Assembly: GCF_900142665.1 (NCBI RefSeq)
Contig: NZ_FRBR01000002.1
Coordinates: 62,001 to 126,000 of the forward strand
DNA length: 64,000 bases
Direction: 5' to 3'
DNA from: Roseovarius pacificus
GTDB taxonomy: Bacteria > Pseudomonadota > Alphaproteobacteria > Rhodobacterales > Rhodobacteraceae
Below are positions 1-64,000 of this stretch, in pieces. Each line of letters starts with the position of its first letter. Position 1 is the first letter of the stretch. A program made the translations under genes and the position numbers. The notes under the pieces were generated by a model that ran no database searches, was not told where the DNA came from, and saw only the letters and a list, made by a program, of their open reading frames with translations.

Positions 1-194
1 AGCGCGCCGCCATAATCCGCCCCGAGAAGCAGCAGATCCGGCTCGCTGACGGCGCGCTCGATCAGGGGTGTGGCCTGTTCCGGCGTCATTGCCTCTTCCG
101 ATCCACTCATGGCTCTCCGATAGGCCGTCATCAGATCGGCAAGGCGCGGAGCGTCCGCGGCGGACAGGCGGCGGATCGTCCGTACGTTCACCAT
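1..194 (-). CDS. Partial GNAT-like acetyltransferase (N-terminal part)
   Basis: The minus-strand reading frame opens at an ATG at 194 and runs off the left edge after 64 codons. The visible start (MVNVRTIRRLSAADAPRLADL, then LIERAV..DLLLLGADYGG) has the beta1-alpha1 look of GNAT N-acetyltransferases, which transfer an acyl group from acyl-CoA to an amine. The acyl-CoA binding loop would lie outside the window, so family membership is tentative. It overlaps the stop of the DsbA-type isomerase gene by 7 bp, so it is probably the third gene of a cupin / isomerase / acetyltransferase operon. Confidence 0.5.
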   Translation of the reverse strand, partial: MVNVRTIRRLSAADAPRLADLMTAYRRAMSGSEEAMTPEQATPLIERAVSEPDLLLLGADYGGA

Positions 195-787
195 CCGCCG
201 GTCCTGACCCACTCTGCCATCATCTCCATGCGGTCCCAGCCCCAGAAAGGCTCTTCATCGACGATGAAGAAGGGAGATCCGAAGACGCCCCGTGCCACCG
301 CGTCTTCGCCGATCTTCCGGACCTTTTCTTTCAGGGCAGGGTCGGCGATGCCGGCCAGAAGGGCTCCGGGCTTGAGACCGAACTCCGGGGCGAGCCGCGA
401 GACGGCTTCGGGTGAGGCGGTGTAGAGACTGTCGTTGAAATACAAGGTGAAGACCCTCTTCGCGAAGGCAGCAGCAAGTTCAGGGTGCTGTGTTTCAACC
501 CAGTAGAAGGCGCGCGTCGTCGCCAGGGCGACATGGGGATGATTGGCGGGCAGCTGGAAGGTCAGGCGCTGGTGCCGTGCGATCCGCGCCCAGTCGCGCC
601 GCGCATAGTCGCGTTTCAGCGGCGTCGACGACAGTCCGCGTGCCCCTGTCACCTTGTAAGCGGTGCCCAGCATGTAGGGTCGCCAGAGCACGGTCCGACC
701 CAGGTCTGCCGCGATGGCCTCAATCCGCTGCGCAGCGAAGAAGGCGTAACCGGACGAGAAGTCGAACCAGAACTCGAGGGACCTCAT
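188..787 (-). CDS. DsbA-family 2-hydroxychromene-2-carboxylate isomerase-like protein
   Basis: The 199-residue protein starts MRSLEFWFDFSSGYAFFAAQ, the thioredoxin-fold start of the 2-hydroxychromene-2-carboxylate isomerase / GST-kappa branch of the DsbA superfamily. In that branch a serine (here around residue 11-12) replaces the redox cysteines. The C-terminal GVFGSPFFIVDEEPFWGWDR is the cis-proline and WGxDR region of the family. The length is normal. Known members isomerise aromatic-catabolism intermediates using glutathione. The true substrate here is unknown, since no aromatic pathway genes are adjacent. The start overlaps the cupin stop by 4 bp (ATGA), indicating translational coupling. 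Confidence 0.8.
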   Translation of the reverse strand: MRSLEFWFDFSSGYAFFAAQRIEAIAADLGRTVLWRPYMLGTAYKVTGARGLSSTPLKRDYARRDWARIARHQRLTFQLPANHPHVALATTRAFYWVETQHPELAAAFAKRVFTLYFNDSLYTASPEAVSRLAPEFGLKPGALLAGIADPALKEKVRKIGEDAVARGVFGSPFFIVDEEPFWGWDRMEMMAEWVRTGGW

Positions 788-1302
788 GGCTCTTCGCCGT
801 CCCAGTAATCGACCGCATCCGCGGTCCGGAAGGAACTGGCAACCCGGCGCTTTGCCTTGTCACCTCCGGGCGCAGCGCCCGCGAAGACTGTCAGCTTGCC
901 GCTGTCGGGATAGGCCATCACATCAGGCTCTCGCATGGTGCTGACCGCGACATATCGCAGAGGTTCAGTGCCGGTTGCGATCAGCTGATGGGCCGTTTCG
1001 GCGCCACCCGCAGGGCAGACCGCCACCATGCCGGCTGCGACCGGGTACCGGTCGGGGCCGAACCGCAGTTCGCCGGTGCCCGAGAGAATGATGAACATCT
1101 CGTCATTGGCGTGATGGGCATGGAAGGGCCAGGCCGCTTTGCCGGGCGGAACCTCCACCAGCCGCGCCCCCAGATGCGTCGCACCGAGTGGGGCGGCGAT
1201 GGCCGCCATGGCGGCATGAAAGCGGGTGCCATAGCTCTGTGGCGACAGGTCCAGATCGTCGAGCGTGACGACGGGGCTGCGTGGCATGCGATCCTGGGTC
1301 AT
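784..1302 (-). CDS. Cupin-domain protein
   Basis: A 172-residue single-domain cupin. The first metal-binding motif is visible around residues 60-75 (HAHHANDEMFIILSGTGEL), followed by the second-strand motif with PAG and the AHQL histidine region near residues 95-105. Cupins of this size bind a divalent metal and act as small dioxygenases, isomerases or sensors; nothing here decides which. It is the first gene of the minus-strand trio with the DsbA-type isomerase and the GNAT-like gene. A copy of the recurrent ATTGA-motif lies about 50 bp upstream (1351-1366), so it may share a regulator with other genes in the first 17 kb. Confidence 0.75.
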   Translation of the reverse strand: MTQDRMPRSPVVTLDDLDLSPQSYGTRFHAAMAAIAAPLGATHLGARLVEVPPGKAAWPFHAHHANDEMFIILSGTGELRFGPDRYPVAAGMVAVCPAGGAETAHQLIATGTEPLRYVAVSTMREPDVMAYPDSGKLTVFAGAAPGGDKAKRRVASSFRTADAVDYWDGEEP

Positions 1303-1350
1303 TTCGGTGCCCTCCTGCGAGAAGAGAGCGCCAATCCGACCGGTCCCGCA

Positions 1351-1366
1351 ATTGAATTGGCTTCAG
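1351..1366 (-). promoter_or_regulatory. ATTGAG-motif copy upstream of cupin operon
   Basis: ATTGAATTGGCTTCAG lies 49 bp before the cupin start. It is the most diverged copy of the motif that reads ATTGAGAAGTTCTCAA at 16963. It is listed because its position relative to the gene matches the other copies. Confidence 0.3.
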
Positions 1367-1521
1367 GTGAGCCGTAGCAAAGCTCATTTGGCGTGATTTC
1401 CCTTTCAAAGGAAGCTGTTCTCGTATTGTCGGACCTGAGACGAATGTGGACACCAATGCTTTATCGCTGGAGACCTGACGCTCCGCCATCGCGGCCGAAC
1501 CCTGAAAGGCCCGCCTCGACG

Positions 1522-2421
1522 ATGCCCGCCGAACGCTTCGAGGTGGCGGCCGAAGACGGGTATCCGATCAGGGGCGGGATCTGGCACGCAGACACCGGCC
1601 CTGTCGTCGTGCTTCATGCCGCTACGGCGGTTCAGGCGCGCTATTACGCACGGTTCGCATCCTGGTTGTCCGGGCAGGGGGCGACGGTCCTGACCTTCGA
1701 CTATCGCGGGATTGGTGAGTCCCGCTCCACGCCGGTGAAGGATTTGCAGGCGGGATGGGTCGATTGGGGCGCCCTCGATGCTGAGGCGGTGCTTGCCTAT
1801 GCTGGCAGGCGCTGGCCGGATCGTGCGCTCTGCGCCGTGGGCCATTCAATCGGCGGCTTCGCCCTGGGTTTGGCGCGCACCTCGGATCGGCTGGACCGGA
1901 TCGTGACGGTTGGCGCGCAATTCGCGTACTGGCGCGATTACGATCCCAGCCAGCGGGGCGCGATGTATCTGAAATGGCATCTCTTCATGCCAGCCGTGAC
2001 GCAGCTCTTCGGCTATTTTCCCGGGGCACGGCTTGGATGGCTCGAGGATGTGCCGCGCGGCGTGGTGCGCGACTGGAGCCGGATGGGGCCGCGGTTCGAG
2101 ACAAGTGTTTGCTCCGCTTTGGACCCAGCAGACCTTGCAGCGCGTCACGGCGCCACCCGGGCGCGGCTCCTGGCCATCGGGTTGACAGATGACCCGTTCT
2201 GCACCGAAGCTGCGGGGCAACGATTGCTCGACTACTATTCCGGGGCGGATCGAACCCATCTGCGGATCGCGCCCCCGGATATCGCGGTGCCCGAGATCGG
2301 GCATTTCGCATTCTTCCACGCCCGTTTCGAACAGACGCTCTGGCCGCTTGCCGCCGCATGGTTGCTTTCCGGTCGACTGCCCAAGGATGCTCCGGGGCGG
2401 ATCGTCTTTCCGACAGGCTGA
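1522..2421 (+). CDS. Alpha/beta hydrolase (serine aminopeptidase S33-like)
   Basis: The frame is open from 1393, but the conserved part begins at the ATG at 1522 (MPAERFEVAAEDGYPIRGG), giving 299 residues. The protein shows the hydrolase-4 pattern: VVLHAATAVQARYYARF oxyanion region, FDYRGIGESR, and the nucleophile elbow GHSIGG with Ser near residue 107. A C-terminal histidine occurs in PEIGHFAFF. Such proteins hydrolyse esters or amides of unknown identity in the cytoplasm; there is no signal peptide. It is divergent from the cupin operon and 28 bp upstream of the AAA/kinase-like gene, with which it probably forms an operon. Confidence 0.75.
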   Translation: MPAERFEVAAEDGYPIRGGIWHADTGPVVVLHAATAVQARYYARFASWLSGQGATVLTFDYRGIGESRSTPVKDLQAGWVDWGALDAEAVLAYAGRRWPDRALCAVGHSIGGFALGLARTSDRLDRIVTVGAQFAYWRDYDPSQRGAMYLKWHLFMPAVTQLFGYFPGARLGWLEDVPRGVVRDWSRMGPRFETSVCSALDPADLAARHGATRARLLAIGLTDDPFCTEAAGQRLLDYYSGADRTHLRIAPPDIAVPEIGHFAFFHARFEQTLWPLAAAWLLSGRLPKDAPGRIVFPTG

Positions 2422-2449
2422 ATGCAGGTTTCTTTCCACTAGGATCAAA

Positions 2450-2995
2450 ATGAACGACCGACTTTTCGTCATTACCGGCGGCCCGGGATCGGGCAAGACG
2501 ACGCTTCTGTCCGCACTGGCGCGGCATGGTCTCGCAACAATGCCCGAAGCCGGACGCGCGATCATTCAGGATCAGACCCGGATCGGCGGGACAGGGTGGC
2601 ACGGTCAGGACCGGCAACTGTTTGCAGAGCTTATGCTCGGCTGGGAGATGCGCTCCTGGCACGAGGCGCAGGGGACCGACGGTCCGGTGATCTTCGATCG
2701 CGGCATTCCCGATGTGATCGGATATCTACAGCTTTACGAGGGCGAGGCGCCCGCACATGTACACGCGGCGGCTGAGCTCTACCGGTATCGCCCGACGGTG
2801 TTTCTTGCGCCGCCCTGGCCCGAGATCTTCGGTCAGGATGCGCAGCGCGGGCAGGATTTCGACGAGGCTGTTGCGACGGCAGAGGCAATGGAGCAGGCCT
2901 ATGCCATGGCGGGATATGACCTGCTGCCGCTGCCTTTGGCCACGGTTGAGGCGCGGGTCGATTTTGTTTTGGAGATTTTGGAGCAGTCCATCTGA
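2450..2995 (+). CDS. AAA/P-loop kinase-like protein (181 aa)
   Basis: The start at 2450 (MNDRLFVITGGPGSGKTTLL) places the Walker A motif at residues 10-18, as usual for small P-loop kinases. An IFDRGIPD motif near residue 80 resembles the DR(G/S) substrate/lid motif of the AAA_28 family of nucleotide-kinase-like ATPases. The open frame extends much further upstream (to 2189) but overlaps the hydrolase gene, so the internal ATG is preferred. Substrate unknown. It ends one base before the stop of the convergent PhzF-family gene. Confidence 0.7.
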   Translation: MNDRLFVITGGPGSGKTTLLSALARHGLATMPEAGRAIIQDQTRIGGTGWHGQDRQLFAELMLGWEMRSWHEAQGTDGPVIFDRGIPDVIGYLQLYEGEAPAHVHAAAELYRYRPTVFLAPPWPEIFGQDAQRGQDFDEAVATAEAMEQAYAMAGYDLLPLPLATVEARVDFVLEILEQSI

Positions 2996-3871
2996 TCAGG
3001 ACGCGTCACCCAGATCCAACTCGCCCCGCAGGACGATACAGGCGGCCCCGCCGATGGTGATCCGCAGCCCTTCGGCTGTCGTTTCCCAGCCCGCGTGAAC
3101 CAGCCCGCGCCGGCCCATCTCGAGCCCTTGCTCCGACAGGTAACCACCCCGAGGTACCGCATCGCGATGCGTGGCGATCCACGCAGCAATGGCACCATTG
3201 CCAGACCCACAAACAGGATCCTCGGCCACGCCCTCACCCGGAGCGAAGGTGCGTACACGCAGGCGCGGCGCGGCCCCGGACCCGCTGTCCGCAAAGACCG
3301 TGAGCCCTGCCGCGCCGAGCCCATGGCAGATCCGCTCGATCCGACCGAGGTCGGGTCGCAGGCCGGCCAGTGCCTGGACGTCGTGCAGCTCAAGCAACAG
3401 CCATGGAACCCCCGTTGAGACGATCTGATGCGGGCTGTCCGCGAGCCTATCGAGCGGAAGGCAGATCGCCTCGGCAAGTTCAGCTTTGGTGACCGGCACA
3501 TCGCGGAATTGGGGCGTTGCCTGCGTCATCGTGTAAAGGTCGTCTTCGAGGCGGATCGGAACCAGTCCGATGCCGCATTCCTGCGTCAGGCTTTGGGGCG
3601 TTCTGCTTTGCTCGCCGCAAAACGCATGGGCGGCGGCGATGGTCGGATGACCGGCGAAGGGCAGTTCGCGCACCGGGGTAAAAATGCGGGCGCGATAGTC
3701 CGCATCACCGGTCGGGCGAAGCAGGAACACGGTCTCGGAGAGGTTCATCTCGCGCGCGATGCGTTGCATGATCTCGGTGGACAAGTCGTCGGCGTCGAAG
3801 ACCACTGCCGCCGGATTGCCCAGCAAGGGTCGGTCCGAAAAGGCATCGATCTGAAGCATGCGTTTCTTCAT
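2996..3871 (-). CDS. PhzF-family isomerase/epimerase
   Basis: The 291-residue protein has the PhzF-family start (QIDAFSDRPLLGNPAAVVFDA), the catalytic glutamate context MNLSETVFLL near residue 45, the RIFTPVRELPFAGHPTIAAAHAF block, and DPVCGSGNGAIAAWI in the second half. PhzF proteins are diaminopimelate-epimerase-fold isomerases. Apart from the phenazine enzyme their substrates are mostly unknown, and there is no phenazine context here. It is the last gene of a minus-strand run that starts near 6.9 kb. It lies 19 bp after the PEBP gene. Confidence 0.85.
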   Translation of the reverse strand: MKKRMLQIDAFSDRPLLGNPAAVVFDADDLSTEIMQRIAREMNLSETVFLLRPTGDADYRARIFTPVRELPFAGHPTIAAAHAFCGEQSRTPQSLTQECGIGLVPIRLEDDLYTMTQATPQFRDVPVTKAELAEAICLPLDRLADSPHQIVSTGVPWLLLELHDVQALAGLRPDLGRIERICHGLGAAGLTVFADSGSGAAPRLRVRTFAPGEGVAEDPVCGSGNGAIAAWIATHRDAVPRGGYLSEQGLEMGRRGLVHAGWETTAEGLRITIGGAACIVLRGELDLGDAS

Positions 3872-3890
3872 GGTCGTTAAGTCCTTGCTT

Positions 3891-4436
3891 TCAGCGCCCG
3901 TAGCGCGCTGTCAGTGTCACACTGCCGAGGCTGTGCGCGTGAATCATGTAGCCGGCGAGGGCGGGCATGGCGCTGGCGTCCAACCCCAGGCTCGGCACGT
4001 CGATGGCATAGACGGTGAACTCGTAGCGATGAGCGACTGCGCCCTCAGGCGGGCAGGGGCCGCCGTAGCCGGGCTGCCCGAAATCCGTCAGGGACTCGAC
4101 CAGAGGGGCGGGCAGGTAGCCGGACGCACCCGCGAGCATCGCTCGTGTGTGCGCCGGAATATCCAGAACGATCCAGTGCCACCAACCGCTGCCGGTCAGG
4201 GCGTCCGGGTCGTAGACCGTAATCGCGAAGCTCTGTGTTCCCGCGGGCGGGTCATTCCAGACCAGGTGCGGGGATTGGTTGAGCCCCTCGCACCCCATGG
4301 TCGAATTCACCAATTCCATGCGGATCGTTTCACCCTCCCGCAAGTCGCGGCTGTCCAGATCGAACGCGTGAGCGACAACGGGAGCGGCGGCGAGCGCCAT
4401 TGAGAACACAGCAGTACGGCTTAGGTTCATCATCAT
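3891..4436 (-). CDS. Exported PEBP-family protein (YbhB/YbcL type)
   Basis: 181 residues beginning with a Sec signal peptide (NLSRTAVFSMALAAAPVVAHA). Phosphatidylethanolamine-binding-protein motifs follow: SPHLVWNDPPAGTQSFAITVYDPDA and a histidine in WWHWIVLDIP, then GYGGPCPPEGAVAHRYEFTVYAID. Bacterial family members are periplasmic or cytoplasmic with unclear ligands. Three ATG codons stand in tandem at the start (4436, 4433, 4430). The GAGGAG at ideal spacing favours 4436. A copy of the ATTGAG-motif sits 58 bp upstream. Confidence 0.85.
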   Translation of the reverse strand: MMMNLSRTAVFSMALAAAPVVAHAFDLDSRDLREGETIRMELVNSTMGCEGLNQSPHLVWNDPPAGTQSFAITVYDPDALTGSGWWHWIVLDIPAHTRAMLAGASGYLPAPLVESLTDFGQPGYGGPCPPEGAVAHRYEFTVYAIDVPSLGLDASAMPALAGYMIHAHSLGSVTLTARYGR

Positions 4437-4493
4437 GAATGTCTCTCCTCGACTTCCATGATTTGACGGTATTCCAATGTGTTAGATGCGGCG

Positions 4494-4509
4494 ATTGAGA
4501 AGCTTTCAG
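4494..4509 (-). promoter_or_regulatory. ATTGAG-motif copy upstream of the PEBP gene
   Basis: ATTGAGAAGCTTTCAG lies in the short gap between the MFS stop (4527) and the PEBP start (4436), 58 bp before that start. The first nine bases are identical to the copies at 6083 and 16963. Confidence 0.4.
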
Positions 4510-4526
4510 GGGCCCGGTAGAAATGG

Positions 4527-5777
4527 TCACCGAACCTTGTCCAGACCCAGGGCGCGACCTTGATGCAGAGCCATCCACGCCAGAGCGATGGCTTGCAGTC
4601 CGGCGATCAGCACGATGAACGTCACATGGGCGGACGAAATGCTCCACCCAAGCCGAACCAAAGCCTCGATGCCTGCGCCGATGCCGCTCTGCATCAAGAA
4701 ACCGGTGAGGACAGCGCCGAGATTGAGCATGGCGATAGCGCGGCCGGACACTGCGTCGGGTAGCAGCCGGACCAGAAGCGCGTAGGCAAGGATGGGACCC
4801 GCGGTGAACAGCCCGTAGCCAGCCCAGAGGATGGTCTGCAGTGACGCGCCTGCACCGGCAATCGCGAACTGACACAGAACAAAGCCAAGCGTCAGGGCGA
4901 ATGTCAGGTGGAACAGGTGCCGGTCGGTGCGGGCGATCCGATCGGCGAGCAGGCCGAAGCCGAATTGCCCAAAGATGACGGCAAAGGAGAGCGCCATCAG
5001 GATACCCGCTGCCGCAGTCGACGGGAGGTCAATCGCGTCGCGCAGCCAGACCCCGGCCCAGAGCCCCTGATAGGCGACCCAGGCTCCCTGACAGAGGGCC
5101 GAAGCCGGTGCGATCGTGAGAAAGGCGGGGTGCGTGAGGACACCACGCAGTCCCTTCACCGCCGGTTCCAGCCCCGCAGGGGCGGCTCGTTCCCTCGTCT
5201 GGGGCGGAACCACCGCGGCGATGATCAATGCAATGGTGGCAGTGACGCCGGCGAGACCCAGAAAAATTTCGCGCCAGCCGATTTGGCGTAGCAGCCATTC
5301 GGTCGGGCTGGTGGCCGCCAGGGAGCCAAGGCCGGCCGCTGCGATCGTGATGGCGTTTACCAGGGGCAGGCGCTCCCTCGGCCACCACAGGGTGTTCGCC
5401 TTGTAGGCGCCGGTCCAGCAAGCGGAAAGTCCGAAGCCGATCATGAAACGCGTCAGGACGAGCATGTGGGCTGTTTGTGCCCCGGCGAAGAGCGCGGATG
5501 CGACGACAGCCAGGAAGAGCGTAACCACCAGCACGCGTTTCGGCCCGAACTTGTCCAGGGCCTGGCCGACGAACAACTGCGAGCCGGCCAGTGCGCCAAG
5601 GAAGGCGGAGGTCATCATGCCCATGGTCGCAGGCTCAAGCTGAAACTCGGCCGTGAGACGAGGCTCCAGAACAGCGTTCACATTTCGAAAGAGTTCGGAG
5701 AGCAGGTAGGCGAAGGTGAATGGCAGAGAGACGAAGACAATGCGGCGCAACGGGGACAATTGGGCTGGGTCAGTCAT
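4527..5777 (-). CDS. MFS transporter
   Basis: 416 residues with about 12 hydrophobic segments and the MFS loop signature between TM2 and TM3 (GQALDKFGPKRVLV, residues about 70-84). An internal half-repeat occurs around GLLADRIARTDRH. The protein belongs to the general drug/solute MFS group; the substrate cannot be read from the sequence. The start ATG overlaps the preceding small membrane-protein gene by 8 bp, indicating translational coupling. It is part of the SnoaL / cupin / small protein / MFS / PEBP / PhzF run. Confidence 0.85.
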   Translation of the reverse strand: MTDPAQLSPLRRIVFVSLPFTFAYLLSELFRNVNAVLEPRLTAEFQLEPATMGMMTSAFLGALAGSQLFVGQALDKFGPKRVLVVTLFLAVVASALFAGAQTAHMLVLTRFMIGFGLSACWTGAYKANTLWWPRERLPLVNAITIAAAGLGSLAATSPTEWLLRQIGWREIFLGLAGVTATIALIIAAVVPPQTRERAAPAGLEPAVKGLRGVLTHPAFLTIAPASALCQGAWVAYQGLWAGVWLRDAIDLPSTAAAGILMALSFAVIFGQFGFGLLADRIARTDRHLFHLTFALTLGFVLCQFAIAGAGASLQTILWAGYGLFTAGPILAYALLVRLLPDAVSGRAIAMLNLGAVLTGFLMQSGIGAGIEALVRLGWSISSAHVTFIVLIAGLQAIALAWMALHQGRALGLDKVR

Positions 5778-6027
5778 GCGCGTGGCCGGACCAGATGCAG
5801 CAGTCGTCCCTCAGGGAGTATACCCGCCCAAGGTCGTCGGTTTGCTCGGCACGATCCTGAATGGAGCCCGTTTCGCCAGATCGGTGAGGATAAGAGACGA
5901 AGGACAGAAATGTCAGCAGGATGGCCGTGACCCAAAGAAGTGCAAGTCGTTGAAGACCCGACAGGCCGGGTGTCGGTGTCTCGCCAGAGGCGGCGCTCAA
6001 GGATTTTCTTAGATCATTGATGTTCAT
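5770..6027 (-). CDS. Small single-TM hypothetical protein
   Basis: An 85-residue frame from the ATG at 6027 (MNINDLRKSLSAASG). It has one hydrophobic segment (LALLWVTAILLTFLSFV, residues about 27-43) and a hydrophilic C-terminus containing two adjacent cysteines. I recognise no family. It is kept because it fills an otherwise empty gap in an operon, overlaps the MFS start by 8 bp, and has a single TM helix as expected for a small accessory membrane protein. An ATTGAG-motif copy lies 56 bp upstream. It could still be a spurious frame. Confidence 0.45.
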   Translation of the reverse strand: MNINDLRKSLSAASGETPTPGLSGLQRLALLWVTAILLTFLSFVSYPHRSGETGSIQDRAEQTDDLGRVYSLRDDCCIWSGHAHD

Positions 6028-6057
6028 GGCTTCTGGCTCCGCTCTTTGTCTCAAGTG

Positions 6058-6525
6058 CTAGCCGGGAGCCGCCTCCACGCCGATTGAGAAGGTCTCAACC
6101 GAGCGGGAGATTTTGTCAGGGGTGGGCTGGAGCCAATACATCGGATGGTGCGCTACATCCGTCGGGACGGCCGCATGGTCTTCGACCGGATAGCGGTCGC
6201 CGGCCGTATCAGGGGCGGAGACGAGCAGGATGCGCAGGTCTTCGGGCCCGTTGTTCTGTACCAAATGCCCCAGGCCCGGGGGGATTTCCAGGGCCTCTCC
6301 CACCTTGGCCAAGAGGATACGACCCGGAACCTTGATCGTCAGTTCCCCGGCAAGGACATAGAAGATCTGGCGGGAGACCCGATGATAATGTGGTGCTTCG
6401 GCACCGCCGGGCGGCAGCCGCTCTTCGCGCAGCGAAAGTTCGGGGCGATCGACCAGTCTCCAGCCGTCACAGCCGTTCCCCCAGGGGTAATGGTTCGCGG
6501 CCGTCGCGCGCAGGGGGCCAGTCAT
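6058..6525 (-). CDS. Cupin-domain protein
   Basis: 155 residues. The cupin motif 1 histidines are seen around residues 46-50 (APHYHRVSRQIFYVLAGEL) and motif 2 around PPGLGHLVQNNG near residues 82-93. The family is small beta-barrel metal-binding proteins resembling mannose-6-phosphate-isomerase-type cupins. The start at 6525 overlaps the stop of the SnoaL-like gene by 4 bp. Function unknown; with the SnoaL-like fold upstream it could process a small organic substrate exported or imported by the MFS protein downstream, but this is inference. Confidence 0.75.
   Translation of the reverse strand: MTGPLRATAANHYPWGNGCDGWRLVDRPELSLREERLPPGGAEAPHYHRVSRQIFYVLAGELTIKVPGRILLAKVGEALEIPPGLGHLVQNNGPEDLRILLVSAPDTAGDRYPVEDHAAVPTDVAHHPMYWLQPTPDKISRSVETFSIGVEAAPG
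6083..6100 (-). promoter_or_regulatory. ATTGAG-motif palindrome upstream of small-protein/MFS genes
   Basis: TTGAGAAGGTCTCAA (6084-6098) is a near-perfect inverted repeat with seven-base arms. It lies inside the last codons of the cupin gene and 56 bp before the next start. Spacing and sequence match the intergenic copies at 4494 and 16963. Confidence 0.4.
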
Positions 6526-6899
6526 TCCTCGGACCCGTAATAGGCTTCGCCCAGAAACTGGACGCCCTCGCGAAACCGCATGTGTTCGCAGGCATGCCTG
6601 ACCCGACCGCCGGCTCGCGACACATAGAATACCGTCACGGATTGCGCCTCTTCGTCTACGGCGGTTCCGCTCAGTTCGAAATGAAGATCGGGCACGCGTG
6701 CCAGGGCGTCGGTCCAGTACTGCCGCAGGGCGTCCTTCCCAACGATCTGAGCGTTTCCCGCCACCTGCTTGGCGAGAGGGCTGATGAAGACGGTGTCTTC
6801 GGCGAAGGGTGCGAGAACCGTCTCCACGTCATGCGCGTTCCAGGCGGCGATCCAATGCCTGGCATGGGTTTCAAGGTCGGTGCGGGAAAGTCTTGTCAT
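6522..6899 (-). CDS. SnoaL/NTF2-like protein
   Basis: A 125-residue SnoaL-like/NTF2 fold. It has ARHWIAAWNAHDVETVLAPFAEDTVFISP, the helix-turn pattern of steroid-isomerase-like ketosteroid folds, followed by a long beta-sheet with HFELSGTAVDEEAQSVTVFYV. The frame is open to 7013. The ATG at 6899 follows GGAGAAGG and GGAAG and starts where the fold starts; 6920 is an alternative. It is the first gene of the long minus-strand operon. Members are small hydrolases, isomerases or orphan binding proteins. Confidence 0.7.
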   Translation of the reverse strand: MTRLSRTDLETHARHWIAAWNAHDVETVLAPFAEDTVFISPLAKQVAGNAQIVGKDALRQYWTDALARVPDLHFELSGTAVDEEAQSVTVFYVSRAGGRVRHACEHMRFREGVQFLGEAYYGSEE

Positions 6900-6970
6900 T
6901 CTTCCGGTATCCTTCTCCATCCGCTTTAGCGGTCGGGGCTGACTGTCATGCGGCAGCATGGCTGCTCGCA

Positions 6971-7037
6971 ATTGAGGAATTTTCCGGAGGTCCTGAGGAT
7001 TTCGCGGCGACAATCACAGAGAGGAATTCTCAATATC
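6971..7037. promoter_or_regulatory. Divergent promoter region with two ATTGAG-motif copies
   Basis: Between the SnoaL-like gene (minus) and the DUF1127 gene (plus) lie ATTGAGGAATTTTCCG (6971-6986, pointing to the minus gene) and, on the other strand, ATTGAGAATTCCTC (7034 down to 7021, pointing to the plus gene). Each faces its own gene at about 72-75 bp. This symmetry supports a shared operator. Confidence 0.4.
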
Positions 7038-7108
7038 CGCTGAAGGATCCGAAATTTATGGCTCTGGGCACGGAGTGCATTCTCTGGGGGCAGACACCGG
7101 AGGTGACC

Positions 7109-7306
7109 ATGAACCCGCGATTCACGGCAAATCCAACGCAAGAGCGCGACAAAGATGGTCTCGCATCAGGCCCGGCCCGGCTACCTCGCCGCTTTCGGGC
7201 CTTTTACCGCTTGAGCGACACGGCGTTGGAAGATCTGGGATTGGATCGTCAAGATCTGCCGATCTTCAATCCTGTTCAGGCCATTCGCCGAGAAGACCTG
7301 TTCTAG
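7109..7306 (+). CDS. DUF1127-like small protein
   Basis: A 65-residue protein beginning at the ATG at 7109, which follows GGAGG with 5-nt spacing; the longer frame upstream has no such signal. The C-terminal half FRAFYRLSDTALEDLGLDRQDLP matches the DUF1127 (YjiS-like) pattern of an arginine-rich short helix followed by LSD..L.D.GL.R.D. DUF1127 proteins are small; some have been linked to phosphate or RNA metabolism in Alphaproteobacteria. The gene stands alone, convergent with the thioesterase gene, whose stop overlaps its end by 4 bp. Confidence 0.65.
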   Translation: MNPRFTANPTQERDKDGLASGPARLPRRFRAFYRLSDTALEDLGLDRQDLPIFNPVQAIRREDLF

Positions 7307-7764
7307 CGCGAAGCGGGCAGGTCTGGCGTGTCATGCAAGCAGATCAGGGTTTGCATCCCCGTGGCGACATGTTTGCGGCGTTCTCCATCAACGCCCCATA
7401 CATCGAGCTGGCAGATGGTCAGTGTGCGACCGTTCTTGATCACGCGGCCGACAGCCTCGAGATAATCTCCTTGCGCAGGGCTGATCAGGTTCAGTTTGAA
7501 CTCGACCGTCAGGACGGAACTGCCTTCGGGGAAGAGGGTGAACCCAGCGTAACCGCCTGCGCTGTCGGCGATGGCCGATGTTCCACCGGCGTGGAAGTAG
7601 CCATGCTGCTGCGTGAGTTCTTGGCTGAACGGGAGTCGCAACGTGACAAGCCCCGCGCGCACCTCCGCCATCTCGGCCCCGAGATGCGCCATAAGTCCCT
7701 GTCTTGCAAAGCTTTCGCGCGCTCGAATGATGACTTCCTCGGAAATTGGATCGCCGACCTGCAT
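7303..7764 (-). CDS. PaaI-like hotdog-fold thioesterase
   Basis: 153 residues from the ATG at 7764, chosen because GTGGAGG stands 7 nt upstream on the minus strand. The hotdog core is visible: LPFSQELTQQHGYFHAGGTSAIADSAGG, with the HGG-type active-site loop of PaaI/YdiI thioesterases and the conserved Asp in IADSAGG. The C-terminal half has LTVEFKLNLISPAQG. It would hydrolyse an acyl-CoA thioester in the cytoplasm. An operator-like TGAGGAATTCTCA sits 57 bp upstream. Confidence 0.8.
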   Translation of the reverse strand: MQVGDPISEEVIIRARESFARQGLMAHLGAEMAEVRAGLVTLRLPFSQELTQQHGYFHAGGTSAIADSAGGYAGFTLFPEGSSVLTVEFKLNLISPAQGDYLEAVGRVIKNGRTLTICQLDVWGVDGERRKHVATGMQTLICLHDTPDLPASR

Positions 7765-7819
7765 ATTTTTCCTCCACATCTTGGCGGGGGAAGTATGCAT
7801 GAGGCAAAGGTCTCAGCGC

Positions 7820-7845
7820 GTGAGGAATTCTCAGTCCCAATTGAG
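7820..7845 (-). promoter_or_regulatory. ATTGAG-motif palindrome upstream of thioesterase
   Basis: TGAGGAATTCTCA (7821-7833) is a near-palindrome with an EcoRI-like centre. It is followed at 7838 by CAATTGAG. It lies about 57 bp before the thioesterase start, the same distance as in the other motif copies. Confidence 0.35.
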
Positions 7846-8191
7846 TGTTTGGCATTGGAGCAGACCGTTGTGCGGACCTCGAACACCCGCATGGCGGCGT
7901 CTCTCCCAAAAGGAGCCCGTCGCGAGCTTTTCCCAATCGGCGCAGATGCTGCATCGACAGCTTCATTACGCGGCTTCCGCGTTCGAGGGCTAGGGCGCAA
8001 ACCCCGCTCCTAGGGCCCTGACCTGTTGGCCACCGTGCCTGGCCCTAAGCTCAGTCCTGTGCAGCGAGCTTGACGCCCCTGTCCCGGCCGAAATCAACGA
8101 GGGCGCGTTGCCTCCCGCAGGAAGCGGGCAAGATTAGAAAATTTCATTATCTCAGCAAGAGACGTCAGTTGTGCGAACAAGGCCGTAGTGC
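7846..8191. other. Gene-poor stretch between divergent genes
   Basis: About 350 bp with no convincing reading frame. It must hold the promoter of the MFS gene starting at 8192. The last 60 bp are AT-rich (AGAAAATTTCATTATCTCAG) and could be that promoter; I see no clear -35/-10 pair or operator. Confidence 0.4.
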
Positions 8192-9373
8192 ATGTCTGTT
8201 GCTATGCAAACTGGCCGTGTCCGTTCCGAACATCTATCCGCCGCTCTGATCCGCCTTCTGGCAGTCGGTGCCGGCGCGGCCGTCGCCAACAGCTATTATA
8301 ATCAGGCTTTCCCCGGCCATCTGACTGCGGATTTCGGGCTGACGGCTGGCACCGCCGCCATCGTGCCCGTGCTGACGCAGGCGGGCAACGCGCTCGGGGT
8401 GCTCTTCCTCGCACCACTCGGGGACCGCCTCGAGCGTAAGTCGCTTATCCTCGTGACCATCGCCTCCCTCGTGGCGGCGCTGATCGGTGCGGCTGTCTCG
8501 CCCGGCTTCGTGTGGCTCGCTGTTGCTAGTTTCGCGGTCGGCCTGTTCGCCACGGTCGCCCAGCAGATCGTGCCGCTCGCCGTACATCTGGCTCCTCCCG
8601 ACAGGCAAGGTCGTGCACTCGGCACGGTAACAGGCGGCATCCTGATCGGTATTCTGCTTGCCCGTGCGGCAAGCGGCATAATCTCGGACCTTTGGGGATG
8701 GCCAAACGTGTTCTGGCTGGCGGCGGTCGTGATGAGCATTGTCGGCGCGGCGCTGGCGTGTTGGCTTCCCCGTGCGATGCCGACGACCAACTTGAGTTAT
8801 CTGCGCCTGCTTGGATCTCTTTGGACGTTGGTACGCAAGTATAGCGTTCTCCGGCGCGTGGTCGTGGTGCAACTCCTGATCTTTGCGGCCTTCATCAGTT
8901 TTTGGTCGAACCTCGCGCTTCTGATGGCTGAGCCGCAGTATGAATTCGGAGGAACAGCTGTAGGTCTTCTGGCGCTGGTTGGTGTCGTCGGCGCGCTTGC
9001 CGCGCCTATCGCAGGCGGTTTCTCAGACAGGCGCGGGCCTGCCGTGGTAGTGTCGATGGGCGCGGGGCTCGTGGTACTGGCCTTCGTCATTTTCGGGCTC
9101 TGGCAAAGGTCCATTATTGGGTTGGTCGCCGGCATTGTGATCATGGATCTCGCTGTGCAATCCGCCCAGGTTGCCAACCAGTCGCGCGTTTATGCACTCG
9201 ATCCGAACGCGCGCAGCCGGCTTAACACCATATTCATGGCGACCATGCTCGCGGGTGGCGCGGTCGGGGCTGGCATTGGTGGCGCTGCCTACGCCGAGTG
9301 GGGCTGGAGCGGCACATGCGCCTTCGGCGTGATCTCGGCTACCTTGGCGATGCTGTTGTCGCGGAAGTCCTAA
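8192..9373 (+). CDS. MFS transporter
   Basis: 393 residues, 12 predicted hydrophobic segments. TM2-TM3 carries the MFS signature LGDRLERKSLI (residues about 74-84), preceded by VPVLTQAGNALGVLFLAPLGD. It resembles the YfcJ/AraJ-like group of bacterial efflux MFS proteins (early NSYYNQAFPG motif), known or proposed to export sugars or drugs. No regulator is adjacent, and the gene stands alone. A second ATG at codon 5 is possible. Confidence 0.85.
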   Translation: MSVAMQTGRVRSEHLSAALIRLLAVGAGAAVANSYYNQAFPGHLTADFGLTAGTAAIVPVLTQAGNALGVLFLAPLGDRLERKSLILVTIASLVAALIGAAVSPGFVWLAVASFAVGLFATVAQQIVPLAVHLAPPDRQGRALGTVTGGILIGILLARAASGIISDLWGWPNVFWLAAVVMSIVGAALACWLPRAMPTTNLSYLRLLGSLWTLVRKYSVLRRVVVVQLLIFAAFISFWSNLALLMAEPQYEFGGTAVGLLALVGVVGALAAPIAGGFSDRRGPAVVVSMGAGLVVLAFVIFGLWQRSIIGLVAGIVIMDLAVQSAQVANQSRVYALDPNARSRLNTIFMATMLAGGAVGAGIGGAAYAEWGWSGTCAFGVISATLAMLLSRKS

Positions 9374-9799
9374 GACCATTAACAGACCGGCTTACTCACA
9401 AGCATAATGCTCTTTCCCGTCGCAAGTCTACGTTGCGAGCCCCATGGGAGGTGCCAAATGGATTGAGACAGAGGTCTTTTGAGGTGAGTGGCCGCTTCGC
9501 CAGAATGCGATTCTGGTACTTACTGCTGAGCCGGTCGAACGCCAGCTTTGAAGAATGCAGCGAGCCGGCACCCTGATCTGCGACCAAAAGCTTCCGGCTG
9601 GAATCTGCTTTGTTTGAGCGTGCGCTAGCCATCCGGTAGGGTCGCTCATTGATATCTCGCTCTTTCGTCCTACTCACTGCGAGAGCCATTTCAACGCGCT
9701 TGAAATGGGTTAGACTGTCATTTTGCGACGCCAGGGACGACTTGGCAGGTCATTCCAAGAAGTAAACCGATCAGGCGACGATGTCCGCGTCACCCGGCC
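9374..9799. other. Gene-free stretch, possible remnant DNA
   Basis: 426 bp between the MFS gene and pdxY. The open frames here are short and look like noise; none resembles a known protein. Codon-like periodicity is weak and GC is slightly lower than in the flanks. It may be decayed DNA. The only clear structure is the hairpin at 9686-9708. Confidence 0.4.
9686..9708. repeat. Perfect 9-bp inverted repeat
   Basis: CCATTTCAA, then CGCGC, then TTGAAATGG: a perfect stem of nine base pairs with a five-base loop. There is no following T-run on either strand, so it is not a standard intrinsic terminator. It could be an operator or the end of a decayed mobile element. Confidence 0.5.
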
Positions 9800-10648
9800 T
9801 CAGCCGGACCCAAGCGAAAGCAGCGCGCGACGAAATTCCGGCTCGCTTAGTACCACCTCGCCCGCACCAAGCGCCTCGGCGTGGCTGAGGGCGCGGGCGG
9901 CGAGAGTTTGGGCCGTCTCGATGGCGTGGGGCAGGGCAAGGCCCTGCCCGATGCCCGCGACCACCAGCCCGGCAAAGAGATCGCCGGTGCCGGGCAGGGC
10001 GATCGGCAGGCGTTCGGTCGGGTGGCGGCTGAGGCCTTCGGGACCCATGAGTACCGTCTCGAGTTGCCCGGGGCCGGTGTCGTCGAGCACGCAGCCGGTT
10101 GCGATCAGATGCGCTTCGGGCGCGATGTGCAGCGCCTCGCGCGCGGCCTGAAGATCCGCCAGAGTGCGGATCTGCTGCCCGGTGAGCCAGGCGAGTTCGA
10201 AGGGGTTCGGCGTGGCGATGTCGGCCATCGGCAGCAGCCGGTCGCGCAATACAACGGCGATGGCTTCGGGGACATAGAGGCCGGGACCGGTGTCGCCCAT
10301 CACCGGGTCGCAGATGTACCGCAGGCTCGGGTTCGTGGCCTTCGCCTCGGCCACGAAATCCGCCACCATCTCGGCCACATCGAGCGAGCCGATGTATCCG
10401 GTGAGGATGTAATCCGCCCGCTCGGGCAAGCCGCGTTCGCGCGCGCCTTGCAGCAGGTCGGAAAAGAACTCGGGCGGCAGGGCGCGGCCGCGCAGGGTCG
10501 GGTAGTCGGGTGTGTTCGAGAAGACCACGGTGGGGATCGCCGCCACCTCGAGGCCTGCCGCCTGCATCGGGAAGAGCGCCGCGGAATTGCCGACATGGCC
10601 TAAGACCACCTGGCTCTGGATCGAGATCACGAAAGGGGGGCGTTTCAT
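9800..10648 (-). CDS. pdxY: Pyridoxal kinase
   Basis: 282 residues of the ribokinase-like PdxK/PdxY family, which phosphorylates pyridoxal (and related B6 vitamers) to salvage pyridoxal phosphate. Visible motifs are SIQSQVVLGHVGNSAALFP at residues 9-27, CDPVMGD near 113-119, and the ATP/anion-hole motif LPGTGDLFAGLVVAG near 218-232, with catalytic Asp in GTGD. Length is normal. It is the last gene of GATase-MOSC-pdxY, with 4-bp overlaps between genes. The operon is divergent from a MocR-type regulator, the usual arrangement of PdxR controlling pyridoxal salvage. Confidence 0.92.
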   Translation of the reverse strand: MKRPPFVISIQSQVVLGHVGNSAALFPMQAAGLEVAAIPTVVFSNTPDYPTLRGRALPPEFFSDLLQGARERGLPERADYILTGYIGSLDVAEMVADFVAEAKATNPSLRYICDPVMGDTGPGLYVPEAIAVVLRDRLLPMADIATPNPFELAWLTGQQIRTLADLQAAREALHIAPEAHLIATGCVLDDTGPGQLETVLMGPEGLSRHPTERLPIALPGTGDLFAGLVVAGIGQGLALPHAIETAQTLAARALSHAEALGAGEVVLSEPEFRRALLSLGSG

Positions 10649-11325
10649 GCGGTGCCGTCCAGTCTTGCACTCCAGTCCTCGACCCGGCGGCTTTCCAACC
10701 GCTGGACCGCGTATTTACGCCAGCCCTCGGCCAGGAAATCGAGCGCGGCGATGCCTTCGAGTTCGACCAGGTTCATCCGGTCCACATAGAGAGCGTGCCA
10801 GAGCCTTCGCAAAGTCCAGTCCGGGGCCAGACGGCCGATCAGCTCCAGCCGGTCGCCGGGCGCGACTGTGCCGGTCTGGAGCACCCGGTAATACCATCCA
10901 GTGCGTCCCGTCTGCTGCACGCGCCGCGCCATGTCGGGCACGCCGAAGCGGTGGTTGAGCTTCCAGCAGGGCTGGCGCCCCTGCGAGACCTGGATCAGCG
11001 CACCGCCCAGCCGGAAGGTGTCGCCGACGGCGACCTCCGCTTCGGTGAGCCCGGCGGTAGAGATGTTCTCGCCGAATCCGCCAGGAGCGGTCAGCGCCGG
11101 AAGGTCACCGAGTTCCGCGCGCCAGTCGCTGTAATGATCGAGCGGATAATGATGTACGGCTTTCTTGATGCCGCCATGTACCCGCCGGTCGGCCTGTTCG
11201 TCGCCTGCGAACCCCTCGGGGCCGAGCGTCAGCGGGCGGCTGACCGGCGTCTTGTCGATGCCGCTCAGCGTGTCGCTTCCGGGCAGGGGGGCGGCGCGGC
11301 CGGTCAGAAGGGTGACGGTACTCAT
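10645..11325 (-). CDS. MOSC-domain protein (YiiM-like)
   Basis: 226 residues with the MOSC fold of YiiM: GPEGFAGDEQADRRVHGG at residues about 34-51, FGENISTAGLTE near 84-95, and the conserved cysteine in VSQGRQPCWKL near residue 120. A C-terminal 3-alpha extension follows. YiiM-type proteins use the molybdenum cofactor to reduce N-hydroxylated compounds such as 6-N-hydroxylaminopurine. It overlaps both neighbours by 4 bp, so it is translated with the GATase and pdxY. Why it sits in a B6 operon is not clear. Confidence 0.85.
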   Translation of the reverse strand: MSTVTLLTGRAAPLPGSDTLSGIDKTPVSRPLTLGPEGFAGDEQADRRVHGGIKKAVHHYPLDHYSDWRAELGDLPALTAPGGFGENISTAGLTEAEVAVGDTFRLGGALIQVSQGRQPCWKLNHRFGVPDMARRVQQTGRTGWYYRVLQTGTVAPGDRLELIGRLAPDWTLRRLWHALYVDRMNLVELEGIAALDFLAEGWRKYAVQRLESRRVEDWSARLDGTA

Positions 11326-12017
11326 GGCTCCAGCTCCCGCAGCCAGTGTCTGAACATGGCTTGACCGGCGGCGCGCAGCGCGGGGCCATGTACCTTGGCA
11401 TCTTGGCGGAGGGCCTCGGGGGCAATCCCCGCCTGCGCCAGCTCTGCGCTATGGCCGATCAGCCAGCGCTCGAAATCCGGCAGCATCCCGGCCTCGGGGT
11501 GGAATTGCAGGCCGAGAATAGTGCGGCCCCGGGCGAAGCCCTGCGTCTCGCAGGCGGGGGTCGCGGCGAGGCGCTCTGCTCCGACAGGCAGCGCGAAGCC
11601 CTCGCCATGCCAGTGCAACACCGGGATGTCCGAGAGGTGGGCAAGCGGGCCGGCCCGGCCAGGCGCTGTTAGGGTCAGGGGCGCGAAGCCGATCTCCTTT
11701 TTGGCGATGGGCGCGACACGGGTTCCGAGGGCCGCGGCCATGAGCTGTGCGCCGAGGCAAATGCCGAGGGTTGGACAGTCCGCCGCCAGCCTCATCGCCA
11801 GCCAGTCCCGCTCCTCCGTCATACAGGGAAAGGCGGCGCTGTCATTCACGCCGATCGGGCCACCCAGCACCACGACCAGATCCGGTTCCAGCGGGTCGGG
11901 CAGTGGCACCACCGCCGCCTCGATGTCTCGGAGCTGGTAGCCGGCGTCCCTCAGAACCGGGGCAAAGGTCCCGAGATCTTCAAAGGCCAGGTGGCGCAGG
12001 ATCAGGGCGGATTTCAT
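11322..12017 (-). CDS. Class I glutamine amidotransferase-like protein
   Basis: 231 residues from the ATG at 12017 (MKSALILRHLAFEDLGTF), preceded by AGAGG. The triad is present: nucleophile Cys in TLGICLGAQL near residue 86 and His/Glu in GLQFHPEAG near residue 172. It is a stand-alone GATase of the GMP-synthase-like group, likely releasing ammonia from glutamine or acting on a gamma-glutamyl compound. It is first gene of the operon with MOSC and pdxY and divergent from the PdxR-like regulator. Confidence 0.85.
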   Translation of the reverse strand: MKSALILRHLAFEDLGTFAPVLRDAGYQLRDIEAAVVPLPDPLEPDLVVVLGGPIGVNDSAAFPCMTEERDWLAMRLAADCPTLGICLGAQLMAAALGTRVAPIAKKEIGFAPLTLTAPGRAGPLAHLSDIPVLHWHGEGFALPVGAERLAATPACETQGFARGRTILGLQFHPEAGMLPDFERWLIGHSAELAQAGIAPEALRQDAKVHGPALRAAGQAMFRHWLRELEP

Positions 12018-12056
12018 CGTGGAAGCCTCTTGCGTTTTTCGCCTCTGTGGCAAAAC

Positions 12057-12100
12057 ACTGGCCTATGCAAAAGTGCCAGTATGAATGATTGAGATAGGCC
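12057..12100. promoter_or_regulatory. Putative PdxR operator with two nested inverted repeats
   Basis: In the 93-bp divergent gap, ACTGGC (12057-12062) pairs with GCCAGT (12075-12080), and GGCCTAT (12060-12066) with ATAGGCC (12094-12100). MocR regulators usually bind repeated half-sites between themselves and their target, so this is the probable control region for both directions. The assignment of individual half-sites is inference. Confidence 0.5.
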
Positions 12101-12110
12101 GGTTTTCGAC

Positions 12111-13523
12111 ATGCGCGAACCTCTTGCCCTTGAGATGGAGCCGGGCCACGACGGCCCGCTTTTCCTCGCCATTGCCGAGGCGATCACCCGTGACATCACC
12201 CGCGGACGCCTGAAGCCCGGAGCGCGGCTGTCCGGCACGCGGGCGCTGGCGCGCGAGCTGGGGGTCCATCGCAATACGGTGGATGCCGCCTATCAGGAGC
12301 TACTGACGCAAGGCTGGTTGCAGGCGGAACCGGCGCGGGGCACCTTCGTGGCGCAGGATCTGCCGCAGGGGATGCTGGTCCGCAGGCCCGCGCCCGCGCC
12401 GGTCAATCCAGTGTTACCGCGCGCGGGGCTCGCGTTCACCGACGGCGCGCCGGACCCCAAGCTGGTGCCCGACAAGGCGCTGGCCCGGGCCTTTCGCCGG
12501 GCGCTGCTGTCGCCGGCCTTCCGCGCCGGGGCGGATTACGGCGATGCGCGCGGCACGTCCTCGCTGCGCGAGGCACTGGCGTCCTATCTCGCCACGGACC
12601 GGGGCGTGGTCGCGGACCCGTCGCGGCTGCTGATCGCGCGGGGCAGCCAGATGGCGCTGTTTCTGGCCGTGCGGGCGGCGCTGTCTCCCGGCGAGGCGAT
12701 CGCGGTGGAGGAGCCGGGCTATCCGCTCGCCTGGGAGGCGTTCCGCGCGGCGGGGGCAAAGGTGCGGGGCGTGCCGGTGGATGGCGGGGGCCTGCGGATC
12801 GACGCGTTGGAGGCTGTGCTGGCTCGCGATCCGCGCATCCGGGCGGTCTATGTTACGCCACATCACCAGTATCCGACCACGGTGACGATGGGCGCGGCGC
12901 GGCGATTGCAATTGCTGGAGCTGGCGCAGCGCCATGGGGTCACGCTGATCGAGGACGATTACGACCACGAATACCGGTTCGAGGGCCGCCCGGTGCTGCC
13001 GCTGGCCGCCCGTGCGCCCGAGGGCCTGCCGCTGATCTACGTGGGCTCGCTGTCGAAGCTGCTCTCACCGGGGATCCGGCTGGGCTATGCGCTGGCGCCA
13101 GAGCCGCTGTTGACCCGCATGGCCGAGGCGCGCGCCGCCATCGACCGGCAGGGCGACGCGCCGCTGGAGGCGGCGCTGGCGGAGCTGATCCGCGATGGCG
13201 ATCTCGGCCGTCACGCCCGCAAGGCGCGGCGGGTCTACCGGGCGCGGCGGGATCTGCTGGCGGGGCTGCTGGGGGAGCATCTGGCCGGGCGGGCGACATT
13301 CGATCTGCCCGCCGGGGGCCTTGCGCTGTGGCTGCGTTGCGAGGGGAGGTCGGCCGAGGCCTGGGCCAAAGCCGCGGGGCAGGCGGGTCTGGCGCTGCTG
13401 CCGGGTACGCGCTTTGCGCTGGAGGGTCCGGCGCCGCAAGCCTTTCGTCTGGGCTATGCGGCGCTGGACGAGGGGCAGATCGCTCGGGCGGTGGACATCC
13501 TCGCCCGAAGCGTTTCGTGCTGA
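12111..13523 (+). CDS. MocR-family PLP-dependent regulator, probable PdxR
   Basis: 470 residues. A GntR-type winged HTH (residues about 15-85: AITRDITRGRLKPGARLSG, then ELGVHRNTVDAAYQELLTQG) is fused to a fold-type I aminotransferase domain. The PLP lysine is in GSLSKLLSPGIRLGYA near residue 315. The upstream IEDDYDHEYRF motif supplies the Asp/Tyr of the cofactor site. MocR proteins divergent from pyridoxal-salvage genes are PdxR, sensing PLP. The neighbouring pdxY supports this role, which I infer from context. It ends 2 bp before bioB, which is convergent. Confidence 0.85.
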   Translation: MREPLALEMEPGHDGPLFLAIAEAITRDITRGRLKPGARLSGTRALARELGVHRNTVDAAYQELLTQGWLQAEPARGTFVAQDLPQGMLVRRPAPAPVNPVLPRAGLAFTDGAPDPKLVPDKALARAFRRALLSPAFRAGADYGDARGTSSLREALASYLATDRGVVADPSRLLIARGSQMALFLAVRAALSPGEAIAVEEPGYPLAWEAFRAAGAKVRGVPVDGGGLRIDALEAVLARDPRIRAVYVTPHHQYPTTVTMGAARRLQLLELAQRHGVTLIEDDYDHEYRFEGRPVLPLAARAPEGLPLIYVGSLSKLLSPGIRLGYALAPEPLLTRMAEARAAIDRQGDAPLEAALAELIRDGDLGRHARKARRVYRARRDLLAGLLGEHLAGRATFDLPAGGLALWLRCEGRSAEAWAKAAGQAGLALLPGTRFALEGPAPQAFRLGYAALDEGQIARAVDILARSVSC

Positions 13524-13525
13524 CC

Positions 13526-14500
13526 TTATTCCGCCGCACCCCGGGGCCGGACCTGCGCGGGGGCGATGTGCATGCCGAGCCGGGCCAGCAGATCCTGGTC
13601 CTTCCACGTCGCCGGGTTGCCGGTGGTCAGCAACTGGTCGCCCACGAAGATCGAGTTCGCCCCGGCAAGAAAGCACAGCGCCTGCAACTCGTCGCTCATC
13701 CCCGTGCGCCCGGCCGACAGCCTCACGACGGATGCCGGCATCAGGATGCGGGCCAGCGCCACGATGCGCACCAGCGCGAAAGGATCGACGGCCTGGGCAC
13801 GCGCCTGCACCGGCACGCCCTCGATTTCGTTCCAGAGGTTCACCGGCACGCTGTCGGGATGCGCAGGGAGCGTCGCTAGCGTCACCAGCATGGCGATGCG
13901 GTCCTCTTCGGCCTCGCCCATGCCCAAGATGCCGCCGCAGCAGACCTTGATACCGCCCTTGCGGACCTGTTCGACCGTATCGAGGCGGTCCTCCATCGTC
14001 CGGGTGGTGGCAATCTGGGCGTAGTACTCGGGCGAGGTGTCGATGTTATGGTTGTAGAAATCCAGGCCCGCCGCCTTCAGCCGCGCGACCTGTTCGGGCG
14101 ACAGCATCCCAAGCGTCATGCAGGTTTCCAGCCCCAGATCCGAGACGCCCCGCACCATGTCGCAAAGCTTGTCCATGTCGCGGTCCTTGGGGCTGCGCCA
14201 GGCGGCCCCCATGCAGAACCTTTGCGCGCCCGAGGCCTTGGCGCGCCGCGCGGCGGCCAGAACCTCGTCGGCTCCCATCAGCTTGGTGGCCTTCACCCCG
14301 GTCTCGTGATGGGCCGATTGCGAGCAATAGCCGCAATCCTCGGGGCAACCGCCGGTCTTAATGCTGAGCAGGCTCGCGGTTTCGATCGCGTTGGGGTCGA
14401 AATGCGCGCGGTGCAGGGTCTGGGCGCGATGCATGAGGTCGGCGAAGGGCAGGGCGTAGATCGCACTGGCCTCCGCCATGGTCCAGTTGGTGCGGATCAT
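13526..14500 (-). CDS. bioB: Biotin synthase
   Basis: 324 residues from the ATG at 14500 ([19 protein letters not shown]); the frame continues upstream only because bioY overlaps it in another frame. The radical-SAM cluster motif is [13 protein letters not shown] near residues 50-62. Other BioB motifs include [22 protein letters not shown] and RLSAGR near residue 263. The enzyme inserts sulfur into dethiobiotin using SAM. Its start overlaps the bioY stop by 4 bp. No bioF, bioD or bioA is adjacent, so the locus looks geared to uptake plus the last step. Control by BioR is expected from the boxes upstream of bioY. Confidence 0.95.
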
Positions 14501-15054
14501 TGTGCGCGGGTCCGGAGGCGGGCGATGGCCGCGATGAGGCCCGAGGCCAAAGTCAGCTTGACCAGATCGCCGAGCAGGAAGGGCGTGAGACCCGCGGTCA
14601 GCAGTCCCTGCGCCGGGACATAGAGCGCCAGCCAGGCGAGGCCGAGGGCATAGACCACGGCGAGGCCCGCCAGCATCGCCAGGAAGCGCCCGATCAACCC
14701 GCGCTCCTGCGCCAGCCAGCCGGTCAGGCCCGCGCCCAGCAGATAGCCCGCCAGATAGCCGCCGGTCGGCCCAACCATATAGGCCAGCCCGATGCCGCGT
14801 TCCGGCGTGCCGGAGAAGACCGGCAACCCCAGGGCGCCCGCCGCCAGATAGGCCGCCATTGCCGCAAAGCCGAGCCTCGGCCCGAGCGTGGCGGCGAGGA
14901 AGAACACCGCCAGCGTGTGCAGCGTCATCGGCACCGGCCAGAACGGGATCTGGATCTTGGCGCCGAGCGTGATCAGCGCCGCGCTGCCGAGCGCCAGCGC
15001 GAGGCTGCGACCGAGCGCGGCGGGACGGGTCAGAGAGGGGGTAAGAAATGCCAT
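14497..15054 (-). CDS. bioY: Biotin transporter substrate-binding component
   Basis: 185 residues and about six hydrophobic segments. BioY motifs are present: [19 protein letters not shown] near residues 30-48 and [16 protein letters not shown] near 93-108. BioY is the S component of an ECF transporter and can bind biotin alone or with BioMN, which are not in the window. It heads the bioYB unit and is preceded by two BioR boxes, so it is probably repressed when biotin is sufficient. Confidence 0.92.
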
Positions 15055-15084
15055 GGGTCTGTCCTCCGAAGATAGGCACCGAGT

Positions 15085-15094
15085 CTATCTATAA
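15085..15094. promoter_or_regulatory. BioR box 1 (bioY promoter)
   Basis: CTATCTATAA differs by one base from the BioR consensus TTATCTATAA. It lies 31-40 bp upstream of bioY, where it would block transcription initiation. Confidence 0.75.
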
Positions 15095-15128
15095 TTACGA
15101 AGGCTTTGCGTGGTGCTGGCAATTAAGT

Positions 15129-15138
15129 TTATAGATAA
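15129..15138. promoter_or_regulatory. BioR box 2 (between bioR and bioY)
   Basis: TTATAGATAA is an exact BioR box. It directly abuts the bioR stop codon and lies 75 bp upstream of bioY. With box 1 it gives two sites 44 bp apart, about four helical turns, which could allow cooperative binding. Confidence 0.8.
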
Positions 15139-15807
15139 TTATCCAGGAATCTCGTAAGTCTCTCGTAGGTCGGCATTTTTCACGGCAGTCTTGCGCTTGC
15201 CGATCCAGCCGACATGGCGCGCGAGCGTGGCGCAGGCGAGGTCGGTCTGCCCCTTGCGCAGAGCGTCGAGAATGGCGCGGTGGTCGTGATCTGTGCGCGC
15301 CTCCCAGTCGCGCCGCCATGCGGCAAAAAGGAACCGGGCGCTGGCTGCCTGCAGGTCGTCGATCGTTCGCAGCAGACGCGGCATCCGGCAGGGGGACAGG
15401 ATGAGCCGGTGAAAATGGCGGTTTGCTGCCTCCCAGTCACGGACGGTACTGGCACTGTCGCCGTGGCGCGTAACCTCTTCTGCTTCTTGCAGAATAGCGC
15501 GTGTCATATTGGGCGCGGCATGGCGCAGGGCGAGGCTTTCGAGGCTGGACCGCATCTCGGCCACTTCGCGCAGTTCGGCCACGTCGAATTCGGTGACCCG
15601 AAAGCCGCGCCTTGGTTCGCTCTCGGCCAGGCCTTGGGTTTGCAGCTCGCGGAAGGCCTCTCGGACCGGGACATGGCTGGCGCCGAACTCGGCAGCGATA
15701 TGGTCCTGCCGGAGCCGCGCGCCGGGCGGAATCTCGCCCGAGATGATACGGTCGGCAAGGACGCGGGCGATGCGGGCAGACTGGGTCTCTTCTGGGGCGT
15801 GTTTCAT
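15139..15807 (-). CDS. bioR: Biotin regulator BioR (GntR/FCD family)
   Basis: 222 residues. An N-terminal GntR HTH (RIARVLADRIISGEIPPGAR, then HIAAEFGASHVPVREAFREL, residues about 11-60) is followed by an FCD ligand domain. BioR replaces the BirA DNA-binding function in many Alphaproteobacteria. The identification rests on three TTATAGATAA-type boxes (two before bioY, one before bioR itself) and on the position next to bioYB. A box 4-13 bp before the start codon indicates autoregulation. Confidence 0.92.
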   Translation of the reverse strand: MKHAPEETQSARIARVLADRIISGEIPPGARLRQDHIAAEFGASHVPVREAFRELQTQGLAESEPRRGFRVTEFDVAELREVAEMRSSLESLALRHAAPNMTRAILQEAEEVTRHGDSASTVRDWEAANRHFHRLILSPCRMPRLLRTIDDLQAASARFLFAAWRRDWEARTDHDHRAILDALRKGQTDLACATLARHVGWIGKRKTAVKNADLRETYEIPG

Positions 15808-15810
15808 GAA

Positions 15811-15820
15811 TTATAGATAA
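15811..15820. promoter_or_regulatory. BioR box 3 (bioR autoregulation)
   Basis: An exact TTATAGATAA, embedded in a longer palindrome GAATTATAGATAATTC, located 4-13 bp upstream of the bioR start codon. Confidence 0.85.
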
Positions 15821-15845
15821 TTCATGCTGCGCCGCCCGTCGACAG

Positions 15846-16358
15846 TTAAGGTGGGCTTTGCGGCTCATCTGTCATCGTCGCCGTCTTGTAGGACCTGGCA
15901 AGCCTCTGCAGGCTCAGGCAGCCCTTGGTTGCAATGTTGGGAATTCGCAATTCGTAAAGATCAGCGGCTCCGACACGTCTTCCCTCTTTCGGAGGTCGGC
16001 TGACACATCGGAAGGTCAGGATAGTCCGCCAGCCCCCGAGAACGTGCCAACTTGCTCTGACGTCGATATCTCTCCATGGGATGATCGCCTCGGGATTTAT
16101 GGCGTTCATGAGGATGCCCTGCGCAGTGAATGTCAGTATCGGGCCTTTTCGTCGTCCGTACTTCCAATGCAGGAGGACGGGCGCAAACCCCAGTGGCACG
16201 GCCAATGCCAGAAATACCACCTGAGATGCCCTGCCTTCGAAGCCGGGCTCCTGCATAAGAGACATCGCCACTGCGAGAGCTGGAACGAGGAAGAGCCCGG
16301 CCATAAGCCAGAACCCGGCAAGCCGAAAATACGACAGCCAGATCACCAGATCAGGCAT
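15846..16358 (-). CDS. Two-TM membrane protein, STM3941/PH-like
   Basis: 170 residues from the ATG at 16358 (MPDLVIWLSYFRLAGFWLMA). The frame extends upstream, but that part overlaps the lysE remnant. Two N-terminal TM segments (residues about 8-32 and 43-62) are followed by a cytoplasmic domain with LTFTAQGILMNAINPEAIIPWRDID, a pattern seen in the STM3941 / PH-like family. Function unknown. It lies 29 bp downstream of the lysE remnant and is probably a separate or co-transcribed gene. Confidence 0.55.
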   Translation of the reverse strand: MPDLVIWLSYFRLAGFWLMAGLFLVPALAVAMSLMQEPGFEGRASQVVFLALAVPLGFAPVLLHWKYGRRKGPILTFTAQGILMNAINPEAIIPWRDIDVRASWHVLGGWRTILTFRCVSRPPKEGRRVGAADLYELRIPNIATKGCLSLQRLARSYKTATMTDEPQSPP

Positions 16359-16387
16359 CGAATGCGCTTGGTGTGCCTTGTCCACCT

Positions 16388-16902
16388 TCAGAGCCAGAAC
16401 ATGAGGCACGTTGCCGATGCAAGCGCCGCGAGGGTTCGGTTTGCGCGCCTGAGGCTGGTCGGACTCGAGAGATGGCGCCGCAGGGCGGATCCCATGGCAG
16501 ACCAGACGGCCATGCATGGGGTGCCGATCAATGCGAAGGCGAAGCAAATGACCAACAGTTGGGGAACAACCGCCTGCTCAGGATGCAGAAATGCCGAGAC
16601 GGCGGTGATCGCGCCAGCGCATATGCTTTCCAAAGCTTCAGGGCGAGCCAGAGCAGATAGAGCGTCCCAGCCACCTTGAGTGCCAACTGAATACCTGGAA
16701 TCTGTGCGAAAAGGCTGCTGAGACCGGCGGCCACGAGCAGGATCTGGGAGATCACACCGGTCGGAATGCCAACGATCTGCGGTATGGTGCTCCGGAAGCC
16801 AAATACCAGTCCCGCGTTTGCGAGAAGCATGTTGTTTGGTCCCGGGGTGATCGACATGACAAAGGCATAGAGCGCCAGCGCCCCGATCGTCGCAATCTGC
16901 AT
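16388..16902 (-). pseudogene. LysE-family exporter, frameshifted and internally deleted
   Basis: The first part (from 16902) reads as a LysE/RhtB exporter: MSITPGPNNMLLANAGLVFGFR, then LALKVAGTLYLLWLALKLWKAYA. After about residue 97 the frame changes to noise. The C-terminal half of a LysE protein (AVSAFLHPEQAVVPQLL, then AFALIGTPCMAVWSAMGSALRR) continues in another frame, ending at 16388. The usual linking block (roughly 25-35 residues, with the QxxNPKAW motif) is missing. So a short deletion with frameshift near 16610-16650 inactivated the gene. LysE proteins export amino acids. Confidence 0.75.
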
Positions 16903-16962
16903 TTTCCGCGTCCTCTGATCCTCCCAACGACACGATGATCGAGCGTTCTGCCAGACAAGGCG

Positions 16963-16980
16963 ATTGAGAAGTTCTCAACG
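16963..16980 (-). promoter_or_regulatory. ATTGAG-motif, best palindromic copy
   Basis: TTGAGAAGTTCTCAA (16964-16978) is a perfect inverted repeat of seven-base arms around one G. It lies 62 bp before the lysE remnant start and about 90 bp before the AraC gene. A further half-copy (TTCTCAAT at 17044) is near the AraC start. Confidence 0.5.
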
Positions 16981-17068
16981 AAGCGTGAGCGTCCAAAAGC
17001 AAATATGGGAGCTCTGCTCCCGGCGGCGTGCGGTTGCTCTTGGTTCTCAATGTTGCTACTCGAAGGCC

Positions 17069-18058
17069 ATGACCTGTCTCGCCCCCTCTAATCTCGGGGG
17101 CGGCTTCCGCCACAGCGATCTGGAACGCGCCGCCGAGGCGCTCTCGATGCGGCTTCAGCCCCAGGATACCGCCCTGACGACGATGAATGGCCCTGTGATG
17201 CAAGGCCGGATGCTGCTGCACGAGGTACAGCCGGGTTTGCACGCGACTGGCTATGACATGAAGTTTGAAGTCGATCTGCCCTTGGTCGAGGAGATCGAGG
17301 AGGATGTGATCCTCTGCAGCACACTCGTCTCGGGTGAGAGTGAGCCGATGGTCATCGACGGGCACGAAATCACTTTTTCGACTGGCGGATCACGTCTCAT
17401 TTTCGTCCCAAAACGCCGCGTCTGCATTGGGTCATGCGTCGCAGGCACTCAGGGAGCCGTCGCGGGTTTCTCACTACGGCGCGCCTGGCTTGATCAGTTT
17501 GCGGATGATGATGGCACACTCGACCCTCTCCGCCAGATGTTCGAGGACGGAGTTGGAAGCCGTGTCCTGAGAGAGGGGGGGCCATTGCGTGCTCTCGCCG
17601 GGCAGATGCTATCACAGGACTATCTCGGCGCTCTCGGACGCATCAACATTGAGAGTGCAGTGTTGGCGTCGTTGGTGGCAGTGACCGGTGTACTCACAGC
17701 CGACATGCGAGTTCCGCCTGGCATGAGCCGACGCCAGTTGCGCCGAGTTGAGGACGCCCGCGATATCCTTGCTGCGAGATTGGCAAATCCGCCGAGTATG
17801 GAGGAGCTTTGCCGATGTGTGGGAGTCAACCCCACGACGTTGCGCGCGCAGTTCAAGGCGACGTTTGGCACGACGGTTTTTGGTTGGTTGCGCGATCGCC
17901 GGCTCGAAGTCGCTCGAGTGATGCTGGCGGAGGGAGAGCATTCGGTCACAGAGATCGGTTGGCGTGTCGGGTTCTCTAATCCTGGCGCCTTTGCGACGGC
18001 TTATCGTCGGCGTTTCGGTTATCCTCCTACTGCCGAACGCAACCGTCCCGCTGGATAG
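17069..18058 (+). CDS. AraC-family regulator of siderophore uptake
   Basis: 329 residues from the ATG at 17069. The C-terminal 100 residues form the double HTH: ANPPSMEELCRCVGVNPTTLRAQFKATFG, then RLEVARVMLAEGEHSVTEIGWRVGFSNPGAFATAYRRRFGYPP. The N-terminal part resembles the sensory domain of the PchR/YbtA group, which activates receptor genes when ferri-siderophore is present. It stands directly upstream of the TonB receptor, with only 94 bp between them, in the same orientation. This supports the role by context. Confidence 0.8.
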   Translation: MTCLAPSNLGGGFRHSDLERAAEALSMRLQPQDTALTTMNGPVMQGRMLLHEVQPGLHATGYDMKFEVDLPLVEEIEEDVILCSTLVSGESEPMVIDGHEITFSTGGSRLIFVPKRRVCIGSCVAGTQGAVAGFSLRRAWLDQFADDDGTLDPLRQMFEDGVGSRVLREGGPLRALAGQMLSQDYLGALGRINIESAVLASLVAVTGVLTADMRVPPGMSRRQLRRVEDARDILAARLANPPSMEELCRCVGVNPTTLRAQFKATFGTTVFGWLRDRRLEVARVMLAEGEHSVTEIGWRVGFSNPGAFATAYRRRFGYPPTAERNRPAG

Positions 18059-18067
18059 CTGCGCCAC

Positions 18068-18083
18068 GGAGAAGAACTTCTCC
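18068..18083. promoter_or_regulatory. Palindrome before the TonB receptor gene
   Basis: GGAGAAGAACTTCTCC has perfect seven-base arms around AA. It begins 10 bp after the AraC stop. It may be a binding site for the AraC protein, a Fur-like site of unusual sequence, or a weak hairpin. No T-run follows. Confidence 0.4.
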
Positions 18084-18111
18084 GCCGCGCAAAAGTCTGA
18101 CGAGGAGACAT

Positions 18112-18156
18112 ATGGCATATCCGGGCGAAATCGACCCCGGGGACATACCGCCATGA
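18112..18156 (+). CDS. Possible 14-residue leader ORF coupled to the TonB receptor
   Basis: ATG at 18112 is preceded at ideal spacing by GAGGAG (18102-18107). It encodes MAYPGEIDPGDIPP and stops at a TGA that overlaps the receptor start codon as ATGA (18153-18156). The receptor start itself has only a modest Shine-Dalgarno, so translation may be coupled through this mini-ORF. It is too short to prove by sequence alone. Confidence 0.4.
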   Translation: MAYPGEIDPGDIPP

Positions 18157-20294
18157 AGATTCGCATTGCTCTTTTGACTTCCGTCTTGATCCTGCCGCCG
18201 ATTTCCGTCGGTGCTCAAGTACAAGACGATGGAAGCTTCCTTCTGGGCACGATCCATATCCAGGCTCGCAAGCGGGATGAACTAGCCTTCGAGATCCCAG
18301 TCGCGGCGACGATACGGGAAGGCGCGGATCTAGAATTTGGGTCATTGGATCCCGGCGTGGATCTGGCGCGCACTACGCCGAATTTCAACTATGTAGACTT
18401 TGCCGTTCCCGGAAACTCGTTTGGTTCGGTGCGGGGTATCGGGCCATTGGGAAGCCCTTTAAATTCGCTCGACAATACAATTGGGTTTTCCACGAACGGG
18501 GTGCCGACAACCTCATTCGGATTCTCTCCTACACTCTTCGATGTCGAGCAGGCCGAGGTCTTGAGGGGGCCGCAGGGAACACTTTTCGGACGAAACGCAC
18601 TGGGTGGTGCGGTGAATATCGTTACGAGGCGGGCCGATGGTGTGCCGGAGTTCATCGTCGGAACGGAGGTTGGAGAAGATGGCCTGCGAACGCTCGATCT
18701 CGCTGCTGGCGGCTGGGTTGTTCCCGATTTGGTGGCTGGACGTGTGGCGCTCCGTTTCCAGGAGTTTGATGGTGATATTCCGAACGGGGTTGCGGGTGGA
18801 AAGGACGGGGACGCAAGTATCGCGGCTGGACGTATCTCACTTGCCTTCGACCCTGATGGACCTTTAAGCGCGGACCTCGTTCTGGGCCGGGATCGCGACA
18901 GGCGAAATAATCCAATATATTTGTGGGCAGAACATCCCGACTTTCCCGTTAGCGGATCGGACATGGTGCAGGTCGGCGAGCGCGTGATTGATCATATCAG
19001 TTTGAGCGTCCAACGCGAGTTCGAGGGGTTCACCTTTCACTCCGTCACGGGATTTCAGGATATCGCGGTCACAACCATCACCGATGATACGGATTCGTTC
19101 CTGTATTCGAGGTATTTATCGGACTACGGAATGCCGATGTCACCAGGTGCATTTTCCGATCCGGATGAAGACTGGGGAATCGTTTATGAAGGCGAGCGTG
19201 TCTTCAGTCAGGAATTTCGGCTGAATTCTCCTGAAGGAGCGCCAGTTGAGTGGGTGGCGGGACTGTCCTACTTCCGCTCCCAATACGACATGGATCGAAC
19301 GCAGCAGAGCAATTACTCCCCGTCTCTGAACGGACATTACGACACCACGATCACCAGTCAGACACTGGCGGTCTTCGGAGACATTTCCGCGCCTGTCAGT
19401 GACCGACTGACCTTCTCGGCAGGCCTGCGGGCCGCGCGCGATCGCCAGACCTTCGACACGACCTATGTCTCGAATGGCGCTCCGGGCACGGTGCCAGGGC
19501 ATCGGCAAAGCGGCAGTTTCGAAGATGACTACGTCACTGGCCGCGTTGCAGTAGACTGGCGCTGGAACGATGAATGGATGAGTTATGCCTCGATTTCCAG
19601 GGGGTATGCTTCTGGTGGATTCGAACGTTATTCCTTGAACGCCTATATGGGACTGGACACGCCTCCCTTCCGGCCATCCACTTCTTGGGCTTATGAACTG
19701 GGCACGAAAGCCGAGCTTTTGGACGGCCGGCTCAGCCTGTCGGGCGCACTGTTCTACAACAATGTCGCGGACGGACAGCTGACGGCATTCGACGCGGCCA
19801 CAATGAGCTTCGCGTTCGATAATCAGGATTACCGAAGCTATGGAGCCGAGCTCGAGTTTCGTGCGGAGTTGACGCCTCATGTGGCGCTTCGAGGGGGTGT
19901 CGGTTGGACGAGAACGCGCTTGGTCGATGTCCCGAACGGGGTCACCACTGGCGCGATGAATGGCAACAGGGTTCCGAATATGCCCGAGCTTACCGCAAGT
20001 CTTGGGCTGGACCTTCGCTATCCTCTGGGCCGAGGTGAGGCAATTGCCTCTCTGGATGTGTCGCATGTCGGAGGACGTATGGCTGACATTGGCAATAGCT
20101 GGGAAATCCCTTCGTACACGGTGGCGGATCTCCGAGTCGGTTGGGAACGAGACGGGATGGAACTCTACGCCTTTGCCCGCAATTTGACTGATGAACGGCC
20201 TATCTACTTCTCGTCCACGTTCTCGCCAAACGCACATAGCGCAATTGTTGGCCGCGGGCGCGTCCTTGGCCTTGGCGCAACCTGGCGGTGGTGA
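18153..20294 (+). CDS. TonB-dependent siderophore receptor
   Basis: 713 residues. A Sec signal peptide (MKIRIALLTSVLILPPISVGA) is followed by a plug domain with VRGIGPLGSPLNSLDN and the plug signature EVLRGPQGTLFGRNALGGAVNIVTRR near residues 130-155. The beta-barrel ends in an aromatic residue (GLGATWRW), as outer-membrane barrels do. It would carry a ferri-siderophore across the outer membrane with TonB energy. The barrel style (VSRGYASGGFERYS, then YELGTKAELLDGRL) is that of the FyuA-like/pesticin-type subgroup or general TonB receptors. Context (AraC, MFS, double ABC) supports a siderophore. Confidence 0.9.
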   Translation: MKIRIALLTSVLILPPISVGAQVQDDGSFLLGTIHIQARKRDELAFEIPVAATIREGADLEFGSLDPGVDLARTTPNFNYVDFAVPGNSFGSVRGIGPLGSPLNSLDNTIGFSTNGVPTTSFGFSPTLFDVEQAEVLRGPQGTLFGRNALGGAVNIVTRRADGVPEFIVGTEVGEDGLRTLDLAAGGWVVPDLVAGRVALRFQEFDGDIPNGVAGGKDGDASIAAGRISLAFDPDGPLSADLVLGRDRDRRNNPIYLWAEHPDFPVSGSDMVQVGERVIDHISLSVQREFEGFTFHSVTGFQDIAVTTITDDTDSFLYSRYLSDYGMPMSPGAFSDPDEDWGIVYEGERVFSQEFRLNSPEGAPVEWVAGLSYFRSQYDMDRTQQSNYSPSLNGHYDTTITSQTLAVFGDISAPVSDRLTFSAGLRAARDRQTFDTTYVSNGAPGTVPGHRQSGSFEDDYVTGRVAVDWRWNDEWMSYASISRGYASGGFERYSLNAYMGLDTPPFRPSTSWAYELGTKAELLDGRLSLSGALFYNNVADGQLTAFDAATMSFAFDNQDYRSYGAELEFRAELTPHVALRGGVGWTRTRLVDVPNGVTTGAMNGNRVPNMPELTASLGLDLRYPLGRGEAIASLDVSHVGGRMADIGNSWEIPSYTVADLRVGWERDGMELYAFARNLTDERPIYFSSTFSPNAHSAIVGRGRVLGLGATWRW

Positions 20295-20316
20295 CGAAGT
20301 GGAGGACGTATCGGGT

Positions 20317-21474
20317 GTGTCTCGGCGGCTCTCTACGCCGGAATTGGGCGCGATCTTCTCGCTGAACCTAGTGCAAGGGGTGCCGGCGTACTTCTTCACA
20401 GTAGCGCTACCTGTTTTGCTGAGGGATTCAGGAGCTTCACTGGAAGTCATCGGAATGGCCTATGTGGTTTGGCTTCCGTGGGCGTTGAAGTGGTTGTGGG
20501 CGCCGATTTTCGACAGCAGGCCCCAAATTCGATATTTAGTGCTTCGGTTCAGTCCCGGATTGTTGGCAGCCGTCTTTCTCTCTTTGATCAGGTTTGCCCC
20601 ACTCGGAACAACTGCACCGCTATTGCTGCTTGCAGCCTTGGCTGCCTGCGCCGGTGCATCTCTACAAATTGCGCTTGCGGCAGAGGTGATCGGACGCGCC
20701 GATGATGGCGGACGGGCGGTAGCCAATACGCTTCAGGTGATCGGTATGACGACAGGAGGTGTTCTGGGCGGTGCCGTACTGTTGTGGCTAGCATCCCGGA
20801 TCGGCTGGGTCCCTGCGATCCTGTCCGGCTCTGCGCTGATCCTTGTTCTCGGCACGACAGCCTTCCTGATCCGTCCGGTACGGACGTTGCCGGGCCCTCG
20901 GATTGCGCCTTGGAGGTCACTGCGAAGCAGTAGGGTGATCGGCCTCGTGCTTCTCGTCGGACTTTCGGCCGCGGCGGATGGTTTTCTGGGTGCGAGGCTT
21001 CTCGATTCCGGACATGATGCGGTCGAGGTCGGTTGGTATCTGGGCGCTTTCGCCATGCTGGCCATGCTTCCCGCGGCAACTGGTGCGGGGGCGTTGCTCC
21101 GCCGTGTAGGCGCCTTGGCTACGCTGCGGTCGTTGCTCTTGCTGAAGGCTGCGCTACTGGTGATGTTGACGCTGTTCCCGTCTCATCCGTTGGTGAGCAT
21201 TGCCTTGGCGGTAGTTTGCTTCGCAGCCAGCGCCTCAGTGATGACTGCGACGTGGCAAATCTACATGTCGTCGGTTCAGCCGACCGCTGCAGCGAGCGGC
21301 TTCGCCTTGCTGACCTCTCTCGAGGCGATGGTTCTCATGTTTGGCGGTATGGCCGCAGGTCAGGTTGCGGCTCGATCGGGGTATTCCCCGATCTTTTATG
21401 CTGCTGCTCTCGCTGCCGTCCTGGGGGCTGCAGTTTCACCCCTCTTGCTGTCTGACAGGGAGGTTGCCCCATGA
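20317..21474 (+). CDS. MFS permease of the siderophore cluster (RhtX/FptX/YbtX-like)
   Basis: 385 residues if started at the GTG at 20317, which follows GGAGGA with 10-nt spacing. The frame is open back to 20191 inside the receptor gene, so the internal GTG is preferred. About 12 hydrophobic segments; early motif LNLVQGVPAYFFTVALPVLLRD resembles the AmpG/RhtX-like start. RhtX/FptX move siderophores through the inner membrane, and YbtX sits in yersiniabactin loci. The stop overlaps the ABC gene start by 4 bp (ATGA). Confidence 0.75.
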   Translation: MSRRLSTPELGAIFSLNLVQGVPAYFFTVALPVLLRDSGASLEVIGMAYVVWLPWALKWLWAPIFDSRPQIRYLVLRFSPGLLAAVFLSLIRFAPLGTTAPLLLLAALAACAGASLQIALAAEVIGRADDGGRAVANTLQVIGMTTGGVLGGAVLLWLASRIGWVPAILSGSALILVLGTTAFLIRPVRTLPGPRIAPWRSLRSSRVIGLVLLVGLSAAADGFLGARLLDSGHDAVEVGWYLGAFAMLAMLPAATGAGALLRRVGALATLRSLLLLKAALLVMLTLFPSHPLVSIALAVVCFAASASVMTATWQIYMSSVQPTAAASGFALLTSLEAMVLMFGGMAAGQVAARSGYSPIFYAAALAAVLGAAVSPLLLSDREVAP

Positions 21475-24400
21475 TTGTTGGACTGCTTGCTGGCTATCGT
21501 TCCGTTCTGGTGCTTTCCGCCATTTTGTCGATCTTCGGAACGGGCCTCGGGTTGGTACCGTATCTCGCCGCCTGGAGGATTGCAGTGGCGATTCAAGGGG
21601 CAGGGATCGACGCCGGAGAACTTGTGTACTGGACGGTGCTCGCGGTGTGTGCGCTGATCACCAAGGCATTGCTGCAGGCTGGGGCGACGACGTTGTCGCA
21701 TGTGGCAGCCTATCGCATCCTTTATCAACTGCGGCATCGTCTAGTCGAGAAACTGGCACGAGTGCCGCTTGGCGTTTTGTCAGGAACTACCTCCGGCCAT
21801 CTTCGAAAGATCGTCATGGAGGATGTCGAGCAGATCGAAGAAGGCATTGCTCACGCGATCCCGGACTTGGCCGCAGGACTTTCGGTTCCGATCCTATCTG
21901 GGGTTCTTCTCCTTTGGGTGGACTGGCGCATGGGTATCGCAGCAGTGGCCATGTTTCCATTGCTGCTTGGGGTCTATCTTCTCACCTTGCGTGCGACGCG
22001 GCCGCATTTGGCTGCCTATGTCGGGGCGATCTCAAACTTGCGTTCTATTTCGGTCCAGTATGTTCGCGGAATCAGGGAGATCCGGATGTTTCTGCACACT
22101 GGCACAATTCTCGAGGAGCTCCACGACGCACTGGATCGGATGGCGCGCGTCGGTCAGTCCTTTGCCTTGTCGAGCCTCACGCCAATGGCGATCCTCTATG
22201 CCGGCCTTCGGGCTAATGTTCTTGTGTTGATCCCCGTCGGAGCCTTTCTGTACCTGTCGGATGAAATCTCCGTCACTGACCTCACACTCTTTCTGTTATT
22301 GGGGTTGGGGATCAACGCGCCACTGCTGAAGGTCGTCTTTTCGGCAGGTAACTTCTTTTGGAAGCTGAAAGGGGCAAGCGCGCAGATCTCCACAATCTTT
22401 GAAACCGAGGAGCTTCCTCAGCCCGAGTATCCACAGAGACCCGACGGCTACGACATTAGCTTTCAGGATGTGTCGCTATCTATGGACGGGAACGCCATTT
22501 TGTCGCGGGTATCGGTCACGATTCCGGCAGGCACGACCCTTGCTCTCGTCGGGCCGTCCGGTGCGGGCAAGTCGACTTTGGCGCGTTTGTTGATGCGATC
22601 TCGTGATCCTGATCTGGGGCGCATCCTGATCGGAGGCTGCGATCTCCGCCAGATGGAAGATCGACATCTCGAAGGTATGGTCAGCGCGGTGCTGCAAGAC
22701 GCCTGGCTCATGAATGCGACAATCTATGAAAATATCCTTTCCGGGCGCCCCACCGCGTCTCGCAAAGAAGTCGAGGCCGCCGCCCGTGCCGCAAGGGTGA
22801 CGGAGTTCTCAGCTGATTTGTCCTTTTTTGTTGGCGAGGGGGGACGCAGCCTCTCAGGCGGGCAGCGACAACGTGTGGCTATCGCCCGTGCCATTCTGCG
22901 CTCTACACCGATCGTCGTGTTGGATGAAGCGACAGCGGCTTTGGATCCCGACAATGAACAGGCGGTGCGGGAAGCTCTGGCCGAACTGGCGCATGGAAGA
23001 ACGGTTCTCGTGATCGCGCATCGCCTAGACACCATACGCAATGCCGACCAGATAGCTTTTGTAGAGGCAGGTGAGATCTCCGACCTTGGAAGCCATAGCG
23101 ACCTTCTGCAGCGGTCCTCCGGTTACCGACGGTTGTGGAAGGAATATGATTCAGTCGAAGGCTGGCATCTTGAAACGGGCGCTGTTCGATCATTGCCTAC
23201 TGTCGTGCAGAGGCCTGGCCAAGCGTATCAGGAGCCTGGGATCCCTTCGGGAATGGTCGCACGTTTCATGCACCTCGCGGGCCCGGGACGTCGTACACTG
23301 ATGTCCAAGGCTCTGCCCATGCTCGCGCTTGAAGGGGCCGTGGCCGGAGCGCCAGTGATCGCAGTGTGGTTGGTGCTCGATCGCGTTTTGGCCGGTGATC
23401 TTACCCGGCCTTTCGCGGTCGCGGCTTCGGGTTTCGTCGCGCTGTGCATACTCATGTTCGTTTTTGCCAATAGGCTTTCGCACCGGGTGTTGTGGCAGGT
23501 CCAAAGCACCGCTGTATCGGCCCTGCAGGCACGCATTGTCCGACAGATGCGTCAGATACCACTGGGTGACGTAATTGCTCGCGATACCGGTTCGCTGGAA
23601 GCGCTTATGTCGCAGCATTCTGCAGCGATCAACTTTGTCACACCTCCTGCTCTGGCGATGCGGGCCATGGTCGGTCCGCTTCTCAGCGCGATTGTTCTTT
23701 TCTTTCTGGATTGGCGATTGGCCCTCTTGACCTGTGCGATGGTGCCCGCGTTCGGTGTGGTAATGGTGTTCGCTGACAGGGTGAACGCTCGGATGCTGCA
23801 GCGACTGGTTGTTTCGAATGAGATGCTCTCTGCTCGCCTGTTGGACTATATTCAGGGCTTGCCAACCTTGCGCAGCCTCGGCCTCTCCCAAGCATATGGC
23901 CCTGTGGAGGATGCCCTGGAGACGCACAGACGCATCTCACTGTCCACGGTAACGGCGCTGATGCCGATCGTTACGGCAGGGTGGATATTCCTGGACGCGG
24001 GCTTCGTGATCTTGCTCGCCGGCGGTGGCTGGATGGTCCTGCATGAACTCATGGAAGCATCGACGTTCCTGCTCTTTCTCGTGGTAAGTTTGGTGTTCTA
24101 TGCGCCACTGACTGATGCCTTCGACTTGTCGTCTCAATTGCGCCTCCTGCAAAAATCCATGTCGCGAGTGGGGGAATTTCTTGCGATCGCCCCTCTTCCC
24201 GAACCCGAAACGCCAAAGTTACCCGTTTCTCTGGATCTTCGCTTTCAAGACGTTCATTTTTCTTACGGCGATAAGCCGGTCTTGAATGGCATCAATCTCG
24301 ATTTCCCGGCGGGGAAAATTCACGCGCTTTGCGGTACGTCGGGATCCGGAAAATCGACTATTCTCGACCTGATTGCGCGTTTCTGGGACGTCCAGAAGGG

Positions 24401-24887
24401 GCATGTCACGATTGGAGGCGTGGACATTCGGGACATTGCGCCAGAATTGCGCAGCGCCATGGTCGCAGTGGTTTTCCAAGACAGCTACCTCTTCGATATG
24501 AGCGTCGCGCGAAATCTGCGGTTAGCCAAGGCCGATGCAAGCGATGAAGAATTGTACGCTGCTGCTCAGGCGGCCTGTTGTCATGACTTCATCATGGCGT
24601 TGCCGAAGGGATATGAGACCGTCATAGGCGAAGGTGGAGCAAAGCTCTCCGGCGGTGAACGTCAGCGCATTGCTCTTGCGCGCGCCTTCCTGAAGGATGC
24701 TCCGATCATTTTGCTGGATGAGGCGGCGGCGTCCATCGATCCCGAGACAGAGAGCCATATGCGTCAAGGGCTAGCCAAACTATGTGCCGGTCGAACCGTG
24801 ATTATGATCGCACATCGGCCAAGTACGATGCGTCAAGTCGATCAGAGGATAGAGATGAAGGACGTGCTTGGTCGCGACGACCGCTGA
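21471..24887 (+). CDS. Single-chain double ABC transporter (TMD-NBD-TMD-NBD), siderophore type
   Basis: 1138 residues. TMD1 is about 1-320; NBD1 has Walker A GPSGAGKSTL near 361, signature LSGGQRQRVA near 461 and Walker B IVVLDEATAALD near 480. TMD2 is about 605-880; NBD2 has GTSGSGKSTI near 955, LSGGERQRIA near 1058 and IILLDEAAASID near 1080. H-loop histidines are present in both NBDs (IAHRLDTI and IAHRPSTM). It looks like YbtP and YbtQ (or IrtA and IrtB) joined in one chain, so both halves appear catalytically competent. These are exporter-fold proteins that import ferric siderophores. Direction here is inferred from the receptor, not from the fold. Confidence 0.88.
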   Translation: MIVGLLAGYRSVLVLSAILSIFGTGLGLVPYLAAWRIAVAIQGAGIDAGELVYWTVLAVCALITKALLQAGATTLSHVAAYRILYQLRHRLVEKLARVPLGVLSGTTSGHLRKIVMEDVEQIEEGIAHAIPDLAAGLSVPILSGVLLLWVDWRMGIAAVAMFPLLLGVYLLTLRATRPHLAAYVGAISNLRSISVQYVRGIREIRMFLHTGTILEELHDALDRMARVGQSFALSSLTPMAILYAGLRANVLVLIPVGAFLYLSDEISVTDLTLFLLLGLGINAPLLKVVFSAGNFFWKLKGASAQISTIFETEELPQPEYPQRPDGYDISFQDVSLSMDGNAILSRVSVTIPAGTTLALVGPSGAGKSTLARLLMRSRDPDLGRILIGGCDLRQMEDRHLEGMVSAVLQDAWLMNATIYENILSGRPTASRKEVEAAARAARVTEFSADLSFFVGEGGRSLSGGQRQRVAIARAILRSTPIVVLDEATAALDPDNEQAVREALAELAHGRTVLVIAHRLDTIRNADQIAFVEAGEISDLGSHSDLLQRSSGYRRLWKEYDSVEGWHLETGAVRSLPTVVQRPGQAYQEPGIPSGMVARFMHLAGPGRRTLMSKALPMLALEGAVAGAPVIAVWLVLDRVLAGDLTRPFAVAASGFVALCILMFVFANRLSHRVLWQVQSTAVSALQARIVRQMRQIPLGDVIARDTGSLEALMSQHSAAINFVTPPALAMRAMVGPLLSAIVLFFLDWRLALLTCAMVPAFGVVMVFADRVNARMLQRLVVSNEMLSARLLDYIQGLPTLRSLGLSQAYGPVEDALETHRRISLSTVTALMPIVTAGWIFLDAGFVILLAGGGWMVLHELMEASTFLLFLVVSLVFYAPLTDAFDLSSQLRLLQKSMSRVGEFLAIAPLPEPETPKLPVSLDLRFQDVHFSYGDKPVLNGINLDFPAGKIHALCGTSGSGKSTILDLIARFWDVQKGHVTIGGVDIRDIAPELRSAMVAVVFQDSYLFDMSVARNLRLAKADASDEELYAAAQAACCHDFIMALPKGYETVIGEGGAKLSGGERQRIALARAFLKDAPIILLDEAAASIDPETESHMRQGLAKLCAGRTVIMIAHRPSTMRQVDQRIEMKDVLGRDDR

Positions 24888-25003
24888 CTTGATGCGAAGA
24901 TTGCAAGAGCACCAACGTGATGTTTTCCTAGGCGCACAGTTAGTGCAGGCGATGCTTGGTCCAATAGTTGGCGGGGCAGGTGGGGCCGAAAGGGGCCGCC
25001 AGG

Positions 25004-25027
25004 CTGCAGGCCCTTGCGGACCTGCAG
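25004..25027 (-). terminator. Possible terminator in convergent gap
   Basis: CTGCAGG (25004-25010) and CCTGCAG (25021-25027) form a seven-pair hairpin just after the methyltransferase stop. No clear T-run follows, so it is a weak candidate. The rest of the 152-bp gap after the ABC gene shows nothing. Confidence 0.3.
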
Positions 25028-25039
25028 GGAGGTTGTAGC

Positions 25040-25660
25040 CTAACCCAGCCGTTCCATGAAGATCACGTTGTCCTCGACCGTTTCGCCCTGAACCTCGTCT
25101 CTGGTTCCCATGCGCGCGATGGCACAGACGCAAAGCCTCCGCCACTGACGGGGATCGAGCGCGAGCGAAGCCAGCGTCTCCTCAGCGGTGGGAAAAATCG
25201 TGTCCTTGATTGCCTTGGATCCCGGCGGGTGCGAAGCGTGTTCAGTGATCAGAAGGTGTCCGCCGGTGGACACCGCGCCTGCCGCCCGGGCCAGCACACG
25301 CGCGCGCGGCCAGTCTCGCGGTGATTGCAGGAAGCTGGCCACGACGAGGTCGTACATGCCTTCAGGGAAGGTTTCGGCCAGATCGTGCTCTTCGAACTGG
25401 ACCGTCCCGGCCAGTCCGGCGCGGCTGGCGCTATCAGCCGCATAGGCGAGCGCCACAGCAGAGACGTCCACCGCCGTCACCTGCCAGCTCTGCCGGGCCA
25501 GCCAGAGCGCGTCGTCCCCCCGGCCGCAGCCCAGCTCCAGCGCACGCCCCGGCGCCAGCGGACCGGCGAACTGGGACAGAACGAGGCCGGGCTTGCCAGA
25601 GGTTTCGTCGGTCTTTTGGCGGTAGCGGTCGTTCCAGAAGTCTCGTGTGGTCTGGTGCAT
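25040..25660 (-). CDS. SAM-dependent methyltransferase
   Basis: 206 residues, class I Rossmann methyltransferase. SAM motif I is ALELGCGRGDDALWLA (residues about 40-55), with VTAVDVSAVAL as motif II and EHDLAETFP as the acidic loop. It resembles the TehB / thiopurine-type small methyltransferases that detoxify chalcogens or small molecules. The substrate is unknown. It lies 12 bp after the flavin oxidoreductase gene, with which it is probably co-transcribed. Both are divergent from the Rrf2 regulator. Confidence 0.8.
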   Translation of the reverse strand: MHQTTRDFWNDRYRQKTDETSGKPGLVLSQFAGPLAPGRALELGCGRGDDALWLARQSWQVTAVDVSAVALAYAADSASRAGLAGTVQFEEHDLAETFPEGMYDLVVASFLQSPRDWPRARVLARAAGAVSTGGHLLITEHASHPPGSKAIKDTIFPTAEETLASLALDPRQWRRLCVCAIARMGTRDEVQGETVEDNVIFMERLG

Positions 25661-25672
25661 GGCGATGCTCCT

Positions 25673-26590
25673 TCAGGCCGCAGCGGTCAGATCGGGATCG
25701 AAGATCAGCGAGCGATGCGCGGCGCCGCCTGCCATCACGCCCGCGGCCGCGGCGATCGTGGCATTGGGCATGGGGCTGGCAAGGTCGCCGGCGGCGAAGA
25801 CGCCGGGCTGGCTGGTCGCCTGCATCGGATCGACGGCCACATAGGGGCCGGTTGGTCCGTCCTTCATGGTGCAGCCTAGCTGTGCAGCCAAATCGCAGGA
25901 GGGCGCTGTGTCCGGCGCCAGGAACAGCCCCGCCAGCGCGATCTCTCGCCCGTCATCCAGCCGCACCCCGTCAAGCGCCGGGGCGGTGCCGATCAGCGCC
26001 GCGACAGGCGTTTTCTCGACCGTGACGCCCCGGGCGGTCAGCCCCTGCCGCTGTTCCCTAGTCAGCACGAGCGCCCCTTGCGTGAAGAGCGTGGTCGGCC
26101 CCCAGTCGGGCAGCAGCATCGCCTGATGCAGCGCCGCCTCGCCGCGCGCCAGAACGCCGACCGGCCCGCCGTTCAGCTCATAGCCGTGGCAATAGGGGCA
26201 ATGGAGCACTGTGGCTCCCCAGCGTTCGGACAGACCTGGCAGATCGGGCAGGCTGTCGCGCACACCGAAGGCCAGGACCAGCCGCCGCGCGGTGATGTCT
26301 CTGCCCTCTGCCAAGGCCACCCGAAATCCGTTCCCCTCGCGCGCAGCCGAGACCGCCGCGCCGTCCCTTAAGGACAGAGTAGGGTAGACCGCGAGTTCGT
26401 GTCTGAGCGCGGCGCGGATGTCCTGCGGGGGACGCCCGTCCTGCCCGGGAAACCCGTGCGAGGCTGTGGCAAAGCGGTTACGGGGGGCGCCGGTGTCGAG
26501 AACGCAGACGCGTCTGCGGGCGCGGGCAAGCTGCATCGCGGCGGCGAGCCCGGAAAAGCTGCCGCCGATGACGAGAACATCGTGATCCAT
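25673..26590 (-). CDS. FAD-dependent oxidoreductase, thioredoxin-reductase-like
   Basis: 305 residues. FAD-binding GxGxxG-type motif at the start (VLVIGGSFSGLAAAMQLARA), redox-active pair CPYCHGYE near residues 132-139, and C-terminal FAD motif GVFAAGDLASP near residue 264. This is the thioredoxin-reductase-like branch common in Actinobacteria and Alphaproteobacteria, lacking a dedicated thioredoxin nearby. It probably reduces a disulfide or a metal/xenobiotic substrate with NADPH. First gene of the pair with the methyltransferase. Confidence 0.85.
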   Translation of the reverse strand: MDHDVLVIGGSFSGLAAAMQLARARRRVCVLDTGAPRNRFATASHGFPGQDGRPPQDIRAALRHELAVYPTLSLRDGAAVSAAREGNGFRVALAEGRDITARRLVLAFGVRDSLPDLPGLSERWGATVLHCPYCHGYELNGGPVGVLARGEAALHQAMLLPDWGPTTLFTQGALVLTREQRQGLTARGVTVEKTPVAALIGTAPALDGVRLDDGREIALAGLFLAPDTAPSCDLAAQLGCTMKDGPTGPYVAVDPMQATSQPGVFAAGDLASPMPNATIAAAAGVMAGGAAHRSLIFDPDLTAAA

Positions 26591-26605
26591 GGTGGTTCCC
26601 CTTAA

Positions 26606-26668
26606 TGTATCACTGAAAGTTACGTGATTTGGCGCGCCATTTCAAGACATGAAACTTTCATTGTTACA
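26606..26668. promoter_or_regulatory. Rrf2 operator candidates in divergent promoter
   Basis: TGTATCACTGAAAGTTAC (26606-26623) and, inverted, GAAACTTTCATTGTTACA (26651-26668) match at 14 of 18 positions as an inverted repeat. The two sites are 27 bp apart between the oxidoreductase and Rrf2 genes. This suggests one regulator controls both directions. Confidence 0.6.
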
Positions 26669-26712
26669 TGAGTGCTGCTAAGGAGCCTGAAGAGGCAAGG
26701 AAAGGAAACCCC

Positions 26713-27183
26713 ATGGCGCGCGATCTTCGTATGTCCCGGATGCTGCACGTCTTGATCCACATGGACCGACATGTCGGGCGTGCCACTTCGGAACAGATCG
26801 CGCAGATGATCTCGACCAACGCCGTGGTGGTGCGCAGGATGATGGCGGGGCTGCGCGAGCGGGGAATCGTGTCGTCGGAAAAGGGCCACGGCGGTGGCTG
26901 GCAACTCGCTTGCCCGCTGGCCGAGATCAGCTTGCGCGACGTCTACGAGGCGGTCGGGCACCCGCCGCTGTTCAACATCGGGCCGCAGGCGGATCCGTCG
27001 CCCTGTCTGGTCGAGCAGGCGGTCGACGCGCGGCTCGATGCGACGCTGGCAGAGGCCGAGACACGGCTGCTGGCGCAATTCGCCGCGATCACGGTGGAGG
27101 AGGTCGCGCAGGATTTCGAGCGTCGTTTCGAAGAAAGCGGCCATACGGTGCCGTTCCCTTGGCATGGCGCGACGGGGGAATGA
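26713..27183 (+). CDS. Rrf2-family transcriptional regulator
   Basis: 156 residues from the ATG at 26713, preceded by AAGGAAA; the frame is open to 26668. Winged HTH typical of Rrf2: HMDRHVGRATSEQIAQMISTNAVVVRRMMAGLRERGIVSS, then KGHGGGWQL. The three clustered cysteines of iron-sulfur Rrf2 proteins (NsrR/IscR) are not seen, so it is probably a redox- or ligand-type member such as YwnA. It is divergent from the flavin oxidoreductase/methyltransferase pair and is the likely repressor of both. Confidence 0.8.
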   Translation: MARDLRMSRMLHVLIHMDRHVGRATSEQIAQMISTNAVVVRRMMAGLRERGIVSSEKGHGGGWQLACPLAEISLRDVYEAVGHPPLFNIGPQADPSPCLVEQAVDARLDATLAEAETRLLAQFAAITVEEVAQDFERRFEESGHTVPFPWHGATGE

Positions 27184-27254
27184 TCGGTGGTGGCACTATC
27201 TGTGCCGAGATTGCAGCGATGTGAGCCGCCAGAAGTCATTTCCAGATGTGAAGG

Positions 27255-28310
27255 CTAGGCAACCCTGCTTGCCGCGAGCGCATGGAGACCCTCTGGGCGG
27301 ATGTGGGTGTAGCGGCGCAGCATTTTCCAGTCCTTGTGCCCGGTGACAAGGGCAACCTGTTCAATGGTGAAACCTGCCTCGAACAGTCGACTGGTCGCTT
27401 CGTGGCGCAGATCATGAAAATGCAAATCCTCGATGCCCAAGGTACGGCAGACCCGTCGGAATGCCGTGCCGATTGAGCGTCCGTTGTAAGGGAAGATTCT
27501 GCCGCGACTGCCCACCAGCGCACGTTGTTCTTCGATCAACGCGCAGGGGTCGTAACCAGAAACGGACAGCAGCGGGATGCGTTGGTCGTTGCCCGTCTTG
27601 CGGCGAGGGTCTTTGCGGTCCCGGATGAGCAGCATTTTGGTTCGAGGGTTGTAGTCTTCCCATCGCGCCCGAGAGATTTCATCTTGTCGCATGGCCGTCG
27701 CGATGGCGAAACGAACGACGCGCGCTACGGGGATGAACTGTCGTGGGTTGCTTTCAAGCGCCTTCAGGATCGCGTCGATCTCCTCTTCGCTCGGCCGACG
27801 ATCCCGTTCGTTGCCTTTGCCCACCAGTCCGAGCCGGGTGAGCGCAATCCGAGCGAGATCGACTCCTTCGGTTGGTGCGATGATGCCGTGAACGGCGGCA
27901 GCATGCGAAAGGATCGTCTTGATGTATCCGAGGTCGATGCCAACCGTTACCGGGCCGGCCCCTTCTTTGGCGCGCTGACGACCGAACTCGACGAGCTTTT
28001 CCCGGCCGAGCTCGGCGGGTTTCAACGCCCCGAGGCGCAGTGCAAGAAAATCCAGGCTTGCGGCTTTCGACCTGCCGAGCGTTCTCCCGACGTCCGCCAG
28101 ATCCGCTCTGTGAAGATCAATGAGGTCTCCGAATGTCTTGGCCGCGGCAACGCGAGTGTGTATAGGTTCCCCCCGATCGATCTTGCCCTCAACGGTCCGC
28201 GCCCAAAGCTCCGCGTCACCGCGGCGCAGGAAGGATTCACTGATGTAGTGCCCTTTACGTCTGACCTAGACTCGCCAGGAGCCCGAAGGAAGCTTTGATA
28301 TGGTCGCCAT
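27255..28310 (-). pseudogene. Tyrosine-recombinase integrase, stopped by an amber codon
   Basis: Full length would be 351 codons from the ATG at 28310 (MATISKLPSGSWRV). Codon 15 is TAG (28266-28268), after which the frame continues without interruption to 27255. A SAM-like arm-binding domain follows (VRRKGHYISESFLRRGDAELWA). The catalytic domain has R-type motifs ATAMRQDEISRARW, then LHFHDLRHEATSRLFEAG with HxxR, and VTGHKDWKMLRRYTH with His and Tyr nucleophile. The catalytic residues look intact, so only the stop (probably CAG to TAG) breaks it. A shorter product from 28025 would lack the N-terminal domain. It lies beside dusA, a known target of such integrases. Confidence 0.85.
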
Positions 28311-28422
28311 TTCGTGTGCTCTATGTGTGCAGTGCGCGGTCGAAACGTGGCGAAAAGGGGCGTATTGGGTCGTAAATTAGAGTGCACACGCCGCCGCGCA
28401 ATGAGTTGATACTACTGGAAAA
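28311..28422. promoter_or_regulatory. Gap holding dusA promoter and the probable attachment edge
   Basis: 112 bp between the integrase start and dusA. GC is lower than in dusA. No clear -10/-35 was identified. Since the integrase gene faces away from dusA, the junction of the integrated element should lie here or within the first 60 bp of dusA. Confidence 0.4.
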
Positions 28423-29421
28423 ATGACGAAATATCAAGCACATAGACTTGCTATTGCGCCTATGATGGACTGGACCGACAGGCATTGCAGATACCTGCAT
28501 CGCCTGCTGTCGCGCGATGCGTTGCTGTATACGGAAATGGTGACGGCCCCGGCTCTGGTGCGGGGCGGGGCGTTGCATCTGCTGGAATACACCTCCGAAG
28601 AACATCCCGTCGCCCTGCAACTGGGCGGGTCGGACCCCGCGGAACTGGCGCAGGCGGCAAAGCTGGGCGCCGAGGCGGGCTATGACGAGATCAACCTCAA
28701 TGTCGGCTGCCCCAGCGATCGGGTGCAATCGGGTACGTTCGGTGCGGTCCTGATGAAGAATCCCGGCCTTGTGGCCGAGTGCTGCGCGGCGATGATCGCG
28801 GCGCAGCCGGTGGAGGTGACCGTCAAATGCCGGATCGGCGTGGACGATCAGGACGCCGAAGAGGTGCTGCCCGAGTTTCTGGCGCGCATCGTCGCAGCGG
28901 GTGTCGAACGCGTCACCATCCACGCGCGCAAGGCATGGCTGCAAGGGCTCAGCCCCAGGGAGAACCGCGATGTGCCGCCGCTCGATTACGATCTGGTGCA
29001 GCGGATGAAGGGGCTGTTTCCCAACCTGCATATCAGCGTCAATGGCGGGATTGCGTCGCTGGAACAGGCGCGCGGTTTTCTGGACGCCGGGCTGGACGGG
29101 GTGATGATCGGGCGCGCGGCCTATCACCAGCCCGCCGATATCCTTTGCGCCGCCGACCGGGTGATCTTTGGCGCGCAGGGGCCGGACAGCACGCCCGAGG
29201 GCGCGGTGCTGGCCATGCTGCCCTATATCGAGGATCACCTCGCGACAGGCGGCAAGCTCCATCAGGTCACGCGGCACATGCTGGGCCTGTTCGCAGGCCG
29301 CCCCGGCGCGCGGGCGTGGCGGCGCATCCTGTCCGAAGGCGCCACGCGCCCCGGTGCGGGCCCGGAGCTTGTCGAGCAGGCCCTGGCGCAGATCGCCAAT
29401 CCGGCGCGGGCCGCAGAGTAG
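28423..29421 (+). CDS. dusA: tRNA-dihydrouridine(20/20a) synthase
   Basis: 332 residues with the DusA start (IAPMMDWTDRHCRYLHRLLS) and TEMVTAPALVRG. The catalytic-cysteine loop is NVGCPSDRVQSGTFGAVLM near residues 94-113. HARKAWLQGLSPRENRDVPPLDY is the DusA insertion, and SVNGGIASLEQA and GVMIGRAAYHQP complete the FMN barrel. It reduces U20/U20a in the tRNA D-loop. The first 40-60 bases are unusually AT-rich with AGG/AGA arginine codons, unlike the rest. The 5' end may have been supplied by an integrated element. Confidence 0.95.
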   Translation: MTKYQAHRLAIAPMMDWTDRHCRYLHRLLSRDALLYTEMVTAPALVRGGALHLLEYTSEEHPVALQLGGSDPAELAQAAKLGAEAGYDEINLNVGCPSDRVQSGTFGAVLMKNPGLVAECCAAMIAAQPVEVTVKCRIGVDDQDAEEVLPEFLARIVAAGVERVTIHARKAWLQGLSPRENRDVPPLDYDLVQRMKGLFPNLHISVNGGIASLEQARGFLDAGLDGVMIGRAAYHQPADILCAADRVIFGAQGPDSTPEGAVLAMLPYIEDHLATGGKLHQVTRHMLGLFAGRPGARAWRRILSEGATRPGAGPELVEQALAQIANPARAAE

Positions 29422-29472
29422 ACGCCTACGTTTTCTTCTTGCCCGAAAATATCCTGGGGGAGGCCGCAGGCC

Positions 29473-29488
29473 GGGGGGCAAAGCCCCC
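29473..29488. terminator. Bidirectional terminator-like hairpin between dusA and pyrG
   Basis: GGGGGC, loop AAA, GCCCCC (29474-29488) forms a short GC-rich stem in the 77-bp convergent gap. The T-run is poor, as is common in this clade. Confidence 0.5.
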
Positions 29489-29498
29489 TGTCAAACCC

Positions 29499-31142
29499 TC
29501 AGACCAAGCGCGATGTCTCGACTGCCGCGCGCACGAAATCGGCGAACAGAGGGTGCGGGTCGAAGGGTTTGGATTTCAGTTCGGGGTGGAACTGCACGCC
29601 GATGAACCACGGGTGATCGGACCATTCCACGATTTCCGGCAGGCGGCCATCGGGGGACATGCCTGAAAACGTCAGGCCGACCTCTTCCAGTTTTTCGCGG
29701 TATTTCACGTCCACCTCGTAGCGGTGGCGGTGGCGTTCGTCGATGGCGGTGGTGCCGTAGACCGCAGCCACGCGGCTGCCCTCTTTCAGCGTGGCGTCAT
29801 AGGCCCCGAGGCGCATCGTGCCGCCCTTGTCGTCGCTGACCTTGCGCTTGACCTTCTCGTTGCCCTGCACCCATTCCTTTAGGTGGTAAACCACCGGAGT
29901 GAAACGCTTTTTGCCGGATTCGTGGTCGAATTCCTCCGAGCCTGCATCGCTCAGCCCGGCGAGGTTGCGTGCCGCCTCGATCACGGCCATCTGCATGCCG
30001 AGGCAAATGCCCAGATAGGGGATCTTGCGTTCGCGGGCGAACTGGGCGGCCTTGATCTTGCCCTCGGTGCCGCGTTCGCCGAAGCCGCCGGGCACGAGGA
30101 TCGCGTGGAACCCTTCCAGATGCGGGGCGGGGTCTTCGGTGTCGAAAATCTCGGCATCCACCCATTCGACATTGACCTTCACCCGGTTGGCCATGCCGCC
30201 GTGGGTCAGTGCCTCCTTGATCGACTTGTAGGCGTCTTCGAGCTGCGTGTACTTGCCGACGATGGCGACGTTCACCGTGCCGTCGGTGTTGTGGATGCGG
30301 TCAGAGACATCCAGCCATGTGCGCAGGTCGGGTTTGGGGGCGGGCGAAATGCCGAAGGCGTCCAGCACGGCCTGATCCAGCCCTTCGCGGTGATAGGCCA
30401 GCGGCGCCTCGTAGATCGAATTCAGGTCATAGGCGGCGACCACGGCCTCTTTGCGGACGTTGCAGAACAGGGCGATTTTCTCGCGTTCCTTTTCCGGGAT
30501 GGGCTGTTCGGAGCGGCAGACAAGGATGTCGGGCGCGATGCCGATGGATTGCAATTCCTTGACCGAGTGCTGGGTCGGCTTGGTTTTCAACTCGCCGCTG
30601 GCGGCAAGGTAGGGCAGCAGCGTCAGGTGCATGAAGATGCATTCGCCGCGCGGGCGGTCATGGCTGAACTGGCGGATCGCCTCGAAAAACGGCAGGCCCT
30701 CGATATCGCCCACGGTGCCGCCGATTTCGCACAGCATGAAATCGACCTCGTCGTCGCCGATGCCGATCCAGTCCTTGATCTCGTTGGTGACGTGGGGCAC
30801 GACCTGAATCGTTTTTCCGAGGTAATCGCCGCGGCGTTCCTTTTCCAGCACGTTGGAATAGATGCGCCCGGAACTGACCGAGTCGGTCATCCGTGCGGGC
30901 ACCCCTGTGAAGCGTTCGTAATGGCCGAGGTCCAGATCGGTTTCGGCCCCGTCATCGGTGACGAACACCTCGCCATGCTCGAACGGCGACATCGTGCCGG
31001 GATCGACGTTGAGATACGGGTCCAGCTTGCGCAGGCGAACGGAAAAGCCGCGCGCCTGCAACAACGCGCCCAGGGCCGCCGAGGCCAGACCCTTGCCCAG
31101 AGAAGATACAACGCCGCCAGTGATGAAAATATACCGTGCCAT
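29499..31142 (-). CDS. pyrG: CTP synthase
   Basis: 547 residues, full length. The N-terminal amidoligase domain starts [18 protein letters not shown], with [20 protein letters not shown] and GGTVGDIEG. The C-terminal glutamine amidotransferase domain has nucleophile Cys in GICLGMQ near residue 377 and FHPE near 515. It makes CTP from UTP, ATP and glutamine. It follows secG on the same strand with 172 bp between; secG-pyrG adjacency is usual in Alphaproteobacteria. Confidence 0.98.
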
Positions 31143-31314
31143 GCGCTGGCATCCCCCGTGATTGCAGGCCTGAAATTCAAGCCGGTGACGAGCCCTGACC
31201 GGCCGGATTCGACCGCAGCACCACGGGACTCAATATGTAATGGATTCGTGTGTCCAAGGCAAGCAGACCGCAAGATGCTGTTGCGGCCTGAAAATCTGCC
31301 TCAAGTCGTTGTGT

Positions 31315-31677
31315 TCAGTCGGCGCTCGGGGTCAGCGGGGCGGTATCGTCCGCCGCCGGCGGCAGGAGCGAGTCGCCGTTGTCCGGCGCGGCGGGATCTT
31401 CGGCTGCGGGAACCGGCATGTCGGTGAGCCGGTCCAGAACCGACGAATCGGCCGATTGCTGTGCCGCCAGAATGGTCAGCGTCAGTGAGGTGACGATAAA
31501 GGCGATCGCCAGCCCCCATGTCACCTTGTTGAGCGCCGTTGCCGCCGAACGGCCCGATATGGCGCCACCGCCGCCACCGCCCATGCCAAGGCCGCCGCCT
31601 TCCGAGCGTTGCAGAAGCACCACGCCGATCAGGGCGAGGGCCAGAAGAAGGTGGATGATCAGGACGACGTTTTCCAT
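31315..31677 (-). CDS. secG: Preprotein translocase subunit SecG
   Basis: 120 residues from the ATG at 31677 (MENVVLIIHLLLALALIGVVL). TM1 is followed by the family signature LLQRSEGGGLGMGGGGGG and SGRSAATALNKVTWGLAIAFIVTSL, where TM2 begins. The C-terminal tail is acidic and proline-rich (residues about 80-120), as in other Rhodobacterales. SecG aids SecYE-dependent export. The frame is open to 31932, but the start at 31677 matches the family. Confidence 0.93.
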   Translation of the reverse strand: MENVVLIIHLLLALALIGVVLLQRSEGGGLGMGGGGGGAISGRSAATALNKVTWGLAIAFIVTSLTLTILAAQQSADSSVLDRLTDMPVPAAEDPAAPDNGDSLLPPAADDTAPLTPSAD

Positions 31678-31995
31678 GTGGGGCCTTTGTCGGATGCGTG
31701 TGGCGTCTCGCGCGGTATCTATGCAATTCCGTGCGCGCCCGCAACCCGGCAATGTGGTGCGGGACGAACCGGCATCGAAGGGAAAGACCGAAAAACCGGG
31801 CGACGGGTGGAAACGCGGGCGACTCCGGGTCATTGGGCGGGGCTTGTCGTGGGGCATCGGCGGGGGCTTTTCGCGAACGCGCCGTTCTGTCCGGGGCGGG
31901 GCGCGAATTTCCGGTTTCACAGGCCGCGCCACCCGGCTATACCGGCGCGGGTTTCAATGTGACCACCATAGCAACCGACCACCAAGAGGATCAGC
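31678..31995. promoter_or_regulatory. Divergent promoter region of secG and purA
   Basis: 318 bp with no convincing gene; the overlapping frames are GC-rich noise. It must contain promoters for secG (minus) and purA (plus). I could not pick out -35/-10 elements. purA is preceded by AGAGGATCAGC, a plausible ribosome site. Confidence 0.45.
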
Positions 31996-33291
31996 ATGGC
32001 AAATGTCGTCGTCGTAGGCGCCCAGTGGGGTGACGAGGGGAAAGGCAAGATCGTTGACTGGCTCAGCGAGCGGGCCGATGTGATCGCGCGGTTTCAGGGC
32101 GGCCATAATGCCGGCCATACGCTGGTGATCGACGGTGAGACCTACAAGCTGAACGCGCTGCCTTCGGGCGTTGTGCGTGGCGGCAAGCTCAGCGTGATCG
32201 GCAATGGCGTGGTGCTGGACCCCTGGCATCTGGTCAACGAGATCGCCTCGATCCGTGAACAGGGCGTCGATATTTCGCCCGAAACCCTGATGATCGCCGA
32301 GAATACGCCGCTGATCCTGCCGATTCACGGTGAGCTGGACCGCGCCCGCGAAGAGGCTGCCAGCAAGGGCACCAAGATTGGGACCACGGGCCGTGGCATC
32401 GGCCCGGCCTATGAGGACAAGGTGGGGCGCCGCTCGATCCGGGTGGCGGACCTGTCGGACGATGCAACGCTGGAGGCGCGTGTGGACCGCGCCCTGCAAC
32501 ACCACGATCCGCTGCGGCGCGGCCTGGGAATCGATCCCGTGGACCGCGATGCGCTGATCGCGAAACTGAAAGAGATCGCGCCGCAGATCCTGCCTTATGC
32601 CGCGCCGGTCTGGAAGGTGCTGAGCGAAAAGCGCAAATCCGGCCAGCGCATCCTGTTCGAAGGGGCGCAGGGCGCGCTTCTGGATATCGACTTTGGCACC
32701 TATCCCTTTGTCACGTCCTCGAACGTGATCGCCGGACAGGCGGCCACGGGCGTCGGGATGGGGCCGGGATCGGTGGATTACGTTCTGGGCATCGTCAAGG
32801 CCTATACCACCCGCGTGGGCGAGGGGCCGTTTCCGACCGAACTGGACGACGATGACGGGCTTCGCCTGGGCACGCGCGGGCATGAGTTTGGCACCGTCAC
32901 GGGCCGCAAGCGCCGCTGCGGCTGGTTCGACGCCGCGCTTGTGCGCCAGACCTGTGCCACCTCGGGCGTGAACGGCATTTCGCTGACCAAGCTCGACGTT
33001 CTGGACGGGTTCGAGACGCTGAAAATCTGCGTCGGCTACGAGTTGGACGGCAAGCGGCTGGATTACCTGCCGACCGCCGCCGACCAGCAGGCCCGTTGCG
33101 TTCCGGTCTATGAGGAAATGCCGGGCTGGAGCGAGTCGACCGAGGGCGCGCGCAGCTGGGCCGAATTGCCCGCCAACGCCATCAAATACGTGCGCCGGGT
33201 GGAAGAGCTGATCGACTGCCCTGTCGCACTTCTGTCCACCTCGCCCGAACGGGACGACACGATTCTCGTCACCGACCCGTTCGCCGACTGA
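31996..33291 (+). CDS. purA: Adenylosuccinate synthetase
   Basis: 431 residues. Signatures are [18 protein letters not shown] (residues 8-25, GTP-binding loop), [15 protein letters not shown], and [14 protein letters not shown] near residue 130. The C-terminal [17 protein letters not shown] contains the TKLDVL guanine-specificity motif. The enzyme condenses IMP and aspartate using GTP in AMP synthesis. Full length and clean. Confidence 0.98.
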
Positions 33292-33311
33292 CCCGACCCA
33301 GCGGAGGCCCC

Positions 33312-33560
33312 ATGGCACTCAGTTACAAGGCGCGGCGACGCTGGTCGCTGATCATCCTGCTGATCGGGCTGCCGCTTTATATTGTGGTGGCGGTGAATGT
33401 GGTCGACCTGTTCGACCGCCCGTCGATCTGGATCGAATTCCTTGTCTATGTCGGGCTTGGCATCGTCTGGATCCTGCCGTTCAAATTCGTTTTTCTGGGG
33501 GTGGGGCAGGCTGATCCGGACGCGCAACCGGAGGATGATGACCGGCGCGCGGGGCAATAG
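33312..33560 (+). CDS. DUF2842 small membrane protein
   Basis: 82 residues with two TM segments (residues about 13-33 and 42-62). The DUF2842 pattern is YKARRRWSLIILLIGLPLYI, then ILPFKFVFLGVGQADPD. This family occurs in Alphaproteobacteria and its function is unknown. It follows purA by 20 bp and is likely co-transcribed. Confidence 0.85.
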   Translation: MALSYKARRRWSLIILLIGLPLYIVVAVNVVDLFDRPSIWIEFLVYVGLGIVWILPFKFVFLGVGQADPDAQPEDDDRRAGQ

Positions 33561-33693
33561 CCGCCGGTTTTCCGCGCCGGGAGGCCGGATAGCATCCTGC
33601 CAAGGCATATCATGCAGGCGTTGAGGCGGGCCGGTGCGCCATCCTGTGCCCGTTATGGTTGCGCCCGTTCGATGCAGCACTTAGTCAGGGTAA

Positions 33694-33713
33694 AACCGCG
33701 TAGAATCGCGGTT
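33694..33713. repeat. Inverted repeat before the truncated sulfotransferase
   Basis: AACCGCG (33694-33700), spacer TAGAAT, CGCGGTT (33707-33713). It lies 25 bp before the sulfotransferase fragment start. It may be an operator or a weak hairpin terminator for purA-DUF2842; no T-run follows. Confidence 0.4.
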
Positions 33714-33738
33714 GGTACGGTATTGCGAGGGTGTCACG

Positions 33739-34032
33739 ATGAAACGGCTGGTCCTGCATATTGGCACGCACAAGACGGGCACCACCTCGATCCAGTATAC
33801 GCTGGCCCGATCGGAACGGGCATTGGCCGATCAGGGCGTGATCTACCCCGCGCATTACGCCAATGCCAACAATCCCGGGCACCATTTTCTGGCTCTCGGC
33901 ACGGGGCGGGAGCGTTACAAGGCACTGACCGAGACCATCGACAAGGCCCCGCAAGGCACCGTGATCCTCAGCACCGAATTGCTGTCCATGGTGCCGGCGG
34001 AGCGTGTCATGGATGCGGCATTACCTTGCTAA
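33739..34032 (+). pseudogene. Truncated sulfotransferase-like gene (N-terminal 97 codons)
   Basis: The protein starts MKRLVLHIGTHKTGTTSIQY, the 5'-phosphosulfate-binding loop of PAPS-dependent sulfotransferases, and keeps VIYPAHYANANNPGHHFLALG. It ends after ILSTELLSMVPAERVMDA with a stop at 34030-34032. Family members are usually about 250-300 residues, so about two thirds is missing. The cut coincides with a sharp fall in GC content, showing that foreign AT-rich sequence replaced the rest of the gene. Confidence 0.75.
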
Positions 34033-34093
34033 AACACATGTGCGGAATCCTCTTTCAAACATGGTGGTTACTCCGGGCGCTAGGATAAGGAAT

Positions 34094-34987
34094 ATGAAAA
34101 TGGCGAGATTTTTTTTGCATATCGGGCTTATGAAAACAGGCACAACCGCTCTGCAACGAACCCTTGCACAAAATTACGATGAGCTCATGCGTGATGGGGT
34201 ACTTTACCCAAAGACCGCAAGATTTGATGATAAACACGTCCAATTGGTTTGGGCTTGTCAACCAGATGATAAGCTCGGTGTTTGGGCCCGGTCGAAGTAC
34301 GATGGCCGGGGTGTCGATGATGTCGTGAATGACATTAATGATGAGGTAGTGAATTCAGGTTGTAGTAAATGCGTTTTGAGTGCTGAGGATTTTTCACTGC
34401 GCCCGCCAGAGTATTATCGTATGCTCGCCGATAAGTTGAATGGCGACATTAATGTGATTGTCTACATCAGAAATCATGCGGACCTGATTGAATCAATGTA
34501 TAGGCAGTTGCTGAAAGGAAGGGGGATAAGCAAAACTTTTGATGCGTTTTTAAAAGACTCTCTGTCTCAAGGTCGGGCAGGCGGTACTTCTTTGTTTTAC
34601 AAAGAATTAGTAGATGGCTGGGCGGAAGTCTTCGGCAAGGGCAATATCGTTGTTAGAGAGTATAAGGGGGGGAGAGGGTACAGCACCGTAGATGATTTTA
34701 TGGATTGTATCGGAGCATCGCCTCTTCCCAACAGGTCACGCGGTTTCGTGGTAAACCCATCTTTGCATGGCCCGTATCTGGAATTTGTCCGGGCGATCAA
34801 TCAACATCTGTCCGGGGGCGTGCGCTCCAAGATAATGAACGAGGTCATTGCCCTGGTTCGGTCGCATCCATGTGAGCCAAGTCCTTTGCTGACAGAGGAT
34901 GAAAAATCGAAAATTATGGAAACTTTTGCCCATGACGAGAAAGAGGTTCTTGCCGCTTACCCACGTTCGTTCGATTTTGATGGGTAG
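34094..34987 (+). CDS. Sulfotransferase-like protein in AT-rich DNA
   Basis: 297 residues from the ATG at 34094 (AAGG 4 nt upstream; MARFF at 34100 is an alternative). It starts FFLHIGLMKTGTTALQRTLA, a P-loop-like 5'-phosphosulfate site, and continues VLYPKTARFDDKH and VIVYIRNHADLIESMYRQL, the 3'-phosphate-binding segment. It would transfer sulfate from PAPS to a carbohydrate or other acceptor. The gene is strikingly AT-rich, unlike flanking genes, so it was probably acquired recently. It overlaps the GTG start of the glycosidase by 1 bp. Confidence 0.7.
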   Translation: MKMARFFLHIGLMKTGTTALQRTLAQNYDELMRDGVLYPKTARFDDKHVQLVWACQPDDKLGVWARSKYDGRGVDDVVNDINDEVVNSGCSKCVLSAEDFSLRPPEYYRMLADKLNGDINVIVYIRNHADLIESMYRQLLKGRGISKTFDAFLKDSLSQGRAGGTSLFYKELVDGWAEVFGKGNIVVREYKGGRGYSTVDDFMDCIGASPLPNRSRGFVVNPSLHGPYLEFVRAINQHLSGGVRSKIMNEVIALVRSHPCEPSPLLTEDEKSKIMETFAHDEKEVLAAYPRSFDFDG

Positions 34988-36777
34988 TGGCACCTATGGT
35001 TGATCAAATTGGGAACGTTGGTCTCAACTTTGCGAATGTAAATGAGTTTCTTAATGACCCTGGAAGGCTTCACGGTTACATTGATGCAATGGCAGAAGGT
35101 GCCTTAAATGCCATACGTGTTCCGTTTTATTGGCGGCGGCTGATCGAATATGACTCTGATGCCAAGGCACAGGTTAACAAAGAAATTGTTGAAAGTTATT
35201 ATACATTTATCGCGACATTACCGGAGCATGTGAAAATCACCGGGGTGGTGATCAACTGTCATCCTGAGGTGGCGCGGATGGCATATCTCGGGCAGCCGGG
35301 GTTTGCCGAGCGATATGCCGAATATGTCAGGCTTCTGGTCGAAACCTTCGATTTCATCCACGATATGGAATTGTGGAATGAGCCGAACGCTTCGGATTTC
35401 TATATATCGGTCAAGGGAGAGGACGGGTTGCATCGCCCCTGGAACGGGCTGGAGTTCGTGAACATGGTGATCCGCCCCGGTGTCGAGAGTCTGCGGTGCG
35501 CGGGATTTGCAGGGCGTATCTGTGGGGTGACATTCGCCGAGAACGGGCTTGTCGGCCATGTGGGTCGAACGCGTCCTGCCTTTGCGAACACGATGCGCGG
35601 CTATGCTGATGAATTTGCGGCAGAATTTGCGAACAATCAGGGGCACTGGGGGTTTTATTTCCAGCCGGATTTCGCGCGTGACGTGATGCAGGCGTTGAGA
35701 TCGCATTACCCGACTGCACAAGATTTGCCGTTCGAGGCATTCGGCATTCACCCCTATCCGTATTTCGGGCCGGCCCCGGATGGGTTTGCCGCCCATAGCT
35801 GGCATCTGACGCAGGATTTCCTGTCTCTTCTGGAAGACGCGGGCTATTCCGGGGTGCCGGTCTGGATTACGGAAGTGGGCGCTCGTTCGCTTGATCTGTC
35901 GAAGGTATACGATTTCGACGCCATGGCGCAGGCGGATTTCGTGGACGATTTCATGACGCATGCCGCTGGCGAGGCGAGTATCGAAAAGCTTTTCTGGTAC
36001 AAGTACCGCGACGAGGCGTGGGATCTGAAACGGGAAAAATCTTTTGGCCTGTTCGATCACGAAGGCCGCAAGAAACCGGCCTATTACAGCTTCCGCAGCC
36101 GTGCTCTGGATTGTCTGCCGCCGCAAAGCATACGGGTCTTGCAGGACGATTTTGGCTTCGGGGCCGTGATGCAGGCCGGCAGCGTGGACAAATCGTTCTG
36201 GAAAATCGAAAAGACCGAGCCTTTTGCCTATGCGATCCCCGCCCATACCGGCACTGCCGAGGGGACTGCATTGCTGGTCTCGCCAGGGCGGGCGGTGGGC
36301 AGTGTCCTGCGGCTGGAAACCAGGCACCACCTCGCGGCAGATAAAGCTCAGCGACTGAAGGCGGCTCTGCGATTCCGGCCCAAGGCGACGGACCCGGGAA
36401 AGCCGGAAATGACGTTGGGCTTGCAGATCACCAATCTCGCCAATCCCGAAACAGGGCTGTTTCTTTCGGTGCGTATCAACGGTGTTAGCGGTGTCGCGGC
36501 GTTTGCGTTCGGGACAACCAGAAACGCGCGGACCCCTGTTGCCGAGGTCGGGTTGGCTGACCTGTCGCAGTTCGCGGAGATAACGCTTGAAACGCGGGAG
36601 GGCCGGGTATGGTTATCCTGTGTGGATGGGGATGGTTCGATTTTGACCGAAATCGACCTGTGCGCCGCGACGCAGGTCTTTCTTGGACGTCGTTTGCGCG
36701 GTGCAATCGAAGTGTCCCGCACCAAGGGACCCATTCACTTCATCGAATTGTCACGCTTTAGATTGGGACGGGGCTGA
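34987..36777 (+). CDS. Clan GH-A glycoside hydrolase with C-terminal beta domain
   Basis: 596 residues if the GTG at 34987 is used; the ATG at 34996 is an alternative. A (beta/alpha)8 barrel occupies about residues 5-385. The acid/base is in HDMELWNEPNAS near residue 131 and the nucleophile in VWITEVGARS near residue 295, the two-glutamate pattern of GH-A retaining glycosidases (GH5/GH39-like). A C-terminal jelly-roll-like domain (residues about 400-596) could bind carbohydrate. No signal peptide is visible, so action may be cytoplasmic. The first 230 bp are AT-rich and the rest GC-rich, so the gene is a recombinant hybrid. Confidence 0.75.
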   Translation: MAPMVDQIGNVGLNFANVNEFLNDPGRLHGYIDAMAEGALNAIRVPFYWRRLIEYDSDAKAQVNKEIVESYYTFIATLPEHVKITGVVINCHPEVARMAYLGQPGFAERYAEYVRLLVETFDFIHDMELWNEPNASDFYISVKGEDGLHRPWNGLEFVNMVIRPGVESLRCAGFAGRICGVTFAENGLVGHVGRTRPAFANTMRGYADEFAAEFANNQGHWGFYFQPDFARDVMQALRSHYPTAQDLPFEAFGIHPYPYFGPAPDGFAAHSWHLTQDFLSLLEDAGYSGVPVWITEVGARSLDLSKVYDFDAMAQADFVDDFMTHAAGEASIEKLFWYKYRDEAWDLKREKSFGLFDHEGRKKPAYYSFRSRALDCLPPQSIRVLQDDFGFGAVMQAGSVDKSFWKIEKTEPFAYAIPAHTGTAEGTALLVSPGRAVGSVLRLETRHHLAADKAQRLKAALRFRPKATDPGKPEMTLGLQITNLANPETGLFLSVRINGVSGVAAFAFGTTRNARTPVAEVGLADLSQFAEITLETREGRVWLSCVDGDGSILTEIDLCAATQVFLGRRLRGAIEVSRTKGPIHFIELSRFRLGRG

Positions 36778-36875
36778 CCTGGGCTCAGGTATTGCTAGCT
36801 TGCCTCGCCCATTTGCGCCCTTGCCCATGGCGCAGGATTTTGGAATAACCGGGGCGTAACAAGGAGTCCGTCCGA

Positions 36876-37187
36876 ATGTCCGCGCGTATTTACAAACCTG
36901 CCCGCAGCACCACGCAATCCGGCATGGCCCGGACCAAGCACTGGGTTCTGGAATTCGCCCCTGAAAGCCGCCGTGAGGTCGATCCGCTGATGGGCTGGAC
37001 CAGTTCGGGCGATACGCAGGCTCAGGTCAGGCTGCGGTTCGACAGCAAGAAGGCGGCGCTGGATTATGCGCAGGAACATGGCATCGACGCCGTGGTTCTG
37101 GAGCCGCATCGCCGCAAGGCCAATATCCGCCCCGGCGGTTATGGCGAGAATTTCGCGACCAACCGGCGCGCTGTCTGGACGCACTGA
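36876..37187 (+). CDS. NDUFS4-like (ETC complex I subunit) protein
   Basis: 103 residues, start at 36876 after AAGGAGTCC. The family pattern is clear: [25 protein letters not shown], then [33 protein letters not shown] and the C-terminal [25 protein letters not shown]4 homologues associate with respiratory complex I in Alphaproteobacteria and mitochondria. It is a single-gene unit here, not in the nuo operon. Confidence 0.9.
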
Positions 37188-37234
37188 TATCCACTGATGT
37201 AAATGCGCCACAAGACCGCGCCGCCTGCGTTTTT

Positions 37235-37248
37235 TTGACACGGATCAA
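37235..37248. promoter_or_regulatory. FnrL-type site before ppk2
   Basis: TTGACACGGATCAA fits the FNR consensus TTGAT-N4-ATCAA with one deviation, as often found for FnrL in Rhodobacterales. It lies about 60 bp before the ppk2 start and is preceded by a T7 run that may end the complex I gene transcript. Confidence 0.6.
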
Positions 37249-37306
37249 GGCGGTTTTGCGCCGTCTGCACTAGCCCCTTCACCTGCATGAGTGAAGGAGA
37301 TGGAGT

Positions 37307-38284
37307 ATGAGTAGATCGGCCACCGCCAGGACGCAGGTCACGTCCGCGCAGGGTATCCCCGCCAAACCGGACACCGCGGCCAAGCCCGTTCCGGCCAGTC
37401 CCGAAAAAGAAGAGCGCGAGGTCAAGTCGACCGACAAGGTGGCCGAGTACCGGCAGACCTTTGAACAGGGTGAGTATCCTTACACGGAAAAGATGGGGCG
37501 CAAGGAATACGAAGCGCAAAAAGCAATGCTTCAGGCCGAATTGCTGAAGGTTCAGCACTGGGCGCAGGAAGCGAATGAGAAATTCGTCCTGATTTTCGAG
37601 GGGCGCGACGCCGCGGGCAAGGGCGGTACGATCAAGCGCTTTACCGAACATCTCAACCCGCGTCAGGCGCGTGTCGTGGCGCTGAACAAACCCACCTGGG
37701 AAGAACAGGGGCAGTGGTTTTTTCAGCGCTATATCAGCGAGTTGCCCACGGTGGGTGAGATGGTGTTCTATGACCGGTCGTGGTACAACCGCGCGGGCGT
37801 CGAGCGTGTGATGGGCTTTTGCGAGCCGTGGGAGTATCTTGAATTCATGCGCCAGACCCCCGAGTTGGAGCGGATGCTGGTGCGCTCGGGCATTCGGCTT
37901 TACAAGTACTGGTTCTCGGTCACGCAGGACGAGCAGAAACGCCGGTTCGACAGCCGTGCCAACGATCCGCTGAAGCAGTGGAAGCTCAGCCCGATCGACA
38001 AGCAGAGCCTCGATAAATGGGATGACTACACCGAGGCGAAAGAGGCGATGTTCTTCTATACCGACACCGCCGATGCGCCCTGGACCGTGGTGAAGTCCAA
38101 CGACAAGAAACGCGCGCGTCTGAACTGCATGATGCATTTCCTCAATTCGCTGGACTACCCCGGCAAGGATCGTTCGGTTATCACCGGTCCAGATCCGCTG
38201 ATCGTTGCCACCGCGCAGCATGTTCTCCACAGCACCGATCATATTCTGGGCAAGTCCCTGCACCCGGAAGTGCGCAAAACCTGA
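37307..38284 (+). CDS. ppk2: Polyphosphate kinase 2
   Basis: 325 residues. A disordered, alanine/proline-rich N-terminus (1-45) precedes the PPK2 core: Walker A GRDAAGKGGTIKRFTEHLNPR near residues 101-121, WFFQRYISELP and Walker-B-like FYDRSWYNRAGVERVMGF near 153-170, and the lid RLYKYWFSV. PPK2 makes or uses polyphosphate for (d)NDP/NTP interconversion. Length fits class I, short PPK2. The FnrL-like site upstream suggests induction under low oxygen. Confidence 0.92.
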   Translation: MSRSATARTQVTSAQGIPAKPDTAAKPVPASPEKEEREVKSTDKVAEYRQTFEQGEYPYTEKMGRKEYEAQKAMLQAELLKVQHWAQEANEKFVLIFEGRDAAGKGGTIKRFTEHLNPRQARVVALNKPTWEEQGQWFFQRYISELPTVGEMVFYDRSWYNRAGVERVMGFCEPWEYLEFMRQTPELERMLVRSGIRLYKYWFSVTQDEQKRRFDSRANDPLKQWKLSPIDKQSLDKWDDYTEAKEAMFFYTDTADAPWTVVKSNDKKRARLNCMMHFLNSLDYPGKDRSVITGPDPLIVATAQHVLHSTDHILGKSLHPEVRKT

Positions 38285-38352
38285 CACGCGGTAAGCCGCG
38301 TATTGCCCTGGGCCGGCTTGCCGATGGGGCGGGTCGGCCCTAAACATGCCGC

Positions 38353-38985
38353 ATGACCCGCTGGATCGTCCTTGGCTGTGCTTTGCTGGCTGCGCCCGTA
38401 GCGCAGGCGCATCCGCATGTGTTTGTCGAGGTCGGCCTGCGCTTTGTCTCTCAGCCCGATGGCCGCCTGAGCGGTGTCGAAGTGACGTGGAGCTATGACG
38501 ATTTCTTTTCCCTGCTGGTGCTGGAGGATCGCGGGCTGGACCCTGATGGCGACATGGTGCTGACTGAGGATGAGCGCGCCGCGCTGATGGGGTTCGACCT
38601 GACCGACTGGCCAGATGGGTTCGAGGGCGCGCTGTTTCTGTATGACGGCGCGCGCAAGATTGCGCTTGGTCCGCCGACGCCCACCCATATCGGGATGGAG
38701 GGCGGGCGGATCGTCAGCCGTCATATCCGCCATTTCGATCCGGTGTCTGCCGACGATCTGGTGGGGCGCCCTTACGATCCGTCCTATTACGCCGCGCTGA
38801 CGCTGAAAGAGGTCACGGGGCTGAGCGACGGGTGCGCGGTGACCGTCGAGCGCGCCGACAGCAAGGCCGCCGACGCCATCGTGGCCAGGATGGGCAACAG
38901 CGCCGACGAGGGCTTTTTCGAGGAGGTGCAGGTGGGGATTCATTATGCCGATGCGTTCGAGGTGACATGCGCGCCCTCCTCCTGA
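38353..38985 (+). CDS. Exported DUF1007 protein
   Basis: 210 residues with a Sec signal peptide ([15 protein letters not shown]) followed directly by [12 protein letters not shown], the start of DUF1007. DUF1007 proteins are periplasmic and usually neighbour NicO/RcnA-type metal exporters; a metal-related role is suggested by this. It overlaps the exporter gene by 19 bp, so translation is coupled. Function is not otherwise known. Confidence 0.85.
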
Positions 38986-39914
38986 TCGGTGCTTTGTCGG
39001 TTCTTGCGCTGACTGTCTGGCTCTGGGGTTTTGGCGGCGCAGGCGATGTGATGCGTTGGGCCTCTGAGGGCCAGCGCGAGGTGCAACAGGGCATGGCCGG
39101 ATACCTGCGTCGCCTGCGCGCCGGGGACTGGGCGGCGTTGAGCGGGCTGTGGGGGCTGTGTTTCGCCTATGGGTTCTTTCATGCGGCGGGACCGGGCCAT
39201 GGCAAGCTGTTGATCGGCGGCTACGGTCTGGGCGCCGGGGTGCCGCTGATGCGCCTTTCCGGGCTGGCGCTGGCCTCGAGCCTTGCACAGGCGGGTACGG
39301 CGGTAGTGCTGGTATATGCCGGTGTGTTTCTGCTGGGGCTGACGCGTCAGGCCATGACCGGCGTGGCCGAGCGGATCATGGAGCCCGCCAGTTATGGCGC
39401 GATTGCGCTGGTCGGGCTGTGGCTGGCGTGGCGCGGGCTGCGCCGGTGGCGGCGCGCGGGGCGGGTGCAAATGCAAGGCTGCGGTCATGATCATCCTTCC
39501 CACGGACATCACCACGATCATGATCACGAAGGCGATGGCACCTGCGCAAGCTGCGGTCATCGCCACGGCCCCACGGCGGAGGAGGCCGCGCAGGTCCATT
39601 CGCTGCGCGAGGCGCTGGCGCTGGTCGCCGCGGTGGCGATCCGGCCCTGCACCGGGGCGCTGTTCCTGCTGATCCTGACGTGGCGCATGGGGCTGGATCT
39701 GGCGGGGATCGCCGGGGCCTTCATCATGGGGCTCGGCACGGCCAGCGTGACGGTGGCCGTGGCGGTGGCCTCGGTCACGCTGCGCGCGGGGCTTCTGGCC
39801 CGGCTGGCGAATGGGCAGGGGCGTGGTTCGGCCCGTGCCCTGCCGCTGATCGAGATCGTGGCCGGTGTTGTGATTGCCGCGCTCGCGCTGCAATTGCTGC
39901 GCGCAGCACTGTAG
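38967..39914 (+). CDS. NicO/RcnA-like nickel/cobalt exporter
   Basis: 315 residues with about six TM segments. The metal-site motif [16 protein letters not shown] near residues 72-87 has the HxxxxGHGK pattern of NicO/HoxN-type proteins. A histidine-rich cytoplasmic loop near residues 175-205 ([17 protein letters not shown], then CASCGHRHG) carries two Cys-containing elements. The second conserved motif is [14 protein letters not shown] near residue 229. Efflux of Ni or Co is the usual role of this group. Overlaps DUF1007 by 19 bp. Confidence 0.85.
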
Positions 39915-39962
39915 CGGGCCTTCGTCCTTGCGCTGTGGCGTGCCCGCGCCTAAGGGCAGGGC

Positions 39963-41321
39963 ATGACGACCCGCATAACATATCGCCAGCACGCCCGCGC
40001 CATCCTTGGCCTTGGCCTGCCGCTGATCGGCAGCCACGTGGCGCAGTTCGCCATCACGCTGACCGATGCGGTGATGCTGGGCTGGTATTCGGTCGAGGCG
40101 CTTGCCGCCGAGGTACTGGGCGGCACCCTGTTCTTCGTGTTGTTCATCATGGGATCGGGCTTTGCCTGGGCGGTGATGCCGATGGTGGCCTCGGCGCAGG
40201 CGGCGGGCAATGAGACCCAGATCCGCCGGGTCACGCGTATGGGGGGATGGGCCTCGGTTATGTTCGGGCTGGCCTGCCTGCCGGTGATGGTGTGGTCAAC
40301 GCCGGTTTTTCTGATGCTCGGACAGGATGCGAACGTGTCGGTCCTGGCGGGGCAATATCTGGCGATCATGGGCTGGGGCATTTTGCCTGCGCTTTTGGTC
40401 ATGGTGCTGAAATCCTACCTCGCCGCGCTCGAACGGACGCAGGTCGTGCTGTGGGTGACGATGGCCGCTGTCGGGCTGAACATTCTGGTCAACAACGCGC
40501 TGATCTTCGGCAACTGGGGCTTTCCCGAACTGGGGGTGCGCGGTGCGGCCATTGCCTCGCTTACGGTCAATATCGCTTCGCTTCTGGCGCTTGCGATCTA
40601 TGTCGCGCGGGCCACGCCGGAGCATGCGCTGTTCCAGCGTATCTGGCGCGCCGATCCCGAGGCGCTGATCTCGGTCTTTCGTCTGGGCTGGCCGATCGGG
40701 ATCACCAATCTGGCGGAGGTGGGGTTGTTCGCCGCCTCCTCGGTGATGATGGGCTGGCTGGGGGCGTTGCCGCTGGCGGCGCACGGCATCGCGCTGCAAA
40801 TCACCTCGGTGATGTTCATGGTTCACATGGGGCTCAGTAACGCGGCGACGGTGCGCGCCGGGCAGGCGCATGGACGGGGGAACGGGCAGGCATTGCGCGA
40901 CGGAGCGGCGGTGGTTCTGGTCCTGTCCTTTGTTGCGGCGGCGGTGACGGTATGCCTGTTCCTGGCCTTGCCCGAGCCTCTCATGGGCCTGTTCATGAGC
41001 CCCGACGATCCCGACCGTCCGGCGGTGATCGGGATCGGGGTGGGGCTGCTGGCGGCGGCGGCGCTGTTTCAGCTGGTCGATGCCGGGCAGGTCATGGCGC
41101 TTGGCCTGCTTCGTGGCGTGCAGGACACGCGTGTGCCGATGGTCATCGCCGCGCTCAGTTATTGGGCTATCGGCGTGCCCGCCAGCTATGTGCTGGGGTT
41201 TGCGCTCGGACTGGAGGGCATCGGTATCTGGCTGGGTCTTGCCATCGGGCTGGCCTGTGCCGCGGTGTTCATGCTGGCCCGTTTCTGGGGCTGGTCGGCA
41301 CGCGGCGTGTCGGCGGGGTAA
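39963..41321 (+). CDS. MATE family efflux transporter
   Basis: 452 residues with about 12 TM segments in two halves. MATE features: GLPLIGSHVAQFAITLTDAVMLGW, GFAWAVMPMVASAQAAGN, a second half starting FRLGWPIGITNLAEVGLFAASSVMMGWLG, and DAGQVMALGLLRGVQDTRVPM near residue 374. It is a Na+/H+-driven multidrug exporter of the NorM group. No regulator is adjacent. Confidence 0.92.
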   Translation: MTTRITYRQHARAILGLGLPLIGSHVAQFAITLTDAVMLGWYSVEALAAEVLGGTLFFVLFIMGSGFAWAVMPMVASAQAAGNETQIRRVTRMGGWASVMFGLACLPVMVWSTPVFLMLGQDANVSVLAGQYLAIMGWGILPALLVMVLKSYLAALERTQVVLWVTMAAVGLNILVNNALIFGNWGFPELGVRGAAIASLTVNIASLLALAIYVARATPEHALFQRIWRADPEALISVFRLGWPIGITNLAEVGLFAASSVMMGWLGALPLAAHGIALQITSVMFMVHMGLSNAATVRAGQAHGRGNGQALRDGAAVVLVLSFVAAAVTVCLFLALPEPLMGLFMSPDDPDRPAVIGIGVGLLAAAALFQLVDAGQVMALGLLRGVQDTRVPMVIAALSYWAIGVPASYVLGFALGLEGIGIWLGLAIGLACAAVFMLARFWGWSARGVSAG

Positions 41322-41396
41322 GGGCGGAGCGGCAGCCCTTGATCCGGAGGGTTCTGTCGGGGTTTTCCAGAACACGGGGCGTGCCGGAAGGGCAGT

Positions 41397-41416
41397 ATGT
41401 ACTTTGGTAAGTACAT
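41397..41416. promoter_or_regulatory. Palindrome overlapping the amide operon promoter
   Basis: ATGTACTT, TGGT, AAGTACAT (41397-41416) is a perfect inverted repeat with eight-base arms. It overlaps the weak -35 (TTGGTA, 41404-41409) of the promoter whose -10 is TATAAT at 41429-41434. It is placed where an operator would act. Confidence 0.55.
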
Positions 41417-41434
41417 GAATTTAAAAAATATAAT
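41404..41434 (+). promoter_or_regulatory. Sigma-70 type promoter of the amide operon
   Basis: The -10 TATAAT (41429-41434) matches the consensus fully and is rare in such GC-rich DNA. The -35 TTGGTA (41404-41409) is weak with 19-bp spacing, so an activator or operator protein may modulate it. Transcription would start near 41441, giving a leader of about 160 nt before the first gene. Confidence 0.55.
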
Positions 41435-41471
41435 TTTCTTGCAAAAAAGAACTTTCTGCTGAACGATTGTT

Positions 41472-41516
41472 TCGGGTTCAAATGCGAACCTGAAAATATA
41501 ATGAGCAAAGAGGCTC
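41472..41516 (+). promoter_or_regulatory. Putative AmiR (ANTAR) antitermination target, two hexaloop hairpins
   Basis: P1: eight base pairs (41472-41479 with 41486-41493; one G-U) around the hexaloop AAATGC. P2: GAGC (41503-41506), loop AAAGAG, GCTC (41513-41516), so the loop has A1 and G4 as in the ANTAR consensus. P1 has A1 but U at position 4. The 3' arm of P2 uses bases that the terminator also needs, so the two structures exclude each other. An ANTAR protein (amiR) is the last gene of the operon, so antitermination control fits. Confidence 0.7.
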
Positions 41517-41556
41517 TCCGACCGTAGCGATCCAGCTGCGTTGGAGGGCCTTTTTT
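41512..41556 (+). terminator. Leader terminator of the amide operon
   Basis: GGCTCTCC (41512-41519) pairs with GGAGGGCC (41543-41550). An inner helix CGTAGC/GCTGCG (41523-41528 with 41535-41540) closes a hexaloop GATCCA. The stem is followed by T6 (41551-41556). It lies 48 bp before the first gene's start, so it is an attenuator, not an end-of-operon signal. Confidence 0.8.
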
Positions 41557-41603
41557 GTTGCCGTTTCAAATGGCCGCTCAAAAACAACAGAGGAGATAAC
41601 TAA

Positions 41604-42839
41604 ATGAAACGCCGCGATTTTCTTGGTGGGGTTGGAGCTGTCGGAACGGCTGGCATTCTCTCGACACCGGCACTTCTGACCTCGGCAAGTCGCGCTTTGG
41701 CGCAGGGCAACGATATTCCCGTCGGTCTGCTTTTCTCGCTCACCGGCGCGGTGGCCGTGGTGGAAAGCACCTTGCATGACGCTGCCCTCATGGCGATCGA
41801 AGAGATCAATGCGGCAGGTGGGATTCATGGCCGGCAGCTACGCCCGATCATCGAAGATCCCGCCTCGGACCCCGCGACCTATGCCGACCGCGCCCGCCGT
41901 CTGATGATCCGCGACAAGTGCGTCAGCGTCTTCGGATCGTATACCTCGGCCAGTCGGCAGGCTGTCTTGCCGGTGACGGAACAGCGCAAGAACCTCTATT
42001 GGTATCCGACGCTTTATGAGGGGCGCGAGTGTTCCAGGAACGTCATGTATGGCGGCGCCGTGCCGAACCAGCAGCAGGACGAACTGATCCCCTGGGCCAT
42101 CGAGAATTTCGGTCCGCGGTTCTACATGATCGGGAACAACTATGTGTATCCCAAGGAAGAGAACAACTATTGCAAGACGCTGCTTTCGGAATACGGCGGG
42201 GAAGTGGTTCATGAGGAATACGTGCCTCTGGGGCACTCGGATTTCAGTTCCGTAATCAACCGGATCCGCTCTGAACAGCCCGATGTCATCTTTGCCACGG
42301 TGGTGGGCGATTCCGACGTGGCGTTTGCGCGCCAGTATCATGCGGCTGAACTCGATCCCGCCAAGATGCCGGTTGTCAGCCTGACGCGCTCGGAAGTCGA
42401 GGTAAAAGCGATCGGCGGCGAAGCCGCGGCGGGGCACTTTTCCTCGGCACCATATTTCATGGGGCACGACACTCCGGAAAACGAGAAATTCGTGGAAGCC
42501 TACAAGTCCCGCTACGGGGCCGATCAGGTCACGCATTTCGTCAGCGAGGCGGCCTATTTCCAGGTCTACCAGTTCAAGGCGGCGCTCGAGAAACTGGACC
42601 CGGCAAACATCACGCCGGAAACCATTCGCGATGCGGCGGTCGGGCTGACACTCAACGCTCCGCAGGGCGAAATTCTGATCGACGAAAACCTTCACACGCA
42701 TCTTTGGCCAAAAATCGGCCAATGGCAGACCAACGGTCAGGCCGAGGTGCTGGTGGAGTCAACGGAGCGGATCGCGCCCAAGCCCTACGCCGCCTATGAC
42801 GGCCAGACCTGCACGGGTGAAGGCCTGGTCAAAGCCTGA
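41604..42839 (+). CDS. Substrate-binding protein of short-chain amide ABC importer (UrtA-like)
   Basis: 411 residues with a Tat-type signal (MKRRDFLGGVGAVGTAG, cleaved near residue 34). It belongs to the branched-chain/UrtA-like type I binding proteins. FGSYTSASRQAVLPV near residues 112-126 and YWYPTLYEGRE near 132 correspond to the ligand loops that AmiC uses (there GCYMS and FYPTLYEG). It is therefore a paralogue of the sensor AmiC at 48648. Start at 41604 follows AGGAGA. First gene of the operon, presumably feeding amide or urea to the permeases. Confidence 0.88.
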   Translation: MKRRDFLGGVGAVGTAGILSTPALLTSASRALAQGNDIPVGLLFSLTGAVAVVESTLHDAALMAIEEINAAGGIHGRQLRPIIEDPASDPATYADRARRLMIRDKCVSVFGSYTSASRQAVLPVTEQRKNLYWYPTLYEGRECSRNVMYGGAVPNQQQDELIPWAIENFGPRFYMIGNNYVYPKEENNYCKTLLSEYGGEVVHEEYVPLGHSDFSSVINRIRSEQPDVIFATVVGDSDVAFARQYHAAELDPAKMPVVSLTRSEVEVKAIGGEAAAGHFSSAPYFMGHDTPENEKFVEAYKSRYGADQVTHFVSEAAYFQVYQFKAALEKLDPANITPETIRDAAVGLTLNAPQGEILIDENLHTHLWPKIGQWQTNGQAEVLVESTERIAPKPYAAYDGQTCTGEGLVKA

Positions 42840-42915
42840 ACATCGCAAGCAATTCCAGACAGGAAACAGTGTCCGGCTCTGAAACATGGGCCGGACCCGT
42901 GGGAAAGGCGTTTTC

Positions 42916-43785
42916 ATGGACGTGATAGCTAATCAATTGTTTGCCGGGCTGAGCATGGCGTCGATCATGCTTATGATCGCCCTTGGCCTCGCGATCATCT
43001 ATGGCGCGATGGGGGTCATCAATCTTGCACATGGCGAGTTCGTCATGCTCGGCGCCTACGCGACATGGGCGCTCCAGACCTATGCGGGCCTTGGTATTCT
43101 TCCGGCATTGCCCCTGGTGTTCGTCGCGGTGGGGGCGGTCGGCTGGGTGATTGAAAAGGTGGTCGTTCAGAACCTGTATCACAGGCCACTGGACACGATC
43201 CTTGCGACATGGGGTATCGGGATCATTCTGCAACAGGCCGTTCGCCTTGGCGTCGGGGCTGAATCGCGTTTCGTCAAAGGGCCAGAACTGCTTTCCGGGA
43301 ACACGGAAATCGGCCCCCTGATCATGTCGAATTATCGCTTGTTCGTGATTTTCTTCTCGATTGCCGTTCTCTGGGGAAGCTGGCTTCTGATGACGCGGAC
43401 CGAGTTTGGTATGAAACTCCGTGCCATTATCCAGAACCGCAGCATTTCGGAATGCTACGGGATCGAGTCAAAGCGCGTCTACTCGATCACCTTTGCCTAT
43501 GGGGCAGGGCTGGCGGGGATTGCCGGGGCGTTGATTACCCCGCTGTTCAGCACGATCCCGACAATGGGAACGGGTCTGGTCGTGGATGCCTTCCTTGTCG
43601 TAATCGTCGGTGGGCTCGGAAGCCTGATCGGTGCGGCGACGGCCTCGGTTCTGATCGGCGAAGCGACGGCGCTGTTCTCGATGATCATGAACGACACCCT
43701 GGGCCGCATTGCGGTTCTGGCGGGCATCATTCTCCTGATCCGCTTCCGTCCGCGCGGGCTTTTCCCAACAGAAACACGTCGCTGA
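42916..43785 (+). CDS. ABC permease, UrtB/LivH-like
   Basis: 289 residues from the ATG at 42916, preceded by GGGAAAGG. LivH-type permease with about eight TM segments: GLAIIYGAMGVINLAHGEFVML, then TILATWGIGIILQQAVRL and the EAA-like loop RSISECYGIESKRVY. It pairs with the UrtC-like permease that follows by 10 bp. Confidence 0.9.
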   Translation: MDVIANQLFAGLSMASIMLMIALGLAIIYGAMGVINLAHGEFVMLGAYATWALQTYAGLGILPALPLVFVAVGAVGWVIEKVVVQNLYHRPLDTILATWGIGIILQQAVRLGVGAESRFVKGPELLSGNTEIGPLIMSNYRLFVIFFSIAVLWGSWLLMTRTEFGMKLRAIIQNRSISECYGIESKRVYSITFAYGAGLAGIAGALITPLFSTIPTMGTGLVVDAFLVVIVGGLGSLIGAATASVLIGEATALFSMIMNDTLGRIAVLAGIILLIRFRPRGLFPTETRR

Positions 43786-43795
43786 GGAAACCAGT

Positions 43796-44902
43796 ATGAC
43801 TTCCAGATTCCACTACGATCTCGTGGCGCTCGTGATCTTTACGGTCGTGATTGTATTCGGAGTTCCGGCTCTGATGAACTACGACGGTTTCGAACTCAAC
43901 ACGTTCGCGCGATACCTCGCATTGGCGATCGTATCCATGGCTCTGGCGCTGTCATGGGGCACGGCTGGACTGCTCAACCTGGGGCAGGCCGCGACCTTTG
44001 GCATGGGGTCATATGCAATGGCCATGCACCTGAAACTGCGTGCAAGCAATGGGCTGCCGGATTTCATGGGATGGAACAACGTTCCGGAACTTCCCTTGAT
44101 ATGGATGCCTTTCGAATCCCTTGCCTTCACGTTGCTGGCCGGATTGCTGATCCCTGCTTTCGTCGGAGGGCTGATCGCGATTTTCATGTTCCGCGCCCGG
44201 ATTGCCGGTGTTTTCGTGGCAATCATCACGCTGGCTTTTCTGGTGGCGTTCCAGCTTCTGGTCATTGATCAGCAAGGCCTGACCGGAGGGCAGAACGGGC
44301 TGACCGGCCTGGCGCAATTGTCGCTTCCGGGCTGGACGGTCGATCCCTACAGCATGGGGTTTTACTACCTCGTTGCAGGGTGCCTGGCCGTTGCGCTTGC
44401 CGTTGGTGTTTACCTGACCCACAGCAAATTCGGTCTGGTCCTTCGCGCCATTCGCGAGGATGCCGATCGGACGCGTTTCTTCGGCTACAACGTCGCAACG
44501 TATCAGACAGCGGTTTTTTGCATCTCAGCCGCGCTCGCGGGGTGGGCGGGGATGCTTTACACGATGGTGCTGGAATTCGCGTCGCCAACCTACATGGGCG
44601 TTTCGTTCAGTCTGGCGATTGTCATCTGGTGCGCTGTCGGCGGGCGGGAGTCGGTCATTGCCGCGGCGTTCGGGGCGATTATCGTCAACATGCTCGAGGG
44701 GCGGCTTTCGGACGTATTCGTTGAAGGCTGGCACCTCATGCTGGGCGTGATCTTCGTGCTTGTCGTCATGTTCATGCCGCGCGGCATCTACGGATTGCTG
44801 TCCGAACTCGCGGCGAAACTTCGGCGGGCGGGGCGGCAGGGAAATGCCGCCAGCATAGACCCCTCGTCAAAAACTCAACTCGAAACCGGGCAGGAGCAAT
44901 AA
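43796..44902 (+). CDS. ABC permease, UrtC/LivM-like
   Basis: 368 residues. LivM-type permease: YLALAIVSMALALSWGTAGLLNLGQAATFGMGSY, then TGGQNGLTGLAQL and the coupling loop REDADRTRFFGYNVATYQ. An extended hydrophilic C-terminus ends GQEQ. Second transmembrane component of the importer. It ends 2 bp before the ATPase gene. Confidence 0.9.
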   Translation: MTSRFHYDLVALVIFTVVIVFGVPALMNYDGFELNTFARYLALAIVSMALALSWGTAGLLNLGQAATFGMGSYAMAMHLKLRASNGLPDFMGWNNVPELPLIWMPFESLAFTLLAGLLIPAFVGGLIAIFMFRARIAGVFVAIITLAFLVAFQLLVIDQQGLTGGQNGLTGLAQLSLPGWTVDPYSMGFYYLVAGCLAVALAVGVYLTHSKFGLVLRAIREDADRTRFFGYNVATYQTAVFCISAALAGWAGMLYTMVLEFASPTYMGVSFSLAIVIWCAVGGRESVIAAAFGAIIVNMLEGRLSDVFVEGWHLMLGVIFVLVVMFMPRGIYGLLSELAAKLRRAGRQGNAASIDPSSKTQLETGQEQ

Positions 44903-44904
44903 CC

Positions 44905-45633
44905 ATGCAGCAACTGCAAGTCACCGATCTGCATGTAGAATTCGGCGGTCTGCGCGCCGTGGACGGGCTCAGCTTTGCCGTGGAAGAAGGAGAGATTCTT
45001 TGCCTGCTGGGGCCGAATGGTGCGGGGAAGTCCACGACTTTGGATCTGATCTGCGGCAAGACCCAGCCAACGGGCGGGTCCATACGGCTGAATGGAACCG
45101 AAATTTCACAGATGCTGGAGTTTCGCCGTGCCCGTCTTGGTATTGGCCGCAAGTTTCAGGTTCCCTCAGTTTACAGGGATCTGACCGTCGCCGAGAACCT
45201 GTCGGTCGCAAGATCGCGGCGACCGGGGCTGTGGAGCGCTTTGACGCGTTTCTCTCTTTCTGACGTGCGGGAGACGGAAGGAATTCTGGAACGGGTCGAC
45301 CTGAGTTCGAAGCGTGAAGAACTGGCGGGCAACCTGTCACATGGTGAGACGCAATGGCTGGAGATCGCCATGCTGATTGCGCAGGACAGCCGGCTGATCC
45401 TGATGGATGAGCCCACCGCCGGCATGACGATTCAGGAAACCGAGAAAACCGCCGAAATTTTCCGATCCCTGAGCGACAGCCACACCCTGATTGTCGTCGA
45501 GCACGACATGTCGTTCGTCCGCACCGTCGCCGACCGGATCATCGTGATGAACCGTGGCGCGATGCTTGCAGAGGGTTCGATCGAGGAAATCGAAACCAAT
45601 GAAGACGTGAAAACAGCGTATCTGGGGCATTGA
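44905..45633 (+). CDS. ABC ATPase, UrtD/LivG-like
   Basis: 242 residues. Walker A GPNGAGKSTT near 33-42; signature LSHGETQWLEIA near 143; Walker B LILMDEPTAGM near 163; H-loop IVVEHDMSF near 196. LSHGE replaces LSGGQ, as is common for LivG/UrtD. It supplies one ATPase subunit of the importer; the other is the next gene. Confidence 0.92.
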   Translation: MQQLQVTDLHVEFGGLRAVDGLSFAVEEGEILCLLGPNGAGKSTTLDLICGKTQPTGGSIRLNGTEISQMLEFRRARLGIGRKFQVPSVYRDLTVAENLSVARSRRPGLWSALTRFSLSDVRETEGILERVDLSSKREELAGNLSHGETQWLEIAMLIAQDSRLILMDEPTAGMTIQETEKTAEIFRSLSDSHTLIVVEHDMSFVRTVADRIIVMNRGAMLAEGSIEEIETNEDVKTAYLGH

Positions 45634-45635
45634 TC

Positions 45636-46337
45636 ATGGAAAATATGCAAGCGAGAGACCTGTATTCCTTTTACGGAAAGAGCCCGGTGATCCTGGGGGT
45701 GTCTTTCGATCTGGACCCCGGTGAGTTTCTGGCGGTGCTCGGACGGAACGGCGTCGGGAAAACCACGCTTCTCAAATCCATCATGGGGCTGACGGATCGT
45801 TGCGAAGGCGGGCTTGCCTTCGGGAGCCAGGACATACTGGGGTTGTCTACGCCCCAGAGATCGAAGCTCGGGATCGCGTATATCCCGCAAGGCCGTGAAG
45901 TCATTCCCCAGTTCACGGTTCGCGAGAATATACTCATGGGCACATTTGCCCGACCGGACGGCAAGCGTGACATACCGGACTACCTGTTCGAGATGTTCCC
46001 GATTCTCGACGAGTTCATTTCACGCCGCGGCGGCGATTTGTCCGGCGGTCAGCAGCAACAGCTGGCGATTGCCAGAGCGCTGGCCATGGACCCCAAGATT
46101 CTCATCCTCGATGAGCCCACGGAGGGCATTCAGCCCAATATCGTGAAACAGATCGAGGATGCGATTGTCCGGCTCAATCGGGAACGCGGGCTGGGCATCA
46201 TCCTTGTCGAGCAAAATGTGCCGTTTGCACGAACAGCATCGGACCGCTTTCTGGTGCTGGACAAGGGGCGCGTCGTTCTGAGCGGGAAATCCGAAGACCT
46301 CACCGACGACGTTGTCGAAAAACACCTGACATTCTGA
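45636..46337 (+). CDS. ABC ATPase, UrtE/LivF-like
   Basis: 233 residues from the ATG at 45636; a TTG at 45630 is possible. Walker A GRNGVGKTTLLKSIMG near 34-49; signature LSGGQQQQLAIARAL near 133; Walker B ILILDEPTEGIQPNIV near 153; H-loop LVEQNVPFA. LivF-type motifs (PQGREVIPQFTV, EGIQP) identify it as the partner of the UrtD-like protein. Confidence 0.92.
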   Translation: MENMQARDLYSFYGKSPVILGVSFDLDPGEFLAVLGRNGVGKTTLLKSIMGLTDRCEGGLAFGSQDILGLSTPQRSKLGIAYIPQGREVIPQFTVRENILMGTFARPDGKRDIPDYLFEMFPILDEFISRRGGDLSGGQQQQLAIARALAMDPKILILDEPTEGIQPNIVKQIEDAIVRLNRERGLGIILVEQNVPFARTASDRFLVLDKGRVVLSGKSEDLTDDVVEKHLTF

Positions 46338-46385
46338 CCGGTCAGGACAATCCACCATCAAGGACCAACAGGAAAGGACCAGAAA

Positions 46386-47429
46386 ATGAGACATGGTGAC
46401 ATTTCAAGCAGCGACAACACGGTTGGTGTCGCGGTTGTGAACTACAAGATGCCAAGGCTTCATACCAAGGCCGAGGTCATGGAGAACGCAGAAAAGATTG
46501 CGGACATGATCATTGGAATGAAGCAGGGCCTGCCCGGCATGGATCTGGTGATCTTCCCGGAATACAGCACGCAGGGTATCATGTACGACCCTGACGAGAT
46601 GATGGAAACGGCCGCCAGCATTCCCGGCGACGAAACGGAAGTGTTCGCCAGAGCGTGCCGCAAGGCCAATACCTGGGGCGTTTTTTCGCTTACCGGGGAG
46701 CGTCACGAAGAGCATCCGAAAAAGACGCCCTACAACACGCTTATCCTGATGAACAACAAGGGTGAGGTCGTGCAGAAATATCGCAAGATCCTGCCTTGGA
46801 ACCCGATCGAAGGCTGGTATCCCGGCGATCAGACATATGTTGTCGAAGGTCCGAAAGGCCTCAAGGTCAGCCTGATTATCTGCGACGATGGCAACTATCC
46901 CGAAATCTGGCGCGATTGCGCGATGAAGGGGGCGGAACTGATCGTTCGCTGCCAGGGATACATGTATCCCGCGAAAGATCAGCAGGTCATCATGGCCAAA
47001 GCCATGGCCTGGGCCAACAACAGCTATGTCGCGGTGGCCAACGCTGCGGGTTTCGACGGTGTCTACAGCTATTTCGGACACTCGGCGATCATCGGATTCG
47101 ACGGGCGTACCCTGGGCGAATGCGGCGAGGAAGAGATGGGTATCCAGTATGCCCAGCTTTCGATCCCGGAAATTCGCGATGCGCGCGCCAACGATCAATC
47201 GCAGAACCATCTCTTCAAGCTGCTGCACCGTGGATATACGGGCATTCATGCCTCGGGAGATGGCGACAAGGGCGTGGCGGAATGTCCGTTCGAGTTCTAT
47301 CGCAACTGGGTCAATGACGCGGAAAAAACGCGCGAGCATGTCGAGTCCTTCACGCGTTCGACGATCGGCGTGGCCTGCTGTCCCGTCGGAGGCTTGCCGA
47401 CAGGCGCCAAAGAAAAAGAAGCGAAATGA
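46386..47429 (+). CDS. amiE: Aliphatic amidase
   Basis: 347 residues, a near-textbook AmiE. The start [20 protein letters not shown] is that of the Pseudomonas enzyme. The nitrilase-superfamily triad is in register: Glu59 (FPEYS), Lys134 (YRKILP) and Cys166 (LIICDDGN), with Glu142 (PIEGW) also kept. It hydrolyses short aliphatic amides (acetamide, propionamide) to acid and ammonium. It sits between the ABC importer and amiBCR, so the operon both imports and cleaves amides. An 18-base palindrome follows its stop. Confidence 0.96.
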
Positions 47430-47448
47430 TCGTTCATGAGCTATATGG

Positions 47449-47466
47449 GCGGCCCGGCCGGGCCGC
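47449..47466 (+). repeat. Perfect 18-bp palindrome between amiE and amiB
   Basis: GCGGCCCGGCCGGGCCGC lies 20 bp after the amiE stop and 30 bp before amiB. It forms a strong GC hairpin without T-run. Such intercistronic hairpins often protect upstream mRNA from 3' decay or reduce downstream translation; here this would favour amidase over the regulators. Confidence 0.65.
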
Positions 47467-47496
47467 TCATCCTCAGTTCAATTGGTAGGAGCGGAC

Positions 47497-48633
47497 ATGC
47501 CTTTCCTGACGGACCGGATGCATGACACCCAGAGACAACAAAAGCTCGAAGCCGCCCTGGCGGATGAAAATGCCGGCGCTGTCGGGAGGGCCGATCACAA
47601 AGCAGCTTCTGCGCGTGCTCTTGCATCGCGCTTTTCATTCGATCTCGATCTGGTCGAGGCCGAACTGCGCGCGGCGATCATCGGGCAGGACGAGGCGATC
47701 GGGCAGGTGTTGGAAATCCTGAAGGTCGTTCGTGCCGATATCGGCGATCCGCGAAAACCTCTGGCATCCGTGCTCTTTTGCGGTCCGACGGGGGTGGGCA
47801 AGACGGAAACGGTCCGTACGATTGCACGGGCGATGTATGGCGATGCGGATGCGTTTTGCAGGATTGATATGAACACGCTCTCGCAGGAGCATTATGCCGC
47901 CGCGCTTACGGGCGCACCGCCGGGATATGTGGGGTCCAAGGAAGGGACGACCATTCTGGATCAGGAAAAGATCGAAGGAACCCGGAACCTTCCGGGGCTG
48001 GTTCTGTTCGACGAACTCGAAAAAGCGAGCAACGAAGTGGTGCTTGCCCTGATGAACGTATTCGACAATGGTATCCTGACCGTAGCTTCGGGGGAGCGCA
48101 CATATTCCTTCAGAAACAGCCTGATCTTTATGTCATCCAACCTCGGAGCGCGGGAATTGATGGCGCTCGACGACGCGGTCGCATTTACCCCGCGCGCGAT
48201 CTGGGCGCGGCTGACCAGTGTCTCCAAACCGCGGAGCGAACGCGCGCATGACATCGTCATGCGTTGCCTGCTGGAGCGATTTCCACCGGAACTGGTGAAC
48301 AGGATCGATCATATCGATACGTTCAACTGGATCGGCAGCGACAAGATGCCAGCGCTTGTCGATGTGGAATTCGAACGTTTGAACAGGCGCCTGAAGAAAC
48401 ATGACCTCTGGCTTGAAATTTCCGACGAGGTTAGAGGTTTTGTTGCGTCGAAAGGCTATGATAAACGCTTTGGCGCACGGGGGCTTCGGCGTGCGATAAG
48501 GCGCCACCTGGAGTTTCCTCTGGCCGGGTATCTGCTTGGCGATCACGGAGATTTCTCGCCTCCTGACGGAAGCGCCGTGATCAGGATACAGGCCCAGTAC
48601 CGAGATGGAATTGTTTCATTTCGACAGTTTTGA
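47497..48633 (+). CDS. amiB: AAA+ ATPase AmiB-like
   Basis: 378 residues from the ATG at 47497 (AGGAG upstream; a TTG at 47482 would add five residues). ClpB/ClpX-like AAA+ core: ARALASRFSFDLDLVEAELRAAIIGQDEAI, Walker A CGPTGVGKTETVRTIA near 98, Walker B VLFDELEKAS near 169 and sensor-2 region KRFGARGLRRAIRRHLEFPLA near 327. In Pseudomonas amiB lies between amiE and amiC and encodes such an ATPase of poorly known role. The same order here supports the name. Confidence 0.85.
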   Translation: MPFLTDRMHDTQRQQKLEAALADENAGAVGRADHKAASARALASRFSFDLDLVEAELRAAIIGQDEAIGQVLEILKVVRADIGDPRKPLASVLFCGPTGVGKTETVRTIARAMYGDADAFCRIDMNTLSQEHYAAALTGAPPGYVGSKEGTTILDQEKIEGTRNLPGLVLFDELEKASNEVVLALMNVFDNGILTVASGERTYSFRNSLIFMSSNLGARELMALDDAVAFTPRAIWARLTSVSKPRSERAHDIVMRCLLERFPPELVNRIDHIDTFNWIGSDKMPALVDVEFERLNRRLKKHDLWLEISDEVRGFVASKGYDKRFGARGLRRAIRRHLEFPLAGYLLGDHGDFSPPDGSAVIRIQAQYRDGIVSFRQF

Positions 48634-48647
48634 AAGGGATTTCTTCG

Positions 48648-49799
48648 TTGGAAAGTTGGAAAATCGGGCTGCTGTTTTCAGTGACGGGGGTAACGTCGAT
48701 TATCGAGCGATCGCAACTGAACGGGGCGTTGCTTGCGATCGATCAGATCAATGCGAAAGGCGGCGTGCTCGGTCGTCCATTGGAGCCCGTTCGCTATGAT
48801 CCGGCCTCGGTCGTCAAACGATACGGGGAACTGGCAGAAAAACTGATCGTCGAAGACAAGATCAGTGTGATTTTCGGCTGCTATATGTCGTCATCGCGCA
48901 AAGAAGTGCTGCCCGTTGTCGAACGCCGGAACGCATTGTTTTTCTATCCGACCCTTTACGAAGGCTTCGAGTATTCTCCCAACGTGATCTATGGCGGTGC
49001 ATGTCCGAACCAGAACAGCGTTCCGCTGGCCAATTTCCTGATGAACACCTATGGGAAACGCGTTTTCTTTGTCGGGTCCGATTACATATATCCGAGGGAA
49101 TCCAACCGCGTCATGCGCAATGTTCTTCGCCAGGGCGGCGGGGAAGTCACGGGCGAAGTCTATTTCGACCTCGAGGCGGAAGCCGCGGATTTCTCCGGCG
49201 TCGTCGACGAGATCATGAAGGTGAAGCCCGATGCAATTTTTTCGACAGTTGTCGGACAAGCCTGTATTGAGTTCTATAAAGCCTATCATCTGGCCGGTGG
49301 GGACGGTCGAAAGTGTCCAATTGCCAGCCTGACCACGAATGAAGGGGAGATCGACGCCATAGGTCCTGAAGCTTCGGCCGGGCACATCACCGCCGCACCG
49401 TATTTCCGCTCGGTCCATTCACCGGCCAATCGCCGGTTCCTCAAGGCATATGAGGAAAAATTCGGTTCGACAGTGGATGTCACCAGTTGTTGCGAAGCGA
49501 CCTATAGCCAGGTCCATATGTTTGCTCTTGCGCTTGAAGAGACGGGTGAGATCGATACCGAATGTTTGCGAGAGGCGTTGCTGGGCGCGAGTTTCGACGC
49601 CCCTCAGGGGCAAATCAAGATAGACCCCGACAACAATCACACTTATCTGCAATCGCGAATCGCAAAGGTCGATAACAACGGTGAATTCGTCATCGAGGCC
49701 AAGGTGCGCCGCGCGATCAAGCCAGACCCTTATCTGGTGTTTCCAGCCATCCATGACTGGAGCTTCCGGACGCTGAAAGTGGCCGGAGGCGGGCGTTAG
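48648..49799 (+). CDS. amiC: Amide sensor / AmiR repressor AmiC
   Basis: 383 residues if the TTG at 48648 is used (AAGGGA 8 nt upstream); a TTG at 48630 overlaps the amiB stop and adds six residues. The protein resembles AmiC throughout: IGLLFSVTGVTSIIERSQ, GCYMSSSRKEVLPVVERRNAL, FFYPTLYEGFEYSPNVIYGG, FVGSDYIYPRESNRVMR, FSTVVG and QNSVPLANFL. It is a periplasmic-binding-protein fold without signal peptide, so cytoplasmic. In Pseudomonas AmiC holds AmiR inactive until amide binds. The Tyr/Ser/Thr ligand loops are kept. Confidence 0.93.
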   Translation: MESWKIGLLFSVTGVTSIIERSQLNGALLAIDQINAKGGVLGRPLEPVRYDPASVVKRYGELAEKLIVEDKISVIFGCYMSSSRKEVLPVVERRNALFFYPTLYEGFEYSPNVIYGGACPNQNSVPLANFLMNTYGKRVFFVGSDYIYPRESNRVMRNVLRQGGGEVTGEVYFDLEAEAADFSGVVDEIMKVKPDAIFSTVVGQACIEFYKAYHLAGGDGRKCPIASLTTNEGEIDAIGPEASAGHITAAPYFRSVHSPANRRFLKAYEEKFGSTVDVTSCCEATYSQVHMFALALEETGEIDTECLREALLGASFDAPQGQIKIDPDNNHTYLQSRIAKVDNNGEFVIEAKVRRAIKPDPYLVFPAIHDWSFRTLKVAGGGR

Positions 49800-49800
49800 C

Positions 49801-50400
49801 ATGAGTGATCCGATCCAGGATCTCAGGGATCTTCATGCGCTTGTCGTCCACCCGAGGGACAGAAGCGCCGACGAGCTGATGCAGCAAGTCAACAGGATCG
49901 GGTGTAATTTTGACCATATGTGGCCGGTGCCCAAAACGCTGCCGGAGAAGTTCGATCTGGTGTTTGTCGATGTAACGGATCAAAACGCGCAAAGGCTGAA
50001 GTCATTTATCGGAAGCAGCCCGAAATCGCCTTCGGTCGTGGCCATTATCGGCTATGAAAACCCTTCGGTTCTCGATCTGATTTTCGAGATCGGGGCGCAT
50101 TCGGTATTGATGAAACCGGTGCGTGCCGCAGGTGTGTTGAGCAGTATGCTGATGGCGCGCCGGTTCCAGCAGGAGCAGTTACACTTTGAAAAAGACCTCA
50201 CCAAGCTGCGTGAGAAACTCGATAATGTGCAAAAGGTGAATGACGCCAAGTTCATCCTGATGCGGCATCGCGGAATTACCGAGAGGCAAGCCTACGATCT
50301 GATACGCAAGCAGGCGATGGCGAAAAGAGCGACCACGACAGAGATCGCGCAATCAATCATCAATGCCGAGAGTATCCTTAGCAATATGGGGGATACATGA
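49801..50400 (+). CDS. amiR: ANTAR antiterminator AmiR
   Basis: 199 residues. A degenerate receiver domain (residues about 10-120) lacks the phosphorylatable Asp arrangement. A coiled coil follows (EKDLTKLREKLDNVQKVNDAKF, about 128-150). The C-terminal ANTAR domain is FILMRHRGITERQAYDLIRKQAMAKRATTTEIAQ near 150-185. AmiR binds leader RNA to block termination when released from AmiC. It starts 1 bp after the amiC stop with GGAGG upstream. The leader at 41472-41556 is the obvious target. Last gene of the operon. Confidence 0.95.
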   Translation: MSDPIQDLRDLHALVVHPRDRSADELMQQVNRIGCNFDHMWPVPKTLPEKFDLVFVDVTDQNAQRLKSFIGSSPKSPSVVAIIGYENPSVLDLIFEIGAHSVLMKPVRAAGVLSSMLMARRFQQEQLHFEKDLTKLREKLDNVQKVNDAKFILMRHRGITERQAYDLIRKQAMAKRATTTEIAQSIINAESILSNMGDT

Positions 50401-50464
50401 CCGGCTGGGGTGCAGGCCGATCTGCCGCTCGGTCGGGGTGCTCCGGGACCGTCTCAGGCGGCGT

Positions 50465-51379
50465 TCATATCTGGCCGATGACGAAATCCGGCACGATGCC
50501 GGACCGGCCTACCGCGGTGTCGGCGTCCATCCCGGCCAGCAGGCCGTGATTCATCACCAGTGCCGTGGCAAACCCCATGTGCCGCCCGCCTAGGACATCG
50601 GTGTGCAGCGTATCGCCAACCATCAGCACCCGGGCAGGGGGCGGCAGCGGATCGTGGCGTGCCAGAGCAAGATCGTAGATTTCGCCAAAGGGCTTGCCCA
50701 GAAACCGCGGTTCGATCCCCGTGACATCGGCAAGACGGTGCGCGAAATAGCCGGGCTCACGTGACAACCCGCCCTCGCGCGGGGCGACAATATCGGGGTT
50801 GCCGACGATCACCGGCCGGGGATTTTTGCACAGCGAATTTTCAAGCATATCCTGGCGCGCATCCGTCCAGCCGTCCGAGCCGACCAGCAGGATGCCTTCG
50901 GCTGCGTCATAGGCGGCGGGGTCGTCCGCAAGGACATGCGCGTCGATCCCGTTCAGGTCGTCGGTTCCGTTGACCGCGTTAAGCATCATGCCCCATCTCC
51001 GGGGTGGCATGCTGGCGAGATGCGCAAGCAGTGCTTCGCGGCTTGTGACCACCTCGGACGGGCTGAAATCGAAACCGAGACGGGTATAGCGCTGCATCAT
51101 CCGCGCCTTGGGATACCCTGCGGAGTTCGACACCACCATGACTCGCTTGCCCGCCGCCCGCAGCGCCGCAATCCTTTCGACCGCGCCGTCAATCGGCGTT
51201 TCGCCAACGTTCAACACGCCATAGGCGTCGAGCAGGATCAGATCGAACGCCTCCGCGATGTTCTCCAGCGACGACGCAGCTGTCCAGTTCGTGCCGAACG
51301 TGGCCCCTGGCAGGCGATGGCGGACCGAGAGATAGGCGTTGAATGCGGTCTCGGCGTCTGTCGTCATCATTCGGTTCAA
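50465..51379 (-). CDS. HAD class IIA hydrolase of phosphonate/phosphate-ester locus
   Basis: 304 residues, TIGR01459-like HAD-IIA. Motif I is LLDAYGVLNVGETP near residues 48-58 (DxxGVL variant of class IIA), then VVSNSAGYP (motif II), IVGNPDIVAPRE and the Asp-rich VLMVGDTLHTDVLGG near 257 (motif IV). It probably removes phosphate from an imported organic phosphate. It overlaps the PhnE-like permease by 4 bp, so it is the last gene of phnDCEE-HAD. Confidence 0.8.
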   Translation of the reverse strand: MNRMMTTDAETAFNAYLSVRHRLPGATFGTNWTAASSLENIAEAFDLILLDAYGVLNVGETPIDGAVERIAALRAAGKRVMVVSNSAGYPKARMMQRYTRLGFDFSPSEVVTSREALLAHLASMPPRRWGMMLNAVNGTDDLNGIDAHVLADDPAAYDAAEGILLVGSDGWTDARQDMLENSLCKNPRPVIVGNPDIVAPREGGLSREPGYFAHRLADVTGIEPRFLGKPFGEIYDLALARHDPLPPPARVLMVGDTLHTDVLGGRHMGFATALVMNHGLLAGMDADTAVGRSGIVPDFVIGQI

Positions 51380-52185
51380 AGGATGCGCCGCCGCAGGAAG
51401 GCCGAGACGATCTCACCCAGTACCACCAGCGCCAGGATCGCCAGAAGAATGGTTGCCGCTTCGGGCCAGTTGAAGGTGTCGATTGCGCCTTGCAGGATGA
51501 TGCCGATCCCGCCTGCGCCGACGAGGCCCAGCACGGTGGATTCCCGCAGGTTGATATCCCACCGCAGGATCGCGACGGCCCAGAAGGTCGGCATGACCTG
51601 CGGAATGATCGCATAGACGATCACCTTGAAACGCGAGGCTCCGGTGGCTTCGAGCGCCTCGACCGGGCGCTTGTCGATTTCCTCGATCGCTTCGCCGAGG
51701 AGCTTGCCGATAAAGCCGATGGACCGAAACATGATGGCCAGGATACCGGCAACGACGCCGGGGCCGAAGATGGCGACGAAAAGCAACGCCCAGATGATGG
51801 TGTTGACGGAACGCGACGTGACCAGGATCAGCCGCCCGAACCATAGTGTGGCGCGGTTGGGGGTGGTGTTCTGCGCCGCGAGATAAGCCACCGGCAAGGA
51901 CATCAGAACACCAAGGGCCGTCGCGAAGGTGGCGATGTTGACCGTTTCCATCAGCACGTTCAGGATCGTGCCGAGGTTGGACGGGTCGGGGGGATACATC
52001 CGGCCCAGAAGGTCGCCCATCTGTTCCGGTGCATCCCAGACCCATGCCCAGATGACGTCGATCGAACTCAGCGCCCAACCGAGCGCCAGCGCGCTGAAGG
52101 CGAATGCGGCGTATCGCTGCATCCGTTGTTTCGGGGTAAAGCGAGACCAGTCCTCACGACCGAATTTTTCGGCGATGGTGCTCAT
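51376..52185 (-). CDS. phnE: PhnE-like ABC permease (second)
   Basis: 269 residues. PhnE-type permease with about five to six TM segments and the coupling loop EAIEEIDKRPVEALEATGASRFKVIVYAIIPQVMP near 165-200. It pairs with the preceding PhnE-like permease; two different PhnE proteins make a heterodimeric channel. It overlaps the neighbour on both sides by 4 bp. Confidence 0.88.
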   Translation of the reverse strand: MSTIAEKFGREDWSRFTPKQRMQRYAAFAFSALALGWALSSIDVIWAWVWDAPEQMGDLLGRMYPPDPSNLGTILNVLMETVNIATFATALGVLMSLPVAYLAAQNTTPNRATLWFGRLILVTSRSVNTIIWALLFVAIFGPGVVAGILAIMFRSIGFIGKLLGEAIEEIDKRPVEALEATGASRFKVIVYAIIPQVMPTFWAVAILRWDINLRESTVLGLVGAGGIGIILQGAIDTFNWPEAATILLAILALVVLGEIVSAFLRRRIL

Positions 52186-52976
52186 CCGATGCGCTTCCTT
52201 ATTACGCCGCTGATCCCTTCGGAAATCAGGATCACGCCGACGATGACGATGGTGATGGCCAGCGCGAAATCATAGTCATAGCGCCCGAAGGCATTGGCGA
52301 GCGTTGCGCCGATCCCGCCTGCGCCGACGATCCCCACGACAGCCGAAGCGCGCAGGTTGGAATCGAGCTGATAGATCGAAAGGCCGATCTGGCGCGGCAT
52401 GATCTGGGGGAAGATCGCGTAGAACAATGTCGAGAGGTAAGGTGCTCCGGCGGCGCGCATCGCCTCGACCTGACCGAAATCTATCTCTTCGATCCGCTCG
52501 GCCAGCATCTTGGCGACGAAGCCGATGGAGTAGACGATCAGCGTCAGCACCCCTGCGAACGGGCCGAAACCCACCGCCTTGACGAAGATGATCGCAACGA
52601 TCACCGGGTGAAAGCTGCGGGCGATGATGATGATCGCGCGACCGAGATAGTAGATCGGCAGCGGTGCGATGTTGCGTGCGGCCATGAAGGCAATGGGGAT
52701 CGACAGCGCCACGCCGCCCGCAGTGGCCAGCAGGGCGATTTTCAGGCTTTCGAGAAACCCGTCGATCAGCAGGCCGCTGCGCTCGAAGCTCGGGGGGAAG
52801 GCTCCGCCGAAGATCCGCTTGGCCCGGCCGAGCCCATCGGCGACCCGTTCCCAGTCGACCGGCAGGCTTGTCCCGACCCAGAGGATATAGGAGATCACTC
52901 CGAGATAGACCGACCAGCGCACCCAGCGGTTGGCGATGAAGGGCGGTTTGCGCCAGGTGTCGGGTGTGCTGCTCAT
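52182..52976 (-). CDS. phnE: PhnE-like ABC permease (first)
   Basis: 264 residues, same fold: about six TM segments and the EAA-like loop LAERIEEIDFGQVEAMRAAGAPYLSTLFYAIFPQIMPRQIG. N-terminus MSSTPDTWRKPPFIANRWVRW. It overlaps phnC by 4 bp and the second permease by 4 bp, so the four transport genes are translationally coupled. Confidence 0.88.
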   Translation of the reverse strand: MSSTPDTWRKPPFIANRWVRWSVYLGVISYILWVGTSLPVDWERVADGLGRAKRIFGGAFPPSFERSGLLIDGFLESLKIALLATAGGVALSIPIAFMAARNIAPLPIYYLGRAIIIIARSFHPVIVAIIFVKAVGFGPFAGVLTLIVYSIGFVAKMLAERIEEIDFGQVEAMRAAGAPYLSTLFYAIFPQIMPRQIGLSIYQLDSNLRASAVVGIVGAGGIGATLANAFGRYDYDFALAITIVIVGVILISEGISGVIRKRIG

Positions 52977-53749
52977 GACGCTTCTTTCAGGTCTTCGCTG
53001 CGGTCGGCATGGGGGCTGCCGGAATAGATCTGGTCCATCGCCTCCTGATCCAGCTTGTCGGGCGTGTCGTCAAAGATGATCCGGCCATAGCGCATGCCGA
53101 CAATCCGGTCGGTGTAAATCTTGGCCTCGGTGACATTGTGGATGTTGATGAGTACTGGCAGTTTCAACTCACCCGCCAGGTCGCGCAGCAGCCCCATGAT
53201 CTGCTCGGACGTCTTGGGGTCGAGTGATGCGGTGGGTTCGTCCGCCAGCAATATTTCGGGGTCCTGCATCAGTGCACGAACCACGCCGACGCGCTGACGC
53301 TCGCCGCCGGAAAGCTCGTCGGCGCGTTTGTTTGCGTAATGCGCGATGCCGACCCGTTCCATCAGCTCATAAGCGCGACGGATGTCTTTTTTGGGATACC
53401 GGCGCATCACCGCCGCCCATGTGGGGATATACCCGAGCCGCCCGGACTGGACGTTTTCCATGACCGTCAGGCGGTCGACCAGATTGAACCCCTGAAATAC
53501 CATCCCGATTTTGCGCCGTGCCGCGCGAAGTTCGCGACCGCGCAGGCTGGTCAGTTCCGTGCCGTTCAGTTCGATACTGCCCGAGGTGGGTTCCACCAGC
53601 CGGTTGATACAGCGCAGAAGGGTCGATTTGCCCGCGCCGGAAGAGCCGATGACGGACACGACGCTTTCGCCCTCGATGGTCAGGTCGAGGCTTTTCAAAA
53701 CCGGGTTTCCCGTGCCGTATCGTTTGACCAGGTCGGTGATTTTCAACAT
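52973..53749 (-). CDS. phnC: PhnC-like ABC ATPase
   Basis: 258 residues from the ATG at 53749. Walker A IGSSGAGKSTLLRCINRL near 34-51, the Q-loop FQGFNLV, PhnC-type insert (RLTVMENVQSGRLGYIPTW), signature LSGGERQRVGVVRALMQ near 147, Walker B ILLADEPTASLDP near 168, H-loop INIHNVTEAK. PhnC-type ATPases drive phosphonate, phosphite or phosphate-ester import. 56 bp separate it from phnD. Confidence 0.93.
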   Translation of the reverse strand: MLKITDLVKRYGTGNPVLKSLDLTIEGESVVSVIGSSGAGKSTLLRCINRLVEPTSGSIELNGTELTSLRGRELRAARRKIGMVFQGFNLVDRLTVMENVQSGRLGYIPTWAAVMRRYPKKDIRRAYELMERVGIAHYANKRADELSGGERQRVGVVRALMQDPEILLADEPTASLDPKTSEQIMGLLRDLAGELKLPVLINIHNVTEAKIYTDRIVGMRYGRIIFDDTPDKLDQEAMDQIYSGSPHADRSEDLKEAS

Positions 53750-53805
53750 GTATTGGCTCCTTGAAAGGGGCCGATGCCGTGGCACCGGCCCCTGTCGCAC
53801 AGGTC

Positions 53806-54783
53806 TTATTCCGCAGCGAGTCCTTCGGGCGTGTATTCGACGCCGTTCGCCTTCTGGATCTGGCGGATGACCTTCCACTGATCCTTGTAGGTGATCGGAA
53901 TAAATTTGCTGACGCCCGTGAATTCCTCACCCAGGGCCGTTCCCGCGAAATCGAAGCTGAAGAAGGCTTCTTCGATTTTCTTCTTGAGCTCGGGCGCAAG
54001 GTCGTGGGCATAGCCATAAGACGTGGTCGGGAAAGGGTCGCTTTCCCAGACGATGCGAACGTCCGCGGGATCGTAGAGGCCGCGTTCCGCCATCCGGTCG
54101 ACAACCTCGGACGCCACCGGGGCCGCGTCGTAATCGCCCGCCACGACACCCAGCATCGACTGATCGTGCGAACCCGAATAGGTTACCTCGTAATCCTCGT
54201 CCGGCACGATGCCGAGGTCCGGGAACAGCGCCCGCGGCGCGAGGTTGCCGGAATTGGAGGTCGGCGAGGTATGCGCAATGCGCTTGCCGGCCATGTCCGC
54301 CACTTCCTTGATGTCGCTGTCGGCCTGCGTGTAGATTTGCAGTTTGTAGCCGAACTGGCCGTCGTCACCACCCATGATCGCAAAGGGCACGGCGCCGGCG
54401 AGGTTCACCGCGAAGGGCGTGGGGCCGGTTGAAAAACCTGCGATATGCAGACGGCCCGAGCGCATCGCCTCGACCTCGGCCGAGTTCGACTGTACCGCGA
54501 AGAACTGCACGTCCTTGCCGGTCACCTCTTCCAGATGTTCGATGAAGGGGTTCCAGATATCTTCGTAGATCGCCGGATCTTCGACCGGCGTGTAGGCGAA
54601 CACGAGCGTGTCGGGGTCTTTCAGCGCGCTTGGGTCTTCTGGCGCGTCAGCCACGAGATCGCCGTCGGCGTCCGTATATTGGCTGTCGAGCGCTGCCGTC
54701 TCCGTCTCTTGTGCAAAGGCGGACCCCGCCACAAGGGCAAGTGTCGCCAGGAACGTCGTTCCCAATGCCGTCTGTCTGAGCAT
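53806..54783 (-). CDS. phnD: PhnD-like periplasmic binding protein
   Basis: 325 residues from the ATG at 54783 (GGAGGAG upstream). A Sec signal peptide is followed by VFAYTPVEDPAIYEDIWNPFIEHLEEVTGKDVQF. The ligand cradle shows RLHIAGFSTGPTPFAVNLAGAVPFA, AHTSPTSNSGNLAPRALFP and YSGSHDQSMLGVVAGDYDAAPVAS, the family's phosphonate/phosphite signature. The bound compound cannot be told from sequence. Confidence 0.92.
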   Translation of the reverse strand: MLRQTALGTTFLATLALVAGSAFAQETETAALDSQYTDADGDLVADAPEDPSALKDPDTLVFAYTPVEDPAIYEDIWNPFIEHLEEVTGKDVQFFAVQSNSAEVEAMRSGRLHIAGFSTGPTPFAVNLAGAVPFAIMGGDDGQFGYKLQIYTQADSDIKEVADMAGKRIAHTSPTSNSGNLAPRALFPDLGIVPDEDYEVTYSGSHDQSMLGVVAGDYDAAPVASEVVDRMAERGLYDPADVRIVWESDPFPTTSYGYAHDLAPELKKKIEEAFFSFDFAGTALGEEFTGVSKFIPITYKDQWKVIRQIQKANGVEYTPEGLAAE

Positions 54784-54954
54784 GGTTTTCTCCTCCCATA
54801 TATTTTGTCCTGCGCCCGGCTGGCCGGGCTCAGTCATGGGGATGACAGCATTGATATCTGTGATATGCAAGATAAATTCTCTGGAAATTTTGGAAAACCA
54901 AAGTATTTTTTGGGAAGAGCCACAACACGACGATATGTCAGGGAGTTTCCCACC
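54784..54954. promoter_or_regulatory. Divergent control region with DeoR operator candidate
   Basis: TTTGG, AAAA, CCAAA (54889-54902) is a perfect inverted repeat in an AT-rich tract midway between phnD and the DeoR gene, a likely repressor site. A GC hairpin (GCCCGG, CTGG, CCGGGC; 54814-54829) lies in the phnD leader. Confidence 0.5.
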
Positions 54955-55758
54955 GTGACCACACGGCGATACAAGAAGCAGGAACGGCACGAGCAAATCC
55001 TGCTGGAGCTGAAGCTCAAGCCGCATGTCAGGGTTGCCGAACTGGCCAAGCAATTCGGTGTGACCACGGAAACGGTGCGGCGCGACATCGAAGACCTTGG
55101 ACGCGACGGACTTTTGCAGCGCGCGCATGGGGGGGCGTCGGCGCGGCATGCGGGGGCGCATCACGATCTGGATGCGCGGCGGCATCAGCGGGTGGCGGAG
55201 CGTGAGCGTCTTGGGCGGTTTGCGGCCTCGCTGGTGGCGGAGGGGAGTTCGATCATGGTCGATGCCGGGGCCACGACGATGGAGTTCGCGCGCTTCCTGG
55301 CCTTTGCGGAAACGCGGGTGACGGTGATCACGAACAGCCTTCAGGTGGCGATGATCCTGGGGCAGAGCCCGGCGACGGATGTGCGTCTTGCGCCCGGCGA
55401 GTACCTGCCGCGCGAGGCTGCGGTGGTGGGAACGGAAACCTGCGAATACCTGGCCAATTATAACGTAGACGCTTGTTTTATTGGGGCTGCGGGGCTGAGC
55501 GAGGTTGGAGTCACCGAGGCGATAGCCGGGTTCGGGGCGGTCAAGCGGGCCATGATGCGCCAGAGCCGGGCGCGCCATTTCCTGATCGACGCCAGCAAGT
55601 TCGGGCAGACCCATATGACACGGGTCGCGAGCCTTGACGAGATCGGATCGCTCGTCAGTGACCGGCATCCCACGGCGCCGCTTTCCGGGGTGCTGCGGGA
55701 GCGGGGGGTGCGGATGCTGAGCCCCGATATTCAGAAATCCGCGCCTGCCAGAGTGTAG
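54955..55758 (+). CDS. DeoR-family regulator
   Basis: 267 residues from the GTG at 54955, preceded by GGGAG; an ATG at 54935 is out of frame. N-terminal HTH: RHEQILLELKLKPHVRVAELAKQFGVTTETVRRDIEDLGRDGLLQRAHGG. The sugar-phosphate-binding DeoRC domain follows, with VDAGATTMEFARFL, ITNSLQVAMILG and FIGAAGLSEVGVTE. DeoR proteins sense sugar phosphates, so the importer may carry a phosphorylated sugar or glycerol derivative. Divergent from phnDCEE-HAD. Confidence 0.85.
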   Translation: MTTRRYKKQERHEQILLELKLKPHVRVAELAKQFGVTTETVRRDIEDLGRDGLLQRAHGGASARHAGAHHDLDARRHQRVAERERLGRFAASLVAEGSSIMVDAGATTMEFARFLAFAETRVTVITNSLQVAMILGQSPATDVRLAPGEYLPREAAVVGTETCEYLANYNVDACFIGAAGLSEVGVTEAIAGFGAVKRAMMRQSRARHFLIDASKFGQTHMTRVASLDEIGSLVSDRHPTAPLSGVLRERGVRMLSPDIQKSAPARV

Positions 55759-55773
55759 TCCGGCGGGTTTGCG

Positions 55774-55816
55774 TTTCGTACAAAACGTACGAAGTGTACG
55801 CGGGTTTTGTACGAAA
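55774..55816. repeat. Long inverted repeat with four GTAC cores, convergent gap
   Basis: TTTCGTACAAAAC (55774-55786) and GTTTTGTACGAAA (55804-55816) are perfect 13-base arms around 17 bases, which themselves contain GTACGAAGTGTAC. GTAC occurs at 55778, 55787, 55796 and 55809, and again at 55841. It lies between the convergent ends of the DeoR and molybdopterin genes. It may be a bidirectional terminator or a protein-binding array. Confidence 0.6.
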
Positions 55817-55860
55817 TTCGGGGCCCACGGGCAAAGCTGCGTACAACATGGACGCAAGCG

Positions 55861-58170
55861 TCAGGTGTTTTCCAGAATCTCCGGCGGCGCATAGGCTGTC
55901 ACCTCGGGCAGCGGACCGGTGTGAGCCTCGACGCGCACGAGACAGGAATGCGCGGTGGGGCCCTGCGCCAGCCGCGAGGTTCCGGCGTCGCGTGTCACGG
56001 CGTTGGGATTTCCCACACGGCACTGGCCGTCGAGCGGATCGAACCACGCGCCGGTCGCAATCTGGATGACGCCGGGACGGAGCGTTTCGCTGAGACAGAG
56101 ACCCGCGAGGAAGGCGCCCCGGTCGTTGAAGACGCGAACGATGTCCCCTTCGGACAGATCCCGCGCCGCGGCATCGGTCGGGTGCATGGTCAGGGGCACG
56201 CGCCCCCTGATGCGGTCCGACTGACTGACGCTGCCGTGGTCGAGCTGGCTGTGCAGCTTGGTGCGCGGCTGGTTGGAGATCATGTGCAACTCGCCGGGTC
56301 GCGCGGACCCGAGCCATTCGACCGGCGCGGTCCAGGCCGCGTGGCCGGGTGCATCGTCATAGCCGAACCCGGCGACGGTTTCGGAAAACAGTTCGATCCG
56401 GCCCGACGGGGTGTCGAGCGGGTGGGCCTCGGGATCGGCCCGGAAGGCGGAGAGCAGGACCGGCTCGGTTTCGGGCGGGGGCAGTTCGGCCCAGCCCTTT
56501 GACTGGAACTCTTCCCAGCCGGGCAATGCGATGCCCGACGCGGCAACCTGCTGCCGGGTGACATCATAGAGGTGGCGTTGCCAGTCGTCCGGTGTGCGCC
56601 CTTCGGTGAAGGCCTCTTCGCAGCCGAGCCGGGCCGCGATGCCGCGAAAGATGTCATGATCGCTTTTGGCCTCGCCGACGGGGGCGATGGCCTGATCCAT
56701 CACGACCTGATATGTGTCGCGCGGGGTCAGGCCCAGATCGCGGCGTTCCAGCGTCGTGGTGCAGGGCAGGACGATATCGGCGTGTTTGGCGGTGGCGTTC
56801 CAGCACCATTCGTTGACGATGAATGTCTCGCACTGGGGCAGGGCGCGGCGGAACCGGTTCAGATCCTGATGGTGGTGGAAGGGATTGCCCCCGGCCCACC
56901 AGATCATGCGGATATCGGGATAGGTGCGCCGCTGACCGTTGAAATCATAGGCCCCGCCCGGATTTTCCAGCATGTCGCTGATCCGGGCGACGGGGATGAA
57001 ATCGGCAACCGGGTTCCGCCCCTGCGGAAAGGCGGCCATGCGCGGCCAGCTCAGGGACGCGCCAATGAAGTTTTCGGCGGAATAGCCGAACCCGATGCCG
57101 GTGCCGGGCAATCCGATCTGCCCGAGCATCGCGGCAAGGGAAATGGCGGCCCAATAGGCCATTTCGCCGTGATCCTGCCGGGTCAGGGCCCAGGCGATGG
57201 AGATCATCGTCCGCTGCCCCGCCATGCGCCGGGCGAGGGCGCGGATCGTATCGGCGGGCAGATCGCAGAGGTCTGCGGCCCAGTCGGCGGTTTTTGCCTG
57301 CCCGTCGGTCTCGCCGGTCAGATAGGCGGCGAAACGGTCGAAGCCGTGGCAGTAGCGATCGAGGAAAGCGCGGTCATGCAGGTTTTCGGCCAGAAGCGTG
57401 TGGCACAGGGCCAGCATCAGGGCCGTGTCCGACGAGGGGCGCGGCGCGATCCAGTCCGCGCCGGTTTCCTCCAGAAGGTCGGATTTGAGCGGGGAGACAT
57501 TGACGAATTGCACGCCGTTGGCGTGTGCCGCGCGCAGCCCGGCCCTTTGGACGTGCCGACCGGTGCCGCCCTGATTGATCTGTCCGTTCTTCAGCGGGAC
57601 ACCGCCAAACGCGACGAACAGTTCGGCGTTCTGCGCGACGGAGGCCCAGCTGGTCGTATCCTGCACCAGCTGGGTGAAATCGCCGATGACATGCGGGACC
57701 GTCACCTCGGCGGCGGCATAGCTGTAGCTGTTGACCGAGCGCACGAATCCGCCGTTCAGGTTCAGGAAGCGTTTGAGCTGACCCTGGGCGTGGTGGAACC
57801 TGCCCGCGCTGGCCCAGCCATAGGAGCCTGCGAAGATCGCGCCGTTGCCGTGTTGTTCCCGGATGCGGCGCAGCTCCTGCGCGACGATGTCGTTGATCCG
57901 GTCCCAAGTGACGGGGATGAATGCGTCCTCGCCGCGCCGTTCGGACGTGGCGCCGGGGCCGTGTTCCAGCCAGCCCTTGCGCACCATGGGCCGGGTGATC
58001 CGGGTCGGGCCGTCGAGCACGCCGACGATCCCGTGGCCGATGGGGGACGGGTCCGGATCGTGTTCGAAATCGCGCAGGGCGATCACGCGACCGTCCTGAA
58101 CATCGACCCGGTAAGTGCCCCAATGGGCGGTGGTGAATATATCGCGATCCCGGTGAGTCACTTTGGTCAT
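55861..58170 (-). CDS. Molybdopterin oxidoreductase, BisC/TorA-like (biotin-/TMAO-sulfoxide type)
   Basis: 769 residues from the ATG at 58170 (CAGGA upstream), DMSO-reductase family type III. No N-terminal Fe-S cysteines and no Tat signal, so cytoplasmic like biotin sulfoxide reductase. The Mo ligand Ser is in FAGSYGWASAGRFHHAQ near residue 115. GGNPFHHHQDLNRFRRALP and C-terminal ATGAWFDPLDGQCRVGNPNAVT show cofactor contacts. It reduces S- or N-oxides; the presence of bioR/bioYB 40 kb away hints at biotin sulfoxide but does not prove it. Confidence 0.88.
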   Translation of the reverse strand: MTKVTHRDRDIFTTAHWGTYRVDVQDGRVIALRDFEHDPDPSPIGHGIVGVLDGPTRITRPMVRKGWLEHGPGATSERRGEDAFIPVTWDRINDIVAQELRRIREQHGNGAIFAGSYGWASAGRFHHAQGQLKRFLNLNGGFVRSVNSYSYAAAEVTVPHVIGDFTQLVQDTTSWASVAQNAELFVAFGGVPLKNGQINQGGTGRHVQRAGLRAAHANGVQFVNVSPLKSDLLEETGADWIAPRPSSDTALMLALCHTLLAENLHDRAFLDRYCHGFDRFAAYLTGETDGQAKTADWAADLCDLPADTIRALARRMAGQRTMISIAWALTRQDHGEMAYWAAISLAAMLGQIGLPGTGIGFGYSAENFIGASLSWPRMAAFPQGRNPVADFIPVARISDMLENPGGAYDFNGQRRTYPDIRMIWWAGGNPFHHHQDLNRFRRALPQCETFIVNEWCWNATAKHADIVLPCTTTLERRDLGLTPRDTYQVVMDQAIAPVGEAKSDHDIFRGIAARLGCEEAFTEGRTPDDWQRHLYDVTRQQVAASGIALPGWEEFQSKGWAELPPPETEPVLLSAFRADPEAHPLDTPSGRIELFSETVAGFGYDDAPGHAAWTAPVEWLGSARPGELHMISNQPRTKLHSQLDHGSVSQSDRIRGRVPLTMHPTDAAARDLSEGDIVRVFNDRGAFLAGLCLSETLRPGVIQIATGAWFDPLDGQCRVGNPNAVTRDAGTSRLAQGPTAHSCLVRVEAHTGPLPEVTAYAPPEILENT

Positions 58171-58383
58171 TCCTGCTGAACCTGATCGCCAGCCGCTGTG
58201 GCGGGACCGATGGGAGAGGGTGCAGGTCAGTTCAGGGCCAGTGGACGGGAAAGTCAAGGCTTTGGCGGCGGGGCATCGCGCCTTGGGCGGAGACGGGGCC
58301 GCCGCAGGCGATGTTCAGCAGGCGGGGGCGGATCGACCGGCCCCGGCGTATGCGGCAGGTGTGACGGCGATCCCGGTGCGGGG

Positions 58384-59049
58384 TTAGCCGAGTTTCGACA
58401 GGGCGGCGCGGGCGGCGTTATCGACATGGGCGCGACTGAGGCTTTCGGCGCGGGCGGCATCGCGGTCGAGGATCGCCGCGACGAGGGCGGAAAGTTCCTC
58501 GAGCGAGGCTTTGCGCCGCTCGGTGTCGGAGAGCGAAGTGATGCGCAGTTGCGAGACGCGGATATGGATGCTGCGCAGCATGCGGTCGGCGACCTCGTTA
58601 TCGGCGCCTTCCATGAGCACATCGTAAAAGCGCGACTTGGCGGCGATCATCGCGGGCGGCTGTTTGCGGGTATAGGCGGTCATGACCTCGTCGAAGGCCG
58701 ACTGAAAGTCCTGCATCAGCGCGTCGCTCGCGTTTTCGCAGAAGAGCCGGCAGATCAGAGCTTCGAGGGAGGCGCGGACATCGAAGATGGCCTTGGCCTC
58801 TTTGCCGGTCAGTTCCGAGATGATCAGCCCGCGATTGGGCAGGCTGGTCACGAGGCCTTCGTTTTCGAGTTCGCGCAGGGCTTCGCGCAGCGAGGTGCGC
58901 GACACGCCGATGCGGTCGCAGAGGACCCGTTCGACCAGCCGTTCGCCCGGCGCCAGTTCGCCGCGCGCGATGGCGGTTCTCAGGACGTCGGCGACCTGCT
59001 TGCGCAGGCTCGGGCCTGCCACGACCTTGAGGTTATCCTTGATGTCCAC
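58384..59049 (-). CDS. GntR/FCD regulator
   Basis: 221 residues from the GTG at 59049 with GGGAGG 4 nt upstream. N-terminal GntR HTH (LRTAIARGELAPGERLVERVLCDRIGVSRTSLREALRELENEGLV), then an FCD domain with metal-type histidines (SIHIRVSQLR, SRAHVDN). It follows the aldo/keto reductase by 16 bp and is probably co-transcribed with it and the other GntR gene. Confidence 0.85.
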   Translation of the reverse strand: MDIKDNLKVVAGPSLRKQVADVLRTAIARGELAPGERLVERVLCDRIGVSRTSLREALRELENEGLVTSLPNRGLIISELTGKEAKAIFDVRASLEALICRLFCENASDALMQDFQSAFDEVMTAYTRKQPPAMIAAKSRFYDVLMEGADNEVADRMLRSIHIRVSQLRITSLSDTERRKASLEELSALVAAILDRDAARAESLSRAHVDNAARAALSKLG

Positions 59050-59065
59050 GTGTCCTCCCTACTCG

Positions 59066-60046
59066 TTAATGGCCACCGCCCGACAGGGGGCGTGGGGCGT
59101 AGGTTTCGTCGATTCTGGCGATCTCGTCCTCCGAGAGGGTGATGTCCATTGCCGCGACCGCCTCGTCCACCTGCGCCTGCGAGGTCGCGCCGAAGATCGG
59201 CGCGGTCACGCCGGGGCGCTGCAAGGTCCAGGCGAGGGCGATCTGCGAGGCAGTGGCCCGGCGCTCGGCGGCGATCTCTGCAAGGACCTGCTGCACGGCG
59301 AAATCCGCCGCGCGGTAGTAGTGTTTCGTGGTGTAGTCGTCGCTTTTGGTGCGGGGGGTGGCCTGGCCGGGATCGCGCCGGTCGGCGGACAGGAAGCCGC
59401 GCCCCATCGGGCTGAAGGGGATGGTGGCCAGCCCCTCGTGCCGGGCGTAGGGGAGCAATTCGCGTTCGCATTCGCGGTGCGCCGGGTTCAGTTCGCACTG
59501 CATCGAAAGAAAGGCGGGCAGGTTGCGCCGCCGCGCCGTTTCGCGGCACAGGGTGAAGGCCCAGGCGGGCATGGTGGCCGCGCCCACATAGAGCGCCTTT
59601 CCGGCGCGCACGATATCCGCCATTGCGCCGACGAGTTCGTCGATATCGGTATCGGGGTGCCAGATATGGGTCTGGAACAGGTCGACATGGTCCGTTCCCA
59701 GCCGCAGCAGGGAATCGTCGATGGCCTTGAACAGGTGCTTGCGCGAAAAGCTGCGGCCGTTGGGGTGCCCGGCCATGGGGTTGCCGGCCTTGGTGGCGAT
59801 CACCACGCTGTCGCGCGGGTGGTGTTTCAGGACGGTCTGCCCGAGGATGCGTTCGCTTTCGCCGGCGGAATAGAAATCGCAGGTGTCGAAGAAGTTGATC
59901 CCGTGTGACAGCGCGCGGTCGATCACCGGTGCGGCCTCGTCGGCCTCGAGAACCCAGTCGCGCCAGCTTTTGGCGCCGAATCCCATGGCCCCGAGACACA
60001 GGCGCGACACCTTCAGGTTGCTTTTTCCGAAACTCACGTAATCCAA
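59066..60046 (-). CDS. Aldo/keto reductase
   Basis: 326 residues if the TTG at 60046 is used (GAAGGGG upstream). The frame extends to 60145 but overlaps the GntR gene. AKR barrel: FGKSNLKVSRLCLGAMGFG, the Asp/Tyr in DTCDFYSAGESERILG near 52-67, Lys in VIATKAGNP near 80 and His in VDLFQTHIWHPDTD near 117. NADPH site: IPFSPMGRGFLS near 207. It reduces a carbonyl of unknown identity. Confidence 0.85.
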   Translation of the reverse strand: MDYVSFGKSNLKVSRLCLGAMGFGAKSWRDWVLEADEAAPVIDRALSHGINFFDTCDFYSAGESERILGQTVLKHHPRDSVVIATKAGNPMAGHPNGRSFSRKHLFKAIDDSLLRLGTDHVDLFQTHIWHPDTDIDELVGAMADIVRAGKALYVGAATMPAWAFTLCRETARRRNLPAFLSMQCELNPAHRECERELLPYARHEGLATIPFSPMGRGFLSADRRDPGQATPRTKSDDYTTKHYYRAADFAVQQVLAEIAAERRATASQIALAWTLQRPGVTAPIFGATSQAQVDEAVAAMDITLSEDEIARIDETYAPRPLSGGGH

Positions 60047-60074
60047 GGCTGACCCCTTCTGCTTTGCGTTTGGT

Positions 60075-60767
60075 TCATGCGTCGTCGTTCCGGCTCTTGC
60101 GCAGCAGGTCGATGGCGAAGGCTGCGGAGCGTTTGACGTAGTCACGGGTCAGGCGTTCGGCTTTGGCGCCGTCGCGGGCGTGGAAGGCGGCGGAAATCTC
60201 GCGCAGCATTCCCATCGTTTCGGCGCGCCGCTCGGATGAGGCCACCCGCGCGGTGATGGTGCGCAGGAAGGTGATGCGGGTGCGCAGCACCGCAGCCATT
60301 TGCCGCGTGACCTCGTTCCCGGCGCCTTCCATGATCACGTCCGACACCTCGTCCAGGCGGCGGGCGTGAAGCTGGGCCTGCGCGGGTTGGTTGGTGGCCT
60401 CGGCGCGTTCGATGGCCCGGTCCAGGGCTTCCAGGGCCTCCGGACCGGCGCGTTCCGCAAAGAGCCGCGCGGTCGCGGATTCGAGGATCACGCGCGCTTC
60501 GTAAATCTGCGCCGCCTCGCTTACCGATACGCGCGTGACAAAGACGCCCTTGCCCGATTCGCGGGTCACGAGCCCTTCGGCCTCGAGCTCGCGCAGGGCT
60601 TCGCGGACGCTGGTGCGGCTGACGCCGGTGCGATCGGCGAGGGTGCGTTCGACCAGTTTGTCACCGGGTTTGAAGACCTGATTGAGCAGGGCCTCCCTCA
60701 GAACCGCGACAGTTTTTTCGCGCAGCGTTTGCGTGCCGTCTATGGCCCAGTCACCGGTATCGCCCAT
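60075..60767 (-). CDS. GntR/FCD regulator, probable local repressor
   Basis: 230 residues from the ATG at 60767. HTH: VLREALLNQVFKPGDKLVERTLADRTGVSRTSVREALRELEAEGLV, then an FCD domain. It is paralogous to the GntR at 58384. It is first in the minus-strand unit and divergent from the alpha/beta hydrolase operon, with the palindrome TGGTATACCA in the gap. Confidence 0.87.
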   Translation of the reverse strand: MGDTGDWAIDGTQTLREKTVAVLREALLNQVFKPGDKLVERTLADRTGVSRTSVREALRELEAEGLVTRESGKGVFVTRVSVSEAAQIYEARVILESATARLFAERAGPEALEALDRAIERAEATNQPAQAQLHARRLDEVSDVIMEGAGNEVTRQMAAVLRTRITFLRTITARVASSERRAETMGMLREISAAFHARDGAKAERLTRDYVKRSAAFAIDLLRKSRNDDA

Positions 60768-60869
60768 TGGTTTTGCCCTTCGAATCTTCGCGGTTCGCTT
60801 GTGCCGGACATCTGCCTGACAGTCGATAGCATAGTATATTGACAGACGGAGGTCCATCATATTGTATAT

Positions 60870-60879
60870 TGGTATACCA
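60870..60879. promoter_or_regulatory. Candidate GntR/FCD operator
   Basis: TGGTATACCA is a perfect ten-base palindrome of the GT-AC type bound by FCD regulators. It lies within the AT-rich 150-bp divergent gap, 39 bp before the alpha/beta hydrolase start. Nearby TATATTG repeats may extend the site. Confidence 0.6.
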
Positions 60880-60917
60880 TATGACGTAGACGCGGAATCA
60901 GGGGGTGAAAACAGGCC

Positions 60918-61724
60918 ATGCGCACGAAGGACGACCTTATACATTATCGGCGCGAGGGCCGTGGTGCGCCTCTGGTTCTGGTGCATGGCGTCGGGGCCAA
61001 TCTTCGCAGCTGGGATCGCGTGGCGGAGGTGCTGTCGCAGGATTTCGACATCCTGCGCCTCGACCTGCGCGGCCATGGCGATTCGGCGGTGATCGACGGG
61101 GAATATTCGATCGACGCCTTCGCGGCGGACGTGATTCGCATGATGGATGAGGCCGGGGTCGAGCGTGCGCATCTTGCCGGGTTTTCGCTGGGAGGGCTGA
61201 TCGCGCAACGTCTTGCCCATGGCTGGCCCGACCGGTTCGATCGCGTGGTGATCCTTTCGGCCGTTGCCGGGCGCACCGATCAGGAGCGTGAAAAGGTCGT
61301 TTCGCGATTGCAGATGATCCGCGAGGGCGGGATCGAGGCGATTACGGGGGCTGCGCAGGATCGCTGGTTCACCGAGGATTTCGCAAAGCGGAATCCCGAG
61401 GTGATCGAGCGCCGCATCGCCGAACTCAAGGCCGTGGATCTGCCGTCCTACCTGGAGGCTTACCGGGTCTTCGGGACGACGGAGCTTGTGGATACGCTGC
61501 ACGAGATCGCGGCGCCGACGCTGGTCATGACGGGCGAATGCGACGTGGGCTCCAACGTGCGCATGGCGGAGACGATGCACCGTCTCATTCCCGGATCGGA
61601 ACTGCGCATCCTGCCGGGTCTCAAGCACAGCGTTCTTGTCGAGGCGTCGGATCAGCTTGCCGGGTATATCGGCGAATTTCTCAAGCGGGACAGTGAAGGC
61701 AATCAGGGGATGGCAAATGGATAG
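60918..61724 (+). CDS. Alpha/beta hydrolase, enol-lactonase-like
   Basis: 268 residues. VLVHGVGANLRSW (oxyanion), LRLDLRGHGDS, nucleophile elbow LAGFSLGGLIAQRLA with Ser near residue 94, Asp in MTGECDVGS and His in GLKHSVLVE. It resembles 3-oxoadipate enol-lactonase (PcaD) and related lactone or ester hydrolases. The next gene is carboxymuconolactone-decarboxylase-like, as in pca clusters, but other pca genes are not visible. It overlaps that gene by 8 bp. Confidence 0.85.
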   Translation: MRTKDDLIHYRREGRGAPLVLVHGVGANLRSWDRVAEVLSQDFDILRLDLRGHGDSAVIDGEYSIDAFAADVIRMMDEAGVERAHLAGFSLGGLIAQRLAHGWPDRFDRVVILSAVAGRTDQEREKVVSRLQMIREGGIEAITGAAQDRWFTEDFAKRNPEVIERRIAELKAVDLPSYLEAYRVFGTTELVDTLHEIAAPTLVMTGECDVGSNVRMAETMHRLIPGSELRILPGLKHSVLVEASDQLAGYIGEFLKRDSEGNQGMANG

Positions 61725-62112
61725 GCAGCTTTATCAACGCGGGCTGGAAAAGCGCAAGGCGACGCTGGGCGCCGAGTATGTGGAAAATTCCCTGAGCAGG
61801 GCGAGCGATTTTTCCAGGGAGTTTCAGTCGTTCATCACCGAGTATTGCTGGGGCGCGGCATGGGGCGACGAGACATTGGACCCCAGGACGCGCAGCATCA
61901 TGAACCTGACGATGATCGCCGCGCTCAACCGCATGCATGAGTGGGAGCTTCATTTCCGCGGGGCGCTGACCAACGGCGTCACGCAGGACGAACTGAAGGC
62001 GATCCTGACGCAGATTACCATCTATTGCGGCGTGCCCGTGGGCGTGGAGTGCCATCGGATCGCCAACAGCGTGCTTGCGCAAGAGGGCGGCGCGGACAGG
62101 AGGCAGTCATGA
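61717..62112 (+). CDS. Carboxymuconolactone decarboxylase-like protein
   Basis: 131 residues from the ATG at 61717; the frame is open to 61636. CMD fold: YQRGLEKRKATLGAEYVENSL, then EYCWGAAWGDETLDPRTRSIMNLTMIAALNRMHEWELHFRGALTNGVTQDELKAILTQITIYCGVPVG, resembling PcaC. The AhpD-type CxxC is absent, with single Cys residues, so it is a PcaC-like decarboxylase/lyase rather than a peroxidase. Confidence 0.85.
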   Translation: MDRQLYQRGLEKRKATLGAEYVENSLSRASDFSREFQSFITEYCWGAAWGDETLDPRTRSIMNLTMIAALNRMHEWELHFRGALTNGVTQDELKAILTQITIYCGVPVGVECHRIANSVLAQEGGADRRQS

Positions 62113-62732
62113 GCGAAGTGCGCATCAGAAAGATCGTCGATCACGTCGAGGACACGTTCATCGAGGGTGGCCGCGCGGCAGAAACGCCGCAACGGCAGGC
62201 GGCCTGCGCCGCCGTGATCGTCAATCCGTGGAGCGGGCAGGGGTTCGTCGAGGATTTGCAGCCGCAGATCCTGGCCCATGCCAGGGCCCTGTCCGAGGCA
62301 CTGGTGCCGCGCCTTATCGGGCTGATGGACGGGGCCGCGAATATCGAGGCCTTCGGCAAGGCGGCGGTGGTCGGCACATCGGGCGAGATCGAACATGCCG
62401 CCGGGCTGATCCATACGCTGTATTTCGGGAACGCCTTTCGGGTGGCGGCGGAGGGGGATTCATTCCTGCCTTTCACCAATACGCGGGGCGGGGCGGGGAT
62501 TTCGATCCAGTTGCCGCTGACGCACAAGCTGGAGGCCAAAAAGGGCACCCGCTCGCATTTCCTGACGATGGTTTTCGATATTCCCGACGCTCCGGCCCAT
62601 GACGAGATCGTGGTCGCGCTGGGCGCGGCGAGCGGTGGCCGTCCGCATCACCGGATCGGCGATCGTTTCAACGACATGAAGCTGATGGGAACGGATCAGG
62701 CCGGTCGTCCGCTTGCGGAGGACCGAGCATAA
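62109..62732 (+). CDS. Amino-acid-synthesis family (DUF1185) protein
   Basis: 207 residues; start overlaps the CMD stop by 4 bp (ATGA). The family pattern is KIVDHVEDTFIEGGR, then AAVIVNPWSGQGFVEDLQPQI, KAAVVGTSGEIEHAAGLIHTLYFGNAFR and the C-terminal GAASGGRPHHRIGDR. Its biochemical role is not settled; such genes commonly lie beside ABC importers and hydrolases in catabolic operons, which is also the case here. Confidence 0.8.
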   Translation: MSEVRIRKIVDHVEDTFIEGGRAAETPQRQAACAAVIVNPWSGQGFVEDLQPQILAHARALSEALVPRLIGLMDGAANIEAFGKAAVVGTSGEIEHAAGLIHTLYFGNAFRVAAEGDSFLPFTNTRGGAGISIQLPLTHKLEAKKGTRSHFLTMVFDIPDAPAHDEIVVALGAASGGRPHHRIGDRFNDMKLMGTDQAGRPLAEDRA

Positions 62733-62790
62733 CCGCCCGCAAAGGGCCAATAACGGCGAATGCCAGGACAAACCCAACTGGAGGTCTGAC

Positions 62791-64000
62791 ATGATTATGA
62801 AAAACTTTCTCAGGATAACCGGGGGCGCGATGCTGTCCTGCGGTGTGGCCCTTTCGGCCATGGCGCAGGAGAGCGAGCCGGTTTACGGCGGCACGCTCGA
62901 TGTCGGTTTCATCAGCGATGTGCGTACCCTCAACCCGCTGCAATCGACGCAATGGACGGAACGCCAGATCCTGTTCCTGATGTTCGACAGGCTGGTCGAC
63001 TTGAACCCGGATTTCTCGCTGCGGCCCGGCCTGGCCAAAAGCTGGGAGTTCGAGGACGACGGCAAGCGGGTGGTGCTGCATCTGGAAGAGGGCGTGAGTT
63101 TCCACGACGGCACGCCGTTCAATGCCGAGGCCGTGAAATGGAACCTCGACACGCGTCTCGATCCCGATGCGGGGTCGTCGCAGCGCAAGCAGCTCGAGGC
63201 GGTCATCGAGAGTGTCGAGGTGGTCGACGAGCACACCGTCGCGATCAACATGATCGAACCCTATCCGCCGTTGCTGGCGCTTTTTACCGACCGGGCGGGT
63301 CTGATGGCCTCACCGGCGGCGGCCGAGACCTATGGCGAGGATGTCGGGATGCACCCGGTCGGCACCGGGCCCTTCAAGTTCGAGGAATGGACCCGCGGAT
63401 CGGAGTTGTCGGTGGTCAGGAACGAGGAGTTCTGGCAGGAGGGCATGCCCTATCTCGACCGGGTGGAGTTCAACAACATCGCCTCCAACGTGATCGGCAT
63501 CCAGCGGATGACGATTGGCGAGATCGACTATATCGGCCACCTGACGCCGCTGGACACCAAGCTTGCGGATGCCAGCCCCGATATCAAGCTGGTCCAGTCC
63601 GATGGCGGCCAGTGGTATTCGTTGCAGATGAACTACGGGCAGGAGCCCTATAACAACCACGAGCTTCGCAAGGCGATCGCCTATGGCATCGACCGCGACC
63701 GGATCAACGAGATCCTGTGGGAAGGTCAGGGAACGGTCAGCAACGGGTTCACGCCCGAGGGCCTGTGGTGGACCCCGAGCGGCCTGCCGGATTATTCCTA
63801 CGATCCCGACAGGGCGCGCCAGATCCTGAAGGATGCGGGGCTGGAGGGCACGACGCTGAGCCTTGCGTCGCCGAGTGGCGATGCGCTGCGGCGGTTCAGC
63901 GAACTGGTGAAGGAAAGCCTCGACCAGATCGGGCTCAATGTGCAGCTCGCCCCCGTGCCGCAGAGCGAATACTACGCCAAGACGGTTTCGGGCGAGATCA
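62791..64000 (+). CDS. Peptide-type ABC substrate-binding protein (3' end missing)
   Basis: The start at 62791 (GGAGG upstream) gives a Sec signal peptide (MKNFLRITGGAMLSCGVALSAMA) and family-5 extracellular binding protein motifs: GGTLDVGFISDVRTLNP, MFDRLVDLNPDFSLRPGLAKSWEFEDDGK, VSFHDGTPFNAEAVKWNLD and GTGPFKFEEW. 403 codons are visible before the window ends; about 100 more are expected. It would deliver a peptide-like or amide-like compound to downstream permeases. It is fourth gene in the hydrolase operon. Confidence 0.92.
   Translation, partial: MIMKNFLRITGGAMLSCGVALSAMAQESEPVYGGTLDVGFISDVRTLNPLQSTQWTERQILFLMFDRLVDLNPDFSLRPGLAKSWEFEDDGKRVVLHLEEGVSFHDGTPFNAEAVKWNLDTRLDPDAGSSQRKQLEAVIESVEVVDEHTVAINMIEPYPPLLALFTDRAGLMASPAAAETYGEDVGMHPVGTGPFKFEEWTRGSELSVVRNEEFWQEGMPYLDRVEFNNIASNVIGIQRMTIGEIDYIGHLTPLDTKLADASPDIKLVQSDGGQWYSLQMNYGQEPYNNHELRKAIAYGIDRDRINEILWEGQGTVSNGFTPEGLWWTPSGLPDYSYDPDRARQILKDAGLEGTTLSLASPSGDALRRFSELVKESLDQIGLNVQLAPVPQSEYYAKTVSGEI

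Follow-up and report, generated by a model that had tools for sequence, protein, structure and literature searches.

Gene content and organization

The locus raises the questions of whether an ABC importer, an aliphatic amidase, and the AmiC/AmiR pair form a single operon, and what such an importer carries. In Pseudomonas aeruginosa, the operon order is amiEBCRS. In the window (the whole 64,000-nucleotide stretch of Roseovarius pacificus DNA that was analysed), nine intact open reading frames on the + strand encode a substrate-binding protein (SBP), the UrtBCDE-like importer components, AmiE, AmiB, AmiC, and AmiR. The order proposed in an earlier note on this DNA (importer, amiE, amiB, amiC, amiR) is thus real, and the families named there are borne out by profile scores, the SBP belonging to Peripla_BP_5.

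41604..42839, + strand: SBP of putative amide type with a Tat-type start (MKRRDFL), assigned from family, start, and pocket
42916..43785, + strand: UrtB-like permease (TIGR03409, above cut-off)
43796..44902, + strand: UrtC-like permease (TIGR03408, above cut-off)
44905..45633, + strand: UrtD-like ATPase (TIGR03411, above cut-off)
45636..46337, + strand: UrtE-like ATPase (TIGR03410, above cut-off)
46386..47429, + strand: amiE, aliphatic amidase (NF009802, 711.8 bits, cut-off 427)
47497..48633, + strand: amiB, AAA+ ATPase resembling the second ATPase domain of ClpB (AAA_2 and ClpB_D2-small)
48630..49799, + strand: amiC, predicted cytoplasmic amide sensor (Peripla_BP_5; 47.0% identity to P. aeruginosa AmiC, 1PEA)
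49801..50400, + strand: amiR, AmiR_N and ANTAR antiterminator (PF21332, 141.1 bits; PF03861, 53.4 bits; 1qo0 chain D, E 9.9e-29)

Relatives with solved structures exist for the SBP, AmiC, and AmiR.

The genes are not uniformly spaced by 1–2 bp as had been claimed. With the starts chosen as best judged, the gaps range from −4 to 76 bp: 76 bp (SBP–UrtB), 10 bp (UrtB–UrtC), 2 bp (both UrtC–UrtD and UrtD–UrtE), 48 bp (UrtE–AmiE), 67 bp (AmiE–AmiB), −4 bp (AmiB–AmiC, an overlap with the TTG start of amiC at 48630), and 1 bp (AmiC–AmiR). Processing or start sites could be located in the gaps of 48 bp (importer–amiE) and 67 bp (amiE–amiB). The latter contains the palindrome noticed before.

47445..47470, + strand: intercistronic hairpin between amiE and amiB, without a T run (by folding)

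The same spacer forms a long hairpin of different sequence in all 22 other folded loci with adjoining amiE and amiB. This hairpin may participate in protection or processing of an mRNA 3′-end, and AmiB presumably has a role in the operon.

A scan with the AmiR alignment fetched 48 related loci. The full nine-gene order is identical in 17 of them, five further loci carry amiC-amiR first with otherwise the same gene set, and the importer and amiE occur together in 28. This check for importer neighbours among AmiR-type relatives, which the earlier note had called for, indicates that the operon is not a one-off.

Leader RNA and transcription unit

The following elements precede the SBP gene.

41439..41467, + strand: possible promoter, TTGCAA–17 bp–AACGAT, from comparison only; predicted transcript start ~41473, at the base of P1
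41470..41495, + strand: leader hairpin P1, 10-bp stem with hexaloop AAATGC (covariation)
41503..41516, + strand: leader hairpin P2 (GAGC-AAAGAG-GCTC), which shares sequence with the terminator's 5′ arm
41512..41556, + strand: intrinsic terminator, 16-bp stem and T6 run, excluded when P2 forms

A leader with a terminator is therefore present upstream of the SBP gene, and both the importer and the amidase genes lie downstream of this one conserved leader, as had been supposed. Near relatives keep this leader, including the terminator and the two hairpins, which have six-base loops and covary. Among 18 leaders, P1 shows changes on both sides at five of its seven counted pairs, with pairing in 91.3% of cells, while P2 has 100% of its cells paired, with one of four pairs changed on both sides and three invariant. 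In the terminator (stem −27.5 kcal/mol), 10 of 16 pairs are changed on both sides. P1 together with P2 gives 94.4% paired cells and 23 cells changed on both sides, and P1 together with the terminator gives 90.4% and 61 cells, values as high as which are found in 0 of 500 shuffles in either case. The genome has a single leader match, this locus, at 93.3 bits (150 of 972 first-look candidates scored).

Two six-base-loop hairpins, the second overlapping the terminator, and A at position 1 of both loops in all 18 aligned leaders correspond to the dual-hexaloop motif of ANTAR proteins. However, G at position 4 is not found in both loops, since P1 (AAATGC) has U4 and only P2 (AAAGAG) has G4. G4 occurs in P1 of one and in P2 of two of the 18 leaders, the window being one of the two. 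EutV requires G4 in the loop.

By eye, TTGC of the first promoter box is found in 18 of 19 Rhodobacterales leaders, and AACGAT of the second box in nine of 19. These suggest that a promoter lies upstream of the leader, though not as a consensus match. A consensus scan of 41200–50700 gives 14 terminator-like sites versus a shuffled mean of 9.3 (sd 3.9), so that its only support goes to 41531–41545, an inner segment of the leader terminator that it recovers. The only Rfam match of the leader, to family ctRNA_p42d (17.9 bits versus a threshold of 50), is sub-threshold and is taken as chance. A 20-bp inverted repeat at 41397–41416 is not regarded as part of the system, as visual comparison did not show it in the other leaders.

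The genes might form two transcription units, a leader-controlled importer and an amiEBCR unit whose own promoter would lie within the 48-bp gap, which is without coding sequence, or upstream of it. In genome G013, the leader is located ~0.2 kb before amiE and importer genes are not detected within the 17.5-kb stretch, suggesting that leader and importer are separable. On the other hand, the gene order is kept in the 17 loci above, no second leader match is found among the candidates scored in the genome, and the consensus scan finds no promoter-like site on the + strand of 41200–50700, though it misses the candidate promoter of the leader as well. Two units thus appear unlikely, and the operon is probably read as a single transcript.

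Cargo of the importer

UrtB (324.5 bits, cut-off 250.3), UrtC (337.7, 296.2), UrtD (305.4, 304.1), and UrtE (303.9, 285.8) all score above the NCBIfam cut-offs. Contrarily, the SBP scores 390.9 bits, below the UrtA cut-off of 492.75, and a separate UrtA elsewhere in the genome (G000:C7) reaches 537.9 bits and adjoins urease-like genes (locus L058). The description of the SBP as UrtA-like consequently holds for the Peripla_BP_5 family but not for UrtA proper.

In Prochlorococcus UrtA, W120, Q144, and N246 are needed for urea binding (PMC10392092). The corresponding residues are Tyr, Leu, and Val in both the SBP and AmiC of the window, and Trp, Gln, and Asn in this genome's own UrtA. Replacement of the urea-binding residues exactly as in AmiC suggests that the importer likely carries an amide. 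The pocket string of the SBP, YTSYTLEYYVS, is found in 27 of 68 SBPs, and Y[MT]SYTLEYYVS in 37 of 87 sensors. A cargo unrelated to amides is unlikely, since the pocket is AmiC-like and not urea-like. Among close relatives of the SBP that carry the pocket YTSYTYEYYV[AS], some precede urease genes (seven of the 48 loci) and others precede amiE; with one pocket type in both settings, urea may also be a cargo.

These urease-linked relatives and the scores of UrtB, UrtC, UrtD, and UrtE above urea-transporter cut-offs would fit a second urea transporter whose position ahead of the amidase genes is accidental, with the amidase unit working alone on amides that diffuse in. The SBP score, the absence of the three urea-binding residues, the separate UrtA beside urease-like genes, and the joint occurrence of importer and amiE in 28 loci make such a coincidence very unlikely. 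A broad importer of amides and urea, with AmiC setting which ligand induces the operon, deserves somewhat more weight as a tentative possibility, having a precedent in Methylophilus Fmd (PMC10781810, citing Mills 1998) and one pocket type before both amiE and urease. It is disfavoured by the Leu residue in the SBP and AmiC of the window, where urease-linked SBPs have Tyr, and by the other UrtA of this genome. In the preferred reading, that of an amide importer, scavenging at low amide concentration by the putative ABC importer is plausible.

Origin of the AmiC sensor

The SBP has a Tat-type start, while AmiC lacks such a start and no signal peptide is seen in amiC. The locus has an AmiE-family amidase, a signal-peptide-free AmiC adjoining AmiR, and an AmiR with AmiR_N and ANTAR domains, and the operon should work like the ami system. 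A whole-genome search gives 0 matches to PF02293 (AmiS_UreI), placing the operon outside the E-B-C-R-S form.

All sampled AmiC-type sensors, including that of P. aeruginosa, form one clade (100/99), inside which the AmiC of the window falls. The clade is sister to amide-importer SBPs (98/94) and nested among importer SBPs, suggesting that the importer-bearing version may be the original one. The data do not reject a constraint that groups all SBPs except one (p-AU 0.094), and the present tree sample is therefore not final. Not every SBP encoded ahead of amiE groups with the amide SBPs, as that of L139 is placed outside their clade. The first tree leaves out 57 of 160 PBPs, four of them because they are off-family SBPs and the others because they are near-copies at the 85% level. 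The careful tree contains 53 sequences, with cut-offs of 62% for sensors and 80% for the rest. Six rows were removed from it manually, namely the four off-family SBPs plus two long branches of the first tree, the L047 sensor and SBP. One of the four outgroup rows, L065_16309, is called UrtA by best BLAST hit alone and lacks Q144 and N246. As tblastn did not pick up the AmiR of five distant sensors (L154, L155, L161, L164, and L165), these were assigned manually.

In a phylum sample, same-strand importer-like genes adjoin 30 of 37 AmiR_N sites versus three of 40 control strand-windows, where importer types other than Urt/Liv were called from two ATPase hits and the peptide-importer type was checked with Pfam in one locus only (L158). 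Of 34 genomes with AmiR_N that were searched, three have AmiS, in no case close to the AmiR site. These observations suggest that the AmiC/AmiR pair usually stands beside importer-like genes in the sample examined. AmiS is indeed missing here, but the idea of a special version with an importer in place of AmiS is not supported, or is even reversed: in the sample, importer neighbours are the rule, AmiS is rare, and the AmiC clade lies next to amide-importer SBPs. The rarity of AmiS, the importer neighbourhoods, and the sensor tree argue against replacement of AmiS by an importer as the origin.

We lean slightly toward AmiC/AmiR as a regulator of importer operons by descent. In this view, a single duplication of an ancestral amide-importer binding protein, followed by loss of the export signal, would have yielded a cytoplasmic protein that senses the cargo of its sister copy. 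AmiC/AmiR would later have come to serve further importers and enzymes (Dpp-type importers, urease, and distant nitrilases), and the Pseudomonas operon would be derived, its importer given up for AmiS. The classic antitermination pair would thereby gain a testable evolutionary origin.

Proposed mechanism

The operon is, with good confidence, a self-regulating uptake-and-hydrolysis unit whose substrates are short-chain aliphatic amides of the acetamide/propionamide class and perhaps formamide or urea as well. As long as ligand is absent, transcription from the putative promoter upstream of the leader would stop at the terminator. The SBP, exported by the Tat route, would deliver an amide to the UrtBCDE-like ABC complex for entry into the cell. 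By analogy with P. aeruginosa, cytoplasmic AmiC, an SBP relative with the same pocket residues, would bind it and release AmiR, which would bind the P1 and P2 hairpins of the nascent leader. P2 would take up the 5′ arm of the terminator, allowing read-through into the importer genes, amiE, amiB, amiC, and amiR, and AmiE would cleave the amide for its nitrogen, yielding acid and ammonia. Such a circuit would give positive feedback, with relatives of one binding-protein family reading the same ligand on both sides of the membrane, of which this locus may be a clean case.

Comparison with known systems

The window shares amiE, amiB, amiC, and amiR in the same order, and an ANTAR regulator, with P. 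aeruginosa amiEBCRS, whereas it lacks AmiS, and its leader is separated from amiE by the five importer genes. The plasmid operons of Rhizobium etli and Roseibium algicola (L174, L175) likewise combine an AmiC-like protein, an ANTAR protein, an SBP, urtBCDE, and an aliphatic amidase, but have the regulators first and CbbQ and VWA proteins in the place of AmiB. Some importers automatically annotated as urea transporters, such as these two, may carry amides.

NasS is of binding-protein origin, and NasS–NasT differs from AmiC/AmiR in binding-protein family and ligand. The two share the logic of a two-protein sensor/antiterminator, the RNA-binding partner of the nitrate system being freed on ligand (PMC3795266). 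Two small hexaloop hairpins are present in the P. aeruginosa amiE leader (PMC3369931), as in the window.

Bradyrhizobium japonicum blr0968-0973 has a five-gene Urt-like importer beside an aliphatic amidase, the cargo of which its authors inferred to be amide, not urea; AmiC/AmiR are not mentioned in the passage on this cluster (PMC3098086). Methylophilus fmdCABDEF does not have AmiE/AmiC/AmiR and instead encodes a formamidase together with a porin and a putative positive regulator (PMC10781810). The acetamidase operon of Klebsiella plasmid pKOS9W-1 unites amiE, amiC, amiR, and an ABC importer, but this is a four-gene ‘cluster 5’ importer and not a Urt-like set of five, and the section describing the operon names no amiB (PMC13209695). 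Pairing of an amidase with an amide importer has therefore already been proposed or described (PMC3098086, PMC10781810, PMC13209695), and amiE/amiC/amiR with a different importer type is already reported in Klebsiella (PMC13209695). Relative to these systems, the main interest lies in the general pattern of AmiC/AmiR beside importers.

Gene organization of the operon

The operon lies on the + strand as follows.

41604-50400, + strand: nine intact ORFs in the order SBP (substrate-binding protein), UrtB, UrtC, UrtD, UrtE, AmiE, AmiB, AmiC, AmiR

This is the gene order claimed in the earlier note, and family models are consistent with all the named proteins in a profile comparison. The tight spacing (1-2 bp) described there is found at some junctions only, as the gaps from SBP to AmiR are 76, 10, 2, 2, 48, 67, −4, and 1 bp. 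The SBP has a Tat-type start (MKRRDFL). The membrane and ATPase parts (UrtB, UrtC, UrtD, and UrtE) score above the urea-transporter cut-offs, and the SBP scores below that for UrtA (390.9 vs 492.75 bits). An above-cut-off UrtA (537.9 bits), adjoined by urease-like genes (L058), is encoded on another contig (C7) of the same genome. No AmiS_UreI match was found in the 4.5-Mb genome (completeness, 99.98%). The operon is real, conserved, and coherent, and, judging from the sequences, its proposed function in amide uptake and hydrolysis appears largely right.

Conservation of the gene order

Scanning genome contigs with an AmiR alignment, whose patterns favour close relatives, gave 48 loci, none of them from P. 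aeruginosa itself. They were annotated with the window proteins. Importer neighbours of amiE, amiC, and amiR homologues, for which the earlier note had called, were found in the full nine-gene order in 17 of the 48 (L059-L069, L071-L075, and L077). These are from Thalassovita, Mameliella, Antarcticimicrobium, Roseovarius, Actibacterium, Roseivivax, Pseudohalocynthiibacter, Paracoccus, Roseobacter, Loktanella, Brevirhabdus, Fulvimarina, and one other Rhodobacteraceae. The Pontibaca salina locus (L070) retains the importer, amiC, and amiR, while at 8220-8699 amiE is left as a 38-residue match and amiB as two short matches. Five loci (L079-L083) begin with amiC-amiR, followed by the importer, amiE, and amiB; in six others (L086-L089, L091, and L101) amiC-amiR, the importer, and amiE are present and amiB was not detected. 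Four loci are truncated (L076, L078, L093, and L096), L100 contains a fragment of AmiR, and the five from Clostridia (L102-L106) match by ANTAR alone.

Among 198 sampled genomes of the family, some of which recur among the 48 loci, six including that of the window encode an AmiR at roughly 55% identity or above. The importer operon is present in five of the six; the sixth (G013, L040) has leader-amiE-B-C-R, with importer genes not detected.

The spacer between amiE and amiB contains a long hairpin (47445-47470) that lacks a T run. A long hairpin also occupies this spacer in the 22 other folded loci with adjacent amiE and amiB (L070, with remnants only, not counted). The hairpins are mostly G+C-rich and unlike in sequence, their position being kept; one guess is that they protect or shape the amiE message. 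Where AmiB is absent (L174 and L175), CbbQ and a VWA protein follow amiE, and amiE may therefore tend to have some AAA+ partner. In the R. etli operon, acetate-CoA ligase comes next after CbbQ and VWA. An AmiC-like and ANTAR pair on an Agrobacterium plasmid (L197, CP129670.1) heads a cluster with a GTP-binding protein, ferredoxin, CbtA/CbtB, a tubulin-like protein, and CbbQ/VWA; a full importer is not among the annotated genes of that stretch.

Neighbourhoods of AmiR in the phylum

An AmiR_N (PF21332) search of 397 genomes of the phylum gave 37 above-cut-off places in 30 genomes, all of which, the window being one, were examined. An AmiC-like gene adjoins 34 of them. Same-strand importer-like genes lie within 9 kb of 30; at 18 of these 30 they are of the Urt/Liv type (AmiC also present at 17), and at the other 12 there are two ATPases of a different type. 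ATPase matches are on the opposite strand only at three places, and none were found within 9 kb at four, two of which, in ORFs longer than 600 residues and lacking AmiC, are unlikely to be AmiR. In the control, 20 stretches away from AmiR in the same genomes, read on both strands at near-equal thresholds, 3 of 40 strand-windows had importer-like genes. Of 34 genomes searched for AmiS (27 from the 30 in the survey plus seven from the family), three have it; two carry it on other contigs, and in the third it lies 57 kb from an AmiR place. More distant AmiC/AmiR pairs (L154-L158, L165, and others) adjoin two-ATPase importers and varied hydrolases; the importer checked, in L158, is of the SBP_bac_5 and BPD_transp_1 type.

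At seven loci (L084, L085, L090, L094, and L097-L099), amiC-amiR and the importer are followed by UreF, fused UreAB, and UreC. These urease operons headed by the AmiC-AmiR pair are apparently under AmiC/AmiR control. In the L090 genome an amiE match (L044) starts about 3 kb further on. UreF is the only urease gene reached before L092 ends, and L095 consists of amiC-amiR, urease, and amiE, the importer not being detected.

Leader RNA

The following elements precede the SBP gene.

Upstream of SBP: candidate promoter, TTGCAA-17-AACGAT (of 19 Rhodobacterales leaders, counted by eye, 18 have TTGC and nine have AACGAT)
41470-41495: hairpin P1, loop AAATGC at 41480-41485
41503-41516: small hairpin P2, loop AAAGAG at 41507-41512
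41512-41556: terminator, 5' arm shared in part with P2

The candidate promoter is not among the sites reported by a consensus promoter scan. Upstream of it, a perfect inverted repeat with 8-bp arms (41397-41416, ATGTACTT-TGGT-AAGTACAT) was not seen when the other leaders were inspected by eye.

We aligned 18 leaders, namely those of the window, 16 Rhodobacterales loci of the 48-locus set, and the importer-less G013 locus, leaving out L063 (near L061), L077, L079-L083, L101, and the leaders of L084-L099. With P1 and P2, 94.4% of cells are paired and both-side changes occur in 23 cells, against a shuffled mean of 7.7, with none of 500 shuffles reaching 23; with P1 and the terminator, the values are 90.4% and 61, against a shuffled mean of 20.6, and again none of 500 shuffles came as high. 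Shifting partner columns by 1 to 3 lowers pairing below 50% for both. Three of the four P2 pairs are invariant, and thus covariation is mostly that of P1 and the terminator. Searching the genome with a covariance model built on the leader gave a single place, the window leader (93.3 bits), from the 150 of 972 first-look candidates that were scored.

This structure agrees with the ANTAR dual-hexaloop model as presented in passages of PMC3369931 and PMC8934654, where A1 and G4 are required in both loops. There is one misfit. A1 is retained in both loops of all 18 leaders, whereas G4 is rare (P1, 1/18; P2, 2/18). AmiR retains the equivalents of EutV contacts, Lys150, Glu161, Tyr165, Arg169, and Met173 (alignment read by eye). 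In seven leaders of other groups (L077, L079-L083, and L101), the P2-like loop has G4 in all and A1 in six, with G in L082. No comparable leader was seen on inspection of L084-L099.

Ligand pocket

Passages of PMC10392092 name nine UrtA residues near urea, and report that binding is lost or strongly decreased when W120, S122, Q144, Y190, or N246 is changed. In an alignment of 160 binding proteins, these five positions are Y, S, L, Y, and V in the window SBP and identical in the window AmiC. The above-cut-off UrtA of the same genome has W, S, Q, Y, and N (contexts checked). Since their pocket residues match, the importer and the sensor of the window very probably share one small amide as ligand. 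The 11-residue string of the window SBP, YTSYTLEYYVS, is found in 27 of 68 SBPs, and Y[MT]SYTLEYYVS in 37 of 87 sensors; P. aeruginosa AmiC has Pro in place of Leu. Where the operon encodes a distant nitrilase (25-29% to AmiE), the SBP has ETSYSFEYF[AS]N instead. SBPs with YTSYTYEYYV[AS] precede amiE at some loci and urease at others, so urea may also be a cargo. Methylophilus Fmd is reported, in passages of PMC10781810, to carry both amide and urea.

Origin of AmiC

The sensors, including P. aeruginosa AmiC (1PEA), form one clade in both trees (67/67 rows, SH-aLRT 100; 27/27 rows, 100/99). With rooting on UrtA, its sister is the amide-importer SBPs (95 in the first tree and 98/94 in the second). 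In tree tests, for which the groups were in part named with the tree already in view, constraining all 22 SBPs to one group was rejected (p-AU 0.0023), as was joining the amide SBPs with UrtA (p-AU 0.0006); constraining 21 of them, without L139, was not (p-AU 0.094). L139, a cut SBP before amiE from another family, is basal and outside the amide clade. The Tat-type start is retained in SBPs and absent from sensors at the loci inspected. On the simplest reading, AmiC would have arisen when an amide-importer binding protein was duplicated once. We infer that the AmiS-containing arrangement of P. aeruginosa is the derived one; the earlier note placed the importer in the position of AmiS, and the replacement was probably the other way round.

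Comparison with known systems

Among the matches listed from the open-licence PMC literature, no description was found of a Urt-like importer with amiEBCR, of an origin of AmiC from an importer SBP, or of AmiC/AmiR before urease. Pairing of an importer with an amidase is proposed for Bradyrhizobium and described for Methylophilus in passages of PMC3098086 and PMC10781810, respectively. Two further arrangements appear in passages of PMC13209695: P. veronii has urtABCDE, fmdA, and amiE without amiCR, and a Klebsiella plasmid carries amiE, amiC, and amiR with an ABC importer of another type.
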